From assembly GCA_947474705.1 (NCBI GenBank), contig CANJJS010000004.1:1-64000 (forward strand): a stretch of 64,000 bases of DNA, written 5' to 3'. This stretch comes from Acetobacteraceae bacterium (GTDB taxonomy: Bacteria > Pseudomonadota > Alphaproteobacteria > Acetobacterales > Acetobacteraceae). The notes beneath the pieces were generated by a model that did no database searches, was not told the origin of the DNA, and worked only from the letters and a program-made list of their open reading frames with translations. Made by a program: the position numbers and the translations under genes. This document shows, in pieces, positions 1 through 64,000 of the stretch (its first letter is position 1; each line of letters opens with the position of its first letter).

Positions 1-329
1 GCCGCCGCCGTGACGGTCCGGGCACTGTCCACATCGATCGTGGAACAGTCGATCAGCAGCGGCTTCGCGTCGCGCACCGCCTCGATCAACCCGCCCTGGT
101 GCAGCCAAACATCGCGAACATGCTCGCCCGCGGGCAACATGGTGATGACGACACCGGCACCCTTTGCGGCCTCGGCCGCGCTGGCGGCGATCTTGCCGCC
201 CGCGGCCGAAAGAGCCTCCAACGCCGCCGGATTCAGGTCGTAGCCGGTGACCGTGTGACCCGCTTTGACCAGATTGGCCGCCATGGGCGCGCCCATGTTG
301 CCGAGACCGATAAATCCAACAATGGCCAT
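1..329 (-). CDS. mmsB: 3-hydroxyisobutyrate dehydrogenase, 5' part (cut by window edge)
   Basis: Only the first 109 codons are present; the gene runs off the left edge. The product begins MAIVGFIGLGNMG, the GxGxxG nucleotide-binding motif of the beta-hydroxyacid dehydrogenase family (residues 8-13), followed by the family pattern PMAANLVKAGH and later IDCSTIDVDSA, the substrate-binding signature. Family knowledge: MmsB oxidises 3-hydroxyisobutyrate to methylmalonate semialdehyde with NAD in valine breakdown. The ATG lies 2 bases after the stop of the DUF3237 gene, so the two are co-transcribed. The divergent acyl-CoA dehydrogenase at 941 fits a branched-chain amino acid catabolic locus. Tartronate semialdehyde reductase is an alternative within the same superfamily. 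Confidence 0.9.
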   Translation of the reverse strand, partial: MAIVGFIGLGNMGAPMAANLVKAGHTVTGYDLNPAALEALSAAGGKIAASAAEAAKGAGVVITMLPAGEHVRDVWLHQGGLIEAVRDAKPLLIDCSTIDVDSARTVTAA

Positions 330-331
330 GA

Positions 332-790
332 TCAGAGTACCTCGAACACTTCGTAAACGGGACCTTCGGGCGGGCGGCTGCCGGTGCCAATGGCGATAAT
401 CCGGTTCAACCAGTCATACTTCGGCGCGGCGGTTTCGAACGAGACGGCGGTCCGGAAATAATACAACGCCGGATCGACGAATTCGCCGCCATTGACCTTG
501 GCCATCACATCGGCCGACCCGTGTCGCATGCCTTTATATGTCATGCCGATGGTGGCGCCATCGTCCGTCTCCAACACGATCCGCACATCCAGCGTGGTGG
601 AGCCATCGGGCCGGCCGATAATCCAGTCCGCGCCACCCGGCAAAACCGTGCCTTTCAACTTCGCGCCCTCGAACGTCCCGCCCGCGACAAGCCCGACCCG
701 GCGGTTGCCGTTGGGCGTCGCGCCAATGGGTTGCATGCCGTTCACGGCCAGCTTCAGGGTCATCAAGGGAATCGTCCGTATCTCCGCCAT
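332..790 (-). CDS. DUF3237 domain-containing protein
   Basis: A 152-residue protein resembling the DUF3237 family along its whole length: an N-terminal strand region (MTLKLAVNG), a central GxxEGxxLxGTVLPGGADW segment and a C-terminal YYFRTAVSFET block. No catalytic role is established for the family; it is a small beta-barrel-like fold often found next to acyl-CoA or hydroxyacid metabolism genes. The ATG at 790 was chosen because the longer upstream frame runs over the divergent acyl-CoA dehydrogenase gene. It is the first gene of a two-gene unit with mmsB and diverges from the acyl-CoA dehydrogenase, leaving about 150 bases for both promoters. Confidence 0.82.
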   Translation of the reverse strand: MAEIRTIPLMTLKLAVNGMQPIGATPNGNRRVGLVAGGTFEGAKLKGTVLPGGADWIIGRPDGSTTLDVRIVLETDDGATIGMTYKGMRHGSADVMAKVNGGEFVDPALYYFRTAVSFETAAPKYDWLNRIIAIGTGSRPPEGPVYEVFEVL

Positions 791-940
791 CGCCTGGGCT
801 CCCGGTCTTGAGTTTGCCCCCGCTTCATGCCGGGTCCGGACACAGGGAGCAACCGTTCGGCCACACGCCCCGGACCGCGCTTGGTCCCGCCCCCCGGTCC
901 TGTTACATGGCGCCTGACCCATCAGGATCGGGAGTTTTCC

Positions 941-2077
941 ATGTCTGACAGCCTCAGCCCGTACGGCGATCCCATCATCGTCGATATGATCCGCAAGTTC
1001 TCCCAGGAACGGCTGGCGCCCCTGGCGGCGGAACGGGAGAAATCCGGCCGGATCGAGGCGGAAGTGATTCGGGAACTGGGCGAACTCGGCGTGTTCGGCG
1101 CCACGACCTCGTCCGAATGGGACGGCAGCGAAATCGATCCCGTGACCTACGCCCTGCTGCTGGAGGAAATCGCGGCCGGCGACGGTTCCGTCTCCACCAT
1201 GGTGTCGGTGCATAACTCGCCGACCTGCATCGTGATCGGCAATTCCGGCACCAACGCGCAAAAGGACCGCTGGCTGCGGAAGCTGGCGACCGGTGAATCC
1301 GTGGGGTCGTTCGGGCTGACGGAACCGCAGGCAGGGTCCGACGCGTCCAATCTGCGGACGCGCGCGGTGAAGAAGGGCGACAAATATATCGTCAACGGCG
1401 CGAAACAATTCATCAGCAACGCGACCCACCCCGGCAGCCTGGTGTTCTTCGCGGTCACCGACCCCTCCGCCGGCAAACGCGGCATTTCCTGCTTCGTGAT
1501 CGACAAAAACCACCCCGGCTTCTCCGTGGTCCGGACCGAGGAAAAACTCGGCCAAAAAGCCTCCGACACCTGCGCGCTCAGCTTCGAAGACGTGGAAATT
1601 CCCGAAGACCAGCGGATCGGCGCGGAAGGCGAGGGATACCGCATCGCCCTGTCCACCCTGGAAAGCGGCCGCATCGGCATCGCCGCGCAAAGCGTCGGCA
1701 TGGCGCGCTCGGCACTGGACTACGCGATCGGCTACGCCAGGGAGCGCACCGCGTTCGGCGGCAAAATCATGGATTTTCAGGCGGTCGGGTTCCGTCTCGC
1801 CGAGGCGAAAACCAAACTCGAGGCCGCCCGCCAACTGACGCTGCACGCCGCGCGCCTGAAGGCCGAGGGCAAACCCTCGCTGGAAGCCGCGTGCATGGCG
1901 AAACTTTTCGCCTCCGAAACCGCCGAAGCCGTCTGCACCGCCGCCATCCAAACGCTGGGCGGATATGGGTTCCTCGCGGATTACCCGGTCGAGCGGATCT
2001 ACCGCGATGTGCGCGTGTGCCAGATTTACGAGGGGACATCCGACGTGCAGAAACTCATTCTGCAGCGGATGCTGTAA
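941..2077 (+). CDS. Acyl-CoA dehydrogenase (short/branched-chain type)
   Basis: A 378-residue flavoprotein with the complete acyl-CoA dehydrogenase layout: N-terminal helical domain, the FAD-binding beta domain with GLTEPQAGSDASN (about 130-145), and a C-terminal helical domain ending in YEGTSDVQK, where Glu364 occupies the catalytic-base position of short-chain and isobutyryl-CoA dehydrogenases. It should form the alpha,beta double bond in an acyl-CoA and pass electrons to ETF. Start 941 has a GGGAG ribosome site 6 bases upstream; an upstream ATG in the same frame lacks support. Divergence from mmsB suggests isobutyryl- or 2-methylacyl-CoA as substrate, but specificity is inference. Confidence 0.92.
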   Translation: MSDSLSPYGDPIIVDMIRKFSQERLAPLAAEREKSGRIEAEVIRELGELGVFGATTSSEWDGSEIDPVTYALLLEEIAAGDGSVSTMVSVHNSPTCIVIGNSGTNAQKDRWLRKLATGESVGSFGLTEPQAGSDASNLRTRAVKKGDKYIVNGAKQFISNATHPGSLVFFAVTDPSAGKRGISCFVIDKNHPGFSVVRTEEKLGQKASDTCALSFEDVEIPEDQRIGAEGEGYRIALSTLESGRIGIAAQSVGMARSALDYAIGYARERTAFGGKIMDFQAVGFRLAEAKTKLEAARQLTLHAARLKAEGKPSLEAACMAKLFASETAEAVCTAAIQTLGGYGFLADYPVERIYRDVRVCQIYEGTSDVQKLILQRML

Positions 2078-2125
2078 TCCGCGGGACCGGCGGACGGCCT
2101 GAAAGCCGCCCGCCGGTGCCCTGTT

Positions 2126-3718
2126 TTACTGGTCTTTCGCCAACCAAACATCCTCGAACCGCCACCCATTATAAATACTGTTGACCATCAGCGTCAGGTT
2201 CTTCACCCGCGGGTTCCAGCAGGTCGCGCCGCGGCCGTGATAGATGATGGGCCGCGCGATATCCTCCTGCAGGCGGCGGTCGATCTCCCACACCAGCTTG
2301 CGGCGCTTATCCTGATCCGGTTCCTCCGACTGGCGCAGGATCAGGGCGTCGATCTCCTTGTTGCAATATCCCGTGTAATTCCGCTGCGCGCCGCAGGTGT
2401 AATTTTCCAGGAACTGCTGATCCGGATCGTCCACGCCGCTGCCGGTCAGATTCAACGCCACCGCGAAGTCCCGGCGCGTGATCTTCGGAAACCACAGCGA
2501 GGTCTCGACGACATCCAGCTCGCCTTCGATGAAAATATGTTTCAACTGGTCGATCAGCACCACCGCCGGGTCTTTGTACGGCGAGATGTTGCGCGTCGAA
2601 ACCTTCACCGCCAGGCGCTTGTCCGGCCCATACCCCAGTTCCCGCATGATTTTCCGAGCGGCTTCCCGGTTTTGTTCGACATCCGCGCCGTACCCCGGAA
2701 TCGTCCGCAAAATCTCGGCGGGCAGGCCCCACACACCCTCGGGCGGCGGAAGCATGGCGCCGCCGGGATCCGCTTTGCCCTCCGAGATCAGGTCGATGAA
2801 ACCCTTGCGATCCAGCGTCAGCGCCATGGCGCGGCGAATCGCGGGATTATCGAAGGGCGGCTTTTCCCGGTTCACCAGCAAATTGGTGCTGACATTGCTC
2901 GACGCCAGCTCGCAAATCGCTTTCGGCGCCTGTTTCATCACATCGGCGAGCAGCGGCGCCGGGATTTCCCAGGGGAACGTCATGTCGAATTTGTCCGCCA
3001 CGAACGCCAGGACCGCGGTGGAACGGTTGGGAATGATCGTGAACTCGATGCCATCCAGATACGGCAGACCCGGCTTCCAGTAATCCGGATTTTTCGCCAG
3101 CCGGATCGAATCGTTCGCCTTGAATTCCACCAGCTTGAACGGCCCGGTTCCGATGGGCTTTGTGCGCATCGTGTTCGACGGCACATGGCACGGATAAACC
3201 GGCGAATAGCCCGAGGCCAGCAACGTCAAAAACCCAGGCTGCGCGCGCTTCAGATGGAATGCAATCTCGAAATCGCCGTTCGGCACGACCTCGGCCAGGT
3301 TGGCGTACCAACCCTCGCGGAAATTCAGCCGGAATTTGTCCGGCGACTTCCCCATCAGCTTGTTCCAGGTGCACTCGACATCCTTCGCGGTGAAGGGCTT
3401 GCCGTCGTGCCATTTCACGCCCTCGCGGAGCTTGAACGTCACCTTCGTCCAGTCGGCGTTCCAGGTCCACGCCGTCGCCAGTTCCGGCACGATGGACTGA
3501 AAACTGTTCTGTTTGACGTGCTGGTCATAGACGACGAGGTTGTTGAACACCGACATCATCGGTGTCGCGACCGAGTTGGTGCCTTCCTCGTGCATCGACA
3601 CGCTGGCGGGACTGTCGCGATGCGTGATCCGCAAGGTTCCGCCGGATTGTTGCGCGGACACAGACCAGGGCGTGGACAACGCCACGATCGCCGACACCAA
3701 AAGACAAACCAGCCGCAT
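2126..3718 (-). CDS. ABC transporter substrate-binding protein, family 5 (peptide/opine type)
   Basis: A 530-residue periplasmic protein with a signal peptide (cleavage probable after SVSA, residue 22) and the family-5 extracellular solute-binding fold of DppA/OppA: REGVKWHDGKPFTAKDVECTW and a GTGPFKLVEF segment are typical. The ATG at 3718 follows a GGGAGG ribosome site. The ligand is unknown; relatives bind di- and oligopeptides, nickel, glutathione or opines. No permease or ATPase gene lies beside it: lysA is divergent and the acyl-CoA dehydrogenase is convergent. It must therefore share a transporter encoded elsewhere or serve as an orphan receptor. Confidence 0.9.
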   Translation of the reverse strand: MRLVCLLVSAIVALSTPWSVSAQQSGGTLRITHRDSPASVSMHEEGTNSVATPMMSVFNNLVVYDQHVKQNSFQSIVPELATAWTWNADWTKVTFKLREGVKWHDGKPFTAKDVECTWNKLMGKSPDKFRLNFREGWYANLAEVVPNGDFEIAFHLKRAQPGFLTLLASGYSPVYPCHVPSNTMRTKPIGTGPFKLVEFKANDSIRLAKNPDYWKPGLPYLDGIEFTIIPNRSTAVLAFVADKFDMTFPWEIPAPLLADVMKQAPKAICELASSNVSTNLLVNREKPPFDNPAIRRAMALTLDRKGFIDLISEGKADPGGAMLPPPEGVWGLPAEILRTIPGYGADVEQNREAARKIMRELGYGPDKRLAVKVSTRNISPYKDPAVVLIDQLKHIFIEGELDVVETSLWFPKITRRDFAVALNLTGSGVDDPDQQFLENYTCGAQRNYTGYCNKEIDALILRQSEEPDQDKRRKLVWEIDRRLQEDIARPIIYHGRGATCWNPRVKNLTLMVNSIYNGWRFEDVWLAKDQ

Positions 3719-3847
3719 CGCGCCCTCCCTTCGCCGCTGAACCGGCGGCTTCGAACGGGAGAGACCGCGCGGCCGCCGCAATGTCAATCGCGGAGGCCCC
3801 CCGATTTCCCACATGACGGCCTTCGCCGCCGATGTTAACGTCGCGAG

Positions 3848-5170
3848 ATGGCCGCCGAACCCCAGGACAACACACCCGAGCCTTCCATCGCCGAGCTGAT
3901 CGCCGCGCGCTCGCATCTGCGCATGCACGCCATGGACGGTCTGGTCATGGAAGACGTTCCCCTCGCCCGCATCGCCGCCTCCGCCGGTACCCCCACCTGG
4001 GCTTATTCCGCCGGCGCGCTGCGAGCCCGCTACAATACCCTCGCCGGCGCATTGCGAGACGCGGGCCTCGATGCCCATTGTCATTATGCCGTCAAAGCCA
4101 ATGACCACCTCGCCATTCTGTCGCTGCTGGGCAAGGAAGGCGCGGGCGCCGATGTGGTGAGCGAGGGAGAACTGCTACGGGCCCGCGCGGCCGGCATTCC
4201 CGCCAGCCGAATTGTCTATTCTGGCGTCGGGAAGTCGGAACGCGAGCTCCGCCTGGCGTTGAGCGAAGACATCGGCCAGATCAATGTGGAAAGCGCCGAG
4301 GAACTGCGGATGCTTTCGGCCATCGCGACGTCCATGGGCCGGACCGCGCGCATCGCCCCCCGGGTGAACCCGGACGTGGACGCGGGGACGCACGAGAAGA
4401 TTTCCACGGGACGCGCCCGCGACAAATTCGGCATCCCCTATTCCGAGGCCGTCGCGCTTTACGCCGAGGCCGCTGGCCTGCCGGGCATCGAGCCCGTTGG
4501 CCTCGCGACGCATATCGGCAGCCAGATCATGGACCTCGCGCCCTACCGGGCCGCCTTCGCCAAGATCGCCGATCTTGTGCGCCTACTACGAGGCCTGGGC
4601 CACAAGGTCCGGGTCGTCGATTGCGGCGGCGGGCTCGGCATCCCCTATCGCAACCAGCCAGGTCCGGGCCCGGCGGCGCTGGCGGGGACAATCAAGGCGG
4701 CGTTCCATAATATGGATGTCCAGATCGCGCTGGAGCCAGGACGTTGGCTTGTCGGGCCGGCGGGCGTGTTGTTGGCGTCCGTCGTGCTGGGTAAGCAGGC
4801 GCCAGGCGCGCGCTTCGTGGTGCTGGACGCGGCGATGAACGATCTGGTGCGACCCGCGATGTACGACGCCTGGCACGGGATCGTCCCCGTCTCCGCCACG
4901 GACGCGGTGGCGCCCGTCTCCCCCGCCGATGTCGTCGGACCGATCTGCGAGAGCGGCGACACTTTCGCCCGCGAGCGGCTGCTGCCCGATCTCGCGCCCG
5001 GCGCGCTGGTGGCGATTCTGGACGCGGGGGCCTACGGTTCGGTGATGAGTTCGCCTTACAATGCCCGCCCTCGCGCCGCCGAGGTCCTCGTGGACGGCGC
5101 CGTCTGGACTGTCATCCGTCCGCGCCAAACCCATGCCGCGCTTTGGGCGGACGAGGTCGTGCCGGGATGA
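3848..5170 (+). CDS. lysA: Diaminopimelate decarboxylase
   Basis: A 440-residue PLP enzyme of the alanine racemase/ornithine decarboxylase fold that makes L-lysine from meso-diaminopimelate. Visible motifs: HYAVKAN with the PLP-binding Lys83, the THIGSQI substrate segment, the glycine-rich phosphate loop GGGLGIPY, EPGR, and ICESGD with the catalytic Cys near residue 367 contributed across the dimer. The length is slightly above the usual 420 because of an extended N-terminus. It overlaps the next gene by 4 bases (ATGA), so the two are translationally coupled. The lysA plus TIGR02302 pairing is common in alphaproteobacteria. Confidence 0.96.
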   Translation: MAAEPQDNTPEPSIAELIAARSHLRMHAMDGLVMEDVPLARIAASAGTPTWAYSAGALRARYNTLAGALRDAGLDAHCHYAVKANDHLAILSLLGKEGAGADVVSEGELLRARAAGIPASRIVYSGVGKSERELRLALSEDIGQINVESAEELRMLSAIATSMGRTARIAPRVNPDVDAGTHEKISTGRARDKFGIPYSEAVALYAEAAGLPGIEPVGLATHIGSQIMDLAPYRAAFAKIADLVRLLRGLGHKVRVVDCGGGLGIPYRNQPGPGPAALAGTIKAAFHNMDVQIALEPGRWLVGPAGVLLASVVLGKQAPGARFVVLDAAMNDLVRPAMYDAWHGIVPVSATDAVAPVSPADVVGPICESGDTFARERLLPDLAPGALVAILDAGAYGSVMSSPYNARPRAAEVLVDGAVWTVIRPRQTHAALWADEVVPG

Positions 5171-7695
5171 CGGACGCGCCGCTCGAACCGCCGGGACTGC
5201 GTTGGCGCCGGATTTTGGCGCGGCTGGTATTGTGGTTCGAGCGGCTGCTTCCCGCGGTGTTGCCGGCGGCATGCGTCGCCGGGGTGTTTCTGTGCGCGGC
5301 CTTGCTCGACCTGCCGCCGTTGTTGCCGTGGTGGGCCCATACCGCGGTGCTGGCGGCGCTTTGCGGCGCGATCGGGTTCCTGCTGTGGCGCGGGTTATCG
5401 GGGCTGGCGCGTCCGGACGCCAACGCCGCGGACCGTCGTTTGGAGCAGGATTCGGGATTGAGCCACCGGCCGCTCGCGGCTTTGTCGGACAGACCGGCCA
5501 ACGACGATCCGATCGGCATGGCGCTATGGCGCGCGCATGTCGCGCGGGGACTTGCCCGGATTGGACATCTACGTCTCGGCTGGCCCAACCCAGGGATGGC
5601 GGCGTTGGATAGAAGGGCGGTGCGGAACGCGGTGCTGTTGGGGTTGCTGACGACCCTGGCCGTCGCCGGGCGGGACGCGCCAGGCCGGATCGCCGCCGCC
5701 TTCGCGCCAGGCCTGCCCCGCGCCGCGCCGCCAAAACCGGTGGAAATCCAGGCCTGGATCACACCCCCCGCCTATACCGGACTCGCGCCGGTTTTTCTGA
5801 AGCGCGAGCAATCCTCCGTCGCGGTTCCCGTGGGATCGCGGATCGCCGTCAACCTGTCCGGCGGGGAGGCGGTGCCGCAACTGACAGCCAATGGCACCGT
5901 CACGATGTTCGGCCCGCTGGACCGGACCAGTTTCCAGGTGGTGCTGCCGCTGGAAAGCGATGGCCGGGTCGCGATCGTGCGCGACGGCGCCGTCCAGGCG
6001 GCGTGGGAGGTCGCGTTGATCCCCGATCGCCCGCCGTCGGCGCGCTGGACCGAGCCGCCGGGCCGGTCGGAATCTGGCACCCGGGTGCGTTTTCCCTGGA
6101 CCGTCGCCGACGATTACGGGGTCGCGTCGTTGCGCGTCGAGCTACGGCTGGCCGCCCGGCCGGACGCGGCGCCGGTCGAAATCGCGATTCCGTTGCCTGG
6201 CGGGACGCCCAAATCCGCGCATGGCCTCCATCCCCAGGACCTGATCGCCCACCCGTGGTCCGGCCTTGGTGGCGTCGCCCGGCTGGCCGCGCGCGACGGC
6301 GCGGGTCAAACGGGGGTCAGCGAGACCGCCGCGTTCGACCTCCCGGAACGGGTGTTTTCCAATGAAATCGCGCGCGCTTTGATCGCGATGCGCAAAAGCC
6401 TCAGCATCGATCCCGACGATCGCGGCGATGCTTTGGCCGCGCTGGACGAGCTGATGCAGAGCCCACAAAAATTCGGCGCGGATTCTGGCGCGTATCTGAA
6501 CCTCAGCGCGATTTATTATTTGCTGGTCCGGAACAAAAAGCCCGGCGCGGTCGACGAGGCGCAGGCGCGCATGTGGGATTTGGCGCTGCACCTGGAAGAA
6601 GGCCAGACCGACGAAACCGCCCGCGCCCTGGAAGTCGCCCGCCAGGCCGCGAGCGACGCGATGGACCGGCTGACGCGCGAGCCGAGCGAGGAAAATCGTC
6701 AGGCGCTGGAACAGAAACTCAAGGAACTGCGGGAGGCGATCGACCGCCACCTCCAGGCGATGGCGCAAGAGGCGGAACGCAACAAGGAGACCCTTCCGTT
6801 CGATCCGGAAGCGGAGCGTCTCACGCAACAGGACCTCGACCGCATGGCCGACGAGGCCCGCGAAGCGGCGCGGGAAGGACGGACGGACGAGGCGCGCGAC
6901 AAGATGGCGGAGCTGGAGAAGATGCTCGACCGCCTGAAACAGGCGCGCGCCGATAAGGGTCAGGGCAACAGCCAGCAGCGTCAGAAGGGCCGCCAGCAGA
7001 TGGGCGCGGTGCAGGACATGGTGGCGCGGGAGGGCGCGTTGCTCGACCGCACGGAAAGCCGGGCCGACCAGGGCAATCGTCCACGCCGCTTGCCGCTCGA
7101 TCCCGCCGAGGCCGCGCAACGGCCCGAGGACCAGCGCGTCCAACAGGCGCTGCGCCGCGCGTTGGGCGAAATGATGCAGCAATTCGGCGATCTGACCGGC
7201 GAAATTCCGCCCGCGCTGACCGAGGCGGATCAGGCGATGCGCGAGGCTGGTCAACGTCTTGGCGCGGGGGACGACAAAGGCGCGGCGGCGGCGGAACAAC
7301 GCGCCATCGAGGCACTGCAAAAAGGCGCCCGGGAGATGGGCCGCGCTCTGGCGAAACAGTTCGGGCGCGGCCAGCGTGGCGAGGGCAATGGCGAAGGCGA
7401 CGGGTTCGGCGCCGAAGGTCCCATGGGCTCGATGACGCCGGATGGCCGCGGCGATGGACGCTCCAACGGCGCGCCCGTTCCGGGCTCTCCCAACCGCGCG
7501 GATTCGCGGGGCCGCGATCCGCTGGGGCGGACCAATCAGGGTAATGGGCAGGACACCGGCGATGTCCACGTGCCGGAGGACGCCGAACGGCAGCGGAGTC
7601 AGGCGATTCAGGAAGAACTGCGCCGCCGCGGCGCGGAACGGGAGCGGCCACGGCGGGAATTGGATTATATTGACCGGTTGCTGCGCCAGTTTTGA
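5167..7695 (+). CDS. TIGR02302 / DUF4175 family membrane protein
   Basis: An 842-residue protein of the alphaproteobacterial TIGR02302 family, function unknown. Two transmembrane helices lie in residues about 20-80 and a third near 145-165. A periplasmic-type beta-rich region follows (about 180-400), then a long charged, helical, low-complexity region rich in Arg, Glu, Gln and Ala (about 470-700), and a Gly/Arg/Asn-rich tail. The start at 5167 overlaps the lysA stop; a longer start at 5143 exists in frame but lies inside lysA. Family members sit next to lysA and are suspected to act in the cell envelope, but this is not demonstrated. Confidence 0.88.
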   Translation: MTDAPLEPPGLRWRRILARLVLWFERLLPAVLPAACVAGVFLCAALLDLPPLLPWWAHTAVLAALCGAIGFLLWRGLSGLARPDANAADRRLEQDSGLSHRPLAALSDRPANDDPIGMALWRAHVARGLARIGHLRLGWPNPGMAALDRRAVRNAVLLGLLTTLAVAGRDAPGRIAAAFAPGLPRAAPPKPVEIQAWITPPAYTGLAPVFLKREQSSVAVPVGSRIAVNLSGGEAVPQLTANGTVTMFGPLDRTSFQVVLPLESDGRVAIVRDGAVQAAWEVALIPDRPPSARWTEPPGRSESGTRVRFPWTVADDYGVASLRVELRLAARPDAAPVEIAIPLPGGTPKSAHGLHPQDLIAHPWSGLGGVARLAARDGAGQTGVSETAAFDLPERVFSNEIARALIAMRKSLSIDPDDRGDALAALDELMQSPQKFGADSGAYLNLSAIYYLLVRNKKPGAVDEAQARMWDLALHLEEGQTDETARALEVARQAASDAMDRLTREPSEENRQALEQKLKELREAIDRHLQAMAQEAERNKETLPFDPEAERLTQQDLDRMADEAREAAREGRTDEARDKMAELEKMLDRLKQARADKGQGNSQQRQKGRQQMGAVQDMVAREGALLDRTESRADQGNRPRRLPLDPAEAAQRPEDQRVQQALRRALGEMMQQFGDLTGEIPPALTEADQAMREAGQRLGAGDDKGAAAAEQRAIEALQKGAREMGRALAKQFGRGQRGEGNGEGDGFGAEGPMGSMTPDGRGDGRSNGAPVPGSPNRADSRGRDPLGRTNQGNGQDTGDVHVPEDAERQRSQAIQEELRRRGAERERPRRELDYIDRLLRQF

Positions 7696-7741
7696 TCTTG
7701 GGGCTTTCGCGGCGGTCAAGGTTGCGGTATGAGGCGGGCGT

Positions 7742-7818
7742 GGACCCGTAGCTCAGCTGGATAGAGCGTTGCCCTCCGAAGGCAAAGGTCGTACGTTCGA
7801 ATCGTATCGGGTCCGCCA
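7742..7818 (+). tRNA. tRNA-Arg (anticodon CCG)
   Basis: A 77-nt cloverleaf with the CCA encoded. The acceptor GGACCCG pairs fully with CGGGTCC and the discriminator is G. The D-arm contains AGCTCAG, the anticodon loop is CTCCGAA giving CCG (reads CGG), and the T-arm carries GTTCGAATC. It lies 46 bases after the TIGR02302 gene on the same strand. I see no repeated copy of its 3' end in the window that would mark an integrated element. Confidence 0.97.
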
Positions 7819-7926
7819 CTCCCTCCACCAAAATGAGCTAAACGTCGCGCTGGAACCACCGCGGGGGAAAGTCAGCCGCGAGTCCCGCCGGATTTTTCTC
7901 TCGGACCTGGAGGCTTCGGCCTAGGC

Positions 7927-8193
7927 ATGCGCGTCCTGGTGCTTTTGCTCGCCGCCGCCGGATTTGGCGCGTTTTGGCTTTTCAACACCGAAGCTCTGAT
8001 TCTGCTGGGCGCCGACTGCGTGATGGGTGCCTGCGGCGTGCCGCCGGTTTTTCTGGCCATCGCCGCCGCGACGCTGGCGCTGGCGGCGGCCTGGTCCTGG
8101 CGGCGTCCGCCACCGGCGAAGCCCCGCGGAAAGCGCGCGGCGCGGCCGAAAAAGCCCGCCAAACCGAAGCCGAAACCCCAACCGGCACCCTGA
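7927..8193 (+). CDS. Small hypothetical membrane protein with Lys/Pro-rich tail
   Basis: An 88-residue ORF with two hydrophobic segments (about residues 2-28 and 38-58) separated by a short loop with two cysteines (GADCVMGACG). The cytoplasmic tail is strongly basic and proline-rich (RPKKPAKPKPKPQPAP). A GGAGG lies 13 bases before the ATG, a long spacing. No family recognised. The hydrophobic pattern and basic tail argue for a real gene, but the high GC content could also produce this by chance. It stands alone between tRNA-Arg and the convergent hpnH. Confidence 0.5.
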   Translation: MRVLVLLLAAAGFGAFWLFNTEALILLGADCVMGACGVPPVFLAIAAATLALAAAWSWRRPPPAKPRGKRAARPKKPAKPKPKPQPAP

Positions 8194-8285
8194 TACCAGG
8201 CGCCCTTAAGATTGGCTCTCCGGCGGCCACAATCGTCAGGGACGGCGGAGGCCGGCCATCCACGACCGCCGTGCGGAAACAAAGG

Positions 8286-8315
8286 CGTCATGGTCCGCCT
8301 TCGCGGAACATGACG
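8286..8315. repeat. Intergenic hairpin, REP-like copy 1
   Basis: The arms CGTCATGGTCCGC and GCGGAACATGACG pair over 13 positions with one mismatch around a CTTC loop. The core resembles the hairpin at 17465-17488. It lies 69 bases downstream of the hpnH stop and could end the ispH-hpnH transcript, but there is no T-run. Confidence 0.6.
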
Positions 8316-8384
8316 ATTTACGCGGCATCCACCAAGGGTCGATCTCGGGGCCGTCGGTATAACGCCTGGGCGCCGCGGCCCAGA

Positions 8385-9524
8385 CTACTCCGCCGCTTCG
8401 GCCGGCTCCTGCTTCCGCGACCGGATCCGCTTCAGCGCGCTTTCGACATGCTGGCTGAACACGTATTCGGCGGGCCGTTGCCCCGCGAGCGAGACATCCG
8501 GCGCCATCGGCCCTTCCGTCCGAATCCCGCGCAGGACCTGCGCCGCGGCCTTGATCGGATGGCGGATGGTTTCCGCCACCGCGCTGGCCTCATAGCCCGA
8601 GTGAACCATGCAGTCGGCGCATTTTTCGTAGTTGCCGGTGCCGTACTTGTCCCAGTCCGTGGTCTCCATCAGCTCCTTGAAGCTTTTGGCGTACCCTTCG
8701 CCCAGCAGATAACAGGGGCGTTGCCAGCCGAAATAAGTGCGGGTGGGGTTCCCCCAGGGCGTGCAATGGAAAGTCTGGTTGCCCGCCAGGAAATCCAGGA
8801 ACATCGACGACTGATTGAACGACCACTTCGTCTTGCCCTGCCGGCGGAAGATACCGCGGAACAATTCCTTGGTCTTGCTCCGGTTCAGAAAGTGCTGCTG
8901 GTCCGGCGCGCGTTCGTAGGCATAGCCCGGCGATACCGAGATCCCGTCGACGCCCATCGCCATGACATCGTCGAAGAAGGAAGCGACCTTCGCCGGTTCG
9001 GCCGTGTTGAACAGCGTGCTGTTGATGATCGTGCGGAAACCGCGGCGCTTGGCTTCCTTGATCGCCGCCACCGCGCGGTCGTAAACGCCGGTCTGGCAGA
9101 CGGAGATGTCGTGCTCTTCCCGCCCTCCGTCCAGATGCACGGACCACGAGAACCATTTGCTGGGCTTGAACAGCTCCATCTTCTTTTCCAGAAGCAGAGC
9201 ATTCGTGCAGACGATGACGAATTTCTTCCGGGCGATGGCGCCCTCGACGATCTGCTCGATCTCGCGATGCAGCAGCGGCTCGCCGCCCGCGATGACCACG
9301 ACGGGCGCGCCGCATTCGTCCACGGCTTCCAGGCACTCGGCCACTGAGAGACGCTGGTTCAGGATTTCCGCCGGGTAGTCGATCTTGCCGCATCCCGCGC
9401 AAGCGAGGTTGCAGCGGAACAAGGGTTCCAGCATCAACACCAGCGGGTAGCGCTTGCGGCCCAACAGATGCTGCTTGACGACATAGGCTCCGACCCGGAG
9501 CGCCTGATTCAACGGCACGGTCAT
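8385..9524 (-). CDS. hpnH: Adenosyl-hopene transferase (radical SAM)
   Basis: A 379-residue radical SAM protein matching HpnH along its length. The cluster-binding CxxxCxxC is Cys38, Cys42 and Cys45 (RCNLACAGC), followed by the AGGEPLLH motif that contacts SAM. C-terminal cysteines (YEKCADCMVHSG) fit the family's SPASM-like tail. Established role: joining the 5'-deoxyadenosyl group of SAM to a C30 hopene (diploptene), giving adenosylhopane, the first step to C35 hopanoids. It starts 15 bases after ispH ends, forming an ispH-hpnH unit that links isoprenoid precursor supply with hopanoid tailoring, divergent from ispA-dxs-hpnMIJ. Confidence 0.96.
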   Translation of the reverse strand: MTVPLNQALRVGAYVVKQHLLGRKRYPLVLMLEPLFRCNLACAGCGKIDYPAEILNQRLSVAECLEAVDECGAPVVVIAGGEPLLHREIEQIVEGAIARKKFVIVCTNALLLEKKMELFKPSKWFSWSVHLDGGREEHDISVCQTGVYDRAVAAIKEAKRRGFRTIINSTLFNTAEPAKVASFFDDVMAMGVDGISVSPGYAYERAPDQQHFLNRSKTKELFRGIFRRQGKTKWSFNQSSMFLDFLAGNQTFHCTPWGNPTRTYFGWQRPCYLLGEGYAKSFKELMETTDWDKYGTGNYEKCADCMVHSGYEASAVAETIRHPIKAAAQVLRGIRTEGPMAPDVSLAGQRPAEYVFSQHVESALKRIRSRKQEPAEAAE

Positions 9525-9539
9525 GGTCTCGAAAATCCC

Positions 9540-10469
9540 TTAAGCGTCGGCGACTTCGGCGGGGAAACGGAAACGCACGTCTTCGGCCACCCCATCCAGG
9601 GTGGAGACCTCGATCGTGTCGATGTCGCGCAGACCGTCGATCACGCCGCGCACCAGCGACTCTGGCGCGGAGGCCCCGGCGGTCACACCGACGGATCGCA
9701 CGCCGCGAAACCATTCGGGACGCATGGTGCTGGCATCGTCGATCAAATACGCGGGCCGTCCCAGTTCCTCGCCGATCTCGCGCAGGCGGTTCGAGTTCGA
9801 GGAGTTGCGGGAGCCGACGACCAAAATGAGATCCACCTTTTGCGCGAGGTCGCGCACCGCCTGCTGGCGGTTCTGCGTGGCGTAGCAGATGTCGCGGACA
9901 TCGGGGCCGACGATCGCCGGGAACCGGGCTTGCAGCGCCGCGATGATGCCGCGGGTGTCATCGACCGACAGCGTGGTCTGCGTGATATAAGCCAACTTGC
10001 CGGGATCGCGCACGTTCAGCGTCGCCACGTCCGCGGCCGTTTGCACCAGATGAATGGTGCCCGGCACCTGCCCGATCGTGCCTTCGACCTCGGCGTGACC
10101 GGCGTGGCCGACCAGGACGATTTCCCGGTCCTGGCGCGCGTAGCGGCGGCCTTCGTTATGTACCTTGGCGACCAGCGGACAGGTCGCGTCGATGACCGGC
10201 AATCCGCGGGCGGCGGCGTCCTGTTCGACCTTCTTGGCGACACCATGGGCCGAAAAAATGGTCATCGCGCCATCCGGGACCTGATCCAGCTCGTCGACGA
10301 AAATCGCGCCGCGCTGCCGCAGATCCTCGACCACGTGGCGGTTGTGCACGATTTCGTGCCGCACGTAGATCGGCGGGCCGAATTTCTTCAGCGCCCGTTC
10401 CACGATTTCAATCGCCCGTTCCACCCCCGCGCAAAACCCACGCGGCTGGGCCAGGATCACACGCAACAT
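9540..10469 (-). CDS. ispH: 4-hydroxy-3-methylbut-2-enyl diphosphate reductase
   Basis: A 309-residue iron-sulfur enzyme catalysing the last MEP-pathway step, reduction of HMBPP to IPP and DMAPP. The three cluster cysteines are Cys13 (RGFCAGV), Cys97 (DATCPLV) and Cys195 (DICYATQN). The conserved substrate residues appear in [27 protein letters not shown] and NSSNSNRL. The start at 10469 gives the canonical [16 protein letters not shown]; the longer frame upstream has no family match. AGAGGAAAG precedes the ATG. First gene of the ispH-hpnH unit. Confidence 0.97.
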
Positions 10470-10892
10470 CCAGATCTTTCCTCTGCCAGTGACCGCGCCG
10501 CGCCGGTTCCGGATCGGCCGGGCCAGGACGGGGCGGCGTACCGGTCCGCCTGTGGTGAGACACGCCAATGCGAGACCGCTCTATACCGGACTCCGCCGGT
10601 CGGGATATGGCAGGTCGCGTAGGGGATCGCAATGGCGGCATCTGGCCTTTCGCCACGTTTTCGCCGCGGCGCGAAAAGCCCGCGCGGGCAAAGACCGCGA
10701 TGGATCGCGCCGCGCGCGCGGGCTTGGCGAGACCGGGACGGTGTGGCAGGAGGGGAGAGAGTGTGTAAGGCCTCGCGGTTGCCATGGTCGTGACACATGG
10801 ACATCGCACAAGGGCGCGAACACGCCGAAGTGGCCGGGTCGGGCACCAGGCCTGGTGCCGGCGGACGACACGCCGCGAAACCGAAACGGGGT
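10470..10892. other. Divergent promoter region between ispH and ispA, highly structured
   Basis: These 423 bases must hold promoters for both arms of the hopanoid/MEP block. I see no convincing gene; short frames here are remnants of upstream extensions of ispH and ispA. The main structure is a large GC-rich inverted repeat at 10676-10725. No clear sigma-70 boxes stood out by eye. Confidence 0.6.
10676..10725. repeat. Large inverted repeat in the ispH-ispA intergenic region
   Basis: The arms AAGCCCGCGCG (10676-10686) and CGCGCGGGCTT (10715-10725) are perfect 11-bp complements. The 28-base interior contains a second small palindrome, CGCGAT-GG-ATCGCG. It could form in either transcript's leader; its function is unknown. 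Confidence 0.6.
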
Positions 10893-11795
10893 ATGAGAGT
10901 GGCAACCAGCCTGGACTTGTCGAGAGCAATGGCCCGCATCGCCGGGATCGTGGAAAACGCGCTGGAAACCCTTCTGCCCCCCGTCGACGGCGCCGAGGCG
11001 CGGCTGGTGGAAGCCATGCGCTACGCCACGCTGGGCGGCGGCAAACGTCTTCGCGCCTTCCTCGTCATGGAAACGGCGAACCTGTTCTCCGTGTCGGAAA
11101 CCTGCGCCGCCCGGGTCGCGGCGTCTGTCGAAATGCTGCACGCCTACTCGCTGGTCCACGACGATCTGCCGGCCATGGACGACGACGATCTGCGCCGGGG
11201 AAAGCCCAGCACACATAAGGCCTTCGACGAGGCCACCGCGATCCTGGCCGGGGACGCGCTGCAAACCCGCGCCTTCGAAGTCCTGGCCGAACACGACACC
11301 CATTCCGACCCAGAGGCCCGCTGCGAACTGGTCGCGGCGCTTGGCGCGGCGTCCGGCGCGCGCGGCATGGCCGGTGGGCAAATGATCGACATGGTGACCG
11401 AAGGCCAGGTCCTCGACGGCCCCGCGGTGACCCGGCTGCAAGCCCTGAAAACCGGCCGCCTGATTCAATACAGCGCCGAAGCCGGCGCGATTCTGGGCCG
11501 CGCGCCCTACCGCCAGCGCCACCAGATCGTCGCCTTCGGCCGCGATCTCGGCGCGGCTTTCCAAATCGCCGACGACCTGCTGGACGTCGAAGGCACGGCC
11601 GAGGAAACCGGTAAAACCATGGGTAAGGACGCCGCTGCCGGCAAAGCGACGATGGTCTCGGTCCTCGGCCCGGAACTGGCGCGCTCGCATGCGGACATGC
11701 TGGCCCGTCAGGCGGCGGATCACCTCGAGGGTTTCGGGGAACGAGCGGCGCTGCTGCGCGCGCTGGCGGCTTTCGTCGTCGAACGGCGCAGCTAA
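10893..11795 (+). CDS. ispA: Polyprenyl (farnesyl/geranyl) diphosphate synthase
   Basis: A 300-residue trans-prenyltransferase that extends DMAPP with IPP to farnesyl diphosphate. The first aspartate-rich motif is [10 protein letters not shown] starting near residue 90, and the second is DDLLD at 227-231. GGGKRLRA and HAYSLVHDD are also present. The start at 10893 gives the usual length; an internal ATG at 10929 is possible and the ribosome site is weak for both. It is followed 7 bases later by dxs, and then hpnM, hpnI and hpnJ, an arrangement that feeds farnesyl diphosphate to squalene and hopanoids. The exact chain length is not readable from sequence by eye. Confidence 0.95.
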
Positions 11796-11802
11796 GGGGA
11801 GC

Positions 11803-13749
11803 ATGACACCAATGAGTCCTGTGCCAACGCCGCTGCTGGATCGGGTCAAGTACCCGGCGGACCTGCGGAATTTTTCCCCGGACCAGTTGAAGCAACTCGC
11901 CGCCGAACTGCGCGCGGAAACGATCGACGCGGTCTCCGTCACCGGCGGACATCTCGGTGCCTCCCTTGGCGTCGTGGAACTGACCGTCGCCATCCACGCG
12001 ATCTTCGACACCCCGCGCGACCGGCTGATCTGGGACGTGGGTCATCAGGCCTACCCGCATAAAATCCTGACCGGGCGCCGCGACCGCATCCGCACCCTGC
12101 GCCAGCCCGGCGGCCTGTCCGGCTTCACGAAACGCACCGAAAGCGAATACGACCCCTTCGGCACGGCGCATTCCTCGACCTCCATCTCCGCCGGCCTCGG
12201 CATGGCCGTGGCGCGCGATCTGAAGGGCGATAAAAACAACGTCATCGCCGTCATCGGCGACGGCGCCATGAGCGCGGGGATGGCCTACGAAGCCATGAAC
12301 AACGCCGGCGCGCTCCACTCCCGTCTGATCGTGGTGCTGAACGACAACGACATGTCGATCGCCCCGCCGGTCGGCGCCATGAGCGCTTATTTGTCGCGCC
12401 TCATGTCCTCGCGCAGCTTTCTCACATTGCGCGAACTTGGTTCCAAAATGGCGAAGCGATTCCCAAAGGGCATCGAACGCACGTTGGGCCGGGCCGAAGA
12501 ATATGCCCGCGGCATTCTCACGGGCGGCACGCTGTTCGAAGAACTGGGCTTTTATTACGTGGGCCCGATTGACGGCCATAACATCGACCACCTCCTGCCG
12601 GTGCTCCGCAACGTGCGCGAGGCCGACGAAACCGGCCCGATCCTGGTCCATGTCATCACCCAAAAGGGCAAGGGCTACGTGCCCGCCGAGGAATCCGCCG
12701 ACAAATACCACGGCGTCTCCAAGTTCAACGTCGTCACCGGCGAGCAGGCCAAAGCCCCGCCCGGCCCGCCCGGCTATACCAAGGTCTTCGCCGACGCGCT
12801 GATCCAGGAAGCCGAGAACGATTCAACCATCGTCGCGGTCACCGCCGCGATGCCCTCGGGCACCGGCCTCGACCGCTTCGCCAAAAAATTCCCGACGCGG
12901 ACCTTCGATGTCGGTATCGCCGAGCAACACGCGGTCACCTTCGCCGCCGGGCTCGCCACCGAAGGCATGAAACCCTTCTGCGCGATCTATTCGACCTTCC
13001 TGCAACGCGGCTTCGACCAGGTTGTCCACGACGTGGCCCTGCAATCCCTGCCGGTCCGCTTCGCCATCGACCGCGCGGGCCCCGTCGGCGCCGATGGGGC
13101 AACCCATTCCGGCAGTTTCGACATCGCCTATCTCGGCTGCCTCCCCGGCATGGTCATCATGGCCCCCTCCGACGAAGCCGAGCTGATGCACGCCGTCGCC
13201 ACCGCCGCGGCGATCGGCGACCGTCCCTCCGCCTTTCGCTATCCCCGCGGCGAGGGCACCGGTGTCGCGATGCCAACCATGGGCGAAGTCCTGCGTCTTG
13301 GTACGGGCCGCGTGATCCGCGAGGGCCACTCGATCGCCATCCTCTCCCTCGGACCTCGCCTCGCCGACGCCCTGAAAGCCGCCGACGAGCTGACCGCGCG
13401 CGGCTTCCCCACCACCGTCGCCGACGCCCGCTTCGCCAAACCCATCGACACCGCGCTGGTCGAGCAGCTCGCCCGCAACCACGAAGTTCTCATTACCATC
13501 GAGGAAGGATCGATCGGCGGTTTCGCCAGCCAGGTGATGCACCACCTCGCCTGGAAAGGGCTGATGGACAACGGGCTGAAAGTGCGGCCGATGGTCATGG
13601 CCGACGTCTTCATCGACCACGAATCGCAGGGCAAGCAGATCGCGGAAGCGGGTCTCTCCGTGCGCGATATCGTCGCGGCGGGCCTCGCCGCCTTCGGAAT
13701 CGAGGCCCCCGGCGCGGTGCGGCCGGTTCAGGTCGTGACCGGGCGATAA
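11803..13749 (+). CDS. dxs: 1-deoxy-D-xylulose-5-phosphate synthase
   Basis: A 648-residue TPP-dependent transketolase-like enzyme making DXP from pyruvate and glyceraldehyde 3-phosphate, the entry step of the MEP pathway. The TPP/Mg motif [16 protein letters not shown] occupies 152-167, with [12 protein letters not shown] near 81-92 and the C-terminal transketolase domains containing [15 protein letters not shown]. The start at 11803 follows AAGGGGA; ATG 11812 is an in-frame alternative. It lies inside the ispA-dxs-hpnMIJ operon with short gaps on either side. Confidence 0.97.
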
Positions 13750-13754
13750 GCGCC

Positions 13755-14420
13755 ATGGCTGACCAGATCGCGACGCGCCGCCAAGGGCTCGGGCGGCGCG
13801 CGCTTCTCCTTCTGGGCGCGGCCCAGACTGTCGCGGCGCCCGGCGGCGCGGCATGGGCGCAAGCGGGAGACCCACGCCAGCCCGTGACCGAACTTTGCGC
13901 GGCGCTTCAGGCATCCATGAAACTGGGGCAGCGCGCGCCGTTCAAGCAACGCTTCGATCTGATCGCGCCCGTCGTCGACCGGGTCGTGGATGTCGATACG
14001 ATCCTTCGGGTCTCGGTCGGGCCGCGCTGGAACGCGATGGCCGAAAACACCCGCCAAACCCTGTTCGCCGTGTTCCGCGCCTTCACCATCGCCAGCTACG
14101 CCGCCAACTTCGACAAAGACAACGGCGACCGGTTCGAAGTTCTGCCGCGCATGCGCGAGTCCGGCGCCGATCGAATCGTCGAAACCAGACTGGTTGCATC
14201 CGACGGCGCGCCCATCCGCATCGATTACCTGATGCGCGAAGCCGGTGGGACCTGGCGGGTTGTCGACGTCCTGCTCGACGGCTCCATCAGCCGCGTCGCC
14301 GTGCAACGCTCCGACTTCCGCGGCCTGCTGGCCACCGACGATCCCGCGCCCCTGATCGCCAGCCTGAACCGGAAAGTCGCCGAACTCTCCGGCGGCGCCA
14401 TGCGGCCGTCCGGTTCGTGA
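13755..14420 (+). CDS. hpnM: MlaC/Ttg2D-family periplasmic protein HpnM
   Basis: A 221-residue exported protein of the MlaC/Ttg2D lipid-transport family. Its signal sequence contains twin arginines (GLGRRALLLLG) and probably ends near AWAQA, residue 36. The mature part has the family features VVDRVVDVDTILR, RWNAMAENTRQTLFAVF and DYLMREAGGTWRVVDV. In hopanoid clusters this gene is named HpnM and is thought to take part in lipid trafficking between membranes; its cargo is unproven. It starts 5 bases after dxs and precedes hpnI by 18 bases. Confidence 0.88.
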   Translation: MADQIATRRQGLGRRALLLLGAAQTVAAPGGAAWAQAGDPRQPVTELCAALQASMKLGQRAPFKQRFDLIAPVVDRVVDVDTILRVSVGPRWNAMAENTRQTLFAVFRAFTIASYAANFDKDNGDRFEVLPRMRESGADRIVETRLVASDGAPIRIDYLMREAGGTWRVVDVLLDGSISRVAVQRSDFRGLLATDDPAPLIASLNRKVAELSGGAMRPSGS

Positions 14421-14438
14421 ACGCGAGGGACTGATCCC

Positions 14439-15623
14439 ATGCTTGGCGGTGTCGCCGGGACGCTGGCGGCCATCGGAGGCGTTCTGGAAATCGCGGGGTG
14501 GATGGCCACCCATCGTTTCGCCCGCCGCGCGCCCGCTCCGCCGCCCGGCACCGAACCGATCACGGTCCTGAAACCCTTGCACGGGGCGGAACCGCTGCTG
14601 GTCGAAGCCCTGTCCAGCCTCTGCGAACAGGACTACCCCCCCGGTTTCCAAATCGTGTTCGGCGTCCATCATGACGCCGATCCGGCGATCGCCGTTGTCC
14701 GGACAATCCAGGAACGCTACCCCGGCCGCGAAATCGAACTGGTCATCGACCAGACCCGGCACGGCGCCAACCCGAAAATTGGCAACCTTATCAATATGTT
14801 GCCTATGGCGCGCCACGACATCCTGGTGCTCGCCGATTCCGACGTTCATACCCGGCCCGACTATCTGCGGCATTTGTCGGAGTCACTGTCGCGGCCCGAT
14901 GTCGGACTGGTCACCACCCTGTACAGCGGACTGCCCGCATCCCCCGCCTTGCCCATCCTGCTGGGCGCGACCCAAATCTCCTACGACTTCCTGCCCGGCG
15001 CCCTGATCGCCCGCGCCATGGGCCGGCGCGATTGTCTGGGCGCCACCATGTGCCTGCGACGCGAAACGCTCGAACAAATTGGCGGCCTGGAGGCCCTGAA
15101 AGACCATTTGGCCGACGACAACGTTCTGGGCCAACGTGTTCGCGCCGAGGGCCTGGATGTCGCGCTGGCCCACACCGTCGTCGCCACCACGGTCCCGGAA
15201 AACCGATTTTCAGCGCTCTGGCGGCACGAGTTGCGCTGGGCCCGCACGATCCGCACCCTGGAACCGGCGGGCTTCGCGATGCTACCACTGCAATACCCCC
15301 TCTTCTGGGCGATCGCCGCCCTGCTCCTGGCCCAGGGGGCCGCTTGGGCGTGGACTTTGGCCCTGGTCATCTGGGCCGTACGCGCCCTGGCCGTCACGGG
15401 AATCCATTTCGCGCTGCGAGATATGCTGGGAGGGCTTGCATTCCGCTGCCCGGTCTGGCTTCTCCCGTTGCGAGACCTGTTGTCCGCGGCCGAATGGGTC
15501 GTAAGCCACGCCGGACGCGACGTGGAATGGCGCGGTCAGACTCTCCACGCCGACACACCGCCCCGCCTGACACAACGCGAGCCCCATCCGGCGACTCTCA
15601 ACAAGGGACCCAACGCGAGATGA
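14439..15623 (+). CDS. hpnI: Hopanoid glycosyltransferase HpnI (GT21-like)
   Basis: A 394-residue membrane glycosyltransferase resembling ceramide glucosyltransferases. It has one N-terminal helix (about 3-25), a GT-A catalytic domain with VLADSD (Asp133, Asp135), a DDN segment near 225, RHELRWARTIR as the Q/RxxRW-type acceptor motif, and three C-terminal helices between about 285 and 350. Established role in hopanoid producers: adding N-acetylglucosamine to bacteriohopanetetrol. The partner deacetylase HpnK is not in the window. The stop overlaps the hpnJ start codon (ATGATG). Confidence 0.93.
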   Translation: MLGGVAGTLAAIGGVLEIAGWMATHRFARRAPAPPPGTEPITVLKPLHGAEPLLVEALSSLCEQDYPPGFQIVFGVHHDADPAIAVVRTIQERYPGREIELVIDQTRHGANPKIGNLINMLPMARHDILVLADSDVHTRPDYLRHLSESLSRPDVGLVTTLYSGLPASPALPILLGATQISYDFLPGALIARAMGRRDCLGATMCLRRETLEQIGGLEALKDHLADDNVLGQRVRAEGLDVALAHTVVATTVPENRFSALWRHELRWARTIRTLEPAGFAMLPLQYPLFWAIAALLLAQGAAWAWTLALVIWAVRALAVTGIHFALRDMLGGLAFRCPVWLLPLRDLLSAAEWVVSHAGRDVEWRGQTLHADTPPRLTQREPHPATLNKGPNAR

Positions 15624-17047
15624 TGAAAACCCTGTTCCTGCAACCGCCATCCTTCGACGGTTTCGACGGCGGCGCCGGCTCGCGGTATCAGGCGCGGCGG
15701 GAAATCAAGTCGTTCTGGTTCCCGACCTGGCTGGCGCAACCCGCGGCCCTGGTGCCCGGAAGCAAACTGATCGACGCGCCACCCGCGCGGATCGGGCTGG
15801 CACCCGTGACGGCGGCGGCGCGCCAGCATGAGCTGTGCATCATCCATACCTCGACCCCGTCCTTCGCGTCCGACGTGAAGGTGGCCGCGGCGCTGAAAGA
15901 CGCGAACCCCGCGCTGAAAATCGGCTTCGTCGGCGCCAAGGTCGCGGTCCAGCCGGCCGAAAGCCTGGCCGCCGGCCTGCCGATCGACTTTGTCGCGCGC
16001 AACGAGTTCGACTTCACGATCAAGGAAATCGCCGAGGGCCGCGACTGGAGTTCCGTGGACGGCATCTCCTACCGCAACAACGCCGGCGCCATCGTCCACA
16101 ACAAGGATCGCGCGATCCTGGAAGACATGGACCAGCTTCCCTTCGTGACCGAGGTCTACAAACGCGACCTGCGGATCGAGGATTATTTCATCGGTTACCT
16201 GATGCACCCGTACGTGTCGCTCTACACGGGCCGCGGCTGCAAATCGCGTTGCACCTTCTGCCTGTGGCCGCAAACCGTCGGCGGCCACAATTATCGGGTC
16301 CGCTCCCCCGGCCACGTCGCCGAGGAAATCCGCCTGGCCAAATCCTACTGGCCACAGGTCCGCGAATTCTTCTTCGACGACGACACCTTCACCGACAACC
16401 TGCCGCGCGCCGAGGCGATCGCGCGCGAACTGGGCAAGATGGGCGTGACCTGGTCGTGCAACGCCAAGGCGAACGTGCCACGGGAAACGCTGAAAGTTCT
16501 GAAAGACAACGGCCTGCGCCTGCTGCTGGTGGGCTACGAAAGCGGCAATCAGCAAATCCTGCACAACATCAAAAAGGGCATGCGGATCGAGGTCGCGCGG
16601 AAGTTCACTCAGGATTGCCACGACCTCGGCATCAAGATCCACGGGACGTTTATTCTGGGCCTTCCCGGCGAGACGACGGAAACGATCCAGGAAACGATCA
16701 AATTCGCGACGGACATCAATCCGCACACGATCCAGGTGTCCCTGGCCGCGCCCTATCCCGGCACCTTCCTCTACAAACAGGCCGTCGAAAACGGCTGGCT
16801 GGACGCCGAACACGCCGAACTGATCGACGAGCATGGTGTGCAGATCGCACCTCTTTCGTACCCGCATCTGTCGCATACCGAGATTTTCGACAACGTGGAA
16901 ACGTTTTACAAGAAGTTCTACTTCCGCGCGCCGAAGATCGCCTCGATTGTTGGGGAAATGGTGCGCAGCCCGCAAATGATGAAGCGGCGCCTGCGGGAAG
17001 GGGTGGAATTCTTCCAGTTCCTGCGGGAGCGGCATAACGCGGCGTAA
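15620..17047 (+). CDS. hpnJ: Hopanoid biosynthesis radical SAM protein HpnJ
   Basis: A 475-residue B12-binding-domain radical SAM enzyme. The N-terminal Rossmann-like segment is followed by GRGCKSRCTFCLWP with cluster ligands Cys207, Cys211 and Cys214. The motifs [18 protein letters not shown] and GTFILGLPGET are typical of the subgroup. HpnJ is known to contract the glucosamine-derived sugar on bacteriohopanetetrol to the cyclitol ether headgroup. It overlaps hpnI by 4 bases. It is the last gene of the operon; beyond it lies about 500 bases of noncoding DNA. Confidence 0.95.
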   Translation: MMKTLFLQPPSFDGFDGGAGSRYQARREIKSFWFPTWLAQPAALVPGSKLIDAPPARIGLAPVTAAARQHELCIIHTSTPSFASDVKVAAALKDANPALKIGFVGAKVAVQPAESLAAGLPIDFVARNEFDFTIKEIAEGRDWSSVDGISYRNNAGAIVHNKDRAILEDMDQLPFVTEVYKRDLRIEDYFIGYLMHPYVSLYTGRGCKSRCTFCLWPQTVGGHNYRVRSPGHVAEEIRLAKSYWPQVREFFFDDDTFTDNLPRAEAIARELGKMGVTWSCNAKANVPRETLKVLKDNGLRLLLVGYESGNQQILHNIKKGMRIEVARKFTQDCHDLGIKIHGTFILGLPGETTETIQETIKFATDINPHTIQVSLAAPYPGTFLYKQAVENGWLDAEHAELIDEHGVQIAPLSYPHLSHTEIFDNVETFYKKFYFRAPKIASIVGEMVRSPQMMKRRLREGVEFFQFLRERHNAA

Positions 17048-17558
17048 GAACGAGGCGCGGTGAGCGTTGGGATTTCGCGGTGAACCCGGCGTCGCCACCG
17101 CGACAGAAGGGGATCGCGAGGGGCAAGCCACCGCGATGTATTTTTCGTGGCACATTCCCGGTGCCTGGGTGAAGCGGCACCGATGATCGCGGGTCGGCGT
17201 CTCGCGTCGACCAGCGCTGCGTTCAGGGCGAACAGTCCCTGGTCCGCGAAGAAGGCGTTTGGCCACATTGGCCGACGCCGCGACGCCGGTTTTTCTTATG
17301 CGGGATCGCTCTCAGCCGTCGCCGGACCATCTGGTCGCGCGCGCTGAACAGCCCGCAATACCAACTGACGTGGACAGTGACTCTTGGCGGGACCACCCAA
17401 CCCGTCATCGCCGGCGGAGGCTAACAACCCACGACTTTAATGAAATCGACACTTTGAAGGCGTGCATGGTCGCCTTTCGGCGACCATGACGATGGGTCAA
17501 CGCGAGCACGGCGACGGTCAGTCTTTCCGCCGGTTGATATAACGTCTCCAACGCGCCG
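17048..17558. other. Intergenic region between convergent hpnJ and kup
   Basis: These 511 bases lie between two convergent stops. Short frames of 60-116 codons exist on both strands but overlap each other, lack ribosome sites and match nothing I know. The region holds an inverted pair around 17076 (CGCGGTG and CACCGCG about 13 bases apart), a similar CCACCGCG at about 17130, and the hairpin at 17465-17488. Confidence 0.55.
17465..17488. repeat. Intergenic hairpin, REP-like copy 2
   Basis: A perfect 10-bp stem, CATGGTCGCC and GGCGACCATG, around a TTTC loop. It shares its CATGGTC core and pyrimidine tetraloop with the hairpin at 8286-8315. It lies 71 bases beyond the kup stop and is the likely 3'-end structure of that transcript or a dispersed repeat. 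Confidence 0.6.
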
Positions 17559-19451
17559 TCAGATCGCGATTCGCACCCCCAGTTCCACCACCCGGTCGCT
17601 GGGGATGCGAAAGAACTCCGTCGCGGGGACGGCGTTATCGGCGAGCCAAAGAAACAACCAACGCCGCCACCACGGCATGTCGGGAGTCATGCCCGGGACC
17701 AAAACGTCGCGGCCCAGAAAATAACTGGCGCGAATGGCCTCGAAGCCGGTTTCGGCGGCGAGCGCCTCCAACGCGCGGGGAATATTGGGCATTTCCATGA
17801 AGCCGTAGCGAAGGCCGACGCGGCAAATGCCGGGCGCGAGTTGCTCGACCGTGGCGCGGTTCTCGGCCGCGACCTCGGGGCGGTCCGTGGTGTGGATGGT
17901 CAGGAACATGACCTGTTCGTGCAGGACTTTGTTGTGTTTCAGGTTGTGCAACAGCGAGGTAGGCACGTAATCCTGGTTGCCGGTCAGGAAGATCGCGAAG
18001 CCGGGCACGCGCAGGATGCTTTTCGACTGGGGCAGGCGCGCCAGAAAGGGCGCGATCGGCATGCTGTCCTGGCGCCACCGGGTCAGCAGAAGCTCGCGGC
18101 CTCGCCGCCAGGAGGTCATGGCCGCGATCAGGCAAACGCCAAGGATCAGCGGCATCCAGCCGCCTTCCAGGATTTTCAGCGTATTGGCGGCGAAAAACGT
18201 CGTATCGATCAGGAACAGCGCGCCAAACACCGCGATCGTGACCGATTTCGGCCAATGGAATTGCCGCCGGAACACGACGGCCGCGAGCAGGGCCGTGCAA
18301 ATAAACCTACCGGTCACCGCGATTCCGTAGGCGGACGCGAGATTGTCGGAAGTACGGAACACCGCCACCAGCACCAGCACGCCAAACAGCAGCGCCTTGT
18401 TCACCTGGGGTACGTAGATCTGGCCTTCCTCGGTCGTGGAGGTATGGACCAATGTCAATCTGGGCAAATAGCCAAGCTGCATGCACTGGCGGGCGGCGGA
18501 ATAGGCGCCAGAGATCACCGCCTGGCTGGCGATCACGGTCGCGGCGGTGGCCAGCAGGACCAGCGGCAGGCGGCTCCATTCTGGCGCCATCAGGAAGAAC
18601 GGATTCTCCACCGCCGAGGGATCGCGCAGCATCAACGCGCCCTGGCCAAAATAGTTCAGCACCAGGCTGGGCAGCACCACCGCGAGCCAACTGATCCGGA
18701 TCGGTCCCCGCCCGAAATGGCCCATGTCGGCGTAAAGCGCCTCGGCCCCCGTGACGCACAGCACCACGGCGCCGAGCACGACGAAGGCGAGCCATTTGTA
18801 AACCAGCAGAAGGGACAGCGCGTACCATGGCGACAGCGCCATCAACACCATGGGCCGGTGCGCGATTTGCATGACACCGAGGACGGCGAGCACGACGAAC
18901 CACAGCGCCATGACCGGCCCGAACACACGGCCGATCGTATGGGTGCCCCGATATTGCACCGCGAACAGCCCGACGATCACGGCGGCGCTCAGCGGCAGCA
19001 CGTAGTCTTTCAGTGCCGGCGCGGCGACCTGAAGTCCTTCAAGCGCGGAAAGCACGGAGATCGCGGGGGTGATGATCCCGTCGCCGAAAAACAGGCACGC
19101 GCCGGCGATACCGACAAGGCCCAGGGCATGGTGGAGTCGAGGCTCTGTAACGGCACGTTGCGCCAGCGCCATCAGCGCGAGAATCCCGCCTTCGCCCTGG
19201 TTATCGGCGCGCATGATCAACATCACGTATTTCGCCGTGACGATCAGGATCAACGACCAGAAGACCAGCGACAGGATGCCGAGGATCTCCGTCTCGCTGA
19301 ATGGCACGCCGGAAAAAACCTGCACGCTGGATTTCATCGCGTAGAGCGGACTCGTTCCAATATCGCCGTAAACAACGCCGAGTACGGCGAGCAGACGTCC
19401 CGCGGAGGCCGGAGATCGCGAGGACGATCCGGCGGCGTCGGCACCGGTCAT
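17559..19451 (-). CDS. kup: Potassium uptake protein Kup
   Basis: A 630-residue low-affinity K+/H+ symporter of the KUP/HAK/KT family. The first helix carries the family signature [40 protein letters not shown] and [10 protein letters not shown] follow. About twelve transmembrane helices occupy residues 20-450 and a cytoplasmic C-terminal domain (about 450-630) ends the protein. The start at 19451 has GGGAGG six bases upstream; the longer frame is not family-like. It stands alone, convergent with hpnJ. Confidence 0.95.
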
Positions 19452-19630
19452 GCCGTGCCTCCCAAGGAAACATGGACCACCACTATTTTTTTCATGTGAG
19501 GCGAACCTGTGCGGTTGCGGGCCCGATATCCGGGCGGCGGCGAGGTACGCCCATGCATGGCAAACGTCAAATGAACTCGCGCGGCGTTTTCGCCGTGGCG
19601 GATATTCCCGCTTCGCATGGGCTGGACAAG

Positions 19631-19656
19631 AGCGGGCTTGAACCCAAGGGCCCGCT
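19631..19656. repeat. Inverted repeat upstream of the LLM oxidoreductase gene
   Basis: AGCGGGC and GCCCGCT pair over 7 bases, with TTG/CAA extending the stem past a 2-base bulge. It ends 37 bases before the gene at 19693, in the 241-base gap divergent to kup. Possible operator or leader structure; no function can be assigned. Confidence 0.4.
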
Positions 19657-19692
19657 CCGCCACCCTGCCGAAAACCCCTACTGGAGAAAACG

Positions 19693-20733
19693 ATGCGCCT
19701 GGGCATGACCGTGGATATGTCGGGTCCGCACCCGAAGCTGGACCTCGAACGCGTGAAGGAAGCCGAGCGGCTGGGATTTTCCCAGGCCTGGACGGGCGAG
19801 GCCTATGGCACCGACGCCGTGACGCCCGCGACCTGGATGCTCGCGCATACGACGAAAATGATGGTTGGGACGGGAATCATGCAGATCCCCGCGCGGACCC
19901 CGGCGATGGCGGCGATGACCGCGATCACCCTGCAACATTTGTCCGGCGGACGCTTCCTGTGCGGCCTCGGCGTCTCCGGCCCGCAGGTCGTCGAGGGATG
20001 GCACGGCACGCGCTTCGGCAAGCCGATGACCCGCACCAAGGAATACATCGCCATTATTCGCCAGATTCTGGAACGCAAAGGCAATCTGACCTTCAAGGGC
20101 GAGGAATACGAAATTCCCTACGCCGGCGCCGATGCCACCGGACTGGGCAAACCGTTACGCTCCATCACGCACGGCGATCCCTCGCTGAAATTCTACCTCG
20201 CCTCGATCACGCCGGCCGGTTTGCGCACGGCGGGCGAATGCGCGGATGGGGTTTTGCCGATCTTTTACTCGCCGGAACAACCGTCGATGATCACCGATCC
20301 GATCCTGGCGGGAAAGAAAAAGGCCGGCCGTCCCGAAACGATGGAAGGGTTCGATGTCGCGCCGTATGTCCGCGTGAAGATGGGTCCCGATGTGGCGGCC
20401 TGCCGCGATCTGATCCGGCCGGAACTGGCCTTGTATATTGGCGGCATGGGCGCGCGGGCGAAAAATTATTACAACGATGTCGCGATCAAGCTGGGGTACG
20501 AGGGCGCGGCGAAAACCATTCAGGACCTGTATCTGGATGGGAAGAAGGCGGAAGCGGCCGCGGCGGTGCCAGATGCCCTGGTCGACGAAATTTCCTTGTG
20601 CGGACCGGCGGAACGGATCCGCGACAGGCTTCAGGCGTGGAAAGCCGCCGCGAAGACCGGCGATCTTGGCACCATGGTGCTGAAAGGCGCGAGTATCGAT
20701 GCCATGCGGGTCGTGGCGGAAGCCGCGCTGTGA
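19693..20733 (+). CDS. LLM-class flavin/F420-dependent oxidoreductase
   Basis: A 346-residue TIM-barrel protein of the luciferase-like monooxygenase superfamily, close to the F420-dependent reductase subgroup. [18 protein letters not shown], the [16 protein letters not shown] block and [12 protein letters not shown] are typical. The cofactor (F420 or FMN) and substrate cannot be decided from sequence. CTGGAGAAAACG precedes the ATG. The last codons (VAEAAL, stop) lie inside the first unit of a 29-bp tandem repeat, so the C-terminus may have been altered by repeat expansion. It is followed by the flavodoxin-like gene. Confidence 0.88.
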
Positions 20734-20829
20734 CACGGGTCTCGGCGGAAGCCGCGCTGTGACACGGGTCTCGGCGGAAGCCGCGCTGTGACATGGGTCA
20801 CGGCGGAAGCCGCGCTGTGACATCGGTGG
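20714..20829. repeat. Four tandem copies of a 29-bp unit
   Basis: Units lie at 20714-20742, 20743-20771, 20772-20800 and 20801-20829, each built on CGGCGGAAGCCGCGCTGTGA followed by a 9-base tail (CACGGGTCT, CATGGGTCA or CATCGGTGG). Unit 1 encodes the last codons and stop of the LLM oxidoreductase; units 2-4 are noncoding copies. Units 1 and 2 differ at one base. The array fills nearly all the space up to the flavodoxin-like gene. Confidence 0.95.
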
Positions 20830-20848
20830 ACGGCAAGCCCTGAAAACC

Positions 20849-21322
20849 TTGCTGATTGTCTGGGAGTCCAGAACCGGCGGCGCGGAACAAATGGCCCGCG
20901 CCGCCGTGGTGCCCGATCCGGAGACGGCCATCCGTCTGGTCCGGGCCGGCGATGCCGAGGCGGAGGATTTACTGGCGGCGGACGGATATATTTTCGCGAC
21001 GCCGGAAAATCTCGCCGCGATGGCCGGTCCGATGAAGGATTTTTTCGACAGGGCGTATTATCCGGTCCTGGATCGGCTGAACGGCCGTCCCTACGCGACA
21101 TTTGTTTGCGCGGGCACCGACGGCGAGAACACGGTCCGGCAGATCGCGCGCATCGCCACCGGCTGGCGTCTGCGGCAGGTCGCCGAACCCATCGTCGCGC
21201 GCACCGGGGCACAAACGATGGCGGCGATCCTCGCGGCGAAAAACATCGAACCGGCGGTGTTGCGACGCTGCGCGGACACCGGCGCCGCGCTGGCGGCGGG
21301 GCTCGCGGCCGGCATATTCTGA
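20849..21322 (+). CDS. Flavodoxin-like / NAD(P)H-dependent FMN reductase family protein
   Basis: A small alpha/beta flavoprotein of about 157-160 residues. It opens with [16 protein letters not shown], the FMN phosphate loop of flavodoxin-like proteins, and continues with [24 protein letters not shown], typical of the family. No ATG or GTG is available in frame after the preceding stop at 20789-20791. The start is either TTG at 20849 or, giving the family-like KTLLIVW N-terminus, CTG at 20840. The gene begins only 11-20 bases after the tandem repeat, and no good ribosome site is seen. Role unknown; selA follows 55 bases later. Confidence 0.78.
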
Positions 21323-21377
21323 CCCGGCGCCGCCCGGACTTTGCCTCGTTCGTGTTTCCGGTCGTATTCAGAACGGT

Positions 21378-22739
21378 ATGAGCAAGTCCCCCAGTCCATT
21401 TCCGTCGATCGACGCCTTGATCCGCGCGCCGGAGACCGCCGCGCCGATCGCGCGGTTTGGCCGTGCCGCCGTGGCCGACACGCTTCGCGCGGTGCTGGCC
21501 GCGCATCGCGAAGCCCGGCGTTTCGGTTTGACGTCTCTCGAAATCGTCGACGAAGCCGCCGACATTCTCGCCCGCCGCGCCACTGTTTCGCAGCGTCCCG
21601 TGTTCAATCTGACCGGCACGGTATTGCACACCAATCTCGGCCGCGCGCCGCTGCCACCCGAAGCCGCCGAGGCCGCGGCGCGCGCCTACCAAAGCGCCAC
21701 CAACCTGGAATACGACCTGTCCTCTGGGCGCCGGGGCGAGCGCGACGATCATATTTCCGGTCTGCTGCGCGAGCTGACAGGCGCCGAGGCCGCCACGGTC
21801 GTCAACAACAATGCCGCCGCGGTGCTGCTGGTGCTCAACGCGGTGGCATTGGGCAAGGAAGTGCCGGTGTCCCGCGGCGAACTGATCGAGATCGGCGGCG
21901 CGTTCCGGGTGCCGGACATCATGAGCCGGTCCGGCGCGATCTTGCGCGAAGTGGGAACCACCAACCGGACCCATCCGCGCGACTATCAAAACGCCATCGG
22001 CCCGGAGACCGCGGCGCTGATGCGCGTGCACCAGGCCAATTACGCCATTGTCGGGTTCACCGCCGCCGTGCCCACCGCGCAATTGGCCGCCATCGCCCAT
22101 GGCGCGAACATTCCCTTGATCGAGGATCTGGGGAGCGGCAGCCTGATCGACCTGGAACGATGGGGCCTGCCGCATGAGCCGACACCGCGCGGCGTCCTGG
22201 CCGATGGCGCCGACATCGTCACGTTTTCCGGCGATAAGCTGCTTGGCGGTCCACAGGCCGGTCTGATCGTGGGCCGCGCCGATCTTTTGAAGCGTATTAA
22301 CGCCAACCCGCTGAAACGGGCGCTCCGCCTGGACAAGGGCCGTCTGGCGGCGTTGGAGGCGGTGCTGCGCCTCTACCTCGACCCGGATCGTCTGGCCCAA
22401 CGGTTACCGGCGTTGCGGCTGCTGACGCGCGCCGAGGCCGACATAAGCGCGACCGCCGAACGTTTGTTGGGTCCGATGCGTCTGGCCTGGCCGGATCGTC
22501 CGATCTCTGTCGAGGCATGCCGCAGCCAGATCGGTTCGGGCGCGCTGCCCGTCGATGTGTTGCCGTCGGCGGCGGTGTGTGTGGGGGGCAAGGGGTTGGA
22601 CGCGCTGGCCGCCGGATTGCGCGTCCTGCCCAGGCCAGTGATTGGGCGGATTGGGCAGGACCGGCTTTGGCTGGACTGCCGCTGCCTGGAACCCGCCGAG
22701 GAAGGAATTTTCGTGGGACAGCTTCCCAAACCCGTGTGA
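21378..22739 (+). CDS. selA: L-seryl-tRNA(Sec) selenium transferase (selenocysteine synthase)
   Basis: A 453-residue PLP enzyme converting Ser-tRNA(Sec) to Sec-tRNA(Sec) with selenophosphate. Motifs: the N-terminal helical domain, [42 protein letters not shown], and [12 protein letters not shown] with the PLP lysine at about 287. ATG 21378 gives the normal length; the upstream frame is a shadow. The ribosome site is weak, and a TTGCCT/TATTCA pair with 18-base spacing (21341-21370) would start transcription almost at the ATG. The selenocysteine tRNA gene follows within 20 bases; selB, usually adjacent, is absent here. Confidence 0.96.
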
Positions 22740-22758
22740 GACGGGAATAATCCCCAAT

Positions 22759-22854
22759 GGAGGAGAAGCGGTCCCGGTGGGCCGGCCGGACTTCAAACCC
22801 GGTTGGGGCCGCCAGGCGGTCCTGGGTAGGTTCGACTCCTGCTCTCTTCCGCCA
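22759..22854 (+). tRNA. selC: tRNA-Sec (anticodon TCA)
   Basis: A 96-nt selenocysteine tRNA including the encoded CCA. The long 8-bp acceptor pairs GGAGGAGA with TCTCTTCC (one G-T pair), the discriminator is G, the anticodon arm is CCGGACTTCAAACCCGG with TCA, and an extended variable arm precedes GGTTCGACTCC in the T-arm. It closely resembles the bacterial consensus. It lies 20 bases after selA on the same strand, so the tRNA and its charging enzyme are probably co-transcribed. Confidence 0.97.
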
Positions 22855-23020
22855 TTCTTTGGCGCGCCGCACAGGCCGAAATCGCCGTATGTGGCTTTTC
22901 CGCAACACACACGGAAATTGAAAGACACACCTCTCGTCATTTGCTTCGGAACTGGTTAGTGTCTTGCTCATCGACGAACAGGCGGCGCCGCCGCTCAGGT
23001 CTTTAACGGGAGAATGACGA

Positions 23021-24028
23021 ATGAAACTCCGGAGTGCTCTGCTGGCCTCGGCCATGATGGCCCTGCCGATTGCCGCCGCGAACGCTCAGGCGATCGACGG
23101 CCTGTATGTTGGCGCTGGCATCGGCGCGAACTTCAAGCAGTCGCAAACGTTCCAGGCCCGGGCCGGCGCCGTGACGACGTCCGCCAGCCGCACCAGCAAC
23201 GCGGGTCCCGCCGCCGTCCTGAGCCTTGGCTGGGGCTTCGGCAACGGTCTGCGCGCGGAAATCGAAGGTAGCTGGCGCCAGAACGGCTTCAAGAACCTCG
23301 GCGGCACGCAAGAAAACCTTGCCGGCGGCATGGTCAACGTCCTGTATGACTTCGTCGGCGTCATTCCGTCCGTGCAACCTTATGTCGGCGCCGGTATCGG
23401 TTACCAGAACGCGACCTACTCGAACCTCGGCCCGGTTTCCAGCAACAACGCCGGTAGCCTCGCCTACCAGGCCATCGTTGGCGCCGCCATTCCGATCGCC
23501 GCCGCGCCAGGCCTGGCGTTCACCGCCGAATACCGCTTCATGGGCCTGACGGGCGACCGCACCTACACCGGCACCGGCGTTCAGGCCGGCACCAGCCTGA
23601 AAGCCACCAACGACTTTAACCACAGCTTCCTGGTTGGCGTTCGCTACGCGTTCGGCGCTCCCGCCGCGCCCGTGCCGATGCCGATGGCCGACGTTGGCGC
23701 CAAGTCCTTCCAGGTGTTCTTCGACTGGAACAAGGCCGACATCACCTCCGCCGGCATGGGCGTGATCCGCAACGCCGCCGAATACTCGACCAAGACGCGC
23801 TACACGCGCATCGACGTCGATGGCAACACGGACAGCTCCGGCTCCCCCGGCTACAACCTGGGCTTGTCCGAGCGCCGGGCCCGCGCGGTCGCCGCGTCGC
23901 TGGTGCAGCAGGGCGTGCCGCAAAGCGCGATCTCCATGCACGCTTATGGCGAGGCGAAGCCGCTGGTTCCGACCGGACCGAACACGCGTGAGCCGCAGAA
24001 CCGCCGCGTGGAAATCGTCTATCGTTGA
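23021..24028 (+). CDS. OmpA-family outer membrane protein
   Basis: A 335-residue protein with a signal peptide (cleavage near ANAQA, residue 22), an eight-stranded-type beta-barrel with alternating aromatic strands (YVGAGIGANF, LSLGWGFGNGLRAEIEGSW, PYVGAGIGYQ, ending VGVRYAF), a Pro/Ala linker, and an OmpA C-terminal peptidoglycan-binding domain (FQVFFDWNKADIT to QNRRVEIVYR). The DGNTDSSG, LSERRA and NRRVEI motifs are the diaminopimelate-contacting core. It likely anchors the outer membrane to the cell wall. GGGAG precedes the ATG, and a strong terminator follows at 24057. The downstream gene is a paralogue of its barrel half. Confidence 0.94.
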   Translation: MKLRSALLASAMMALPIAAANAQAIDGLYVGAGIGANFKQSQTFQARAGAVTTSASRTSNAGPAAVLSLGWGFGNGLRAEIEGSWRQNGFKNLGGTQENLAGGMVNVLYDFVGVIPSVQPYVGAGIGYQNATYSNLGPVSSNNAGSLAYQAIVGAAIPIAAAPGLAFTAEYRFMGLTGDRTYTGTGVQAGTSLKATNDFNHSFLVGVRYAFGAPAAPVPMPMADVGAKSFQVFFDWNKADITSAGMGVIRNAAEYSTKTRYTRIDVDGNTDSSGSPGYNLGLSERRARAVAASLVQQGVPQSAISMHAYGEAKPLVPTGPNTREPQNRRVEIVYR

Positions 24029-24056
24029 TCCAAAACGACAGCGAGACCGAAAGAAG

Positions 24057-24084
24057 GAAGGCGCCCCCGGGCGCCTTCTTTTTT
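24057..24084 (+). terminator. Rho-independent terminator of the OmpA-like gene
   Basis: GAAGGCGCCC and GGGCGCCTTC form a GC-rich stem with a minimal loop, followed directly by six T residues. It lies 29 bases after the stop codon. Confidence 0.93.
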
Positions 24085-24108
24085 GTTCGCGACACCAAAG
24101 CCATCATC

Positions 24109-24137
24109 TTAACGATCGCGGACATCGAAACTATGGT
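24109..24137 (+). promoter_or_regulatory. Candidate sigma-70 promoter of the second barrel gene
   Basis: TTAACG and TATGGT are separated by 17 bases, 46 bases upstream of the ATG at 24183 and just past the terminator, so the second barrel gene probably has its own promoter. Confidence 0.45.
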
Positions 24138-24182
24138 ATCGCATGTTTCGAACGATCCGACTGAACGCTGGGAGCGAGTGAC

Positions 24183-24920
24183 ATGAAACATGGTTTGGGT
24201 GTCCTCGCGATCGCGGTCTCCGCACTGCCTTGGCTATGCCCAGGGCTCGCGGAGGCACAACCTGTCCAGGGGTTTTACGTGGCGGCGGGAGCTGGCATGG
24301 GGTTCCCGTTTTCCACCAAGGTCACCCCAATCTCGCCAGGTTTCCAGGGAACCTACGACTTCGGTCAAAATCCCGGGTTCGCCGGACGCCTGGGCGCGGG
24401 CTACGCTCTGGGCAACGGCTGGCGCTTCGAAGTCGAAGCGACACTCAGCCAGGCGAGCATCAACGGTATCGGCGGAACCGGATTTCCCGCGGCCGCATCC
24501 GGTAACGTCTCGCATCTTGGCGCGATGGCGAACGCGGTGTTCGACATGGATGTCGGCTCTCCCTGGGTTTATCCCTATTTCGGCCTTGGCCTCGGCTATC
24601 AATCGACCCGGCTGGACTCGTTCACGGTCATGCAGACCAATCGTCCCTTGACCTTTACCTCCCGCGGTTCGGCGGGCGGACTCGCCGTACAGGCGATCCT
24701 TGGCGCGTCATTCCCCATCCCAAACATGCCTGGGCTTTCGATCACCGCGGAATATCGGCTGATGGATACGCTGGGCGGACAAAAGTTCAACGGCGGCACG
24801 GTTTTCGGACCATTAGCCGTGCGCGGGACAGCGAAATTCCATAATCAATTCGCCCAGACCGCGATGTTCGGCCTGCGCTACGCCTTCAACACCCCCGCGC
24901 CAGCCGGCCTGTCGAAGTAG
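24183..24920 (+). CDS. Outer membrane beta-barrel protein (OmpA-barrel paralogue without peptidoglycan domain)
   Basis: A 245-residue exported barrel protein. The signal peptide ends near AEAQP (residue 25). The mature protein carries the same strand pattern as its upstream neighbour: FYVAAGAGMGF, GRLGAGYALGNGWRFEVEATLS, YPYFGLGLGYQSTRLD, ITAEYRLMD and MFGLRYAFN at the end. It stops at the end of the barrel plus a short Pro-rich tail and lacks the OmpA peptidoglycan-binding domain. Side by side with 23021-24028 it looks like a tandem duplication that kept only the barrel. Function unknown; candidates are a surface-structure protein or a small porin. Confidence 0.88.
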   Translation: MKHGLGVLAIAVSALPWLCPGLAEAQPVQGFYVAAGAGMGFPFSTKVTPISPGFQGTYDFGQNPGFAGRLGAGYALGNGWRFEVEATLSQASINGIGGTGFPAAASGNVSHLGAMANAVFDMDVGSPWVYPYFGLGLGYQSTRLDSFTVMQTNRPLTFTSRGSAGGLAVQAILGASFPIPNMPGLSITAEYRLMDTLGGQKFNGGTVFGPLAVRGTAKFHNQFAQTAMFGLRYAFNTPAPAGLSK

Positions 24921-25040
24921 GACCCGCCGCCCCCCAATTTGAGTTTTCGAGATTTGCCGATAAGGTCGCCGCCATCGCACGCGCCCTGCCGAGCACCATG
25001 ACGGCCGGGCGCCAAACCAACTCACCCGGATGTGTCTCCC

Positions 25041-26000
25041 ATGCCCAATCCCACGCGCGTTCTGCTCTGGACCGACGGTCCCGGCCCCTATGTCGATGCG
25101 ATCGCCGCCGCGGGCCTGTCCAGCCGCGTCGCGATCGAAACGCTCACCCGCAAGGAAACCCCCTCGGCGGACCAATTGGCCGGAACCGAAGCCATGCTCG
25201 CCTGGGGGGCACCCTCGGGATTGCTGCCGAAAATGGCCAGCCTCCGGTGGGCACAGGCACTGACGGCCGGCGTCGAAACCTGGCTCGCGCTGCCGGACCT
25301 GCCTCCCAATCTGACGTTGACATGCGCGCGCGGCACACACCGGCAGTCGATGCCGGAAAACATCCTTGGCGCGCTGTTTTATCTGACCAAACCCTATGCC
25401 GCCTGCGCGGCCGATCAGCGCGAGTCCAAATGGACCCGCCGCGTCGCCACCCCGCTCACCGGCCAAACATTGGGCATTCTCGGCCTGGGCGCGGTCGGCC
25501 AGGACCTTGCCCGCTTCGCCACCGCGCTGGGCATGAAAGTCGTGGGCACGAAGCGCACGCCGACCCCGCTGCCGGGCATCGCCGAAGTGTTTCCCATGGA
25601 ACGCACCGCCGACGTCATCGCCCAGGCCGATTATCTGGTGCTGTTGCTGCCCGCGACACCCGCGACGGAGAATTTCATCAACGCCGAACGGCTGGCGCTG
25701 ATGAAGCCCACGGCATGGCTGCTGAATTTCGGCCGTGGCGCGTTGATCGAGGACGCCGCGCTGATCGCGGCCGCGAAAAACAAGAAAATCGCCGGCGCGA
25801 TCCTGGATGTGTTCCGGCAAGAACCGCTGCCCGCCTCCGATCCGCTTTGGACCGCCGAGGGCATCACCGTCCTGCCACACATCGGCGGCGGGCACCCAAA
25901 TCGGGACCGGGTGGTCGCCAGCCTGTTCGTCGATAACCTTGCCCGGTTCCTCGACAGCAAACCTTTACGAGAAGTCGTGGATCGCGCAGCCGGATATTGA
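25041..26000 (+). CDS. D-isomer-specific 2-hydroxyacid dehydrogenase (GhrA-like)
   Basis: A 319-residue NAD(P)-dependent dehydrogenase. The Rossmann motif GILGLGAVGQDLARF lies in the middle; the substrate/catalytic triad is Arg in NFGRGALIED, Glu in FRQEPLP and His in VLPHIGGG. The N-terminal domain (VLLWTDGPGPY) and overall length match glyoxylate/hydroxypyruvate reductase A-type enzymes. Annotated from ATG 25041; an in-frame GTG at 25032 is the alternative, and no clear ribosome site separates them. The substrate is a guess. Two GC-rich inverted repeats follow the stop. Confidence 0.9.
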   Translation: MPNPTRVLLWTDGPGPYVDAIAAAGLSSRVAIETLTRKETPSADQLAGTEAMLAWGAPSGLLPKMASLRWAQALTAGVETWLALPDLPPNLTLTCARGTHRQSMPENILGALFYLTKPYAACAADQRESKWTRRVATPLTGQTLGILGLGAVGQDLARFATALGMKVVGTKRTPTPLPGIAEVFPMERTADVIAQADYLVLLLPATPATENFINAERLALMKPTAWLLNFGRGALIEDAALIAAAKNKKIAGAILDVFRQEPLPASDPLWTAEGITVLPHIGGGHPNRDRVVASLFVDNLARFLDSKPLREVVDRAAGY

Positions 26001-26024
26001 CCGACGCCGCATCGCGAAGGCCAG

Positions 26025-26046
26025 CCCCGGGGATCGCGCCCCGGGG
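26025..26046. repeat. Paired CCCCGGGG palindromes after the dehydrogenase gene
   Basis: Two identical octamer palindromes, CCCCGGGG, at 26025-26032 and 26039-26046, are separated by ATCGCG. They can pair with each other to form a very stable hairpin 25 bases after the stop codon; no T-run follows. Confidence 0.55.
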
Positions 26047-26065
26047 AACCGCCTCTTGCCTTCCT

Positions 26066-26155
26066 CGTCATCCCCCGGCTCGATCGCTGGACCGGGAGCG
26101 GCACGAAACCAGGTTTCTGGCACTCCCTGTGGCCCGATCGAGCCGGGCCATGACG
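26066..26155. repeat. 90-bp intergenic palindromic element
   Basis: The 21-base ends at 26066-26086 (CGTCATCCCCCGGCTCGATCG) and 26135-26155 are inverted complements at 19 of 21 positions, and the centre is itself palindromic (AAACCAGGTTT). It fills the space between the convergent dehydrogenase and VOC genes. The size, position and CGTCAT ends resemble dispersed palindromic repeats of alphaproteobacterial genomes; the outermost bases are also shared with the hairpin at 8286. Confidence 0.75.
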
Positions 26156-26197
26156 ACAAGGGGGCGTGCCATGGGTCAATCTTTAGCGTCGCCAGTA

Positions 26198-26749
26198 TTA
26201 TTCCGCCGCGAGAGCGATCTTCTCCGAGGGGACTTTTGCTTTCCGTGCTTCCAACTTCGCGCGCGCGGCGGCCCGGCGGTCGTCGAACTTCGCCAGGCGG
26301 CGTTGCGGGTTCGGATGGACGATATTGTCGGACTGACCCGGCTCCTTCTGCGAACCAGCCCAGCCATGGGCGGCGATATCGAAGATGATCCCAGACAAAT
26401 CGAGGTGCTTCACTTCGTACCCGTCGGGGTTGTTCGGATCGCCCATGATCCATTCGGCGCCCGTGCCACGCACGATCTTCCCCTGTTCGACGACATCGTC
26501 GACCCAGAAGCCCAAATGGTGGATGCCAACGAAATCCTTACCGGTGCCCTGCGCCGCCTCGTCGGTCTTGAACTTCAAAATGGCGAGGTTCACGACCCCG
26601 TCGGTCAGGAACACGCCTTCGGCGAGCGGACCGTCAAGTTCGGTCACTTCCTGCAAGCCAAGCGCGTCTTTGTAGAACTCGGCGGTTTCCCACGGATCCT
26701 CGACACTGAGGGCGATGTGGCGGATACGGCCTTTGGTCTGCGCGGTCAT
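26198..26749 (-). CDS. VOC (glyoxalase/dioxygenase) superfamily protein
   Basis: A 183-residue protein with one vicinal-oxygen-chelate unit in residues 1-130: RIRHIALSVEDPWETAEFYKDALGL begins the first beta-alpha-beta module and GIHHLGFWVDDVVEQ the second. Metal ligands expected at His11, His near 76 and a Glu after PDGYEVKHLDL are plausible. An Ala/Lys/Arg-rich C-terminal helix (about 140-183) is extra. Family members include glyoxalase I, methylmalonyl-CoA epimerase and extradiol dioxygenases; which applies here is not clear. Convergent with the dehydrogenase and divergent from hslO. Confidence 0.86.
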   Translation of the reverse strand: MTAQTKGRIRHIALSVEDPWETAEFYKDALGLQEVTELDGPLAEGVFLTDGVVNLAILKFKTDEAAQGTGKDFVGIHHLGFWVDDVVEQGKIVRGTGAEWIMGDPNNPDGYEVKHLDLSGIIFDIAAHGWAGSQKEPGQSDNIVHPNPQRRLAKFDDRRAAARAKLEARKAKVPSEKIALAAE

Positions 26750-26820
26750 GGACAGCCTCCTTTTTCCTCGGAAATCGCACGGTAGCCGAAATCGGCCGCG
26801 CCGCCTATATCCTTCCCTTT

Positions 26821-27774
26821 ATGTCAGAGACCCCCGCCTTTCTGGACTCCGGCCGCCCGCCGGTGCCCGACCTCGTGGTGCCGCGCGGCGTCACCCCGTT
26901 TTTCCTTCCCGGCCGTCCCGTCCGCGGCCGCCTGGTCCGGCTGGGCGCGCTGGCCGATGTGCTGCTGACACGGCACGGCGCCCACCCCGTGATCATGGCA
27001 CTCACCGGCGAGGCCTTGGCTTTGGCCGCGGCGCTTTCCTCCGCGCTGAAATTCCAGGGCTCGTTCAGTCTCCAGGCCAAAGGCGACGGACCGGTCAAAC
27101 TCTTGCTCGCGGATTGCACCGACACCGGTGAATTACGCGGGTATGCACAGGTGAACAAAGAGCGTCTGGACGCGATGGTGGCGATCGACCCGGCACCCAG
27201 TACAGGCGCCCTTCTGGGCAAGGGCTTCCTCGCCTTCACGGTCGATCCCGGCGGCGGCGCCGAGCGGTATCAAGGCATTGTCCAGTTGTTTGGCGCGGCG
27301 TTGTCGGACATGGCGTTGCACTACTTCGAAACCAGCGAGCAGTTGCGGTGCATGGTTCGCCTCGCCTGCCGCAAAACGGACGACGGGTGGCGCGCGTCGG
27401 CCTTCGTGCTGGAGAAAATCGCGGGTTCCGGCGGCATCGATCCGGCGCTGAACGACGCCGCGCAAGACGAGGAATGGCGCACGGCGACCATCCTGGCCTC
27501 GACCCTGACCGACGCCGAATTGCTCGACGACACGCTGGAGCCGGAACGCCTGTTGTACCGCCTGTTTCACGCGGAAGGCGTGACCGTCGATCGTTCGCGC
27601 GCCTTGTCATTCGGCTGCCGCTGTTCCCGCTCCCGCCTGGCCGGGATCCTGGAGGGTTTTTCCAGCGACGATCTGGACCATATGGCGATTGACGGAGACA
27701 TCGTCATGACCTGCGAGTTCTGCAATTACGATTTCCGGTTTCCCCGCGGCGGGGTGACAGGATCCGCGGCATGA
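26821..27774 (+). CDS. hslO: Hsp33 redox-regulated chaperone
   Basis: A 317-residue holdase chaperone switched on by oxidative unfolding. The zinc-binding redox centre has two pairs: CRC at Cys266/Cys268 (FGCRCSRSRL) and CEFC at Cys298/Cys301 (MTCEFCNYDF). The core domain has QGIVQL and YFETSEQL. Alphaproteobacterial members share the longer N-terminus seen here. The ATG lies 71 bases from the divergent VOC gene. It overlaps the following lipoprotein gene by 4 bases (ATGA). Confidence 0.95.
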   Translation: MSETPAFLDSGRPPVPDLVVPRGVTPFFLPGRPVRGRLVRLGALADVLLTRHGAHPVIMALTGEALALAAALSSALKFQGSFSLQAKGDGPVKLLLADCTDTGELRGYAQVNKERLDAMVAIDPAPSTGALLGKGFLAFTVDPGGGAERYQGIVQLFGAALSDMALHYFETSEQLRCMVRLACRKTDDGWRASAFVLEKIAGSGGIDPALNDAAQDEEWRTATILASTLTDAELLDDTLEPERLLYRLFHAEGVTVDRSRALSFGCRCSRSRLAGILEGFSSDDLDHMAIDGDIVMTCEFCNYDFRFPRGGVTGSAA

Positions 27775-28346
27775 CCCCGGCCTTTTCGCGCCGCGCGATA
27801 TTAACGCTCCCGCTTCTGATATCGGCCTGCGGCGGCGACGAACCCGCCGCGCCGCCACGCCGCGATTTTCCGCGGCTGAGCTTTTCTTATCTGCCTCCGA
27901 TCCCCCTGAATATTCAGCGGCTCGAAGTGGCGGAGGACTTTGTCCGGCCAACCGGGGACGGCGAACTCGCGGACGGGTTCGCGATGGAAGCCATCCTCGG
28001 CATGGCACGCGACCGGCTGAAGCCAATGGGGACCGGCGGCATGGGCCGGTTTCGCATCCTCGCCGCGAGCATCGCCTTACGCCGGGACACGCTGACCGGT
28101 GTTCTGGCGGTTCGGCTGGATGTACGAAACGACGACGACACCAACAACGGCGTCGCCGAAGCGCGCGTCACGTCCACGAAAACCGGTTCGATCGGCGATC
28201 GCCGGGGCGCTGCCTACGACATGCTGAAATCGTTGATGGACGATCTGAACGTGGAACTGGAATACCAAATCCGGAGCAAGCTCCGGACCTGGATCCACGA
28301 ACCGGCATCGCCTGGAGCGACGCCGGCACCCATGCCGCCGCGCTGA
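27771..28346 (+). CDS. Hypothetical lipoprotein
   Basis: A 191-residue protein with a lipoprotein signal: hydrophobic segment AILTLPLLISACGG with Cys20 as the likely lipidation site. The mature part begins Ala/Pro-rich, followed by an alpha/beta region without a family I can name (PLNIQRLEVAEDF, RFRILAASIALRRD, VLAVRLDVRNDDD). It is translationally coupled to hslO. The stop abuts the folE stop on the other strand with no spacing. It may act in the envelope, but no function is supported. Confidence 0.8.
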   Translation: MTPAFSRRAILTLPLLISACGGDEPAAPPRRDFPRLSFSYLPPIPLNIQRLEVAEDFVRPTGDGELADGFAMEAILGMARDRLKPMGTGGMGRFRILAASIALRRDTLTGVLAVRLDVRNDDDTNNGVAEARVTSTKTGSIGDRRGAAYDMLKSLMDDLNVELEYQIRSKLRTWIHEPASPGATPAPMPPR

Positions 28347-28982
28347 TTATTCCGTTCGGATCGCCGTTCCGCGGTTATTGATCATCGCCAGCAGTTCTCG
28401 CCGCGTCGCGTGGTCATCGCGGAACGCACCCAGCATCCGGCTGGTGACCATGGTGACACCGGGCTTGTGAACGCCTCGGGTCGTCATGCATTGATGCGCG
28501 GCTTCGATCACCACCGCGACACCGCGCGGACGCAGCACATCCTGAATGGTGTTGGCGATCTGCGCGGTCAATTTTTCCTGAATTTGCAGACGCCGCGCAT
28601 AGGCTTCCACCACCCGGGCGAGTTTGCTGATCCCCACGACACGGCGATGCGGCAGATACCCCACATGAACCCGGCCAATGATCGGCGCCATGTGATGCTC
28701 GCAGGTGCTTTCCAGCCGAATGTCGCGCAGAAGCACGATTTCGTCGTAGCCGTCGGTTTCCTCGAAGGTCCGTTCCAACATGGAAACGGGATCGGTGGCA
28801 TAACCGGAAAACCATTCCTCGTACCCGCGCGCGACCCTGGACGGCGTGTCCAACAGGCCCTCGCGGTCGGGATCGTCGCCAGCCCATCGCAACAGAGTGC
28901 GGATCGCGGCTTCCGCCTCCTGACGCGATGGCTTTGTCACAGGGGACGGCGTGTCGAACCCCGCGTCTGATTTATCGTTCAC
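28347..28982 (-). CDS. folE: GTP cyclohydrolase I
   Basis: A 211-residue enzyme opening GTP to dihydroneopterin triphosphate for folate and pterin synthesis. Zinc ligands are in [18 protein letters not shown] and [31 protein letters not shown] is the conserved N-terminal stretch. Start: GTG at 28982 preceded by AAGGAAAG is preferred; a longer GTG start at 29024 abuts apaG. It lies downstream of apaG on the same strand and the two are likely co-transcribed. It ends flush against the lipoprotein stop. Confidence 0.95.
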
Positions 28983-29024
28983 CGAGGCTCTTTCCTTTCC
29001 TGACTCATCGCGAGCGCCGCCCAC

Positions 29025-29483
29025 TCAGTGAACCCTACCGCTTTGATGCGGACTGTCCAAACTGAATGCCGGAATGGCGACGTCGAAGGCCTCGCCCGAT
29101 TCCGGAATCGTCATATGATAGGCGCCAACCATGAAACCCGACGGCGTATCCAATGGCGTGCCCGAAGTATATTCAAACGATTGCCCTGGGTTTAACACCG
29201 GCTGCTCGCCAACAACCCCAGCCCCGTGCACGTGTTGCGTCCGGCCGCGGGCATCGGTGATCCGCCACGTTCGCCGCAACAATCGCACCGTATCGGCCCC
29301 GTGATTTTCAATTCGTACCCGATAAGCCCAAACGAAACGATTGTCGTCCGGACTCGACTGATCCGCGAGAAAAAACGAGCGTACAGTGACCGTCACATCC
29401 CGGGTCGTATGGGCGTAGTCCTCACGCGCAGCGGCGTTGCCACCGGGCGGGTTCCGGCCACTGATGGGGCCGCTTTCAGGCAT
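29025..29483 (-). CDS. apaG: ApaG domain protein (Co2+/Mg2+ efflux-associated)
   Basis: A 152-residue single ApaG domain (about residues 25-150) with a short polar N-terminal extension. Typical blocks: VTVRSFFLADQSSPDDNRFVW, YRVRIENHGADTVRLLRRTWRITDA, VVGEQPVLNPGQSFEYTSGTPLDTPSGFMVGAY. The fold is a fibronectin-III-like beta sandwich. The family name comes from cobalt/magnesium phenotypes and an apaGH operon; biochemical function is unsettled. Start ATG 29483. Placed between the substrate-binding protein gene and folE on the minus strand. Confidence 0.92.
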   Translation of the reverse strand: MPESGPISGRNPPGGNAAAREDYAHTTRDVTVTVRSFFLADQSSPDDNRFVWAYRVRIENHGADTVRLLRRTWRITDARGRTQHVHGAGVVGEQPVLNPGQSFEYTSGTPLDTPSGFMVGAYHMTIPESGEAFDVAIPAFSLDSPHQSGRVH

Positions 29484-29555
29484 GGATTCATCCCCGTTGT
29501 CTTTGGTTCCAGGCGATCAAGGCGCATGCGATGCCGTTTGTCCAGGACCACGCCC

Positions 29556-30776
29556 TCAGGGCATTAGCGCGCAGCCTGCTTTCGGACGGCCACGCCAGAC
29601 CTCCACCGCCGGAATCGTCTTAACCGGTTCGTAATAATCCCAGGGTTCGCGCACCGCGTCCGGAGCCTTCACGCGATACAAACCCATATCGAGCATGACC
29701 CGGCCATTCAGGCGCATCCTTCCACTCTCCCCGAAAAAATAGAGGCTGTCCCGGCGCATCGCGTCATTCAGGGTTTCGGCGTTTGTGCTGTCGAGCGCAT
29801 CGACAAGCCGCAAAAACTGCAAGATCGCGGCATAGGTCGCGGCGTGCGGCTTATCCGGCATGCGTCCGGAAATCTCCAAAAATCGCCGGGAAAACAGCCT
29901 GGTTTTCTCGTTCCGGTTCCAATAGAATCCGGTGCCAACCCAAAGCTCGCGCGCCGCCAAAGGACCCACCTGGTGAATATCGCGGATCGTGGCCGCGAAG
30001 GCGCAAATCTCTTTTCCCGCATCCAACAGTCCCATCTCGCGGGCCTGACGTATTTGCGCGATCAACCCGGCACCGGTTGAACAAAGTCCAATGGCGGCAG
30101 CGGCGGAATCGCGCGCCGCCGCCAATGGCCGGGCAAAAACCATGCTGTCGGAGGGATGACGAATAAATCCCACCACCCGGCCGCCCGTGCTTTCAATCGC
30201 CGCCGTGGCATCGGCCTGAAACGCGATGCTCGCGGGATCGTCCGGCACGACCAGGAACCACGTTCCAACGCCTCGCGACGCCATGCCCAGCGCCATTGTC
30301 CGGGTAAGTCCGATCGTATCGTCCATCCAATGACTTGCCGTCGGCGCGCACCCCGTACCCGTCAGCGCCGAATTCAGGCTCGAAGTGTTCATCACGGTAC
30401 GTTTGGCGGTCCGCGCCACATCCTGTACCTGCATGGGCGCGACATTCCCCGGCAGATCGACAATCGCCGCGACATTCGCTTCGTCGAACCATTTGCGCGC
30501 GATCGCGACCGCCCGGTCTGGACGCCGATCGAATTCCGCGTCCACGAGCTCAACGGGATAACCGCGGCTGAGGTAACCGAAATCGTTTACCGCGAGCCGC
30601 GCCGCGACAAGGTGATCCTGTCCGGATGCCGCCAGTCCCACGGCCGACCCATCCCATAACACGCCAATTCGGACCGCGGGCAAGCCGGTTCGCGCCGCGG
30701 CGCGCCAGGCCCAGGGCGCGCTACCTAATAAAAGGGCGCGCCGGCCGGGAGATCTCGCGGATCGCGAACCCGTCAT
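29556..30776 (-). CDS. ABC transporter substrate-binding protein, branched-chain amino acid type (Peripla_BP_6)
   Basis: A 406-residue periplasmic-binding protein of the Leu/Ile/Val-type superfamily. The leader has paired arginines before a hydrophobic stretch (PGRRALLLGSAPW) and could be a Sec or Tat signal. The mature part shows the two-lobe pattern: VRIGVLWDGSA, AVNDFGYLSRGYPVELVDAEFDRRPDRAVAIARKW, and VVPDDPASIAFQADA. Ligand unknown; related proteins bind aromatic acids, amides or quinohemoprotein substrates. It starts 4 bases after the metZ stop, so it is probably transcribed with metZ. No transporter genes accompany it. Confidence 0.85.
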   Translation of the reverse strand: MTGSRSARSPGRRALLLGSAPWAWRAAARTGLPAVRIGVLWDGSAVGLAASGQDHLVAARLAVNDFGYLSRGYPVELVDAEFDRRPDRAVAIARKWFDEANVAAIVDLPGNVAPMQVQDVARTAKRTVMNTSSLNSALTGTGCAPTASHWMDDTIGLTRTMALGMASRGVGTWFLVVPDDPASIAFQADATAAIESTGGRVVGFIRHPSDSMVFARPLAAARDSAAAAIGLCSTGAGLIAQIRQAREMGLLDAGKEICAFAATIRDIHQVGPLAARELWVGTGFYWNRNEKTRLFSRRFLEISGRMPDKPHAATYAAILQFLRLVDALDSTNAETLNDAMRRDSLYFFGESGRMRLNGRVMLDMGLYRVKAPDAVREPWDYYEPVKTIPAVEVWRGRPKAGCALMP

Positions 30777-30780
30777 GCCT

Positions 30781-31974
30781 TCATCCGTTTAAAGCAGCGA
30801 GTCCCCGCCGGAGATCGTCCTTGATGTCCTCGGGATCTTCGAGCCCGATCGACAACCGGATGACCCCGTCGGAAATTCCCAGGATCGCCCGCTCGGCTTC
30901 CCCGATCTTGGAGTGCGTTGTTGTCGCCGGATGCGTCGCGAGCGATTTGGAATCGCCGAGATTGTTCGACACCTTGATCAACTCAAAGGCGTTCATGGTC
31001 CGGAACGCGCCCGCCTTGCCATCGGCGACCTCGAAGGTGACCACTGTTCCACCTGCCGTCATTTGCTTCATCGCGAGGTCGCGTTGCGGATGATCGGCCC
31101 GGGTCGGATACCAAACCCGGGTAATGCCTTTCTGCTCCGCCAGGAAATTCGCGATGGTTTCCGCCGCGCGGCAGCAGGCATCGACACGCAATGTCAGCGT
31201 TTCAAGACCTTTCAGCAAAATCCAGGCATTAAAGGCGGACATGGTCGGCCCGGTGTTGCGGATGAACGGCTGCAACACATCGTTGACCCATTTATTGCTG
31301 GCCAAAATCGCGCCACCCAACACGCGGCCCTGGCCATCGATGTGCTTGGTGCAGGAATACACCACGACATCCGCGCCCATCGTCATCGGCTGTTGCAACA
31401 AAGGAGTCGCGAACACGTTATCGACCACGACAATCGCGCCGGCGCCGTGCGCGAGATCGGACACGGCCCGCAAGTCGACGATATCGAGCATCGGATTGGA
31501 CGGTGTTTCCAACAACACCAAATTCACCGGCTGGCTTAACGCGCTTTTCCACTGCGCCAGGTCCGCGCCATCGACAAACACCGTCTCGATTCCGAATTTC
31601 GGAAGCAGCGTGGATACGATCCAATGGCAGGAACCAAATAAAGCACGGGACGCGACGACGCGATCTCCGGCTTTTAAATGCGCGAGAAGCGCGGCATTCA
31701 CCGCCGCCATGCCGGTCGCGGTCAGCCGGCAGGCTTCGGCGCCTTCAATCAGGCAAAGCCGCTCTTCCAGCATCGCCAAAGTGGGATTACCAAAACGCGA
31801 GTATTGATAATGCTCGACATTTCCAAGGAACGTCGCTTCCGCCTGTTCGGCGTCGTCGTAAACGTAACCTGACGTAAGAAACAGCGCTTCGGCCGTTTCG
31901 CCATGCGGGGTCCGGTGCACACCGCCCTGCACCAACCGTGTCGCCGGTCTCAATTTCAAAGGATCGATTGCCAT
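30781..31974 (-). CDS. metZ: O-succinylhomoserine (or O-acetylhomoserine) sulfhydrylase
   Basis: A 397-residue PLP enzyme of the Cys/Met metabolism family, making homocysteine directly from activated homoserine and sulfide. The TSGYVYDDAEQAEATFLG and YQYSRFGNPT segments are characteristic of MetZ, and the PLP lysine sits in YSCTKHIDGQG. The start at 31974 gives the family N-terminus AIDPLKLRPATRLVQGG; a longer TTG frame lies in the leader. A SAM-II riboswitch about 76 bases upstream is the evident control, shutting expression when S-adenosylmethionine is plentiful. Confidence 0.94.
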   Translation of the reverse strand: MAIDPLKLRPATRLVQGGVHRTPHGETAEALFLTSGYVYDDAEQAEATFLGNVEHYQYSRFGNPTLAMLEERLCLIEGAEACRLTATGMAAVNAALLAHLKAGDRVVASRALFGSCHWIVSTLLPKFGIETVFVDGADLAQWKSALSQPVNLVLLETPSNPMLDIVDLRAVSDLAHGAGAIVVVDNVFATPLLQQPMTMGADVVVYSCTKHIDGQGRVLGGAILASNKWVNDVLQPFIRNTGPTMSAFNAWILLKGLETLTLRVDACCRAAETIANFLAEQKGITRVWYPTRADHPQRDLAMKQMTAGGTVVTFEVADGKAGAFRTMNAFELIKVSNNLGDSKSLATHPATTTHSKIGEAERAILGISDGVIRLSIGLEDPEDIKDDLRRGLAALNG

Positions 31975-32050
31975 CGCACCTGGGCCTTTCCCTATAGGTT
32001 GGCCCGGCCGTAAGTCAGCTTCCCAGCCCGTTGGAACGGACAAGTCGCTG

Positions 32051-32107
32051 GCCTCTTTAGCGCGCTTATTTTACCTCGCCGCAATCCGGCCGGACAAATC
32101 ACGAGGA
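32051..32107 (-). promoter_or_regulatory. SAM-II riboswitch ahead of metZ
   Basis: Read on the minus strand, the segment has stem CCTCG (32106-32102) pairing with CGAGG (32078-32074), the conserved GTGATTTG next to the first arm, ATTGC in the loop, GGTAAAA after the second arm, and the closing GCTAAAG of the pseudoknot. Spacing and bases match the compact SAM-II (metA-motif) aptamer of alphaproteobacteria, which binds S-adenosylmethionine and represses met genes, mostly at translation. Confidence 0.86.
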
Positions 32108-32196
32108 CCGGATAACCGGCGGGCCGAACATTAGGATTCAGCCCGCTGCCCGTCAATCCCAACGGACGGCATCGAGATTCACCCCGCGGAAAACCG

Positions 32197-32679
32197 TCAG
32201 AACTCGGCCGGCCGTAACAAACGCGCGATCCGATCCAGAACCGCATTCGCGAGACCTGGCTCCGGGCCGGTGAAAAATCCGCGCGCGATATCGAGATACT
32301 CGTTGATCACGACTTTCGCGGGCACACCGTCCGCGCCGGAAAGCTCCGCGCCCGCCGCGCGCAACAAAGCCCGCAACACAGGATCGATCCGCGACAATGG
32401 CCAGTCCGGCGGAACAGATTCCGACAACATGGCGTCGATCGTATCCTGCTGCCGTGCCGCGCCTCGGACGACACGCGCGAATAATGGGACTTCCGCGTCA
32501 GGGATACGTCCATCCTCGTACCCATCGGTTCCGATCTTTTCGCCCAGACGATGACGGACGAATTGATCGATGACGGTCTCGAGGTTTTCCTGCGCCTGTT
32601 CAATCTGAAACAGCGCCTGAACAGCGGCGACGCGAGACGCGGTGCGTGTCCGTGGGCGCGCGGCGGCCGGCGTTTTCAC
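32197..32679 (-). CDS. nusB: Transcription antitermination factor NusB
   Basis: A 160-residue all-helical RNA-binding protein that with NusE/S10 binds boxA in rRNA leaders. ASRVAAVQALFQIEQ at the N-terminus and AKVVINEYLDIARGFF near the C-terminus are the family hallmarks. It uses GTG at 32679, overlapping the ribH stop by 4 bases. The ribH-nusB pairing is widespread. It is the last gene of the riboflavin operon; the SAM-II riboswitch of metZ begins about 90 bases further on. Confidence 0.94.
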   Translation of the reverse strand: MKTPAAARPRTRTASRVAAVQALFQIEQAQENLETVIDQFVRHRLGEKIGTDGYEDGRIPDAEVPLFARVVRGAARQQDTIDAMLSESVPPDWPLSRIDPVLRALLRAAGAELSGADGVPAKVVINEYLDIARGFFTGPEPGLANAVLDRIARLLRPAEF

Positions 32680-33158
32680 GCCGCGCCAAGGCGGCGAGCC
32701 GCGTTGATTTGCAACAACGCGGCGGCGGCTGCCTCCGCGCCCTTATTATGCCCATCCTGACCGGATCGCGCTTCCGCCTGGCCCAGATTGTCGCATGTCA
32801 GAAGACCGGTGCCGACGCAGAGTCCGAACTGAAGGGAGACATTCATCATCCCATCCATCGTCGATTTACAGATGAAATCGTAATGGTCCGTCTCGCCCCG
32901 GACGATGCATCCAAGCGCCACATACCCATCGAATTTTTGGGTGCCCTTCACCGCGAGCCGGACCGCCTGCGGCAACTCATATGCCCCCGCGATATCGAGG
33001 ACCTCGCAGGTCGCGCCGGCCTCCCCGAGAATGCGTTCCGCGCCCTTGGTCAGCCCATCGATCACACCCTTATAATAAGGGGCGCGAACGATCAGCAGAT
33101 GCGGCGAGGGTCCGGAAATCTTTGGCGCGGCGGGCAGCGGCGCGTCTTCGGTACTCAT
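32676..33158 (-). CDS. ribH: 6,7-dimethyl-8-ribityllumazine synthase
   Basis: A 160-residue lumazine synthase condensing ArPP with 3,4-dihydroxy-2-butanone 4-phosphate. Conserved pieces: IVRAPYYKGVIDGL, IAGAYELPQAV, GCIVRGETDHYDFI and GLLTCDNLGQAEAR, where the catalytic His lies in TDHYDFI. It overlaps ribB upstream and nusB downstream by 4 bases each, showing tight translational coupling. Confidence 0.96.
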   Translation of the reverse strand: MSTEDAPLPAAPKISGPSPHLLIVRAPYYKGVIDGLTKGAERILGEAGATCEVLDIAGAYELPQAVRLAVKGTQKFDGYVALGCIVRGETDHYDFICKSTMDGMMNVSLQFGLCVGTGLLTCDNLGQAEARSGQDGHNKGAEAAAAALLQINAARRLGAA

Positions 33159-34312
33159 AGTGCCTGGCCTCCGCCAACGAAATTCGGAATCGTACGTTGT
33201 TCCAGGATGTTCAAGCCGTATCCTTCGAGCCCAATCACGGTACGGTGGCGATTGGTCAGGAGGATCATGTTCCGTACACCCAGATCCAATAAAATCTGCG
33301 CGCCAATCCCGTAATCGCGCAATTCACGCTCCGGCCGAGGCTGCGAAGCCAACATGCGCACGCGCTCGGCCAAGGCGGTCTTACGATGCTCGCGAATCAT
33401 CACGATCACGCCTTTGCCGGCCTTGTCGATCATATGCATGGCGTTATGGATCGCGATCCAATGCGGCTGCCCGGTCATATCGTCCAGCAGATCGACCGCG
33501 TGCATTCGCACCATGATCGGCTCGCCAGTGGCGATATCGCCTTTTGTCAGCACCAGATGCTCCTGGTACTCGACGGTGTTGGCGTAAACGACCGCTTTCC
33601 ATTCGCCGCCCACCGCGTGGTTGAACGTGCTTTCCTCGACCTTACGCACCAAACGTTCCGTCAAACGCCGATGCGCGATCAGATCGGCGATCGTGCCGAG
33701 TTTCAGATTATGTTTCTGCGCGAAGGTGATCAGGTCGGGCAGCCGCGCCATCGTCCCATCGTCGTTCATGATCTCGCAGATCACGGCGGACGGGTTCAAA
33801 CCGGCTTTGCGGGAAATATCCACCGATGCCTCGGTATGCCCGGCGCGAACCAGGGTTCCGCCTTCGCGCGCGACCAAGGGAAACACATGGCCGGGCGTGG
33901 TGATATCTTCCCGTGTGCTGTCGGACTGGATCGCGACGGCGATCGTTTTCGCCCGGTCGGCGGCGGAAATCCCGGTGGTCACACCCTCCCGCGCCTCAAT
34001 CGAGACGGTGAAGGCGGTTTGATGCCGCGTGCCGTTCGATTGGCTCATCAACGGCAAGCCGAGCTTCTCGACGCGTTGCTGGGTCATCGCGAGGCAGATC
34101 AATCCACGCGCGAAGCGCGCCATGAAATTGATCGCGTCCGGCGTCGCGAACTGCGCGGGGATGATCAGGTCGCCCTCGTTCTCCCGGTCCTCGTCATCGA
34201 CGAGGATGAACATCCGGCCGTTGCGCGCTTCGTCGATCAACTCCTCCGCGCTTGAGAGGTAGGTCGAAAGCTCCGCGCGCACGACCGCTTCGCGTAAGGC
34301 CAGGTTCTCCAT
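33155..34312 (-). CDS. ribB: 3,4-dihydroxy-2-butanone-4-phosphate synthase with degenerate GTP cyclohydrolase II half (RibBX type)
   Basis: A 385-residue two-domain protein. The N-terminal half (about 20-215) is an intact Rib[25 protein letters not shown] carries the acidic substrate and Mg ligands, and [28 protein letters not shown] is conserved. The C-terminal half has the RibA fold ([32 protein letters not shown]), but the three zinc cysteines of GTP cyclohydrolase II and its QEGRGIG loop are replaced ([26 protein letters not shown]). It should therefore make only the butanone phosphate. GTG 34315 is an alternative start; the ATG overlaps the ribE stop by one base. Confidence 0.93.
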
Positions 34313-34911
34313 CACTTCGTCTCCGCGAGCCGGGCGACGTACCGCGCCAGCATGTCAATCTCGATGTTAACCTTATCGCCGGGCTTCATGGCGCCAAACC
34401 CGGTGACTTCGGCGGTATGGGGTATCACGTTCACGCCGAACATATCGCCCTCCAACTCGTTCACCGTCAACGACACGCCGTTCACGGCGACGCTGCCTTT
34501 CTCCGCGATGAAGCGCGATAAGGCCCTGGGAACCTGAAACCGCCAACGGGTCGATCCGTTTTCCACTGTCGCCGACACGGCTTCTCCCACACCGTCGACA
34601 TGTCCCGACACGATGTGCCCGCCAAGTTCGTCGCCGATTTTCAACGATCTTTCCAGGTTCACACGGGTGCCAGGGACCCAGCTTCCCAGGATCGTACATG
34701 AAAGCGTCTCCGCCGACGCATCGACCGCGAAGCTATCTTCATGCAATTCCACCGCGGTCAGGCAGCAACCGGAACAGGCAATCGAGGCGCCCAACGCGAT
34801 GGACGCGGTGTCCGGCCAAGGCGTGGCGATGGTGAGACGCATATCCTTGCCGCCGCCAAGCGGCGCGATGGCGCGGACAGTGCCGACGGCGGTGACAATA
34901 CCTGTGAACAT
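34312..34911 (-). CDS. ribE: Riboflavin synthase alpha chain
   Basis: A 199-residue enzyme dismutating two lumazine molecules to riboflavin. It is an internal tandem of two beta barrels: MFTGIV at the N-terminus, SIACSGCCLTAVEL in barrel one and GHIVSGHVDGVGE leading to VAVNGVSLTVNEL in barrel two. Length is normal. The start codon immediately follows the ribD stop; the end touches ribB. Also named ribC in some species. Confidence 0.95.
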   Translation of the reverse strand: MFTGIVTAVGTVRAIAPLGGGKDMRLTIATPWPDTASIALGASIACSGCCLTAVELHEDSFAVDASAETLSCTILGSWVPGTRVNLERSLKIGDELGGHIVSGHVDGVGEAVSATVENGSTRWRFQVPRALSRFIAEKGSVAVNGVSLTVNELEGDMFGVNVIPHTAEVTGFGAMKPGDKVNIEIDMLARYVARLAETK

Positions 34912-36021
34912 TCAGGCGATCCTCATGAACTCGGTGAGCGTGTCAGAGCCCAGAGGGGTGACGCGTTGGCGAACGAAGCGGGGCATCATAGCAAGTTTTT
35001 CAATCCCGAAACCCTGGACCGCGGGCCAGCCGTCGCCGCCCATGATTCCCGGCGCGTGAAACCATGCGATCCGGTCCACGAAACCGGACCTTACGAACGA
35101 AGCCGCGACCTGACCCCCTCCCTCCACCAGCACCCGTGTCAGACCCGCGCGCGCCAAAACTCGCAAGGCGTCCGCCAGATCGATACCGGCGGGACCCGCC
35201 GCGACCTGAAACACGGTCGCGCCCAATCCGGCGAAGGCCTCCAGCCGGGCCGGGTCGCTGCCATCGCGAACGATCAACCATAAAGGCGCCTCCTTCGCGG
35301 TCCGGGCGAGCTTACTGGTCAACGGGGTACGCAAATGGCTATCGACGATCGCGCGAACAACCGGCCGCGACCGAAATCCAGGGATGCGGCAGGTCAGTTC
35401 CGGATCGTCGGCCATGACCGTGCCAATCCCCGCCAGCACGGCGTCGTGTTGTCCCCGCAGAACATGCGCCATCCGCCGCGCCTCGGGTCCGGTGATCCAT
35501 TGGCTCTCGCCCGAGCCGGTCGCGATCTTTCCGTCCAGCGTGGTCGCGAGTTTCAATGTGATCAGCGGGCGGTCCTGGGTTACACGCGAAAAGAACCCGC
35601 GGAGATCGGCGCGCGCCTCATCCTCCAGCAAACCATGCTCGACATCGATCCCCGCCTCGCGCAAGCGGGCCGCGCCACGGCTATCGACACGCTTGTCCGG
35701 ATCGAGCGTGGCGATCACAACACGCCGAACCCCCGCCCGGATCAACGCGTCGGCACATGGCGGTGTCCTCCCCCAATGACAACACGGCTCCAAAGTCACA
35801 TAGGCCGTCGCGCCCTGAGCCTGTGGACCAGCCATGGATAAAGCTGTGGGTTCCGCGTGGGGCGTTCCGCCAGAGCCTGTATAACCCCGCCCCACGACCC
35901 GGCCATCGCGCACCAGCACACATCCCACAGAGGGGTTAGGCCATGTTATCCCGAGCCCGCGCCGAGCCAACGCCAGGGCCGCGCGCATGTGAAACAGGTC
36001 GGTTTCCGCGGGGTTAGGCAT
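34912..36021 (-). CDS. ribD: Bifunctional diaminohydroxyphosphoribosylaminopyrimidine deaminase / 5-amino-6-(5-phosphoribosylamino)uracil reductase
   Basis: A 369-residue two-domain enzyme for steps 2 and 3 of riboflavin synthesis. The zinc deaminase domain (about 8-145) has HAEPTAL and PCCHWGRTPPC. The NADPH-dependent reductase domain (about 150-369) has RPLITLKLATTLDGKIA, GIGTVMADDPELTCR and LVEGGGQVAASFV. Start 36021 fits the family; a longer in-frame start at 36072, with AAGGA upstream, is possible. First gene of ribD-ribE-ribB-ribH-nusB. I see no FMN riboswitch in the leader. Divergent from the haloperoxidase-like gene. Confidence 0.94.
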   Translation of the reverse strand: MPNPAETDLFHMRAALALARRGLGITWPNPSVGCVLVRDGRVVGRGYTGSGGTPHAEPTALSMAGPQAQGATAYVTLEPCCHWGRTPPCADALIRAGVRRVVIATLDPDKRVDSRGAARLREAGIDVEHGLLEDEARADLRGFFSRVTQDRPLITLKLATTLDGKIATGSGESQWITGPEARRMAHVLRGQHDAVLAGIGTVMADDPELTCRIPGFRSRPVVRAIVDSHLRTPLTSKLARTAKEAPLWLIVRDGSDPARLEAFAGLGATVFQVAAGPAGIDLADALRVLARAGLTRVLVEGGGQVAASFVRSGFVDRIAWFHAPGIMGGDGWPAVQGFGIEKLAMMPRFVRQRVTPLGSDTLTEFMRIA

Positions 36022-36324
36022 TCGGCTGTCGTTCCCGGATCGGTAAGTTCCCCAGGATACACAGTTCAACATCAACTCCAATTCCTTAAGATTCTATTAA
36101 CGGTAAGGAAGGGTGCGAACGGCGCGCGCGGTGGGACCGGCCAGCCCTTGAAACACAGGGATCGGCTTTCGACGCGATCCGGCATTGTGTGGACAGGGTT
36201 GGCGCTATTTCGCGATCTCCTCCCGGGCACGACCGGTGGAAAATCAATTGATGAGATTAACGTCAATATACCAGATAATTCATGGCATGTTGGAAGAATG
36301 GCATACCGGGCGAATGGCCGTTGC

Positions 36325-36353
36325 TGTTGATTTTGTTTCCCCCGGTCTATAAG
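36325..36353 (+). promoter_or_regulatory. Candidate sigma-70 promoter of the haloperoxidase-like gene
   Basis: TATAAG at 36348-36353 is preceded by TGTTGA with 17-base spacing (or TTGATT with 15). Transcription would begin about 50 bases before the ATG at 36415. Confidence 0.4.
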
Positions 36354-36381
36354 GTCGTGAAATTATCCACCCATGATGATT

Positions 36382-36403
36382 TCCTGGTTGCTTTTGACCA
36401 GGA
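36382..36403 (+). promoter_or_regulatory. Leader hairpin overlapping the ribosome-binding site
   Basis: TCCTGGT pairs with ACCAGGA over 7 bases around a TGCTTTTG loop. The right arm contains the first bases of AGGAGGAG, the ribosome site of the ATG at 36415, so folding would partly hide it. Confidence 0.5.
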
Positions 36404-36414
36404 GGAGACAACCT

Positions 36415-38406
36415 ATGGTTTGGGACCTCAATATGTCCGCCAAGTCCGCCGGACGGCGATTGATGCGCCATGTTTCCGGCCGTGTTTCTCGCATGGCGGT
36501 GCTGACCGTTGGTCTGGCCACCGCCGGGGCCGCGCACGCGCAATCTCCGGTTTTAACGATTAACAATGAATTTTTAACCGATACGCGTTTGACCTCCACC
36601 TTATTGGTCGCGGGCCCGCCGGAAGTCGCCCGCGAAATGGCGCTGATAACGTCCGCGATGTTCGACGCCGCGAATGTGGTCAGTAACCTGCCTTACGCGC
36701 CGGTCGCGTTTTCGGGATCGGCGGCGCCGGGCACGTCTCTCGACGCCGCGGTGTTGTCGGCGGGGTATACGGCGTTGCGTGCCGTGTTCGCGAACAGCAT
36801 CTGGGCGGCGAGTCCTGGTGGCAATGCCGCTCTGCAAACCAGCATTCTCGCCAGAATCGACAACACTTACAACACAGCGTTGACCTCGATATCTGGCAGT
36901 CCCAGCAGTATCTCGGCCGGTGTTTCACTGGGTGTTTCCGCGGCGAACGCGAATCTCACGGCGCGAGGTTATGTGCCGGGTAATAATGGGGCGCTCGCCC
37001 AGGATGGATCGGCGACGGCGATTCTTAATGGGATCAACATGTCCTATACCGCGCCGGCTAGCCCAGTGCCCGGGGACTATATCCCACCCAACCAATCGCC
37101 ACAGGGCGGGCGGATCGCGATGTTTCCCGAGTGGGGCAGTGTGACTCCGGCGGCGTTGACCCCGGGACAGATGGCGTCCGTGAAAGCGTCCGCGCCTGGG
37201 ATACCCACCGTCACAAATCCAGGCAGCGGATATGCGGATGGCCTTTTGATGGCTCAGTGTTTGGGTGGCTCCGCGCCGCAGGGAGCGATTGCCAGCGTGT
37301 GTCATAACGCTGGCTTCGATGCCAGGACGTCCGAGCAGACCCGGGCGGCGTTTTTTTGGAACGACCCAGGCTCGACCAATCAGCCTCCGGGACATTGGCT
37401 CGACATCACGGACACGTTGATTCAGCAGCAAGGGATGTCCGTGCTGGATGCGGCGCGGACCTCGTCGCTGGTCAGTCAGGCCATAACCGATGCCGGTATC
37501 GCCGCATGGGGGGTTAAGTATCGGGATACCGTGTGGCGTCCGGTCACCGCGATTAACGATTGTAGCGGGTGGAACTCAGCGTTCACGACTTGCGACCCGA
37601 CCTGGACGTCGTTGATCGCGACGTCGCCGCATCCCGACTATGTGGCCGGGCATCCGGCGTTCAGTGGCGCGGCGCAGGGCGTTCTGACCGCGATCTTTGG
37701 CACGAATGTTGGATTTTCATCCACGTCGGACACGTATTGCAACGGCGGGGGATCCGCGTCGCTGCGTAGCGCGACAACCAGCCTGATCGCGGCTTGCACC
37801 GTGCAGGGGTCCTCGCAGTTCGCCATGGGTAAGGTCCCGAACGGCGCGGATGGGCAAAGGACGTTTTTTGGTTCCGCCGCGGATTGTGGATCGGTTGGCG
37901 GCGTACTGGCCATCTCTGGTGGAGATCCCGTGTCTTGTACCCTCGGTGGGTTTCCGTTCTACTTTCCCACGGTCGCCGGATGCTCGGCCGCGGGCGGGAC
38001 GACCAATCCGGTGGGACCCGGAATCACCGAGTGTACTCTGAACGGCCAAACCTATACGTTCAACACGGGAGACGTGCTGTACGGCACGGGGTGTAACAGC
38101 GCCGTGAATGGCGGTGCGAACGATAGCCCGCTGATCTGTCCGATCACGGAGACCTTCGCGACGATCGCCGATGCGTCGTCGGGCCCGAATGGATCCACCT
38201 TGTCGCGCGTTTACGGTGGAATCCATACGCCGTTCGCGGTTTTCGATGCGCAGTCGATCGGCAACCAGATCGGTGTGATTATCGCGACGGAGGCCAATCT
38301 GCCGGAGCCGGGCATGTTCGATTTACTAACCGTTATGATGGGCGGCCTGATGTGGATGCGGCGCACTGGCGGCGTGTCCATCGCGCATGGGCGCGGCGAG
38401 GTCTGA
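36415..38406 (+). CDS. Vanadium-dependent haloperoxidase-like (PAP2 superfamily) secreted protein with PEP-CTERM-like tail
   Basis: A 663-residue exported protein. The signal peptide has a long polar leader and ends near AGAAHAQS. The vanadate/phosphate site of the PAP2/haloperoxidase fold is complete: Lys368 and Arg375 in KYRDTVWRP, His413 in AGHPAFSG, Arg598 and His604 in SRVYGGIH. The K-R and R-H spacings (7 and 6) equal those of fungal chloroperoxidase. About 100 residues rich in Gly, Thr and Cys are inserted between His413 and Arg598. The end (LPEPGMFDLL, a hydrophobic segment, then MRR) resembles a PEP-CTERM sorting signal. AGGAGGAG precedes the ATG. Whether it oxidises halides or hydrolyses phosphate is unknown. 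Confidence 0.85.
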   Translation: MVWDLNMSAKSAGRRLMRHVSGRVSRMAVLTVGLATAGAAHAQSPVLTINNEFLTDTRLTSTLLVAGPPEVAREMALITSAMFDAANVVSNLPYAPVAFSGSAAPGTSLDAAVLSAGYTALRAVFANSIWAASPGGNAALQTSILARIDNTYNTALTSISGSPSSISAGVSLGVSAANANLTARGYVPGNNGALAQDGSATAILNGINMSYTAPASPVPGDYIPPNQSPQGGRIAMFPEWGSVTPAALTPGQMASVKASAPGIPTVTNPGSGYADGLLMAQCLGGSAPQGAIASVCHNAGFDARTSEQTRAAFFWNDPGSTNQPPGHWLDITDTLIQQQGMSVLDAARTSSLVSQAITDAGIAAWGVKYRDTVWRPVTAINDCSGWNSAFTTCDPTWTSLIATSPHPDYVAGHPAFSGAAQGVLTAIFGTNVGFSSTSDTYCNGGGSASLRSATTSLIAACTVQGSSQFAMGKVPNGADGQRTFFGSAADCGSVGGVLAISGGDPVSCTLGGFPFYFPTVAGCSAAGGTTNPVGPGITECTLNGQTYTFNTGDVLYGTGCNSAVNGGANDSPLICPITETFATIADASSGPNGSTLSRVYGGIHTPFAVFDAQSIGNQIGVIIATEANLPEPGMFDLLTVMMGGLMWMRRTGGVSIAHGRGEV

Positions 38407-38440
38407 ACCGGACGGTTGGGCCAGCCGTCCCTCTGGACAT

Positions 38441-38474
38441 TCACGGGGTAAACGAACAGGGTTCGTCCCCGTGA
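38441..38474 (+). terminator. Long hairpin between haloperoxidase-like and SDR genes
   Basis: TCACGGGG pairs with CCCCGTGA, then past a TAA bulge ACGAAC pairs with GTTCGT around an AGG loop: 14 paired bases in all. A smaller hairpin (GGACGG and CCGTCC) lies at 38410-38430. There is no T-run, so it may be a Rho-type end, a processing site or a leader structure of the SDR gene, whose ribosome site follows it. Confidence 0.5.
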
Positions 38475-38492
38475 AATCGGAGGAAACAACGA

Positions 38493-39314
38493 ATGGCCTC
38501 GACCAATAAATCCGTTATCGTGACCGGCGCCGCGAGTGGCATGGGCCTTGCGATGACCATGGCGTTGCTGACCGCGGGTGAGGATGTCACCGCGGTGGAT
38601 TTGAACGCCGAAGCGCTGGCGGAGTTGGCGAAACGCGCGGCGAACCTGCCGGGGAAAGTGAAAACGGTCGCGGCGGATTTGACCAAACCGGACTCGTTCG
38701 CCCAGGTGACGGCCGCCGCTTTGATCGCGTTTGGGCGGATCGACGTTCTGGTGAATAACGCTGGCATCGGCCAGGCGGCGCTGCGGCCCGATGCGCGCCG
38801 GGAGCCCATTCGCTTTTGGGAGACCACGCCGGAGCAATGGGCGCGGTTTATCGCCGTGAACGCGGCGGCGCCGATCAATATGGCGCGCGCTGTGCTGCCA
38901 CATATGCTGGCGGCGAAGTCTGGACAGATCGTCACCGTAACGACCAGCCTCGGGACGATGGTCCGAGAGGGCTATCTTCTCTACGGTTCGTCCAAAGCCG
39001 CGGCTGAGGCGGCGATGGCCGGCCTGTCCGCCGATCTCGAAGGCACCGGGGTGACATCCAACGTCCTGGTTCCCGGCGGCGTGACCAATACCCCCTTGGT
39101 TGGCAACGCGGGCGATCCTTCGAAAATGCTCCAACCCGAAATCATGGCGGCGCCCTTGATGTGGCTGCTGTCGGATGAAGGGAAAGAGGTCAATGGCCGC
39201 CGCTTCATCGCCGCCGATTGGGACACATCCCTCCCAGCAGCCGAAGCGGCCGAAAAAGCCGGTGCGCCGATCGCCTGGGGGAGCATCGCGCGGATGCCGA
39301 TCGAGCCCGGCTAA
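38493..39314 (+). CDS. Short-chain dehydrogenase/reductase (SDR)
   Basis: A 273-residue classical SDR. TGAASGMG (about 11-18) is the cofactor glycine motif, NNAG follows near residue 90, and the catalytic Ser is in TTSLGTM with YGSSK supplying Tyr and Lys. The specificity region after VLVPGGVTNTPLV is unremarkable, and the substrate is unknown. GGAGGAAACAACG precedes the ATG. It lies 86 bases after the haloperoxidase-like gene, beyond a hairpin, so co-transcription is uncertain. It converges on the MFS gene. Confidence 0.9.
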   Translation: MASTNKSVIVTGAASGMGLAMTMALLTAGEDVTAVDLNAEALAELAKRAANLPGKVKTVAADLTKPDSFAQVTAAALIAFGRIDVLVNNAGIGQAALRPDARREPIRFWETTPEQWARFIAVNAAAPINMARAVLPHMLAAKSGQIVTVTTSLGTMVREGYLLYGSSKAAAEAAMAGLSADLEGTGVTSNVLVPGGVTNTPLVGNAGDPSKMLQPEIMAAPLMWLLSDEGKEVNGRRFIAADWDTSLPAAEAAEKAGAPIAWGSIARMPIEPG

Positions 39315-39336
39315 ACGCGCCGGGCGCGCGCGAACA

Positions 39337-40593
39337 TCAGGCAGGCGACGGTGGATAGCGGCGTAACAGCCATACCATGAGTACCATGGCCGGCAACGCG
39401 GCGAGGGTGCAGATCGCATAGAACGCGACCCACCCCACCGCGCCGGCCATGACACCGGAAAATCCGCCAATGGTATGAATCGCCAGGGCCGGGACAGAGG
39501 AAAGCAGCGCGTAGTGCGTCGCCGTGAACTCGCGCGAACATAATCCGGACAGGTATGTCAGGAATGCCGCGTCCGCCATGCCCTGCGCGAAGGCTTCGAT
39601 CGCGACCGTCGAGTATAAAACGGATATCTGGCCTGGCGTATGGGCGAGGACCTCGTACATGACCATGGCGATGGTCTGTGCGGATCCTGTCCATAGCAAA
39701 GCGCGTCCCACGCCAATTCGCGCCACCAGCCAGCCGCCAAGAGCGATTCCGGTCAGTGTCGCGACCAGAGAGAACGGTCCCGCCCCGGCGATGATCTCTC
39801 GGGAAAAGCCGAGAGCGCGATAAAATGGGGCGGTCATGATGCCCGCCATGGCCTCGCCCAACTTAAATAACGCGACAAAGGCCAGGATCGAGATCGCCCC
39901 TGGGCGGGTCAGAAAATCCAGCAATGGGTCGACGATCGCGTGTTTCGCGCGGGCGGCCAGGGTCGTGCCCTTGGCGATGGGCGCGCCGTCGGCAACCGGT
40001 TCCGGCGCCAACAACGTCACAAAAGGACCGATCAACAGCAAACACGCGATCCCAAGAAGGGCACCGTGCCAGCCAACGATCCCGGACGCCCAGATCACAC
40101 CGGTCGTCGCCGCGAGCATCGCGAACCGGTACCCCCAAACATATGCCGCCAGCGCCGACCCCTGGGTTCGCTGATTAAACGTCTCGATACGCCAGGCATC
40201 GATGGCGATATCCTGACTCGCCGACAGAAACGCGACCAAAGCGGCGGCGGCGATCGATGTCACCGGCGACGCCGCGGGATTGGTCATCGCGAGACACGCC
40301 GCGGAGAGCGCCAAGGCCGGTTGAATCGCCGCCAGCCAGCCTCGCCGCCGCCCAAGATGTTTCAGAATGCCCGGCGGCTTGACCTGGTCGAAGATCGGCG
40401 ACCACAGAAACTTCAAGGAATACGCGAGGCCGATATTGGCCGTCAGTCCGATGACGGAGAGCGCGGTACCGCTTTCCGACAACCAGTATCGCAGGGTGAA
40501 CGTCGATAACGGCAAGGGAAGCCCGGCGGCGAAGCCGTAAGCGGCCATGATCCACAGGCGGCGGTCTCGCCAGATCGAAGGTTCCGGCGTCAC
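39337..40593 (-). CDS. MFS transporter, AmpG-like (muropeptide permease family)
   Basis: A 418-residue membrane protein with about twelve helices. FAAGLPLPLSTFTLRYWLSESG and ANIGLAYSLKFLWSPIFD at the N-terminus, then ASQDIAIDAWRIE, are signatures of the AmpG group, which imports anhydromuropeptides for cell-wall recycling. It is shorter than E. coli AmpG, which has two extra C-terminal helices. The start is GTG 40593, overlapping the stop of the GNAT gene by 4 bases, so the two form a coupled pair. Confidence 0.87.
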   Translation of the reverse strand: MTPEPSIWRDRRLWIMAAYGFAAGLPLPLSTFTLRYWLSESGTALSVIGLTANIGLAYSLKFLWSPIFDQVKPPGILKHLGRRRGWLAAIQPALALSAACLAMTNPAASPVTSIAAAALVAFLSASQDIAIDAWRIETFNQRTQGSALAAYVWGYRFAMLAATTGVIWASGIVGWHGALLGIACLLLIGPFVTLLAPEPVADGAPIAKGTTLAARAKHAIVDPLLDFLTRPGAISILAFVALFKLGEAMAGIMTAPFYRALGFSREIIAGAGPFSLVATLTGIALGGWLVARIGVGRALLWTGSAQTIAMVMYEVLAHTPGQISVLYSTVAIEAFAQGMADAAFLTYLSGLCSREFTATHYALLSSVPALAIHTIGGFSGVMAGAVGWVAFYAICTLAALPAMVLMVWLLRRYPPSPA

Positions 40594-41108
40594 GCGGGGA
40601 TGTCGCTGTCGCCACGGCCCAAAGGCCGCTGCATGTATACGGAATCAAGCCAACGCCCGAATTTTATGCCGGAGGAGCGGATGGAACCTATGTGACGAAA
40701 CCCCAGATCCGCGTGGATCTTGATCGACCCGATATTGGCGGTATCGCCGATCACGGCGATCATTTGGCGCAACCCGGCTTCGGAGCAAATATCGATCAGT
40801 CGTTGAACGAGCACCTTGCCGACCCCTTGGCCGCGCACATCGTCGCGGACGTAGACACTGTCTTCGACGCTAAACCGATAAGCCGAACGCTCCCGCAACT
40901 GGGCATAGTACGCATATCCCAGGACCCCCGACGCATCGGTGGCGACAAGCCATCGCCAATGATTCGTCACGATGCGGCGGTAACGGATGAGCATATCTTC
41001 GATCGACGGCGGCTCTTCCTCGAAAGTGCCCGTGCCGGTCAGAACGTGGTGCGCATAGATGGATTGAATTTCTGGCACGTCGGCTTTGGTGGCGTCGCGT
41101 ACGATCAT
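40590..41108 (-). CDS. GNAT N-acetyltransferase (phosphinothricin/methionine sulfone acetyltransferase-like)
   Basis: A 172-residue GNAT protein. IVRDATKADVPEIQSIYAHHVLTGTGTFEEEPP is the typical opening of the PAT/MddA branch. The acetyl-CoA loop is VRDDVRGQGVGKVL, and GDTANIGSIKIHADLGFRHIG contains the Asn/Ser and aromatic residues of that branch. Likely acetylates a small amine or amino acid analogue; the in vivo substrate is unknown. Its stop overlaps the AmpG-like gene. Confidence 0.9.
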   Translation of the reverse strand: MIVRDATKADVPEIQSIYAHHVLTGTGTFEEEPPSIEDMLIRYRRIVTNHWRWLVATDASGVLGYAYYAQLRERSAYRFSVEDSVYVRDDVRGQGVGKVLVQRLIDICSEAGLRQMIAVIGDTANIGSIKIHADLGFRHIGSIRSSGIKFGRWLDSVYMQRPLGRGDSDIPA

Positions 41109-41133
41109 GGCCTGGTTCCGGGTCTCGTTGGCT

Positions 41134-42342
41134 TTAGCATGGCAAATTCAGAACACGCGCCGCCTGGATCGTATGGGCCAGAAGCATGCGGTCGCGCCCA
41201 GGACCGGCTGTTAAGGAAAGGCCGACCGGTGCGCCATCCACGATTCCAACGGGTAGTGTGAGTTCCGGCAGTCCCGCGAAACCGGCGATTGCCGTGACAC
41301 CCATGGTTGCCCGCCGGATCCTGTCCTGTTCGGTCAAATCCGATCCCAGCATCGGTGCCGGCCCGGGACTTGTTGGGTAGACCATGATCGCGCCTCCCGC
41401 GAGCAATCCATGCATGCGGGTCCGGAATGTCGATCGAAAAGCCCGGCCTGACCTCGCCAACGATGGGTCAAGGGCTTTCGCGGCGGCAAAACGTTCTTTG
41501 ATTCCTGGTCCGAAGTTTGGCGCGTGCTGTTCAATCCAGGATCCAAGGGCAATCCACGCTTCTTCGGCCTGAACGGCGCGAAAACGATCGAAAATCGTGT
41601 CCAGCGTCTCCGGCAGCGGGTGAATCTGGATCGCGGGACCGAACAGGGTTTCCAGGCGGCGCACAGCGGGCCAGAGCACCGAAGCTGTTTCGGCGCTCGC
41701 GTTGTCCCAGGCTTCGGCGACCACCAGAAGCGGCCCGGCGGCGGCGATTGGACTTTCCGGCAAAAGGACATCGCCAATTCGCGCCAATGTCGTCGCATCC
41801 CTGGCGAACCAGCCAAGCGTGTCCAGACCAGGCGCCAAGGGACAGGCGCCCGTGAGGGAGATCGCGCCATGTGTCGGCCGGATCCCGAAGAGCCCGCAAT
41901 AACTCGCGGGGATGCGCACGGACCCGCCGGTGTCGGAACCCAGAGCGAAGTCCACCAAATGTCCAGCGGTGGCCGCGGCGGATCCGCAACTCGATCCGCC
42001 GGGAAATCGATCGGGCGCGGCGGGATTGACCGGCGTACCGTACCAGACATTTTCTCCGGTGAGGCCATAGGCCAGTTCGACCGTTTTTGTCTTGCCGGCG
42101 AGGCGCGCACCGGCTTCCAGCAATGAGGTAACCGCGGGCGTGGTTCCCGACGCGGGCGGATGGGTGGATGCCCAATCTGGATTGCCAAAACCAGTGATAT
42201 CGCCCGCGACGTCGAACAGATCTTTCAGCCCGAACGTCAATCCGGAAAGTGGACCGTCCGCCAAAGGCGGGCGCATGCATCGCGGTCCAGGCATGAACGC
42301 GCCCATGGTATCGTCGGTGTTCGACAAGACGGCCTCCGGCAT
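41134..42342 (-). CDS. Amidase (amidase-signature family)
   Basis: A 402-residue amidase-signature hydrolase with an intact Ser-cisSer-Lys triad: Lys40 in GLKDLFDVAG, the cis-Ser in GGSSCGSAA (about 118) and the nucleophile Ser141 in GSDTGGSVRIPAS. The family cleaves carboxylic amides of many kinds; this one could act on a small amide. ATG 42342 is used because the family homology begins just after it; a downstream ATG within TMGAFMPGP is an alternative. It lies 25 bases before the GNAT gene on the minus strand, and the three genes to 39337 probably form one transcript. Confidence 0.9.
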   Translation of the reverse strand: MPEAVLSNTDDTMGAFMPGPRCMRPPLADGPLSGLTFGLKDLFDVAGDITGFGNPDWASTHPPASGTTPAVTSLLEAGARLAGKTKTVELAYGLTGENVWYGTPVNPAAPDRFPGGSSCGSAAATAGHLVDFALGSDTGGSVRIPASYCGLFGIRPTHGAISLTGACPLAPGLDTLGWFARDATTLARIGDVLLPESPIAAAGPLLVVAEAWDNASAETASVLWPAVRRLETLFGPAIQIHPLPETLDTIFDRFRAVQAEEAWIALGSWIEQHAPNFGPGIKERFAAAKALDPSLARSGRAFRSTFRTRMHGLLAGGAIMVYPTSPGPAPMLGSDLTEQDRIRRATMGVTAIAGFAGLPELTLPVGIVDGAPVGLSLTAGPGRDRMLLAHTIQAARVLNLPC

Positions 42343-42790
42343 ATTCCCATATCCCGAGAAACGGGATCCGCCGGTATCGTGCCGCCTTCTCTCGCCGCGT
42401 GGAACCCCTGGATCGGTGTCAGACAAGGGCGGCGGCTTCGTAAACCAAGGATTTGTTGATTTTTTTGAGCACGGGGTGGCATAGAGGGTTGTAGGAACGG
42501 CGGTCCGGCTTCTTCGCTCCGAGGAAATCGATATCGCCATGCCCGCACGGTCAAGAGGACTGACTTGAATTGGCATGCTTTTGGAACGCGGGCGCGGGCA
42601 TCGTGAAACCGGCGATGCCCGGATCTGAGGGCGGTTCGGTTTCCGTCAAAGTCGCCAAATCGCGGTTTCGCCTCTTCAACCGAGGTCATTAAAGGGTTCG
42701 CTCGTGGATATTTCTGACGGACATACGCCAGGCCCCTCGTGGCTCGGGCGCCAGGCTCCCTCCCCTGTTCCGGACCCGGCGGAGGCCGGT
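42343..42790. other. Divergent region between amidase and the secretion operon
   Basis: No gene supported, but from 42704 an alternative GTG start would extend the ABC exporter by 29 residues. A seven-T run at 42460 and a TTGATT/CATAGA pair with 18-base spacing (42456-42485) are the only promoter-like features I see for the secretion operon, and they are weak. Confidence 0.45.
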
Positions 42791-45016
42791 ATGTCGCAAG
42801 ACGCCGCCGACGCCGGTCCGCGTGGAGCGCCCATTCATCCGCGTCTGATGGCGATGATGATGGCCGCCAGATATTTTGGGCTGGAACTCGATCCTCACGA
42901 ATTCCGCCTGGCGCAGGGGGAGACAAGCCCAGGGGCGGCGTCGTTATCGGATTGGGCGAAGAATTCCGGCATGTGGTCGCGCGCGCTGCGGCTTAAATGG
43001 CGGCACCTGATGAGTTTGGGTGGCTCTGGACCGGTGGTGTTGCTGTTCAACGACGGCACCGCCGGTCTGCTGACCGGTGCCAATCCGGAAGCCAAGATCG
43101 TCGGTCTGAAGGATCCGCGCGCACCGGAAGCCGAAGCCGCGATCATGGTCGACGAGATGCGTCTGGCCGAGGTGTGGAGCGGCGAAACGATCCTGCTTCG
43201 CGCCGAACGCGGGCAGGCGGAAGCGGATCCGCCGTTCACTCTGGGCTGGCTTTTCCAGATGATGATGAAGGAGGGAAAATCGCTTCGCGACCTCTTCATC
43301 GCGTCTCTGGCGCTCAGCTTCCTGACCATCATCCCGCCACTGCTGGTTATGTCGGTGGTCGATAAAGTGATCACGCATCAGAGTTTCTCGACGTTGTTCC
43401 TGATGAGCGTGATCCTTTCCATCATGGTCGCCTACGAGACCTTGCTGGGGTTCGCGCGGCGGTTGATCATCGCGGTGGTTGGTGTGCGAACCGACGCGAA
43501 GCTCAATTTGCATGTGTTCGCGCGTCTTGTTCGGTTGCCGCTGGATTACTTCGAGCGGCATCCGGCGGGCGAAACCATGTACAAAGTCAGCCAGATCCAT
43601 CAGGTTCGCGGTTTTATCACCGGTAAACTGCTGACCACGCTGCTGGACATGATCACGCTGGCTGTGCTGCTGCCGTTCCTGTTCTGGCTGAACGCGACCC
43701 TGGCCTGGATCGTGTTGATCTGTTCGACGGCGGTGCTGTTGATCATTTTGGCGTATCTACGGCCGATGCGGGTCGTCTACGGACGCGTCATCGTCGCGGA
43801 AACCAACAAGCAATCGGCGCTTGGCGAGACGGTTTTCGGTATCAAGACGGTTAAATCGCTCGCGTTGGAACCACAGCGGAAAACTTTGTGGGACGAACGT
43901 GTCGCCGAGGCTGGAAAATGGCGGCTCGCCTTCGGCAAGCTGGGCAACTGGCCGCAAACGCTGGTGACCCCGGTCGAGCGCTTCATGTGGATGGGGATCG
44001 TGATGATCGGTGCCTACCTGGCGCTGGTCGATCCGGGCACGTTTCAGGTCGGAAGTTTGTTCGCCTTCATGATGTTGTCCCAACGCGTCAGCCAGCCGCT
44101 GGTCGGTCTCGCGCGGCTGATCGAGGAATGGGAAGAGGTCGGCGGCGCCATGGGTCAGGCCGCGGAAGTGCTGAACAGGCCGTTGGAGGTCGACGCGGCT
44201 TCCGGCGGGTTGCGGCCGAAATTCGCCGGCGCGATCACCTACGAAGATGTCACGTTCACCTATGCGGGCACGAAAACGCCCGCGTTGGAGAAAGTCTCCT
44301 TCTCGATCCCGGCGGGCACGATGCTGGGTCTTGTCGGGCGTTCCGGGTCCGGTAAGTCCACGATCACCCGGTTGCTGCAGGGGATCAATCGCGAATACAC
44401 GGGCTTCGTCAAAATCGACAACGCGGACCTGCGGGAAATCAATCTGCGGCATTTGCGGTCGAGCTTTGGCGTGGTGTTGCAGGATAACTTCCTGTTCCGT
44501 GGTTCGATTCGCGACAATATTCTGGCGGGACGGCCGGGTCTCACCTTGGATGACGCCATTCGCGCGGCGCGGTTGGCGGGCGCCGAGGAGTTCATCGAGC
44601 GCATGCCGAATGGGTATGAGACCTATATCGAGGAAGGCTCGCCGAACCTGTCCGGCGGTCAGAAGCAGCGCCTCGCCATCGCTCGCGCCTTGATCACCGA
44701 CCCTCGTATTCTCATTTTGGACGAGGCGACCTCCGCGCTCGATCCGGAAAGCGAGGCGTTGGTCAACGCCAATCTGCTACGGATCGCGCGTGGCCGGACC
44801 ATGGTCATCGTCTCGCACCGGCTCTCGTCGCTCGTCGAATGCGACCAGATCATGGTGCTGGACAAAGGCAAGGTCATGGATATCGGCCCGCACGACAAGT
44901 TGCTGGAGCGGTGCACGGTCTATCGCCAGCTCTGGGCTCAGCAAAATCGTCATATGGATGTAAAACAAGGTCCCCGCCATGCCGCGCTCGCCCCAAACCT
45001 CGTCCACGGCAGTTAG
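42791..45016 (+). CDS. Type I secretion ABC exporter (permease/ATPase) with C39-like domain
   Basis: A 741-residue HlyB/LapB-type exporter. The N-terminal domain (about 1-140) has the C39 peptidase fold region, but no catalytic cysteine is seen, so it is a C39-like substrate-docking domain as in RTX exporters. Six transmembrane helices follow (about 170-430). The ATPase has Walker A GRSGSGKST near 516, Q-loop VVLQDNF, signature LSGGQKQR near 620, Walker B ILILDEATSALD near 640 and the VSHRLS switch. ATG 42791 has GGAGG 5 bases upstream; GTG 42704 is the longer option. It overlaps the HlyD gene by 38 bases and heads a six-gene operon. Confidence 0.93.
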   Translation: MSQDAADAGPRGAPIHPRLMAMMMAARYFGLELDPHEFRLAQGETSPGAASLSDWAKNSGMWSRALRLKWRHLMSLGGSGPVVLLFNDGTAGLLTGANPEAKIVGLKDPRAPEAEAAIMVDEMRLAEVWSGETILLRAERGQAEADPPFTLGWLFQMMMKEGKSLRDLFIASLALSFLTIIPPLLVMSVVDKVITHQSFSTLFLMSVILSIMVAYETLLGFARRLIIAVVGVRTDAKLNLHVFARLVRLPLDYFERHPAGETMYKVSQIHQVRGFITGKLLTTLLDMITLAVLLPFLFWLNATLAWIVLICSTAVLLIILAYLRPMRVVYGRVIVAETNKQSALGETVFGIKTVKSLALEPQRKTLWDERVAEAGKWRLAFGKLGNWPQTLVTPVERFMWMGIVMIGAYLALVDPGTFQVGSLFAFMMLSQRVSQPLVGLARLIEEWEEVGGAMGQAAEVLNRPLEVDAASGGLRPKFAGAITYEDVTFTYAGTKTPALEKVSFSIPAGTMLGLVGRSGSGKSTITRLLQGINREYTGFVKIDNADLREINLRHLRSSFGVVLQDNFLFRGSIRDNILAGRPGLTLDDAIRAARLAGAEEFIERMPNGYETYIEEGSPNLSGGQKQRLAIARALITDPRILILDEATSALDPESEALVNANLLRIARGRTMVIVSHRLSSLVECDQIMVLDKGKVMDIGPHDKLLERCTVYRQLWAQQNRHMDVKQGPRHAALAPNLVHGS

Positions 45017-46403
45017 CACTTCGGCCGGGACGGCGATCGCGGATCGCCATGACCCGACCCTGCCGGTGATTCTGGAATATCAGTCGCCGTCAAGTGCCAT
45101 TCTGAACACGCCGACCCCACGGATCGCCCGTGGGATCAGCCTGACCATCAGTACGATGGTGTTTGTCTGCTTTTTCGCGATGGGCGTGATCAAGGTCGAC
45201 AAAGTGGTCACGGCGCCCGGCAAGGTGATCGCCAAATCGCCGACCATCGTCATTCAGCCCTTGGAGGCCGCGATCGTTCGATCGATCGAGGTACGAGAAG
45301 GCGAAACCGTCCGCGCGGGTCAGATTCTCGCCCGGCTGGACCCGACCTTCGCGGCGGCCGATCTGGAAGCATTGAAAAACCAGGTCGCGGCCTTGTCGTC
45401 GCAGGTCGGACGGTTGCAGGCGGAGGCTGAGAACCGGCCGTTCACCTATACCGGATCCGACCCGCATCTCGCGCTGGAAGCGGCGATCTACGCGCAGCGT
45501 CAGGCCGAATATAATTTCAAGCTGGAAGGCTACCGGCAGAAAGCGGACAGTTTGTCGTCGCAGATCGCGCGAACCCGTTCCGATGTCGCGGGCTACCGCG
45601 ATCGACTGAGTGTCGCGACCAACCTTGAGAAGATGCGGATGGAGCTGGACCGGCTTGGGGTCGGTAGCCGGATCAACACGCTTTCGGCGATGGACACGCG
45701 GGCCGAAATGCAGCGGAACCTCGACTCCGTCGAACAGGCGGGGCTTGGGGCCCAGCGCGATCTGGCCGCCCTGATCGCGGAGCGGAATGGATACATCCAG
45801 AACTGGCACGCGGACGCGTCGCAAAAGCTCGCCGAGGCGACCGCGAAACTATCGGACGCCCGCGAGTCCTTCAATAAAGCGCAGCTTCGGCGCCAATTGG
45901 TGGAACTGCGCGCGGAACAGGACGCGACCGTTTTGACGGTCGGGCGAGGCATCTCCGTTGGATCGGTTCTGACGGCCGGACAACAGTTGATTTCGCTGGT
46001 TCCGGCGAACGCGCCTCTGGAAGTCGAGGTCAATATCCCCGGCAGCGAGGATGGCTATGTCCATGTCGGGGACGCGGTGGCGTTGAAGTTCGACACCTTC
46101 CCTTACACGCAATTCGGTATGGCGCACGGCGTGGTCCGCATTGTCAGCGCGGATAGTTTTTCGGCGGCGGATGAGCAGCGGAACCCCACCGGCGCGGTCC
46201 CTGGTCCGCAACAAGGGCCAGGCGTTTGGTTTCGGGCGCGAATCACGCTGGATCGGATCGAACTGCACGACACGCCGGCGGGTTTTCGCTTAAGTCCGGG
46301 CATGCCGGTCACCGCGGACGTTCTCGTTGGCAAGCGTACGGTCCTGGCCTATTTCCTTGGCCGTACTCTCCCGCTGTTCCAGGAAGGCATGAGGGAGCCA
46401 TAA
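44979..46403 (+). CDS. HlyD-family periplasmic adaptor (membrane fusion protein) of type I secretion
   Basis: A 474-residue adaptor. It has a cytoplasmic N-terminus of about 50 residues, one transmembrane helix (about 53-75), a biotinyl-lipoyl-like half-motif (VIQPLEAAIVRSIEVREGETVRAGQILARLDPT), a long coiled-coil hairpin (about 125-325) and the second lipoyl and beta-barrel parts ending LSPGMPVTADVLVGKR. It bridges the inner-membrane exporter to an outer-membrane TolC-type channel, which is not encoded nearby. It overlaps the exporter gene by 38 bases and precedes the Sel1 gene by 43. Confidence 0.94.
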   Translation: MPRSPQTSSTAVSTSAGTAIADRHDPTLPVILEYQSPSSAILNTPTPRIARGISLTISTMVFVCFFAMGVIKVDKVVTAPGKVIAKSPTIVIQPLEAAIVRSIEVREGETVRAGQILARLDPTFAAADLEALKNQVAALSSQVGRLQAEAENRPFTYTGSDPHLALEAAIYAQRQAEYNFKLEGYRQKADSLSSQIARTRSDVAGYRDRLSVATNLEKMRMELDRLGVGSRINTLSAMDTRAEMQRNLDSVEQAGLGAQRDLAALIAERNGYIQNWHADASQKLAEATAKLSDARESFNKAQLRRQLVELRAEQDATVLTVGRGISVGSVLTAGQQLISLVPANAPLEVEVNIPGSEDGYVHVGDAVALKFDTFPYTQFGMAHGVVRIVSADSFSAADEQRNPTGAVPGPQQGPGVWFRARITLDRIELHDTPAGFRLSPGMPVTADVLVGKRTVLAYFLGRTLPLFQEGMREP

Positions 46404-46446
46404 TCTCAGCATCGGTCACGTTAGCGGTTTCCACGTTGAGGATTAA

Positions 46447-48201
46447 ATGAGCGTGCTGGATAGTTTGATCGCACCGTTTTCCGCGACCGCGGCTCTGCGG
46501 CGGGCGGTGAAACTCACCGACCAGGGCGACCGCCGGTCCGCGTTTCCGCTTTTGGTGCGTGCGGCCCGTAAGGGCATCGCGGAGGCGGAATACCGGATTG
46601 GCCGGTGCTATTTGGAAGGCGCGGGCGTGCCTCCCAGCCGAAGCGAGGGCGTGCGATGGCTGGAAAAGGCCGGCGACCGTGGCTTCGTGGAGGCGCAGGC
46701 GTTGCTTGCGACCTTATGTCTGAATGGCATGGGCCCCGAGCAGGCCGGCAACGGAACGCTTTTTGGCGGCCAGGCCAAAGCGGGGCCGGATTATGAAAAC
46801 GCGTTGCGCTGGGCGCGACGGGCCGCGGAAGGCGGGTCGTCGGACGCGCAGGCGGTCATGGGGTTCATCCTCGGGTCCGGTCCTGAAACCGTGCGCGATC
46901 AGACAGAGTCCGATCGCTGGTATAAGCTGTCCGCGGAGGCGGGTTGCCCGCAAGGTCAACTGGGTTATGCCTTGGTACTGGCGCGCGATGCTCGGGAGCC
47001 CGAGGTTCAGGACCAGCTTGTCGTGCATCTGCGCGCGGCCGCGGAAAAAGGGCTCGCCACGGCGATGTTCCTGTATGGCATGATGCACGATCGCGGGATT
47101 GGCGCGCCGAAGGATCCGGCGGCCGCCGCGAAATGGTTCCAGCAGGCGGCTGAGAAAGGTCACGTATCGGCGCAGGCCAAGTACGGCTTCGCGCTGCTAC
47201 GCGGGATTGGCATTCCCGAAAACACGACGGAGGGTGAATCCTGGCTACGCCGGGCCGCCTTGGCGGGAGATCCGGAAGCCGCGGCGCTGGTGGGCGATAT
47301 TTACGCCAAAGGTGGCACCTTGCCTCCGAATTACGGCGAAGCCGCGATGTGGTTCCGTCGCGCGGTGGATGGGCGGCACAAGGGCGCGGCTCGCGCGTTG
47401 GCGATGTTGCATTTGACGGGTTCGGGCGTTCCCCGAGACCAGGACGAAGCCGCGCGTCTGTTCCGGATGGCGGCGCAGGCGGGCGATACCAGTTCGCATG
47501 CCGATCTTGGAAATCTGCTGTTAAAGGGTCATGGCGACCAGCAGGATTCGATCCTCACCCGCGAATGGTTCGAACAGGCCGCCAAGTCCGGCGATCTGAT
47601 CGCCGCGTTTAACTTCGGGGTTTGCCTCGCGGAAGGCGTTGGGATCGAGCGCGACGATCGTAAGGCGGCCGAATGGCTGCGGCGCGCGGCCGACGGTGTG
47701 ATCAATGCCCAGTACTGGTACGGACGGATGCTGGTCGAAGGCCGAGGCATCGACAAGAATGCCGAAGAAGGCCGGTCCTGGGTTTCGCGCGCCGCGGAAG
47801 CCGGAATGATCGAAGCCCAGGTGATGCTGGCGGATATGATGCTGAATGGGACGGGCGGCCCGAAGGATCATCCGGCTGGATTGGCCTTGTTCCTTAAGGC
47901 AGCGGAAGCCGGACATGTCGGCGCGATGTTCGCCTCCGGCGCGATGCTGGGTGGTGGCCACGATGTGCCAATGGATCGGGCGGCGGCGCAGACCTGGTAC
48001 CGGGCTGGCGCGGAGCGGGGTCACCCCTATGCTCAGATGATGCTCGGGCGGTTTTTGCTGCGCGGCGTCGCGGGCGAGCAAAACCCCGTGGAGGCGCGCG
48101 TGTGGCTGGAACGCGCCGCGGCGCAGGGATTGCAGGACGCGAAGACCGAGCTTGCCTCAATGCCGCCCGCGCCAGTCGAAGCGGCGCCCGAAGCGGTCTG
48201 A
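46447..48201 (+). CDS. Sel1-repeat (TPR-like) protein
   Basis: A 584-residue protein made almost entirely of Sel1-type repeats of about 36 residues, at least twelve of them (examples: AEYRIGRCYLEGAGVPPSRSEGVRWLEKAGDRG, QYWYGRMLVEGRGIDKNAEEGRSWVSRAAEAG). No signal peptide is visible, so it probably stays in the cytoplasm. Such solenoids act as protein-binding scaffolds. Its position inside the secretion operon suggests it presents the exported substrate or glycosyltransferases to the exporter, which is inference. The start follows GAGGATTAA closely. The next gene begins 14 bases after its stop. Confidence 0.9.
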   Translation: MSVLDSLIAPFSATAALRRAVKLTDQGDRRSAFPLLVRAARKGIAEAEYRIGRCYLEGAGVPPSRSEGVRWLEKAGDRGFVEAQALLATLCLNGMGPEQAGNGTLFGGQAKAGPDYENALRWARRAAEGGSSDAQAVMGFILGSGPETVRDQTESDRWYKLSAEAGCPQGQLGYALVLARDAREPEVQDQLVVHLRAAAEKGLATAMFLYGMMHDRGIGAPKDPAAAAKWFQQAAEKGHVSAQAKYGFALLRGIGIPENTTEGESWLRRAALAGDPEAAALVGDIYAKGGTLPPNYGEAAMWFRRAVDGRHKGAARALAMLHLTGSGVPRDQDEAARLFRMAAQAGDTSSHADLGNLLLKGHGDQQDSILTREWFEQAAKSGDLIAAFNFGVCLAEGVGIERDDRKAAEWLRRAADGVINAQYWYGRMLVEGRGIDKNAEEGRSWVSRAAEAGMIEAQVMLADMMLNGTGGPKDHPAGLALFLKAAEAGHVGAMFASGAMLGGGHDVPMDRAAAQTWYRAGAERGHPYAQMMLGRFLLRGVAGEQNPVEARVWLERAAAQGLQDAKTELASMPPAPVEAAPEAV

Positions 48202-48215
48202 CCGCGCGCCGCCGG

Positions 48216-50930
48216 GTGACACACCGCGTTGAAACGGAGGAGACCGCGCGCCGAAAGGCGCTTGTGGAAGATGCCTTTGCCCGTGGCGAGGCGGCTCTGG
48301 CCCGCGGCGATAATACGGACGCGGTTCGATGGCTCGATCGGGCCAGCCGGCTCGCTCCGGGAGAAAACACCATCCGGTTGGTGTTGGCCTCGGCATGGCT
48401 CGGTCTCGAACCGGCGCGGGCCGCGGAATTGTTTGAACAATTGGTGGAAGCCGTCGACTTACGGGATGCGTGGCTAGGTCTGGCAACGGCGCGATTTCTG
48501 GGGGGCGATATTCCCGGGACTCGTGCCGCGTTGCAATGGATCCTGAGTCGCCATGCGCTACGAGACGATCTGGTTGGGCTGGCAAATGCGATGGTGTTGG
48601 CGGCCGACTCACCGGGTTGGTGCGGACTGACCGGCCTGGGCGAGATCGCGGTTCACGCGCGAAAAGCGGCGTTTGTCGAAATCGCGATGGATGGCGTGCG
48701 CGTCCTGGGGCGAATTTTACCCGAGGGATGGCGAACGGCGGCAGAGGTCGCCGTCACCGTGTGCGGCACGCATTTGCCTGGCAGCCCGCTTTGTCCGCGC
48801 GCGATTGGCCGCGCGGAAGGCTTCGTGGACACGGGGAAGGGTGGGTTGCACGGTTGGGTCTGGCATCCCGCGGACCCTGAAATCGATCCCGTTCTGACTG
48901 TTCGAACGCAGGCGTTTCGGATGGATATCGCGGTGTCGGCACCGGCCAGCGGTGTCGCCGGACTCCCGCCGATGGCGCGGCCAAGGGCGTTCTCGATCCC
49001 TTGGAGCATGTTACCGAAAGGACGCGCGGCGGTGCATGTTTTCGGCGCCGATGGCCGGCCCTTACATGGCGCGCCCGTGCCCCGAAACCTCACCTCTCTC
49101 CGAACATCTCGACACATGGCCGGCCCACCGCCGGATCGCGTGCCGGCATGGCATCCCGTTGTGGCGGTCGCCCCCGATGCGGGGCACCTGATCGCGACAA
49201 AGGAACTGGCGGGCATCGCGCAAGGCGATATCGCGTCAGCCGCGAAAGCCTGGCCCGGTCACGATTTGGTGATTTTGGAAGAGGGGGTGCGTCTTCCGCG
49301 AAACTGGCTCGCGCGTCTGCGAAAAGCCGCTTACGCGTCCCCTGACATTGGCACGGTGAGTGTGTTTTCGAACCGAGGTGTTGTCGATTATCCCGGGTTG
49401 GATGGTCCCGGCATCGACCGCCTCGCCCGGAAAGCGAATGGCGCGCGAATCGTGGCCATCCCTGTTGCCAGTGGCCCTTGCATTTTTATCCGCCGGGATT
49501 GTCTCGATAGTCTGGGTACGGCGGCTCTCCAGGCCGCCGTCCTGGGACCTGGCGTTCCGGTGACGCTGTGCGCGATGGCCCCGGACTGGAACCATGTCGC
49601 CTTGCCCGGTCTTTTCGTGAGTCAGCCAAAGATCTCGCCACCGAATGCCCCGGGTCTGGCGCTGTCGGCGCGAAACGAACGGTTGTCGCGCCTGATCCAT
49701 CCGGGCCTGGACGTCGCGTTAGACCGGTTCCGCGAAGAAGATCCGCTCTCCGACGCGAAACGCCGTTTCGACCTGTCGCGATGGAACGAGTCAACGGCGC
49801 CCGGTGCGATCTTCGTCACCCATGACGACGGCGGAGGCGTGGAACGCCGCGTATCGGACGACGCCGCCGCCTGGGAAGCCCAAGGTGGCCGCGCCATCGT
49901 GTTGCGCCCGGCGACCTTGTCGGGCGGCGAACCCGGTGTCGCGGTCAGCGGTGCCGGCGACCGGCGGTTTCCAAACCTGACCTTCGCGATGCCGAAGGAA
50001 AAGGCGAAGCTGCGGCGATTTCTCCTGGGCTCGCGGCCGCGGTCGGCGAGCCTGCATCATTTTCTCAATCACGATCCCGCGACCATCGAGACAGTCCTGG
50101 AGCCTGGCTTACCCTACGACGTCCATGTTCACGATTTCATCTGGTTCTGCCCGCGAATCGCGCTGGTCGGTCAAGGTGATCGATATTGCCAGGAGCCTGG
50201 GATCGCGGGTTGCGAGACCTGCATTTCGGAAACCGGGTCCTTCCTGCGCGAACCCATCTCCGTCACCGCGTTGCGCGAACGATCCGGACGGATTCTGCGT
50301 GGCGCGCGGCGTGTTGTCGCCCCGTCCGGCGACGCGGCGGCGCGAATGCGGCGGCATTTTCCGGGCCTGCTCGTCGCGGCCGAACCGCATGAGGACGACG
50401 ACTCGATCCCGGAACCGCCACCCGTCACGGCCGGAACCGGCCCGGTGCGAATTTGCACGCCCGGCGGCATAGGGCTGCATAAAGGGTATCATGTGCTACT
50501 CGCCTGCGCCCGGAACGCCCGCGAGCGTGGATTGAACCTGATGTTCGATGTCGTGGGTAGCACCATCGACGACCAAAGCCTGATAGATACAGGTCATGTC
50601 TTCGTGACAGGCCCCTATCGCGCGAATGAGGCGGAGACCCTCATTCGCGCCCGAAACGCGACCTTGGGTTTCCTCCCCTCCATATGGCCCGAGACCTGGA
50701 CTTTCGCCCTGACGGAGCTTTGGCGCGCCGGGCTCCGTGTCGCCGCGTTCGACCTTGGGGCCCCGGCGGAGCGGATCCGGCGGACCGGACGGGGGTTTCT
50801 GCTTCCGTTGCATTCGCCACCCAGCGAGATCAACGATGTGTTTTTGAATGCCGCGAAAGGCGATCTTTTCTTCCGGTCTCGCGCGCTTCGTCCTACAAGC
50901 CTTACCAACGCTGCAACCCAGAGTAAGTGA
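48216..50930 (+). CDS. Multidomain glycosyltransferase-like protein (TPR, degenerate GT2-like and GT4-like domains)
   Basis: A 904-residue protein. Residues about 10-120 are TPR-like helices (RGEAALARGDNTDAVRWLDRASRLAP). Residues about 345-500 resemble a GT2 GT-A domain (DLVILEEGVRLPRNWLARL, then SGPCIFIRRDCL), but the usual DxD is replaced by EEG. Residues about 745-890 are a GT-B C-terminal domain (TPGGIGLHKGYHVLL, GPYRANEAETLIRARNATLGFLPS, SIWPETWTFALTELW). The start GTG 48216 is the only reasonable codon after the Sel1 stop; the longer frame lies inside Sel1. It overlaps the next gene by 4 bases. It probably glycosylates an exported protein or glycan; donor and acceptor are unknown. Confidence 0.8.
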   Translation: MTHRVETEETARRKALVEDAFARGEAALARGDNTDAVRWLDRASRLAPGENTIRLVLASAWLGLEPARAAELFEQLVEAVDLRDAWLGLATARFLGGDIPGTRAALQWILSRHALRDDLVGLANAMVLAADSPGWCGLTGLGEIAVHARKAAFVEIAMDGVRVLGRILPEGWRTAAEVAVTVCGTHLPGSPLCPRAIGRAEGFVDTGKGGLHGWVWHPADPEIDPVLTVRTQAFRMDIAVSAPASGVAGLPPMARPRAFSIPWSMLPKGRAAVHVFGADGRPLHGAPVPRNLTSLRTSRHMAGPPPDRVPAWHPVVAVAPDAGHLIATKELAGIAQGDIASAAKAWPGHDLVILEEGVRLPRNWLARLRKAAYASPDIGTVSVFSNRGVVDYPGLDGPGIDRLARKANGARIVAIPVASGPCIFIRRDCLDSLGTAALQAAVLGPGVPVTLCAMAPDWNHVALPGLFVSQPKISPPNAPGLALSARNERLSRLIHPGLDVALDRFREEDPLSDAKRRFDLSRWNESTAPGAIFVTHDDGGGVERRVSDDAAAWEAQGGRAIVLRPATLSGGEPGVAVSGAGDRRFPNLTFAMPKEKAKLRRFLLGSRPRSASLHHFLNHDPATIETVLEPGLPYDVHVHDFIWFCPRIALVGQGDRYCQEPGIAGCETCISETGSFLREPISVTALRERSGRILRGARRVVAPSGDAAARMRRHFPGLLVAAEPHEDDDSIPEPPPVTAGTGPVRICTPGGIGLHKGYHVLLACARNARERGLNLMFDVVGSTIDDQSLIDTGHVFVTGPYRANEAETLIRARNATLGFLPSIWPETWTFALTELWRAGLRVAAFDLGAPAERIRRTGRGFLLPLHSPPSEINDVFLNAAKGDLFFRSRALRPTSLTNAATQSK

Positions 50931-51922
50931 GTCACCGCATGCCTCCAGCCGACGACGCGGTCCAGGATCGAACCGATGCCTCCGATGGCGACGCGAAAAG
51001 CGCCGCGCCGGCACAAGCGGCCGTGGCGGATGCCGCCGGGGATCCCATACGCGAGCGGATTACGGAATTACGCGTGTCCGCCAATCTGATGACCCTTGAA
51101 ACTGGTATCTTTTGCGTGTTTCCGGCACCCGGAAGCTGTGCGCCGGATCCGATGACCGGGCTTCCCGGTGTCCGGGTGACGGCATGCCCAGGGCTCGCCG
51201 GGCGGCCGGATGTGGTGAGTATCAGTACGTTTCGCGACGATGGCTGGCTCGACAATACGGCCGCGCTGGTGCGGGTGACGGACGGTCCCGCGCAGGTTCT
51301 CGTGACGATCTATCAGGCCGCCGGACAACCGGGAGAGAATGCGCCCCGGTTGCAGGTGCTGCGTCTGACCGGAGACGAACCCAAGGCCGCGGCGGCGCCC
51401 GCCCCGGCGCCAGCCCCGTCCGACGGACCTGAACCCGATGTGATGGCGCATATCCAGGCGACCGGGGACGTACCCGGACAGTTTGGCGAGTGGATCGGTA
51501 CGCGCGGTAGCCGCGCCTGGATCGAGGGGTTTGGAATTTCCGATCGGGGCCCGATTCCGGCATGCGATATGGAATATCAAGGCGTCCTCGGACGCGGCTG
51601 GCTGTCGCCCTGGGTTGATAACGGCAAGTTCTGCGGCAGCCGCGGCATGGCCCTCCCGTTGCTCGGCCTGAATATCCGTTTGAAAGGCGAGACCGAAAAG
51701 CGGTTCACGGTCCGGTACTCCGCGACCTTCGTGGATGGCAGCGCGGTGGGACCCATCGAGGCCGGGAATTCGTGTGAGTCTCCGGGCCTCGCCGCCCTCG
51801 AGTCATTCCTGATCGAGCTGGTGCCGAAAGTGGACGAAACCGCCGGCGGCGGAAGCCCGGCCGGACGCGCCACGTCGCGGACGTCGGCTCCGCGCGGCGC
51901 GATTCGGCCTGGCCGCCGCTGA
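50927..51922 (+). CDS. Protein with ChW-like (hydrophobic-W) repeats, secretion/glycosylation operon
   Basis: A 331-residue protein with an acidic, disordered N-terminus (1-45), a beta-rich region (about 45-145) that includes a cysteine-bounded loop, an Ala/Pro linker (APAPAPAPS) and a C-terminal region (about 175-295). The latter resembles clostridial hydrophobic-W repeats: GTRGSRAWIEGFGI, then YQGVLGRGWLSPWVDNG with GSRGMALPLLGLNIRL. The tail is basic. No signal peptide. The GTG start overlaps the upstream stop; ATG 50939 is an alternative. Function unknown; ChW repeats elsewhere are carbohydrate- or surface-associated. Confidence 0.72.
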   Translation: MSHRMPPADDAVQDRTDASDGDAKSAAPAQAAVADAAGDPIRERITELRVSANLMTLETGIFCVFPAPGSCAPDPMTGLPGVRVTACPGLAGRPDVVSISTFRDDGWLDNTAALVRVTDGPAQVLVTIYQAAGQPGENAPRLQVLRLTGDEPKAAAAPAPAPAPSDGPEPDVMAHIQATGDVPGQFGEWIGTRGSRAWIEGFGISDRGPIPACDMEYQGVLGRGWLSPWVDNGKFCGSRGMALPLLGLNIRLKGETEKRFTVRYSATFVDGSAVGPIEAGNSCESPGLAALESFLIELVPKVDETAGGGSPAGRATSRTSAPRGAIRPGRR

Positions 51923-51949
51923 CCAATCGACCCTTATCGGGATGACGCC

Positions 51950-53233
51950 TTGAAGTTTTTGTTCGTCCACCAGAATTTTCCTGGTCAGTTCCTGCATATC
52001 GTTCGCCACCTGGCGAAAATGCGCGAGCACGACATCGTCTTTCTGACGGAGCCGAACGCGAACGATATTTTCGGGGTCCGGAAGGTGCCGTACGCGAAAC
52101 CGCGTCCGGCCTCCCAGGATACGCATGTCGCGGCGCGCGAACTGGATGTGGCGGTGCGACGGGCGGAAATCGTGGCCGCTTCGGCGATGAACCTGAAGAA
52201 TCTCGGCTACATCCCGGATATCATGATCGGCCACGCCGGCTGGGGGGAAATGCTGAACCTGGTCGATGTTTGGCCCGGCGTGCCGTCGATCCGATACATG
52301 GAATTCTACTACCGCACCGATAGCGCCGACGTGGTCTTCGACCCGGAATTCCCGATCGATCCCTCCGATTTCCCGCGAATCCGCGCCAAGAACGCGATCA
52401 ACCATCTCTCTCTGTATCAGGACGGGCTGGGGGTCTCGCCGACCGAGTGGCAATTGTCGACCTACCCGGAATGGGCGCGCGACCGGATCGATTTGTTGTG
52501 GGAGGGTGTCGAACTCGACGTTTGCTCGCCCGATGCGTCGGTGCGCCGGAAGCCGCTCGTCGTCGGCGGCATGACGATCGAACCCGGCGATTGCCTGGTG
52601 ACCTACGTATCGCGGGACCTCGAGCCCTATCGCGGCGTGCACCCGATGATCCGGTCCCTGCCGCACCTTATGAAAGACCGGAAAAACCTCAAGGTCGTGA
52701 TGGTGGGGGGCGATAGCGTAAGCTACGGCTCGCCGCCGCCGGACGGCGGGTCCTGGAAAGATCGCTTCCTTAAAGAAGTCGAGGGACAGGTCGATCTGAC
52801 GCGCGTCGCTTTCCCAGGCCGGGTCGAGTACGAGGTTTATCTCTCTCTGCTGCGCCGATCCGACGCGCATGTCTACCTGACCTATCCGTTCGTCGCGTCG
52901 TGGTCGCTGCGGGAGGCGATGGCCGTGGGGTGCGCGATTGTTGGCAGCGACACGCCGCCGGTGCGGGAATTCGTGACCCATGGCGAAACCGGGCTGCTGA
53001 CGTCGTTTTTCGATCCGCCAGCTTTGGCGGCGGCGGTTCTGGAACTGGTGGACAACAAGAAACTCGCGCGCACCCTGCGCAAGAACGCCCGTGCCTTCGC
53101 CGAGCGGCACCTGGGCATGGACCAGTATTTACGCGCGTTTTCCGCGAAAATAGAGGGGCTGACCGGCCTGTCTCTGGTCGTTCCGGAATCCCGGCCCAAG
53201 GCGGCCGCGAAACGCGGCCGCGCCAAGACCTGA
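51950..53233 (+). CDS. Glycosyltransferase family 4 protein
   Basis: A 427-residue GT-B enzyme. The N-terminus KFLFVHQNFPGQFLHIVRHL is characteristic of a GT4 subgroup; DLEPYRGVHPMIRSLPHLMKDRKNLKVVMVGGD and FPGRVEYEVYLSLLRRSDAHVYLTYPFVASWSLREAMAVGCAIVGSDTPPVREFV form the nucleotide-sugar lobe. The start is TTG 51950, giving the family N-terminus, with GGGATGA upstream. It closes the six-gene operon, 27 bases after the ChW-like gene. Its stop abuts the convergent DsbA-like gene. Sugar and acceptor unknown. Confidence 0.92.
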   Translation: MKFLFVHQNFPGQFLHIVRHLAKMREHDIVFLTEPNANDIFGVRKVPYAKPRPASQDTHVAARELDVAVRRAEIVAASAMNLKNLGYIPDIMIGHAGWGEMLNLVDVWPGVPSIRYMEFYYRTDSADVVFDPEFPIDPSDFPRIRAKNAINHLSLYQDGLGVSPTEWQLSTYPEWARDRIDLLWEGVELDVCSPDASVRRKPLVVGGMTIEPGDCLVTYVSRDLEPYRGVHPMIRSLPHLMKDRKNLKVVMVGGDSVSYGSPPPDGGSWKDRFLKEVEGQVDLTRVAFPGRVEYEVYLSLLRRSDAHVYLTYPFVASWSLREAMAVGCAIVGSDTPPVREFVTHGETGLLTSFFDPPALAAAVLELVDNKKLARTLRKNARAFAERHLGMDQYLRAFSAKIEGLTGLSLVVPESRPKAAAKRGRAKT

Positions 53234-53980
53234 TTATCGTCGCGCCGCGCGCGTCTGCGCGACCACCCGGGCCAGTTCCGCCGCGCTGACCGCGCCCGGC
53301 AGAACATCGTCGCCAACAACCATCGCCGGTGTGCCCTGAATGTTCAATTGATGCGCCAGACGTAAATTGGCATCGATCCTCGCCTGGACCGTTGGGTTGT
53401 CCATGTCGGCGAGCAACCGCTGGGCGTCGAGACCGAGCTTGCGGGCCGCCGCTTCGATCGATGCGCGGGAAATATCGGAGGGATTGCGCATCACGATGTC
53501 CCGCATTTTTTCGTAGGCGTTTTGCTTTTGCGCCGCGATCAAGGCCTTGGAGCCCAGAACGCTGGCCGCGCCAAGGATGGGGAGGTCTTTGTAGACCAGC
53601 CGCACGTCGCCATCCCGGGCCAGGAACGCCGCCATTTCGGGTTCGAGTTTGAGGCAATAGGGACACCGAACGTCGAAGAACTCGACGATCGTCACTTTTC
53701 CGGCGGGATTGCCGGCCACCGGGTCGTCCGGTGTGACCAGAATGTCCCTTGTCGCGGCCAGCGCGGCACGGGCCGCCGCGCGTTCTCTTTCCCCATCGTC
53801 GGACTGCAACGCCGCCACCGCGTCGCGCAGGATCGACGGATCGGTTTTCAGGGCCTCGCGTAAAATCGACACGATTTCCGCGCGTTGCGCGGCCGAGAAC
53901 TCCGCGGCGTTCGCGCCAGAACCGGCCAGGAGGATGGTCGCGAGCGCGAGCAACATTGGCGCGCGGGGGAGGAGCCTCAT
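53234..53980 (-). CDS. DsbA-family thiol oxidoreductase (ScsC/Com1-like)
   Basis: A 248-residue periplasmic thioredoxin-fold protein. It has a signal peptide (cleavage near GANAA, residue 26), an N-terminal helical segment of about 50 residues resembling the ScsC/Com1 oligomerisation region (FSAAQRAEIVSILREAL), then the catalytic domain with active-site CPYC at Cys106-Cys109 and the cis-Pro in QGTPAMVVGD. It may oxidise or isomerise disulfides of exported proteins. ATG 53980 has GGAGG-like bases near by; the longer frame is not plausible. Convergent, zero spacing, with the GT4 gene. Confidence 0.93.
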   Translation of the reverse strand: MRLLPRAPMLLALATILLAGSGANAAEFSAAQRAEIVSILREALKTDPSILRDAVAALQSDDGERERAAARAALAATRDILVTPDDPVAGNPAGKVTIVEFFDVRCPYCLKLEPEMAAFLARDGDVRLVYKDLPILGAASVLGSKALIAAQKQNAYEKMRDIVMRNPSDISRASIEAAARKLGLDAQRLLADMDNPTVQARIDANLRLAHQLNIQGTPAMVVGDDVLPGAVSAAELARVVAQTRAARR

Positions 53981-54265
53981 GTCCGGTCTACTTTCCTGAC
54001 GGTGTTCGCGATGCGCGCAGTGTAGCAGATTGCCGCCCGGCGCGAAGTCCCGCGCGGCGCGGTTCGCGGGAACATCCGGTTGCCGCTTGCGCCGAAGGCG
54101 TTTATGGCACTTTTCGTATCGGCGCGGCACGAGACCGGTTCTGGCGCGACGTGCCGGCGAACCCGGTTCGTGCCAAACCGGGTTTCATGGCCCCGAACCG
54201 GCGCGAACGGCATGCCTCGCGCCCGATCGCGCTGGTCAGACAACGGATGGAGACCAGGAACGGGA

Positions 54266-55729
54266 ATGGCGCCGAAACCAACGACCAATGCGGTCGAACC
54301 GGCCCCGGCGAACGGGGCCATGTCCCGCCGCGCGGGGCTCCGTTTGGTGATCCCGGCGCTCCTTGGGCTGTTGGCGACGGGCTGCTCGTCTCTGGAATCG
54401 ATGCAACGCGCCGTGTTTGGCGGTGGCCCCCGGCAGGGTCAGGTTGGCTATGTCCAGGGCTTCGTCGGATCGGTCGTGGCGGATGAACCGAACGCGGCGC
54501 TGGCGGGACGCGATATCCTGTCGGCGGGCGGCAGCGCGGCCGACGCGGCGATCGCGACGGGATTCGCGTTGTCCGTGACCTTGCCGTCGCGGGCCGGTCT
54601 GGGCGGCGGTGGCGCCTGCGTCGTGTATAACCCGATCACGAAAAGCGTACCCGAGGCGTTTGTGTTCGTGCCTCCCGCCGTGGCCACGGTCGGCGGCGGC
54701 GACCGGCGCGCCGCCGTCCCATCGACCGCGCGCGGCCTTTATATGATGCATGCCCGGCAAGGGCGGCTGCCGATCGAACTGCTGCTGGAACGCGCGGAGC
54801 GTCTGGCGCGATTCGGCGTGCCCGTGTCCCGGGCCTTCGCGCGCGATCTTGGCCTGGTCGCCGGTCCGCTGTTCGGCGATCCCAACGCCCGCGCGGTGTT
54901 CGGACGCGGCGGGACATACCTGGTGGAAGGTCAGACGATGACGCAGCCGGAGCTTGGGGCGACCCTGGCCCAGTTGCGCGTCGCCGGGGTGGGCGATCTG
55001 TATCAGGGCGCGCTGTCCCGGCGTCTCGTGGAAATGTCGGCCCTCGCGGGGGTTCCGATCGGGCAGAACGATTTGCGCGCGGCGCTTCCCACGCATCAGG
55101 TTCCGATCATCGTGCGGTTCGGCGAGGACAGTATCGCGTTCGTGCCGACCGAGGGCGGGTTGGCCGCCGCCGCCGCGGCGATCGCGCTGCGCGATCGGCC
55201 GGGAGACGCGCAAACCGCGCTTTCGCGGTCGCTGGGCGCGGCCGCGCGCTGGCGGGCCGGCGGCATGAACGCCGATCAGATGCTGGCCAGCGATCTGGCC
55301 TCGCCATTGTCCGCGCCGCTGTATCCCGCGACAACAAGCTTCGTGGCGATTGACGCCGAGGGCAGCGCCGCCGCCTGTGCCTTCACCATGAACAACCTCT
55401 TCGGTACCGGCCGTATGGTCCCGGGCATGGGGTTTTTGACGGCGGCCTCCCCCGGCACCGTGACACCGCCGTTGCTGGCCGCCGGGATCGCCTGGAATCC
55501 GCGTTATCACGCGTTCCGTGCGGCCGCGGGCGGCAGTGGACAGTTTGGCGCCGGACTCGCCGCGGGCGCCGCCTTGGCGAACACGCTGCGCGCGGGCCAG
55601 CCAATGCCGGAACTGGTGCCCGATCCGGGCCGCGCGAATGTGATCGCCTGTTCGCGCTATTTGCCGGGATCGGAGTCCAGTTGCGGCGCGGCGGCGGATC
55701 CGCGGGAATTCGGGCTGGCCGGCCGTTGA
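54266..55729 (+). CDS. Gamma-glutamyltransferase-family lipoprotein
   Basis: A 487-residue protein with a lipoprotein leader (LLGLLATGCSS, lipidated Cys near 41) and an Ntn-hydrolase gamma-glutamyltransferase fold. GGSAADAAIATGFALSVTLPSRAGLGGGGACVVYN is the conserved N-terminal block, and the candidate autocatalytic Thr is Thr356 in ATTSFVAIDAEGSAAACAFTMNNLFGTG. The usual His after the Thr pair is Ser, and the protein is about 90 residues shorter than E. coli GGT. It may be a diverged, membrane-anchored hydrolase. An AGGAACGGGA site precedes ATG 54266. Confidence 0.84.
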   Translation: MAPKPTTNAVEPAPANGAMSRRAGLRLVIPALLGLLATGCSSLESMQRAVFGGGPRQGQVGYVQGFVGSVVADEPNAALAGRDILSAGGSAADAAIATGFALSVTLPSRAGLGGGGACVVYNPITKSVPEAFVFVPPAVATVGGGDRRAAVPSTARGLYMMHARQGRLPIELLLERAERLARFGVPVSRAFARDLGLVAGPLFGDPNARAVFGRGGTYLVEGQTMTQPELGATLAQLRVAGVGDLYQGALSRRLVEMSALAGVPIGQNDLRAALPTHQVPIIVRFGEDSIAFVPTEGGLAAAAAAIALRDRPGDAQTALSRSLGAAARWRAGGMNADQMLASDLASPLSAPLYPATTSFVAIDAEGSAAACAFTMNNLFGTGRMVPGMGFLTAASPGTVTPPLLAAGIAWNPRYHAFRAAAGGSGQFGAGLAAGAALANTLRAGQPMPELVPDPGRANVIACSRYLPGSESSCGAAADPREFGLAGR

Positions 55730-55759
55730 GATCGGGCTGGCCGGAAGGGAGATTTCGCT

Positions 55760-55834
55760 ATGCGCCATGTCGTAACGGCGGCCGCGGCGGCTCCGGCCGG
55801 GATCGGAGCACCAAAAACCAAATGCCTCGATTGA
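55760..55834 (+). CDS. Short upstream ORF (24 codons) before the aminotransferase
   Basis: The ORF starts at an ATG with GGAAGGGAG 7 bases upstream, encodes 24 residues rich in Ala (VVTAAAAAPAGIGAPKTK) and stops 7 bases before the aminotransferase ATG, which has no ribosome site of its own. It is in a different frame from the aminotransferase. It may be a translational-coupling leader; no conserved peptide is recognised. Confidence 0.35.
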   Translation: MRHVVTAAAAAPAGIGAPKTKCLD

Positions 55835-55841
55835 TCTCGTC

Positions 55842-57002
55842 ATGGCGTTGAAAATCGGTCGCGGGGCCTCGGCGCCCCCGTTCATCGTGATGGATGTGAT
55901 CGCCGCCGCGAACGCGCGGCAACTGGCGTTGCCGCCCGGCGCGCCCAAGGTCATCCGGATGGAAGTAGGACAGCCCGGCACCGGCGCGCCCGCCGGGGCG
56001 GTGGCGGCGGCACAGGCGGCGCTGCGATCGGGCGATCCGCTGGGGTATACCGAGGCATTCGGGCGAATGTCGTTGCGGGAGCGGATCGCCGCCCATATCC
56101 GGTCCTGGTATGGGCTGGACGTCCCGGTCTCGCGCGTGGCGGTCACGGTTGGCGCGTCGGGCGCGTTTCCGCTGGCGTTTTTGGCGGCTTTCGATCCCGG
56201 CGACCGGGTGGCGATGGCGTCGCCATTTTATCCGCCCTACGTGAATATTCTGACCGCTCTCGGGATCGAACCGGTGATCCTGGAAGCGGGGCAGGAAACG
56301 CGGTTTCAACCCAGTGTCGCGATGCTGGAACGGTTGGACCCAAAGCCAGACGGTCTGATGGTCGCCAGCCCCTGCAATCCCGCGGGGACCATGCTGCATC
56401 CTCAGGAACTCGCGGCCATCGCCCGCTGGTGCGACGCGAATGGCGTGCGGTTGATCAGCGACGAGATTTATCACGGGCTGAACTACGACAGCCCCATCGC
56501 GACGGCGGCTTCGTTCAGCCCGAACGCGATCGTGGTCAACAGCTTTTCTAAATATTTCTCGATGACGGGCTGGCGCATCGGCTGGATGGTGCTGCCGGAA
56601 GAACTGGTGCGGCCCGTGGAATGCCTGACACAGAACCTGTTCATCAGCGCGCCCTATATCGCGCAGGTCGCGGCCGAAGCGGCTTTCGAATGCGGCGAGG
56701 AACTGGAGGCGAATATCGCGCGCTACCGGCGGTCGCGGGATCATTTGCTCGCGGCGCTGCCGGGCGCGGGGTTTCCCGATCTCTCGCCGGCCGAGGGCGC
56801 GTTTTATCTCTACGCGGACATCGGCGCGCGTTCCAACGATAGTGTCGCGTTTTGCGCGCGGATGCTGAAAGAGGCGGGGGTCGCCGCCTCGCCGGGTGTG
56901 GATTTCGATCGTAACCGGGGAAACCGGTTCGTGCGGTTCAGCTATTGCGGCCCGGAAGCGGATATGCGGGAGGCGGCGGAGCGGTTGCGGGCCTGGCGGT
57001 AA
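55842..57002 (+). CDS. Class I/II PLP-dependent aminotransferase
   Basis: A 386-residue fold-type I aminotransferase of the AspC/alanine-aminotransferase-like group. Visible: VGQPGTGAP, the SPCNPAGTMLHPQEL motif, DEIYHGLNY, the PLP lysine in SFSKYFSMTGWRIGW, and the C-terminal Arg in NRFVRFSYCGPE that binds the substrate carboxylate. The substrate pair is not determined. ATG 55842 lacks a ribosome site, and translation may be coupled to the short ORF just upstream. Convergent with ppsR. Confidence 0.92.
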   Translation: MALKIGRGASAPPFIVMDVIAAANARQLALPPGAPKVIRMEVGQPGTGAPAGAVAAAQAALRSGDPLGYTEAFGRMSLRERIAAHIRSWYGLDVPVSRVAVTVGASGAFPLAFLAAFDPGDRVAMASPFYPPYVNILTALGIEPVILEAGQETRFQPSVAMLERLDPKPDGLMVASPCNPAGTMLHPQELAAIARWCDANGVRLISDEIYHGLNYDSPIATAASFSPNAIVVNSFSKYFSMTGWRIGWMVLPEELVRPVECLTQNLFISAPYIAQVAAEAAFECGEELEANIARYRRSRDHLLAALPGAGFPDLSPAEGAFYLYADIGARSNDSVAFCARMLKEAGVAASPGVDFDRNRGNRFVRFSYCGPEADMREAAERLRAWR

Positions 57003-57023
57003 TTCGCCGGTCCGTGAAACACG

Positions 57024-57899
57024 TCACCCCGGGGCCGAGGCCGCCGCCGCCTGTTTCCGTTTCCGCTCCTGCCACGCCTCCATCAATTGCAGCACCGTGG
57101 CCGAGGTTTCCTCAATCGAGCGCCGCGTGACATCGATCACCGGCCATCCGTGGCGGTTGCACAGCCGCCGTGCCCATAACAGTTCCGATTTCACGGATTC
57201 CTCGTCCACATAATCGGTTTCCGTGTGCCGGATCGCGCCGACCTGCCCCACCTTCCCAATCAGCCGCAGCCGGTGCCGCCGGATATCGATCAGCGCCTGG
57301 GCTTCGATCGCCAGGCCGATCACCGGGCACTGCGCGGTCTCCAGCCCATCCGGCAGACCGGCATGCGGGACCAGCGGCACGTTGGCCGCTTTGATCCCGC
57401 GATTGGCGAGGTAAAAGCAGGTCGGCGTTTTCGAACTGCGGGACACCCCGACAAGAATAACGTCCGCCTCCGTCAGACCCGGCTGCGCCTGGCCGTCGTC
57501 ATGCGCCAATACGTAATGCATGGCATCGATGCGTTTGAAGTAATCCGCGTTCATCACATATTGGCGGCCGGGCCGGTGCGTCGCGGTCTCGCCAATATAT
57601 TCCTGCAACATGTTCATCACGGGATCGAGCACGTTCACGATCGGAACATGCAATCTACGGCAGGTTGTTTCCAGCTCGGCGCGCAAGGCCTGATCGACCA
57701 GCGTGGAAAGGACGGGGCCCGGCCAGTCCTGGATGGCCTCCAGCACGCGGCTAAGCTGGAAGCTGGTCCGGATCAGGCTCCACCGGTGGGTGACGACCTC
57801 GGTCTTTTCGAACTGCGCGACGGTCGCGCGCGCCAGGGTGGCGAGGGTTTCGCCGGTGGCTTCGGAAACCAAATGCAGATTGATCAGACGAACGGTCAT
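57024..57899 (-). CDS. ppsR: Pyruvate, phosphate dikinase / PEP synthase regulatory protein (DUF299 kinase-phosphorylase)
   Basis: A 291-residue protein of the PDRP/PpsR family. [20 protein letters not shown] opens the protein, and the P-loop is [10 protein letters not shown] (about 151-160). The family phosphorylates (with ADP) and dephosphorylates (with Pi) a threonine of pyruvate phosphate dikinase or PEP synthase, controlling the pyruvate/PEP switch. The target enzyme is not in the window. Divergent from the heptosyltransferase gene. Confidence 0.94.
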
Positions 57900-58025
57900 G
57901 GCGGCGATCCCTGTCAGCGGCCGGCACAGGATGCGGCGGCGAAGGGGGCTCTGTCGAGGTTCCCGGCGCGCGTGTCATGGGCGCGGCCTCGCCGTGGCCG
58001 TTCCGCCCTGCTAAGCCACCCCGCC

Positions 58026-58916
58026 ATGCGCATCCTCTTCGTCACGTCCAATCGGCTGGGCGACGCCGTTTTGTCCACCGGCCTGCTCGACCGCCTGATC
58101 GCGATGTACCCGGAGGCCCGGATCACGGTGGCCTGCGGTCCGGTGGCGGTGGGCGTTTTTCAGCGCATGCCGAACCTGGAACGCATCGTTCCGATCGCCA
58201 AGCTGCCTTATGGACGCCACTGGTTCGCGTTGTGGCGGACCACGGTGACGCATGTCTGGGACCTCGTGGTGGATATCCGGGGGTCGCTCTTGTCATGGCT
58301 GGTTCCGGCACGGCGGCGCGCCGCGATGCGCCCGTCCTCGGGGCACAAGACGGCGCAACTCGCCAGAGTGCTGCGTTTGACTCCGCCGCCGATGCCCGTG
58401 GCCTGGTTTGACGCGGAGGATGCCGCGCGGGTCGCCGGATTTTTCACCGCCGGCCGGCCGGTCGTCGCTTTGGCGCCCACCGCCAACTGGGGGCCGAAAA
58501 TCTGGCCCCCCGATCGTTTCGCGGCGCTGTTTCAGCGTCTGGCCGCGTCGCGCCTGCCGAACGCGATCCCCGCCGTGATCGCCGGTCCCGGCGACACCGA
58601 GGCGGAAATGGCGCGGCCGTTGCTGGAGCGGCTGCCGGGCGCGATCGATCTGGTGGGGAAACTCAGCCTGCCGGAGATCGCGGCGTTTTTGTCCCGGACG
58701 AGCCTGTTCGTCGGCAACGATTCCGGTCTGATGCACCTGGCCGCGGCGTCTGGCGCGCCGGTACTGGGTTTGTTCGGACCGACCAACGCGGCGGAATATG
58801 GACCGTCCGGGCGCGCGGCCCATGCGCTGGTGGGGCCGGGCAAAGACATGGCGGGCATTTCGGTGGACGCGGCGTTCGAGGCCGCGATCGCGTTGCTGGC
58901 CCCGTCCGGGGACTGA
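58026..58916 (+). CDS. Glycosyltransferase family 9 (heptosyltransferase-like)
   Basis: A 296-residue GT-B protein of the ADP-heptose:LPS heptosyltransferase family. The N-terminus MRILFVTSNRLGDAVLSTGLLDRL has the conserved Asp that acts as base. VALAPTANWGPKIWPPDRFAALF binds the nucleotide, and FVGNDSGLMHLAAASGAPVLGLFGPTN is the family C-terminal signature. It probably adds a sugar to the lipopolysaccharide core; donor identity is not certain. Shorter than E. coli WaaC by about 25 residues. Convergent with amtB. Confidence 0.92.
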   Translation: MRILFVTSNRLGDAVLSTGLLDRLIAMYPEARITVACGPVAVGVFQRMPNLERIVPIAKLPYGRHWFALWRTTVTHVWDLVVDIRGSLLSWLVPARRRAAMRPSSGHKTAQLARVLRLTPPPMPVAWFDAEDAARVAGFFTAGRPVVALAPTANWGPKIWPPDRFAALFQRLAASRLPNAIPAVIAGPGDTEAEMARPLLERLPGAIDLVGKLSLPEIAAFLSRTSLFVGNDSGLMHLAAASGAPVLGLFGPTNAAEYGPSGRAAHALVGPGKDMAGISVDAAFEAAIALLAPSGD

Positions 58917-58932
58917 CGGCGCCAGCGATGGC

Positions 58933-60207
58933 TCAGAACACCTGCTCGCCGTGGAGCGCGATATCCAGGCCCTCGCGTTCGTCGTCGCTGCTCACGCGCA
59001 GACCGACCATTGCCTTGGTGATCGAAAGCAGAATCCAACTCATGGTGGCGACGTAGACAATGGTGGCCGCGACGGCGATGAGCTGGGTCGAGAACAGACC
59101 GGCGCCGCCGATATACACGCCGTTCGGCGCGTCCTTGGTCGCCGTCAACGCGCCATAGGCGAACCAGCCGGTGGCCAGCGTGCCAATGATGCCGCCGACA
59201 CCGTGCACGCCGAACGCGTCCAGGCTGTCGTCGTATTTCAGGGCGGCTTTCAGGGTGGTCGACGCCCAGAAACAGACGAAACCCGCGACCAGGCCGATCA
59301 GCAGCGCCGGTCCGGGCAGCACGAACCCGGCGGCGGGGGTGATCGCGACCAAACCCGCGACCGCGCCGGAAATCGCGCCGAGCACCGAGGGTTTCCCGCG
59401 CAGACCCCATTCCGCGAAGCTCCACGCCAAGGTCGCGCCCGCCGCCGCGATCTGGGTGACCAGCACCGCCATGCCCGCGCGCCCGTTCGCCGCCAGCGCG
59501 CCGCCGGAGTTAAAGCCCATCCAGCCCACCCACAGCAGCGAGGCGCCGATGACGGCATAGCTGAGGTTCCACGGCGCCATGTTCTCGGTGCCGTAGCCGA
59601 TGCGGCGTCCCAGCATGAGGGCGCAGACCAGACCGGTGATGCCGCAGTTGATCTCGACGACGGTGCCGCCGGCGAAGTCGGCGACGCCCAGAACGGCGAG
59701 CCAGCCGGTGGCGCTCCAGACCCAATGGGTCAGCGGCGCGTAAACCAGCAGCGACCACAGCGTGAAGAAAATCAGCATCGCCGAGAATTTCATCCGGTCG
59801 GCGCAGCTTCCGGTGACGACGGCGGGCGTGATGATGGCGAAGGCCATCTGGAACATGATGAACACGGTTTCCGGGATCGTCGTCGGTTGGGCGTTGTCGG
59901 TGCCCGCGCCCAGAACGAACGCCTTGTCCCAGTCCGCCGCGATGCCATTCAGAAACAGCCGGGAGAAATCGCCGATATAGGGCGCCCATTTCCCGGAGCC
60001 ATTGGTGAAGGCCAGCGAGTAGCCCGCCACCACCCAGACGATCGTCATCGCCGCGCAGAGGCTGAACGACTGCATCATGATCGACAGCAGGTTCTTCTTC
60101 CGCACCATGCCCGCGTAAAACAGCGCCAGACCCGGCACCGTCATCAACAGCACGAGGATCGTGCTGACCAACACCCATGCGACATCGCCCGCGACAACTT
60201 GTGGCAT
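58933..60207 (-). CDS. amtB: Ammonium transporter
   Basis: A 424-residue Amt protein with eleven helices. GLALFYAGMVRKKNLLSIMMQS is the first-helix signature; the twin pore histidines lie in LTHWVWS and DAFGVHGVGGI; DFAGGTVVEINCGITGLV is also conserved. ATG 60207 has GGGGGGAG 6 bases upstream and was chosen over the in-frame ATG at 60240. It moves NH4+/NH3 inward under nitrogen limitation and is normally gated by GlnK. No glnK is adjacent on either side. A sigma-54-like site lies upstream at 60241. Confidence 0.95.
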   Translation of the reverse strand: MPQVVAGDVAWVLVSTILVLLMTVPGLALFYAGMVRKKNLLSIMMQSFSLCAAMTIVWVVAGYSLAFTNGSGKWAPYIGDFSRLFLNGIAADWDKAFVLGAGTDNAQPTTIPETVFIMFQMAFAIITPAVVTGSCADRMKFSAMLIFFTLWSLLVYAPLTHWVWSATGWLAVLGVADFAGGTVVEINCGITGLVCALMLGRRIGYGTENMAPWNLSYAVIGASLLWVGWMGFNSGGALAANGRAGMAVLVTQIAAAGATLAWSFAEWGLRGKPSVLGAISGAVAGLVAITPAAGFVLPGPALLIGLVAGFVCFWASTTLKAALKYDDSLDAFGVHGVGGIIGTLATGWFAYGALTATKDAPNGVYIGGAGLFSTQLIAVAATIVYVATMSWILLSITKAMVGLRVSSDDEREGLDIALHGEQVF

Positions 60208-60240
60208 CGCTGCTCCCCCCGGATTTTCACTCGGTTCCAT

Positions 60241-60256
60241 GTCAAGAACCGTGCCA
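60241..60256 (-). promoter_or_regulatory. Weak sigma-54-like promoter candidate of amtB
   Basis: On the minus strand, TGGCACGGTTCTTGAC has a perfect -24 TGGCAC and the right spacing, but the -12 element reads TTGA instead of TTGC. Nitrogen-regulated amtB genes commonly use RpoN promoters, which makes the position suggestive. Confidence 0.3.
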
Positions 60257-60463
60257 GGCGGCCTTGAGCCGGTGGGGCGGCGCTTCGGGCCGAATTGCAC
60301 ATGGAAGTGGCAGGCGTGGTTGCCCCCGGGCCGGGCATCTGACGGGCGAATGACCCATAAGCCCGCGAGATGGCCTGCTTATTTCTTAAGCGCCGGGGGC
60401 CGAGGTTGACGCTCCGCGAAGGACCCGCCATGCAAGTTCGTCTGAGGACAGGAGCCCCTCGCG

Positions 60464-61690
60464 ATGCCCGGAACCTTGATGGCCGATGTCTGCGTGGTGG
60501 GGGCCGGTCCGGTCGGCGGCACGCTGGCCTGCCGCCTGGCGGCCGCGGGGGTGGAGACGGTGCTGATCGACCGCGCGCCGTTGCCGCCGATGGCGCATCC
60601 GGCGTTCGACGGGCGCGCCTATGCCATCGCGGCGGGGTCTCGCGTGCTGCTTCAGGACGCGGGCTTGTGGGATTGTTTGCCCGATCCGCCGCACCCTATT
60701 TTGGACATCAGGGTCACGGATGGGCGGGTCGGCCGGCCGGCGTCGCGCCTGCATTTGCATTTCGATCACCGTGAGGCGGGCGGCGAGGCGGAACCCTTCG
60801 GCTGGATGGTGGAGGCGCGCGGCCTGCGGCGGGCGCTGAACGCCCACTTCCAGACCCTTCCCCATCTGCGCGTTTTCGCGCCGGCCGAAGTCACGGTGGA
60901 GCGCGCGGACGATTTCGCGACGGCGACCGTCCATGGCGGTCCGTCGATCCAATGCCGCCTGGTGGTGGCCGCGGAAGGCCGTCAATCCCCCTTGCGAGAG
61001 GCCGCCGGGATCCCGGTGACCCGGTTCGAGTACGATCAGACCGGCATGGTCTTCGCCATCGCCCATGACTTGCCGCACAACAGTTTGGCGCTGGAGCATT
61101 TCCTGCCCTCGGGTCCCTTCGCCGTCCTGCCGATGGCGCCAAGCCAGGACGCGGAGACCGGCGGCGCACCGCACGTGTCGGCGGTCGTCTGGACGGAACG
61201 GACGCGGATGGCGGAGACGATCCTGGCGTTGGACGATCGCCGCCTCGCGCGGGAGATACGCCGCCGTCTTGGGGACTATCTGGGAGAGGTCCGGCCGGTC
61301 GGACGGCGCTGGAGCTATCCGTTGTCGGCGATGCTCGCGCATCGATACACCGATACGCGGCTGGCGCTGGCGGGGGACGCGGCGCACGGGATCCATCCGA
61401 TCGCCGGGCAGGGCCTGAACCTCGGGTTCCGGGATGCGATCGCCTTGGCCGGACTGGTCGTGGCGGCGAAAGCGAACGGCGAGGATATCGGATCGGCGGA
61501 TCCGCTGATGCGATATCAGCGGGCGCGGCGGCCGGACAACATGGCGATGCTGACGATGACCGATGGACTGGACCGGTTGTTCAGCACGAATAATCCGGTC
61601 GTACGGCTGGCGCGCGATCTGGGGATCGCCGGAGTGGACCGCGCCGGTCCCATGAAGCGGATGTTCATGCGGCGGGCGATGGGGGCGTAA
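60464..61690 (+). CDS. UbiH/UbiF/VisC-family FAD-dependent hydroxylase (ubiquinone biosynthesis)
   Basis: A 408-residue class A flavoprotein monooxygenase. VCVVGAGPVGGTLACRLAAAG binds the ADP part of FAD, and GDAAHGIHPIAGQGLNLGFRDA is the second FAD motif typical of the ubiquinone hydroxylases. AEGRQSPLREAAGI is the DG-type segment. It should hydroxylate the ring of a ubiquinone precursor; which position cannot be told from sequence. A GGAG lies about 10 bases before the ATG. Divergent from amtB. Confidence 0.93.
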   Translation: MPGTLMADVCVVGAGPVGGTLACRLAAAGVETVLIDRAPLPPMAHPAFDGRAYAIAAGSRVLLQDAGLWDCLPDPPHPILDIRVTDGRVGRPASRLHLHFDHREAGGEAEPFGWMVEARGLRRALNAHFQTLPHLRVFAPAEVTVERADDFATATVHGGPSIQCRLVVAAEGRQSPLREAAGIPVTRFEYDQTGMVFAIAHDLPHNSLALEHFLPSGPFAVLPMAPSQDAETGGAPHVSAVVWTERTRMAETILALDDRRLAREIRRRLGDYLGEVRPVGRRWSYPLSAMLAHRYTDTRLALAGDAAHGIHPIAGQGLNLGFRDAIALAGLVVAAKANGEDIGSADPLMRYQRARRPDNMAMLTMTDGLDRLFSTNNPVVRLARDLGIAGVDRAGPMKRMFMRRAMGA

Positions 61691-61793
61691 GTAACGCGCG
61701 TGGAGCCGCCGATCTGGTGTGGATCGCTCAATGGTCGTGGCGTGTGTACCGGTCGGCGCCTGGGCCGTCGTCACCAAGGATGCGAAACAGAAA

Positions 61794-62900
61794 ATGCGCA
61801 TAACGCCAAACGCCTCCATCGCGCTCGACCTGTTGCGCGGGGCGGCTGCGATGACCGTTTTTCTTCACCACGCCAACATGTTCGGGTTGGATGGCGGGGC
61901 TCTCGCGTGGTTTCGGCGCGATGTCGGGCACAGCGCGGTTGTCATCTTCTTCGTACTGTCGGGATATGTCATCGCGGCAACCCTGAGGCCCGGCGGCGGA
62001 GCGCTGGATTATGCCATCCGGCGCGCCGCGCGTATTTACTCGGTGGCAATACCCGCCGTGCTGCTGACATGGTTGCTCGATCTGGCCATGGTACGATGGA
62101 ACATCTCGTCCGAAGTGCCGGCGTACCAATTGTACAGGCCATGGCTGTATTTTCCCATCGACCTGAGCTTCGCCGGACAGTTCTGGCGCCTTTCGGAACC
62201 AGCCTTTTCGAATACGCCCTATTGGTCGCTGACATACGAGGTCTGGTACTACGTGGTGTTCGCGATCGCGGTGTTCGCGCGGGGTTTGGCGCGGTGGTTC
62301 CTGCTGGCGGCGACCATTGGCGTCATGGGCCCGAAACTCGGCTTGCTGATGCCAATATGGCTTGGCGGCGTGGCGGTCGCGTATCTTTGGAAGCAATGGC
62401 GCATGCCCCGCGGATCGTGTCGTCTTCTTGTGCTTGTCACATTGGGGTTGTTCGTCCTGGCGAAAGGCGCCCACCTGGAGGATCGGATCAACGATGTCAC
62501 GCGAGATTCCCTGTCGGGTCTGTTGCCATTTCCACTGGGCTTTTCCCAGTGGTTCGCGGGCGATTACGGCATCGGTCTTCTGACGATGGGTTTGGTGTAC
62601 GGGCTTAACGGCGCGGAGTTTTCGTTTTCTCCATGGCTGGCGGCCAGAATCGCGTGGTTCGCCAACCTCAGCTTCGGTCTCTATGTCGCCCATTATCCGC
62701 TTTTGTTGCTCTGGCATGGGTTGATGCCCGGCCATGGCTGGATCGCGATGGGACTTGCACTTGCATGCGCCCTGGCCTTCGCCGCCATGGTCGAACCCCA
62801 GAAAGACCGCCTGAAGCGTATTTTGGTTCGTTCCTCGGCCCGGTGGCTTCCGGGACAACCCGATGAATCCACGCGTGCCGCCAAAGAGCCGAACCGATGA
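61794..62900 (+). CDS. Acyltransferase family 3 (OafA/NodX-like) membrane protein
   Basis: A 368-residue integral membrane acyltransferase with about ten helices. It opens with SIALDLLRGAAAMTVFLHHANMFG, where the His pair is the family catalytic site, and contains IFFVLSGYVIAATLRPGG and RRAARIYSVAIPAVLL, followed by YWSLTYEVWYYVVF. These proteins O-acetylate surface sugars, peptidoglycan or antibiotics. ATG 61794 gives the normal N-terminus; GTG 61719 is an in-frame longer start. The stop overlaps an ATG of a 26-codon frame. Confidence 0.9.
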   Translation: MRITPNASIALDLLRGAAAMTVFLHHANMFGLDGGALAWFRRDVGHSAVVIFFVLSGYVIAATLRPGGGALDYAIRRAARIYSVAIPAVLLTWLLDLAMVRWNISSEVPAYQLYRPWLYFPIDLSFAGQFWRLSEPAFSNTPYWSLTYEVWYYVVFAIAVFARGLARWFLLAATIGVMGPKLGLLMPIWLGGVAVAYLWKQWRMPRGSCRLLVLVTLGLFVLAKGAHLEDRINDVTRDSLSGLLPFPLGFSQWFAGDYGIGLLTMGLVYGLNGAEFSFSPWLAARIAWFANLSFGLYVAHYPLLLLWHGLMPGHGWIAMGLALACALAFAAMVEPQKDRLKRILVRSSARWLPGQPDESTRAAKEPNR

Positions 62901-63211
62901 CCCGGCCGGCGGGGCTCCGGGGAACCGCCGTCGTCGGCCCGTGCTTTTACGCCGCGTCTCGCGGCGTGATCGCTTGAGGCCGAGCAGCCGGAAAGCGTGC
63001 CTCTGGCTCTCAGGGGCGGAGAACCGGGTCCGGTGCTGCCCATCGATCTCGGTGGGTTGCCGACCACGCCGTATCGGCTGACGCTATGAGCGCACGCTTT
63101 ATGGAACCGGTTTCCCGCGCGTGCGGCGTCGGTGGCGTCGCGGACCTGACAGCGCCAGCCATGTCCATCCTTGGGGCTCCGGTCGGGATGGCCTGTATTT
63201 GGATGGTGGTT
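62901..63211. other. Intergenic region with possible gene remnant
   Basis: These 311 bases separate the acyltransferase from the receiver-like gene. A 26-codon frame (ATG 62897, overlapping the acyltransferase stop) and then, in a shifted frame to about 63089, a stretch reading PLALRGGEPGPVLPIDLGG before a stop look more protein-like than random. Together they suggest a decayed or frameshifted short gene. No family is recognised. Confidence 0.3.
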
Positions 63212-63691
63212 TTATACCCTCAGCAGACGAGTCATCCCGCTGTCCCGGGCGGCGTGACACAGGAAATCCACCAGCCCGCCAATGTCGGAAGTGCCGATGA
63301 CGGTGGCGACACGGGTCAGGCCGTGTAGTTCGGCGATCGCGTCGACCGCGCCCAGAAGTGCCGGGTTGCCGTCGGTCAGAAGCAGCACGGGCAGATCCGG
63401 ATCGTAGGCCGCCACGGTTTTCATGATATGGTATCCGTCCTGGTGCTTGCCATCCAGATCCGCGATGATCGCGATCGGGTGGATGCCGCGCAGCAGGGGT
63501 CTCAGGTCGTCGGCGCTGCTCGCGTGTTCCGCGCCGATTTCCAGGAAGCCGCAGATCGCATCGACCGGGTCCTGATTTTCGTCGGTATCCCGAACGATCA
63601 GAACCGCGTGCCTGACGGGATCCAGCCGGTCGCTGAAGGGATTCAATTCCACGACGGGATTGAGAAAAGCGGCCGTTCCGATGTGTACCAT
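63212..63691 (-). CDS. Stand-alone response-regulator receiver-like protein
   Basis: A 159-residue protein with one CheY-like receiver domain (about 27-150) and a 26-residue N-terminal extension. HAVLIVRDTDENQD gives the acidic pocket, the phospho-acceptor Asp is in IAIIADLDGKHQDGY, and VLLLTDG supplies the conserved Thr. The usual C-terminal Lys-Pro is replaced around VIGTSDIGG, so phosphorylation-induced signalling may differ. No histidine kinase or output domain accompanies it. CGGAGG precedes the ATG by 6 bases. Confidence 0.72.
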   Translation of the reverse strand: MVHIGTAAFLNPVVELNPFSDRLDPVRHAVLIVRDTDENQDPVDAICGFLEIGAEHASSADDLRPLLRGIHPIAIIADLDGKHQDGYHIMKTVAAYDPDLPVLLLTDGNPALLGAVDAIAELHGLTRVATVIGTSDIGGLVDFLCHAARDSGMTRLLRV

Positions 63692-63855
63692 AGTCGCCTC
63701 CGGTGAACCGTTCGGCGGAGAACCGTTTTTTCCGGCCCCGCTCGATGACCGATCTTTGCGGCAACATCGAACTCAAAGATAGATCGTTTGACGTTAGTAA
63801 ACCGTGAACTACCGTGAATTCCACCTGGTCCGTGCCCGAAAACGCGTTTTCACTG

Positions 63856-64000
63856 TCACGATCCCGTCCGTTTTTCCCTGTCGATGGCTTCTTGTATGCG
63901 TCTCCTCGCATCGTCGGCATCGCCCCATCCCGCGATTTTCACCCATTTGCCGGGTTCGAGATCCTTGTAATGCTCGAAGAAGTGCTGGATTTGTTCCAAT
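63856..64000 (-). CDS. ppa: Inorganic pyrophosphatase, 3' end (cut by window edge)
   Basis: The last 47 codons of a gene entering from the right edge. The peptide [19 protein letters not shown] then [16 protein letters not shown] is the characteristic C-terminus of family I soluble pyrophosphatases, including the conserved Tyr-Lys pair of the active site ([10 protein letters not shown]). The enzyme hydrolyses pyrophosphate to drive biosynthesis. It lies 164 bases upstream of the receiver-like gene on the same strand. Confidence 0.92.

Follow-up and report, generated by a model that had tools for sequence, protein, structure and literature searches.

Positions 42,791 to 53,233 of the window, the 64,000-nucleotide stretch of an Acetobacteraceae contig analysed here, hold six co-directional genes, all on the + strand in the window's list of open reading frames (Table 1). 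Genes 1 and 2 overlap by 38 b, and gaps of 43 b and 27 b separate genes 2 and 3 and genes 5 and 6, respectively. The spacing of the two remaining junctions depends on the start chosen: genes 3 and 4 lie 14 b apart with GTG 48216 and overlap by 100 b with GTG 48102, and genes 4 and 5 lie 8 b apart with ATG 50939 and overlap by 4 b with GTG 50927. The head-to-tail layout described in the original prediction is thereby confirmed, with no gap longer than 43 b. A scan for promoter and terminator consensus sequences gave no excess over shuffled sequences.

Table 1. Genes of the six-gene unit, in positions of the window.
Gene	Product	Position	Strand	Alternative start	Basis
1	HlyB-type ABC exporter of type I secretion; the C39-like domain at its N-terminus lacks cysteine	42791..45016	+	GTG 42704	TIGR01846, PF00664, PF00005
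2	HlyD-family periplasmic adaptor	44979..46403	+		TIGR01843
3	Sel1-repeat protein	46447..48201	+		PF08238
4	TPR, beta-rich linker (our reading), GT2 remnant, GT4	48216..50930	+	GTG 48102	GT4 and TPR matches below cut-off; GT2 of orthologues; motif table
5	Two-part protein with ChW-like repeats	50939..51922	+	GTG 50927	PF07538; homologues across the family; fusions
6	PF12000-type GT4 glycosyltransferase	51950..53233	+		PF12000, PF00534

The complete six-gene order is kept in 35 of 42 counted loci, comprising 29 of 36 in a first set of genomes and 6 of 6 in a second set, the latter selected by the presence of gene 5. Among the seven remaining first-set loci, five are cut by a contig edge and two (G044 and G051) have the ChW and GT4 genes separated from the rest; these counts leave out L039 and L040, which share their genomes with loci already counted or cut by an edge, and G197, whose site is broken. 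This conserved arrangement is more than chance. The gene 5 marker is found in 150 of 220 Acetobacteraceae genomes and in 73 of the 102 sampled genera, and the lineage named in the original prediction, Rhodospirillales, is corrected to this family. Among the open-access papers searched, no title or abstract describes the unit; excerpts of one report count Sel1 proteins in Asaia and do not bring in an operon (PMC8156966).

The first two genes encode recognizable type I secretion components. For gene 1 the best NCBIfam model is TIGR01846 (HlyB), at 538 bits and under its cut-off of 726, and both PF00664 and PF00005 score over theirs. Within its C39-like domain, which lines up with residues 1-150 of the window copy, cysteine is absent from 27 of 29 aligned sequences, including that copy. 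Excerpts of a published account associate C39-like exporters with RTX cargo (PMC8277102). Gene 2 matches TIGR01843 (HlyD) with 341 bits against a cut-off of 209, and is the sole match over that cut-off in its own genome. None of the six genes encodes a TolC-type outer membrane channel.

Gene 3 matches the Sel1 model PF08238 with 282 bits over 10 stretches. The window copy of gene 4 matches GT4-type modules and TPR repeats below cut-off throughout, and its orthologues match GT2 over cut-off. In a motif table of 33 sequences, the GT2 active-site motifs are lost or altered in the window copy and four relatives; the window copy has lost them while retaining the PETW motif of its GT4 module, and its GT2 module looks dead. 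Gene 6 scores 182 bits against PF12000 and 75 bits against PF00534. At the position where many GT4 enzymes carry the first E of the EX7E motif, all 38 gene 6 sequences have F. At the thresholds used, the PDB holds no sequence relative of the gene 5 profile or of a gene 4 orthologue, and PHROGs holds none of genes 4 and 5; an AlphaFold2 model of gene 5 built on three sequences is unusable (mean pLDDT 32.7).

The original prediction was right that no substrate lies beside the operon: all 14 matches to the RTX model PF00353 in the same genome are on other contigs. RTX-like proteins whose genes lie elsewhere in the same genomes, and which form a family with common N- and C-termini, are the probable substrate; in no locus read is this candidate cargo linked to the exporter. 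The original prediction expected a large surface protein, and here it has to be revised. Family members are usually small, typically 400-490 aa, acidic and cysteine-poor; among those with both ends, 29 of 29 are net acidic and 26 of 29 cysteine-free. Larger proteins also carry the family's C-terminal domain, and in G171 such proteins contain AIDA repeats. The clearest member in the window's own genome is a protein of 428 aa with one cysteine, encoded on contig C35 at about 22.4-23.7 kb. It matches solved RTX-repeat proteins (proteases, lipases and toxin repeat blocks) via the repeats only. PF00353 scores vary among members, from 46.8 bits for this copy to 22.4, against a cut-off of 23, in G057 and no match in G045; RTX repeats alone were dropped as a substrate marker, as G045 carries the operon without any PF00353 match. 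The conserved C-terminal domain is consistent with a predicted C-terminal secretion signal. At the N-terminus, scanned by hydropathy only for a possible cleaved signal peptide, 20 of 21 members score below 1.75, compared with 2.48 for a DsbA-like neighbour and 1.76 for another protein of the window whose N-terminus is signal-like. An excess of N-glycosylation sequons was rejected as evidence because the NDT of the RTX repeat itself contains the sequon.

Nineteen of the first 58 genomes, 18 of the nineteen with the marker, supplied the sequences for profiles A2 and A3, which cover the two ends; thresholds of 1e-3 (N-terminal) and 1e-8 (C-terminal) were chosen after inspection of those 58. In that set, 49 of 50 genomes with the marker have the family (48 of 50 if G050, which matches its own row, is discounted) and 1 of 8 without. 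In the 191 held-out genomes (G098-G288), 106 of the 129 that carry the marker match at least one of the two profiles, as do 8 of the 62 that lack it (p=1.2e-20; all p-values ignore phylogeny); this leaves 23 marker genomes with neither end. The N-terminal profile alone gives 73 of 129 versus 2 of 62; the C-terminal profile is less specific: at E 1e-5 it matches 5 of the 8 first-set genomes without the marker, and at 1e-8 it matches 7 of the 62 held-out ones without it. At the genus level, over all 220 genomes, the family occurs in 51 of 73 genera with the marker and 1 of 29 without. Only gene 5 serves as the marker here, and in a few genomes its match is weak or incomplete (G181, 5e-11; G165, 1e-43; G121, 2e-46). 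G197 was rejected as a genome with the substrate and no operon: pieces of five of the six genes lie at its operon site, none of them recognized as ChW, and it is uninformative on co-loss because the substrate and many other genes are likewise split. In G036 the substrate is present and the marker absent; this genome also lacks any TIGR01843 match at E 1e-10, and an assembly gap is therefore likely.

This co-occurrence with a protein family bears on whether the locus might instead export a polysaccharide or oligosaccharide through an unusual ABC exporter. The operon has three glycosyltransferase modules, and type IV ABC transporters move glycolipids too, according to the same excerpts (PMC8277102). 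The HlyB/HlyD pair with its C39-like domain nevertheless speaks for protein cargo, the six-gene unit has no Wzx, Wzy, Wza or ABC-2 exporter genes, and we regard a polysaccharide exporter as improbable.

Gene 5 matches the ChW model PF07538 with 27 bits (cut-off 22). In both cases found outside the family (G522 and G492), its homologue is fused to a homologue of gene 4, which suggests that the ChW protein pairs with the glycosyltransferase; its proposed role as an adaptor of the exporter finds no support. In Gram-positive bacteria ChW repeats serve as surface modules, gene 5 marks the unit, and the N-terminus of its product shows nothing strongly hydrophobic, all of which would suit a protein that is itself the exported cargo, the RTX-like family being incidental. 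Two invariant cysteines (C59 and C232, in the numbering of the aligned form) and the natural fusions to a glycosyltransferase argue against this, and we give it very little credence. Homologues away from the exporter, which the original prediction held would count against a dedicated apparatus, do occur to a limited extent: ChW copies stand without exporter genes nearby at L061, L078, L079 and L080, all four being second copies in genomes that also carry the operon.

In many genomes glycosyltransferases also adjoin the candidate substrate genes themselves. At 18 of 42 substrate loci a large glycosyltransferase gene is found no more than two genes from the family member, versus 3 of 104 genes farther off, a background taken from those of the loci in which gene calling picked up the substrate; the loci were picked by hand from the matches, omitting the edge-cut L202, L228 and L264 and the broken L238. 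The other 24 loci have no such neighbour, among them all five in the window's genus (G000 twice, G021, G024 and G006), and the contig-edge copy C171 likewise has none. In G522, which belongs to another family of the same class, a substrate recognized by the C-terminal profile (E 2e-19) lies directly upstream of the TPRGT-ChW fusion, followed by a methyltransferase-like gene and a GT4 gene. Second copies of gene 4 in G050 (there with ChW) and G042 stand beside a different RTX-like repeat protein, of 1043 aa in G050 and a relative of it in G042. These two proteins are unmatched by the C-terminal profile and by the N-terminal profile without the G050 row; they therefore support an RTX-like neighbour only, not family membership, and their removal changed the count from 20/44 to 18/42 and slightly lowered our confidence in both readings of glycosylation-coupled export given below. 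The rescored N-terminal matches of the loci in hand are independent of the G050 row.

These linkages, like the co-occurrence, would also be expected if the exporter secreted the RTX-like proteins while genes 3-6, instead of glycosylating them, made a glycan or glycolipid of the cell surface to which they attach or dock, as in the model of S-layer anchoring by S-LPS. The glycosyltransferase modules resemble generic GT4 and GT2 enzymes, whose acceptors are not readable from sequence. The conserved unit, however, has no flippase, polymerase, priming transferase or ligase, gene 4 bears TPR repeats, and the TPRGT-ChW gene of G522 directly adjoins a substrate gene. We consider this surface-glycan arrangement rather unlikely, if the most serious competitor to direct glycosylation of the cargo.

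We favour, with reasonable though incomplete confidence, an operon that makes and exports glycosylated RTX-like surface proteins by coupling cytoplasmic glycosylation to type I export. This reading follows from the conserved six-gene order, the held-out co-occurrence, the adjoining glycosyltransferases and the linkage of the TPR-GT-ChW fusion, which uphold the core of the originally predicted glycosylate-and-export apparatus, its details being corrected as described above. Weighing against it are the 24 loci lacking a glycosyltransferase neighbour, the held-out genomes that break the co-occurrence in either direction, the lost or altered GT2 motifs, the F of gene 6 and the second ChW copies away from any exporter. 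Type I export of the RTX-like proteins by the operon is a well-supported prediction from sequence; that they are glycosylated is our inference, as are the order of events, the roles of the Sel1 and ChW proteins, the involvement of TolC and the surface location. Substrate genes at other places in the genome, here most clearly the one for the C35 protein, would yield a cytosolic product. Two enzymes would modify it before it leaves the cytosol: the TPR-GT2/GT4 protein, partnered by the ChW protein, which is perhaps a subunit that binds carbohydrate or the substrate, and the gene 6 GT4 enzyme. The HlyB-type exporter, the HlyD adaptor and an unlinked TolC-type channel would then carry the substrate out via its C-terminal signal. 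A bolder version, which we put forward only tentatively, is a family-wide 'glyco-type I' pathway in which a TPR-GT2-GT4/ChW complex glycosylates nascent RTX-like proteins, Sel1 and the glycans keep them unfolded, and glycosylation is a condition of export via the dedicated HlyB exporter.

The analysis names a candidate cargo family for an orphan exporter operon of the biotechnologically important Acetobacteraceae and makes its pathway testable. If the favoured reading is true, a unit for protein glycosylation and type I export joins the few known routes by which a protein receives sugars ahead of its export, and a surface layer or adhesin made of glycoprotein is to be expected in these bacteria. 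The 'glyco-type I' version, if true, would parallel in type I secretion the accessory Sec route of Gram-positive bacteria, and would provide the bacteria that carry it with a glycoprotein surface coat.

The unit resembles HlyB/HlyD secretion of RTX proteins in its ABC exporter with a cysteine-less C39-like domain, its HlyD adaptor, and a candidate cargo that is RTX-like, acidic and poor in cysteine and keeps a conserved C-terminus. It differs in that no locus read links this cargo to the exporter and the exporter is co-encoded with Sel1, TPR-GT, ChW and GT4 proteins. The heptosyltransferases of AIDA-I and TibA belong to another family. These autotransporters can be glycosylated (PMC3835316); AIDA repeats recur in the large G171 proteins that share the substrate C-terminal domain, but AIDA-I and TibA follow type V secretion. 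The cyanobacterial SwmA and oscillin are RTX-repeat surface proteins reported to be glycosylated, and the excerpts describing them mention no six-gene unit (PMC3034196); the likeness to the candidate cargo lies in their description as RTX-repeat surface proteins. Glycosylated RTX proteins and the accessory Sec system are already known and are analogues of the proposed pathway. GtfA and GtfB of the latter are GT4-type. In the accessory Sec/GtfA-GtfB system, a serine-rich repeat protein is glycosylated in the cytosol and then moved by a dedicated exporter (PMC5578698, PMC7948813). The pathway proposed here would likewise glycosylate a repeat protein in the cytosol before dedicated export, with a type I exporter in place of SecA2/SecY2, neither of which is in the conserved unit, and RTX-like in place of Ser-rich repeats.

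The six open reading frames of the original prediction are present on a single strand and tightly packed, and their families match those proposed: an HlyB-type ABC exporter (gene 1), an HlyD adaptor (gene 2), a Sel1-repeat protein (gene 3), a protein joining TPR and glycosyltransferase modules (gene 4), a ChW-domain protein (gene 5) and a PF12000/GT4 enzyme (gene 6). In the window's gene 4, the TPR and glycosyltransferase module matches fall below cut-off. In 27 of the 29 sequences aligned, the exporter's N-terminal C39-like domain lacks cysteine, which fits RTX-type cargo, given that C39-like domains and RTX cargo occur together according to a review (PMC8277102). As predicted, no substrate lies beside the operon; all 14 RTX matches of the window's own genome fall on other contigs. 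Elsewhere in the window, a selA gene (PF03841, 514 bits) sits directly upstream of a tRNA-SeC gene, and a protein unmatched in Pfam at E 1e-3 carries a C-terminal PEP/hydrophobic/basic tail that, in our reading, resembles a PEP-CTERM sorting signal.

Locations of the operon, the candidate substrate and associated features (G, genome; C, contig; L, locus)
Feature	Location	Strand	Remark
selA and tRNA-SeC genes	window 21378-22854	+	selenocysteine locus
Protein with PEP-CTERM-like tail	window 36415-38406	+	663 aa
Six-gene operon	window 42791-53233	+	
Gene 4 of the operon	window 48216-50930	+	GT2 motif decayed or changed
Own-genome candidate substrate	C35 (L096/L187)		428 aa
Second ChW-protein copy	G000:C2 (L061)		away from exporter
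Second ChW-protein copy	G027:C34 (L078)		away from exporter
Second ChW-protein copy	G042:C40 (L079)		away from exporter
Second gene 4 and gene 5 copies	G050:C53 (L080/L263)		without exporter
Second gene 4 copies	G042:C96, C155 (L205/L264)		beside second RTX-like type
Cluster with substrate-type C-terminal domain	G171:C1, about 1.79-1.90 Mb (L225)		open frames up to 3512 aa

A gene 5 query at E 1e-3 matched 50 of 98 genomes: 33 of 33 in the window's genus, 17 of the 25 that belong to other genera of Acetobacteraceae, and none of 40 from outside that family; the two named relatives are Acetobacteraceae MAGs. With a gene 5 profile at E 1e-10, this marker was found in 150 of 220 genomes of the family, representing 73 of 102 genera. 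The original prediction held that a conserved order together with a shared substrate family would support the proposed apparatus, and that partner genes found regularly without the exporter would count against it. An uninterrupted run of all six genes in the same order is present in 29 of 36 first-set loci and in 6 of 6 second-set loci; the remaining first-set loci are either cut by a contig edge (five) or carry the ChW and GT4 genes apart from the others (G044 and G051). Homologues without the exporter do occur, as second ChW copies (L061, L078, L079 and L080). Two of the first three share their neighbours, a small conserved gene and an acetolactate-synthase-like one. The genes flanking the operon vary among lineages, so that conservation appears to stop at these six genes.

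A lead to the cargo came from genome G050, where an RTX-like repeat protein of 1043 aa is encoded upstream of second copies of genes 4 and 5. A search with this protein reached, by way of its repeats, a family whose proteins are mostly 400-490 aa long and share an N-terminus (M..VTV.GA) and a C-terminus (...TITLSD.TKITF.GVT.L..SNF) with glycine-rich repeats between. The 1043-aa protein itself was rejected as a member, being unrecognised once its own row was omitted. Among the 29 members having both ends, all are net acidic, 28 are 399-490 aa long and 26 contain no cysteine; the own-genome member contains one. The C-terminal domain is also found on two further own-genome open reading frames (C71 and C171), and G045 has a 475-aa member yet no PF00353 match. 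Larger proteins with this domain exist, and in G171 some of them have AIDA repeats, a type known from autotransporters that can carry glycans (PMC3835316); the export route may serve several repeat proteins. The dense G171 cluster of large proteins shows AIDA and RTX repeats in the two proteins read, and three genomes of that genus have 12-17 C-terminal matches.

The candidate family co-occurs with the ChW marker. Presence was called by a match to either terminal profile (N-terminal at 1e-3, C-terminal at 1e-8), thresholds picked on the first 58 genomes; there, 49 of 50 marker-carrying genomes (48 discounting G050) scored positive versus 1 of 8 without the marker. When the collected loci were rescored without the G050 row, the N-terminal matches remained. 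The held-out set numbered 191 genomes, of which 106 of the 129 that carry the marker scored positive versus 8 of the 62 that do not (p=1.2e-20, uncorrected for shared ancestry). The corresponding counts are 73 versus 2 for the N-terminal profile alone, 95 versus 7 for the C-terminal profile alone and 62 versus 1 for both ends; neither profile found an end in 23 of the 129. The single both-ends exception, G197, carries the operon in pieces. In this 2-Mb one-contig genome (L241, L242, L238), splitting affects many other genes besides those of the operon and the substrate, reflecting an error-rich assembly or a decaying genome. At genus level, the N-terminal profile matched in 51 of 73 marker genera versus 1 of 29 others, as derived from the marker and N-terminal tallies of the full 220-genome set and again uncorrected for shared ancestry.

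Adaptor counts bear on the export route. HlyD was tested in 20 marker genomes: 17 have exactly one TIGR01843 match over cut-off, and the other three (G021, G049, G051) have two or three. In 16 of the 17 the match is the operon's HlyD, 13 by position and 3 (G034, G039, G044) by contig reading, leaving G041 unplaced. Since the operon's adaptor is the sole such match in the own genome, the operon exporter is likely the route there for HlyD-dependent cargo, which may include other RTX proteins too.

In 18 of the 42 loci examined, a glycosyltransferase gene is at most two genes away from a member of the candidate family, versus 3 of 104 background genes; in the window's genus the count is 0 of 5 loci. 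Pfam confirms that the member has tandem glycosyltransferase proteins to either side in G045 and G057, and to one side in G054. Among 285 genomes of the class from outside Acetobacteraceae, 2 have a gene 5 homologue (E 1e-5); in both it forms the rear part of a fusion with a full gene 4 homologue, and a gene 6 homologue comes next. In one, G522, an RTX-like protein with the family C-terminal domain (E 2e-19) lies directly upstream on the same strand, giving the order substrate, gene 4-ChW fusion, methyltransferase-like, GT4, with a Sel1 gene at the contig edge; the 55 kb read of this 65-kb contig showed no recognisable HlyB/HlyD pair. Gene 4 copies in G050 and G042 adjoin another RTX-like protein type, missed by the substrate profiles and in G050 also adjoining the second gene 5 copy; the G042 copy is 48% identical to the G050 operon gene 4 (E 1e-219).

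What the sequences show is composition, order, co-occurrence, neighbourhood and fusion, which favour the dedicated glycosylate-and-export apparatus originally predicted. We infer that the cargo would be glycosylated in the cytosol by the gene 4 and gene 6 products, with the gene 5 product as partner, before export. Gene 4 retains its GT2 motif in 28 of 33 sequences; in the other five, namely the window copy and its close relatives L041, L049, L052 and L054, this motif is lost or altered while the GT4 module is kept. The PETW motif of the GT4 module is present in 33 of 33. Under the proposed mechanism, two GT4 modules would therefore have to do the work in the window's species.

No description of the six-gene unit was found in the open-access literature searched. 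RTX glycoproteins are already known, as PMC3034196 reports for SwmA and oscillin, and accessory Sec couples cytosolic glycosylation to export, according to PMC5578698. With both themes known and the unit undescribed in that literature, we regard it as a variation upon them: type I secretion joined to a module that is conserved with it and probably glycosylates proteins, with a candidate cargo family encoded at unlinked sites.
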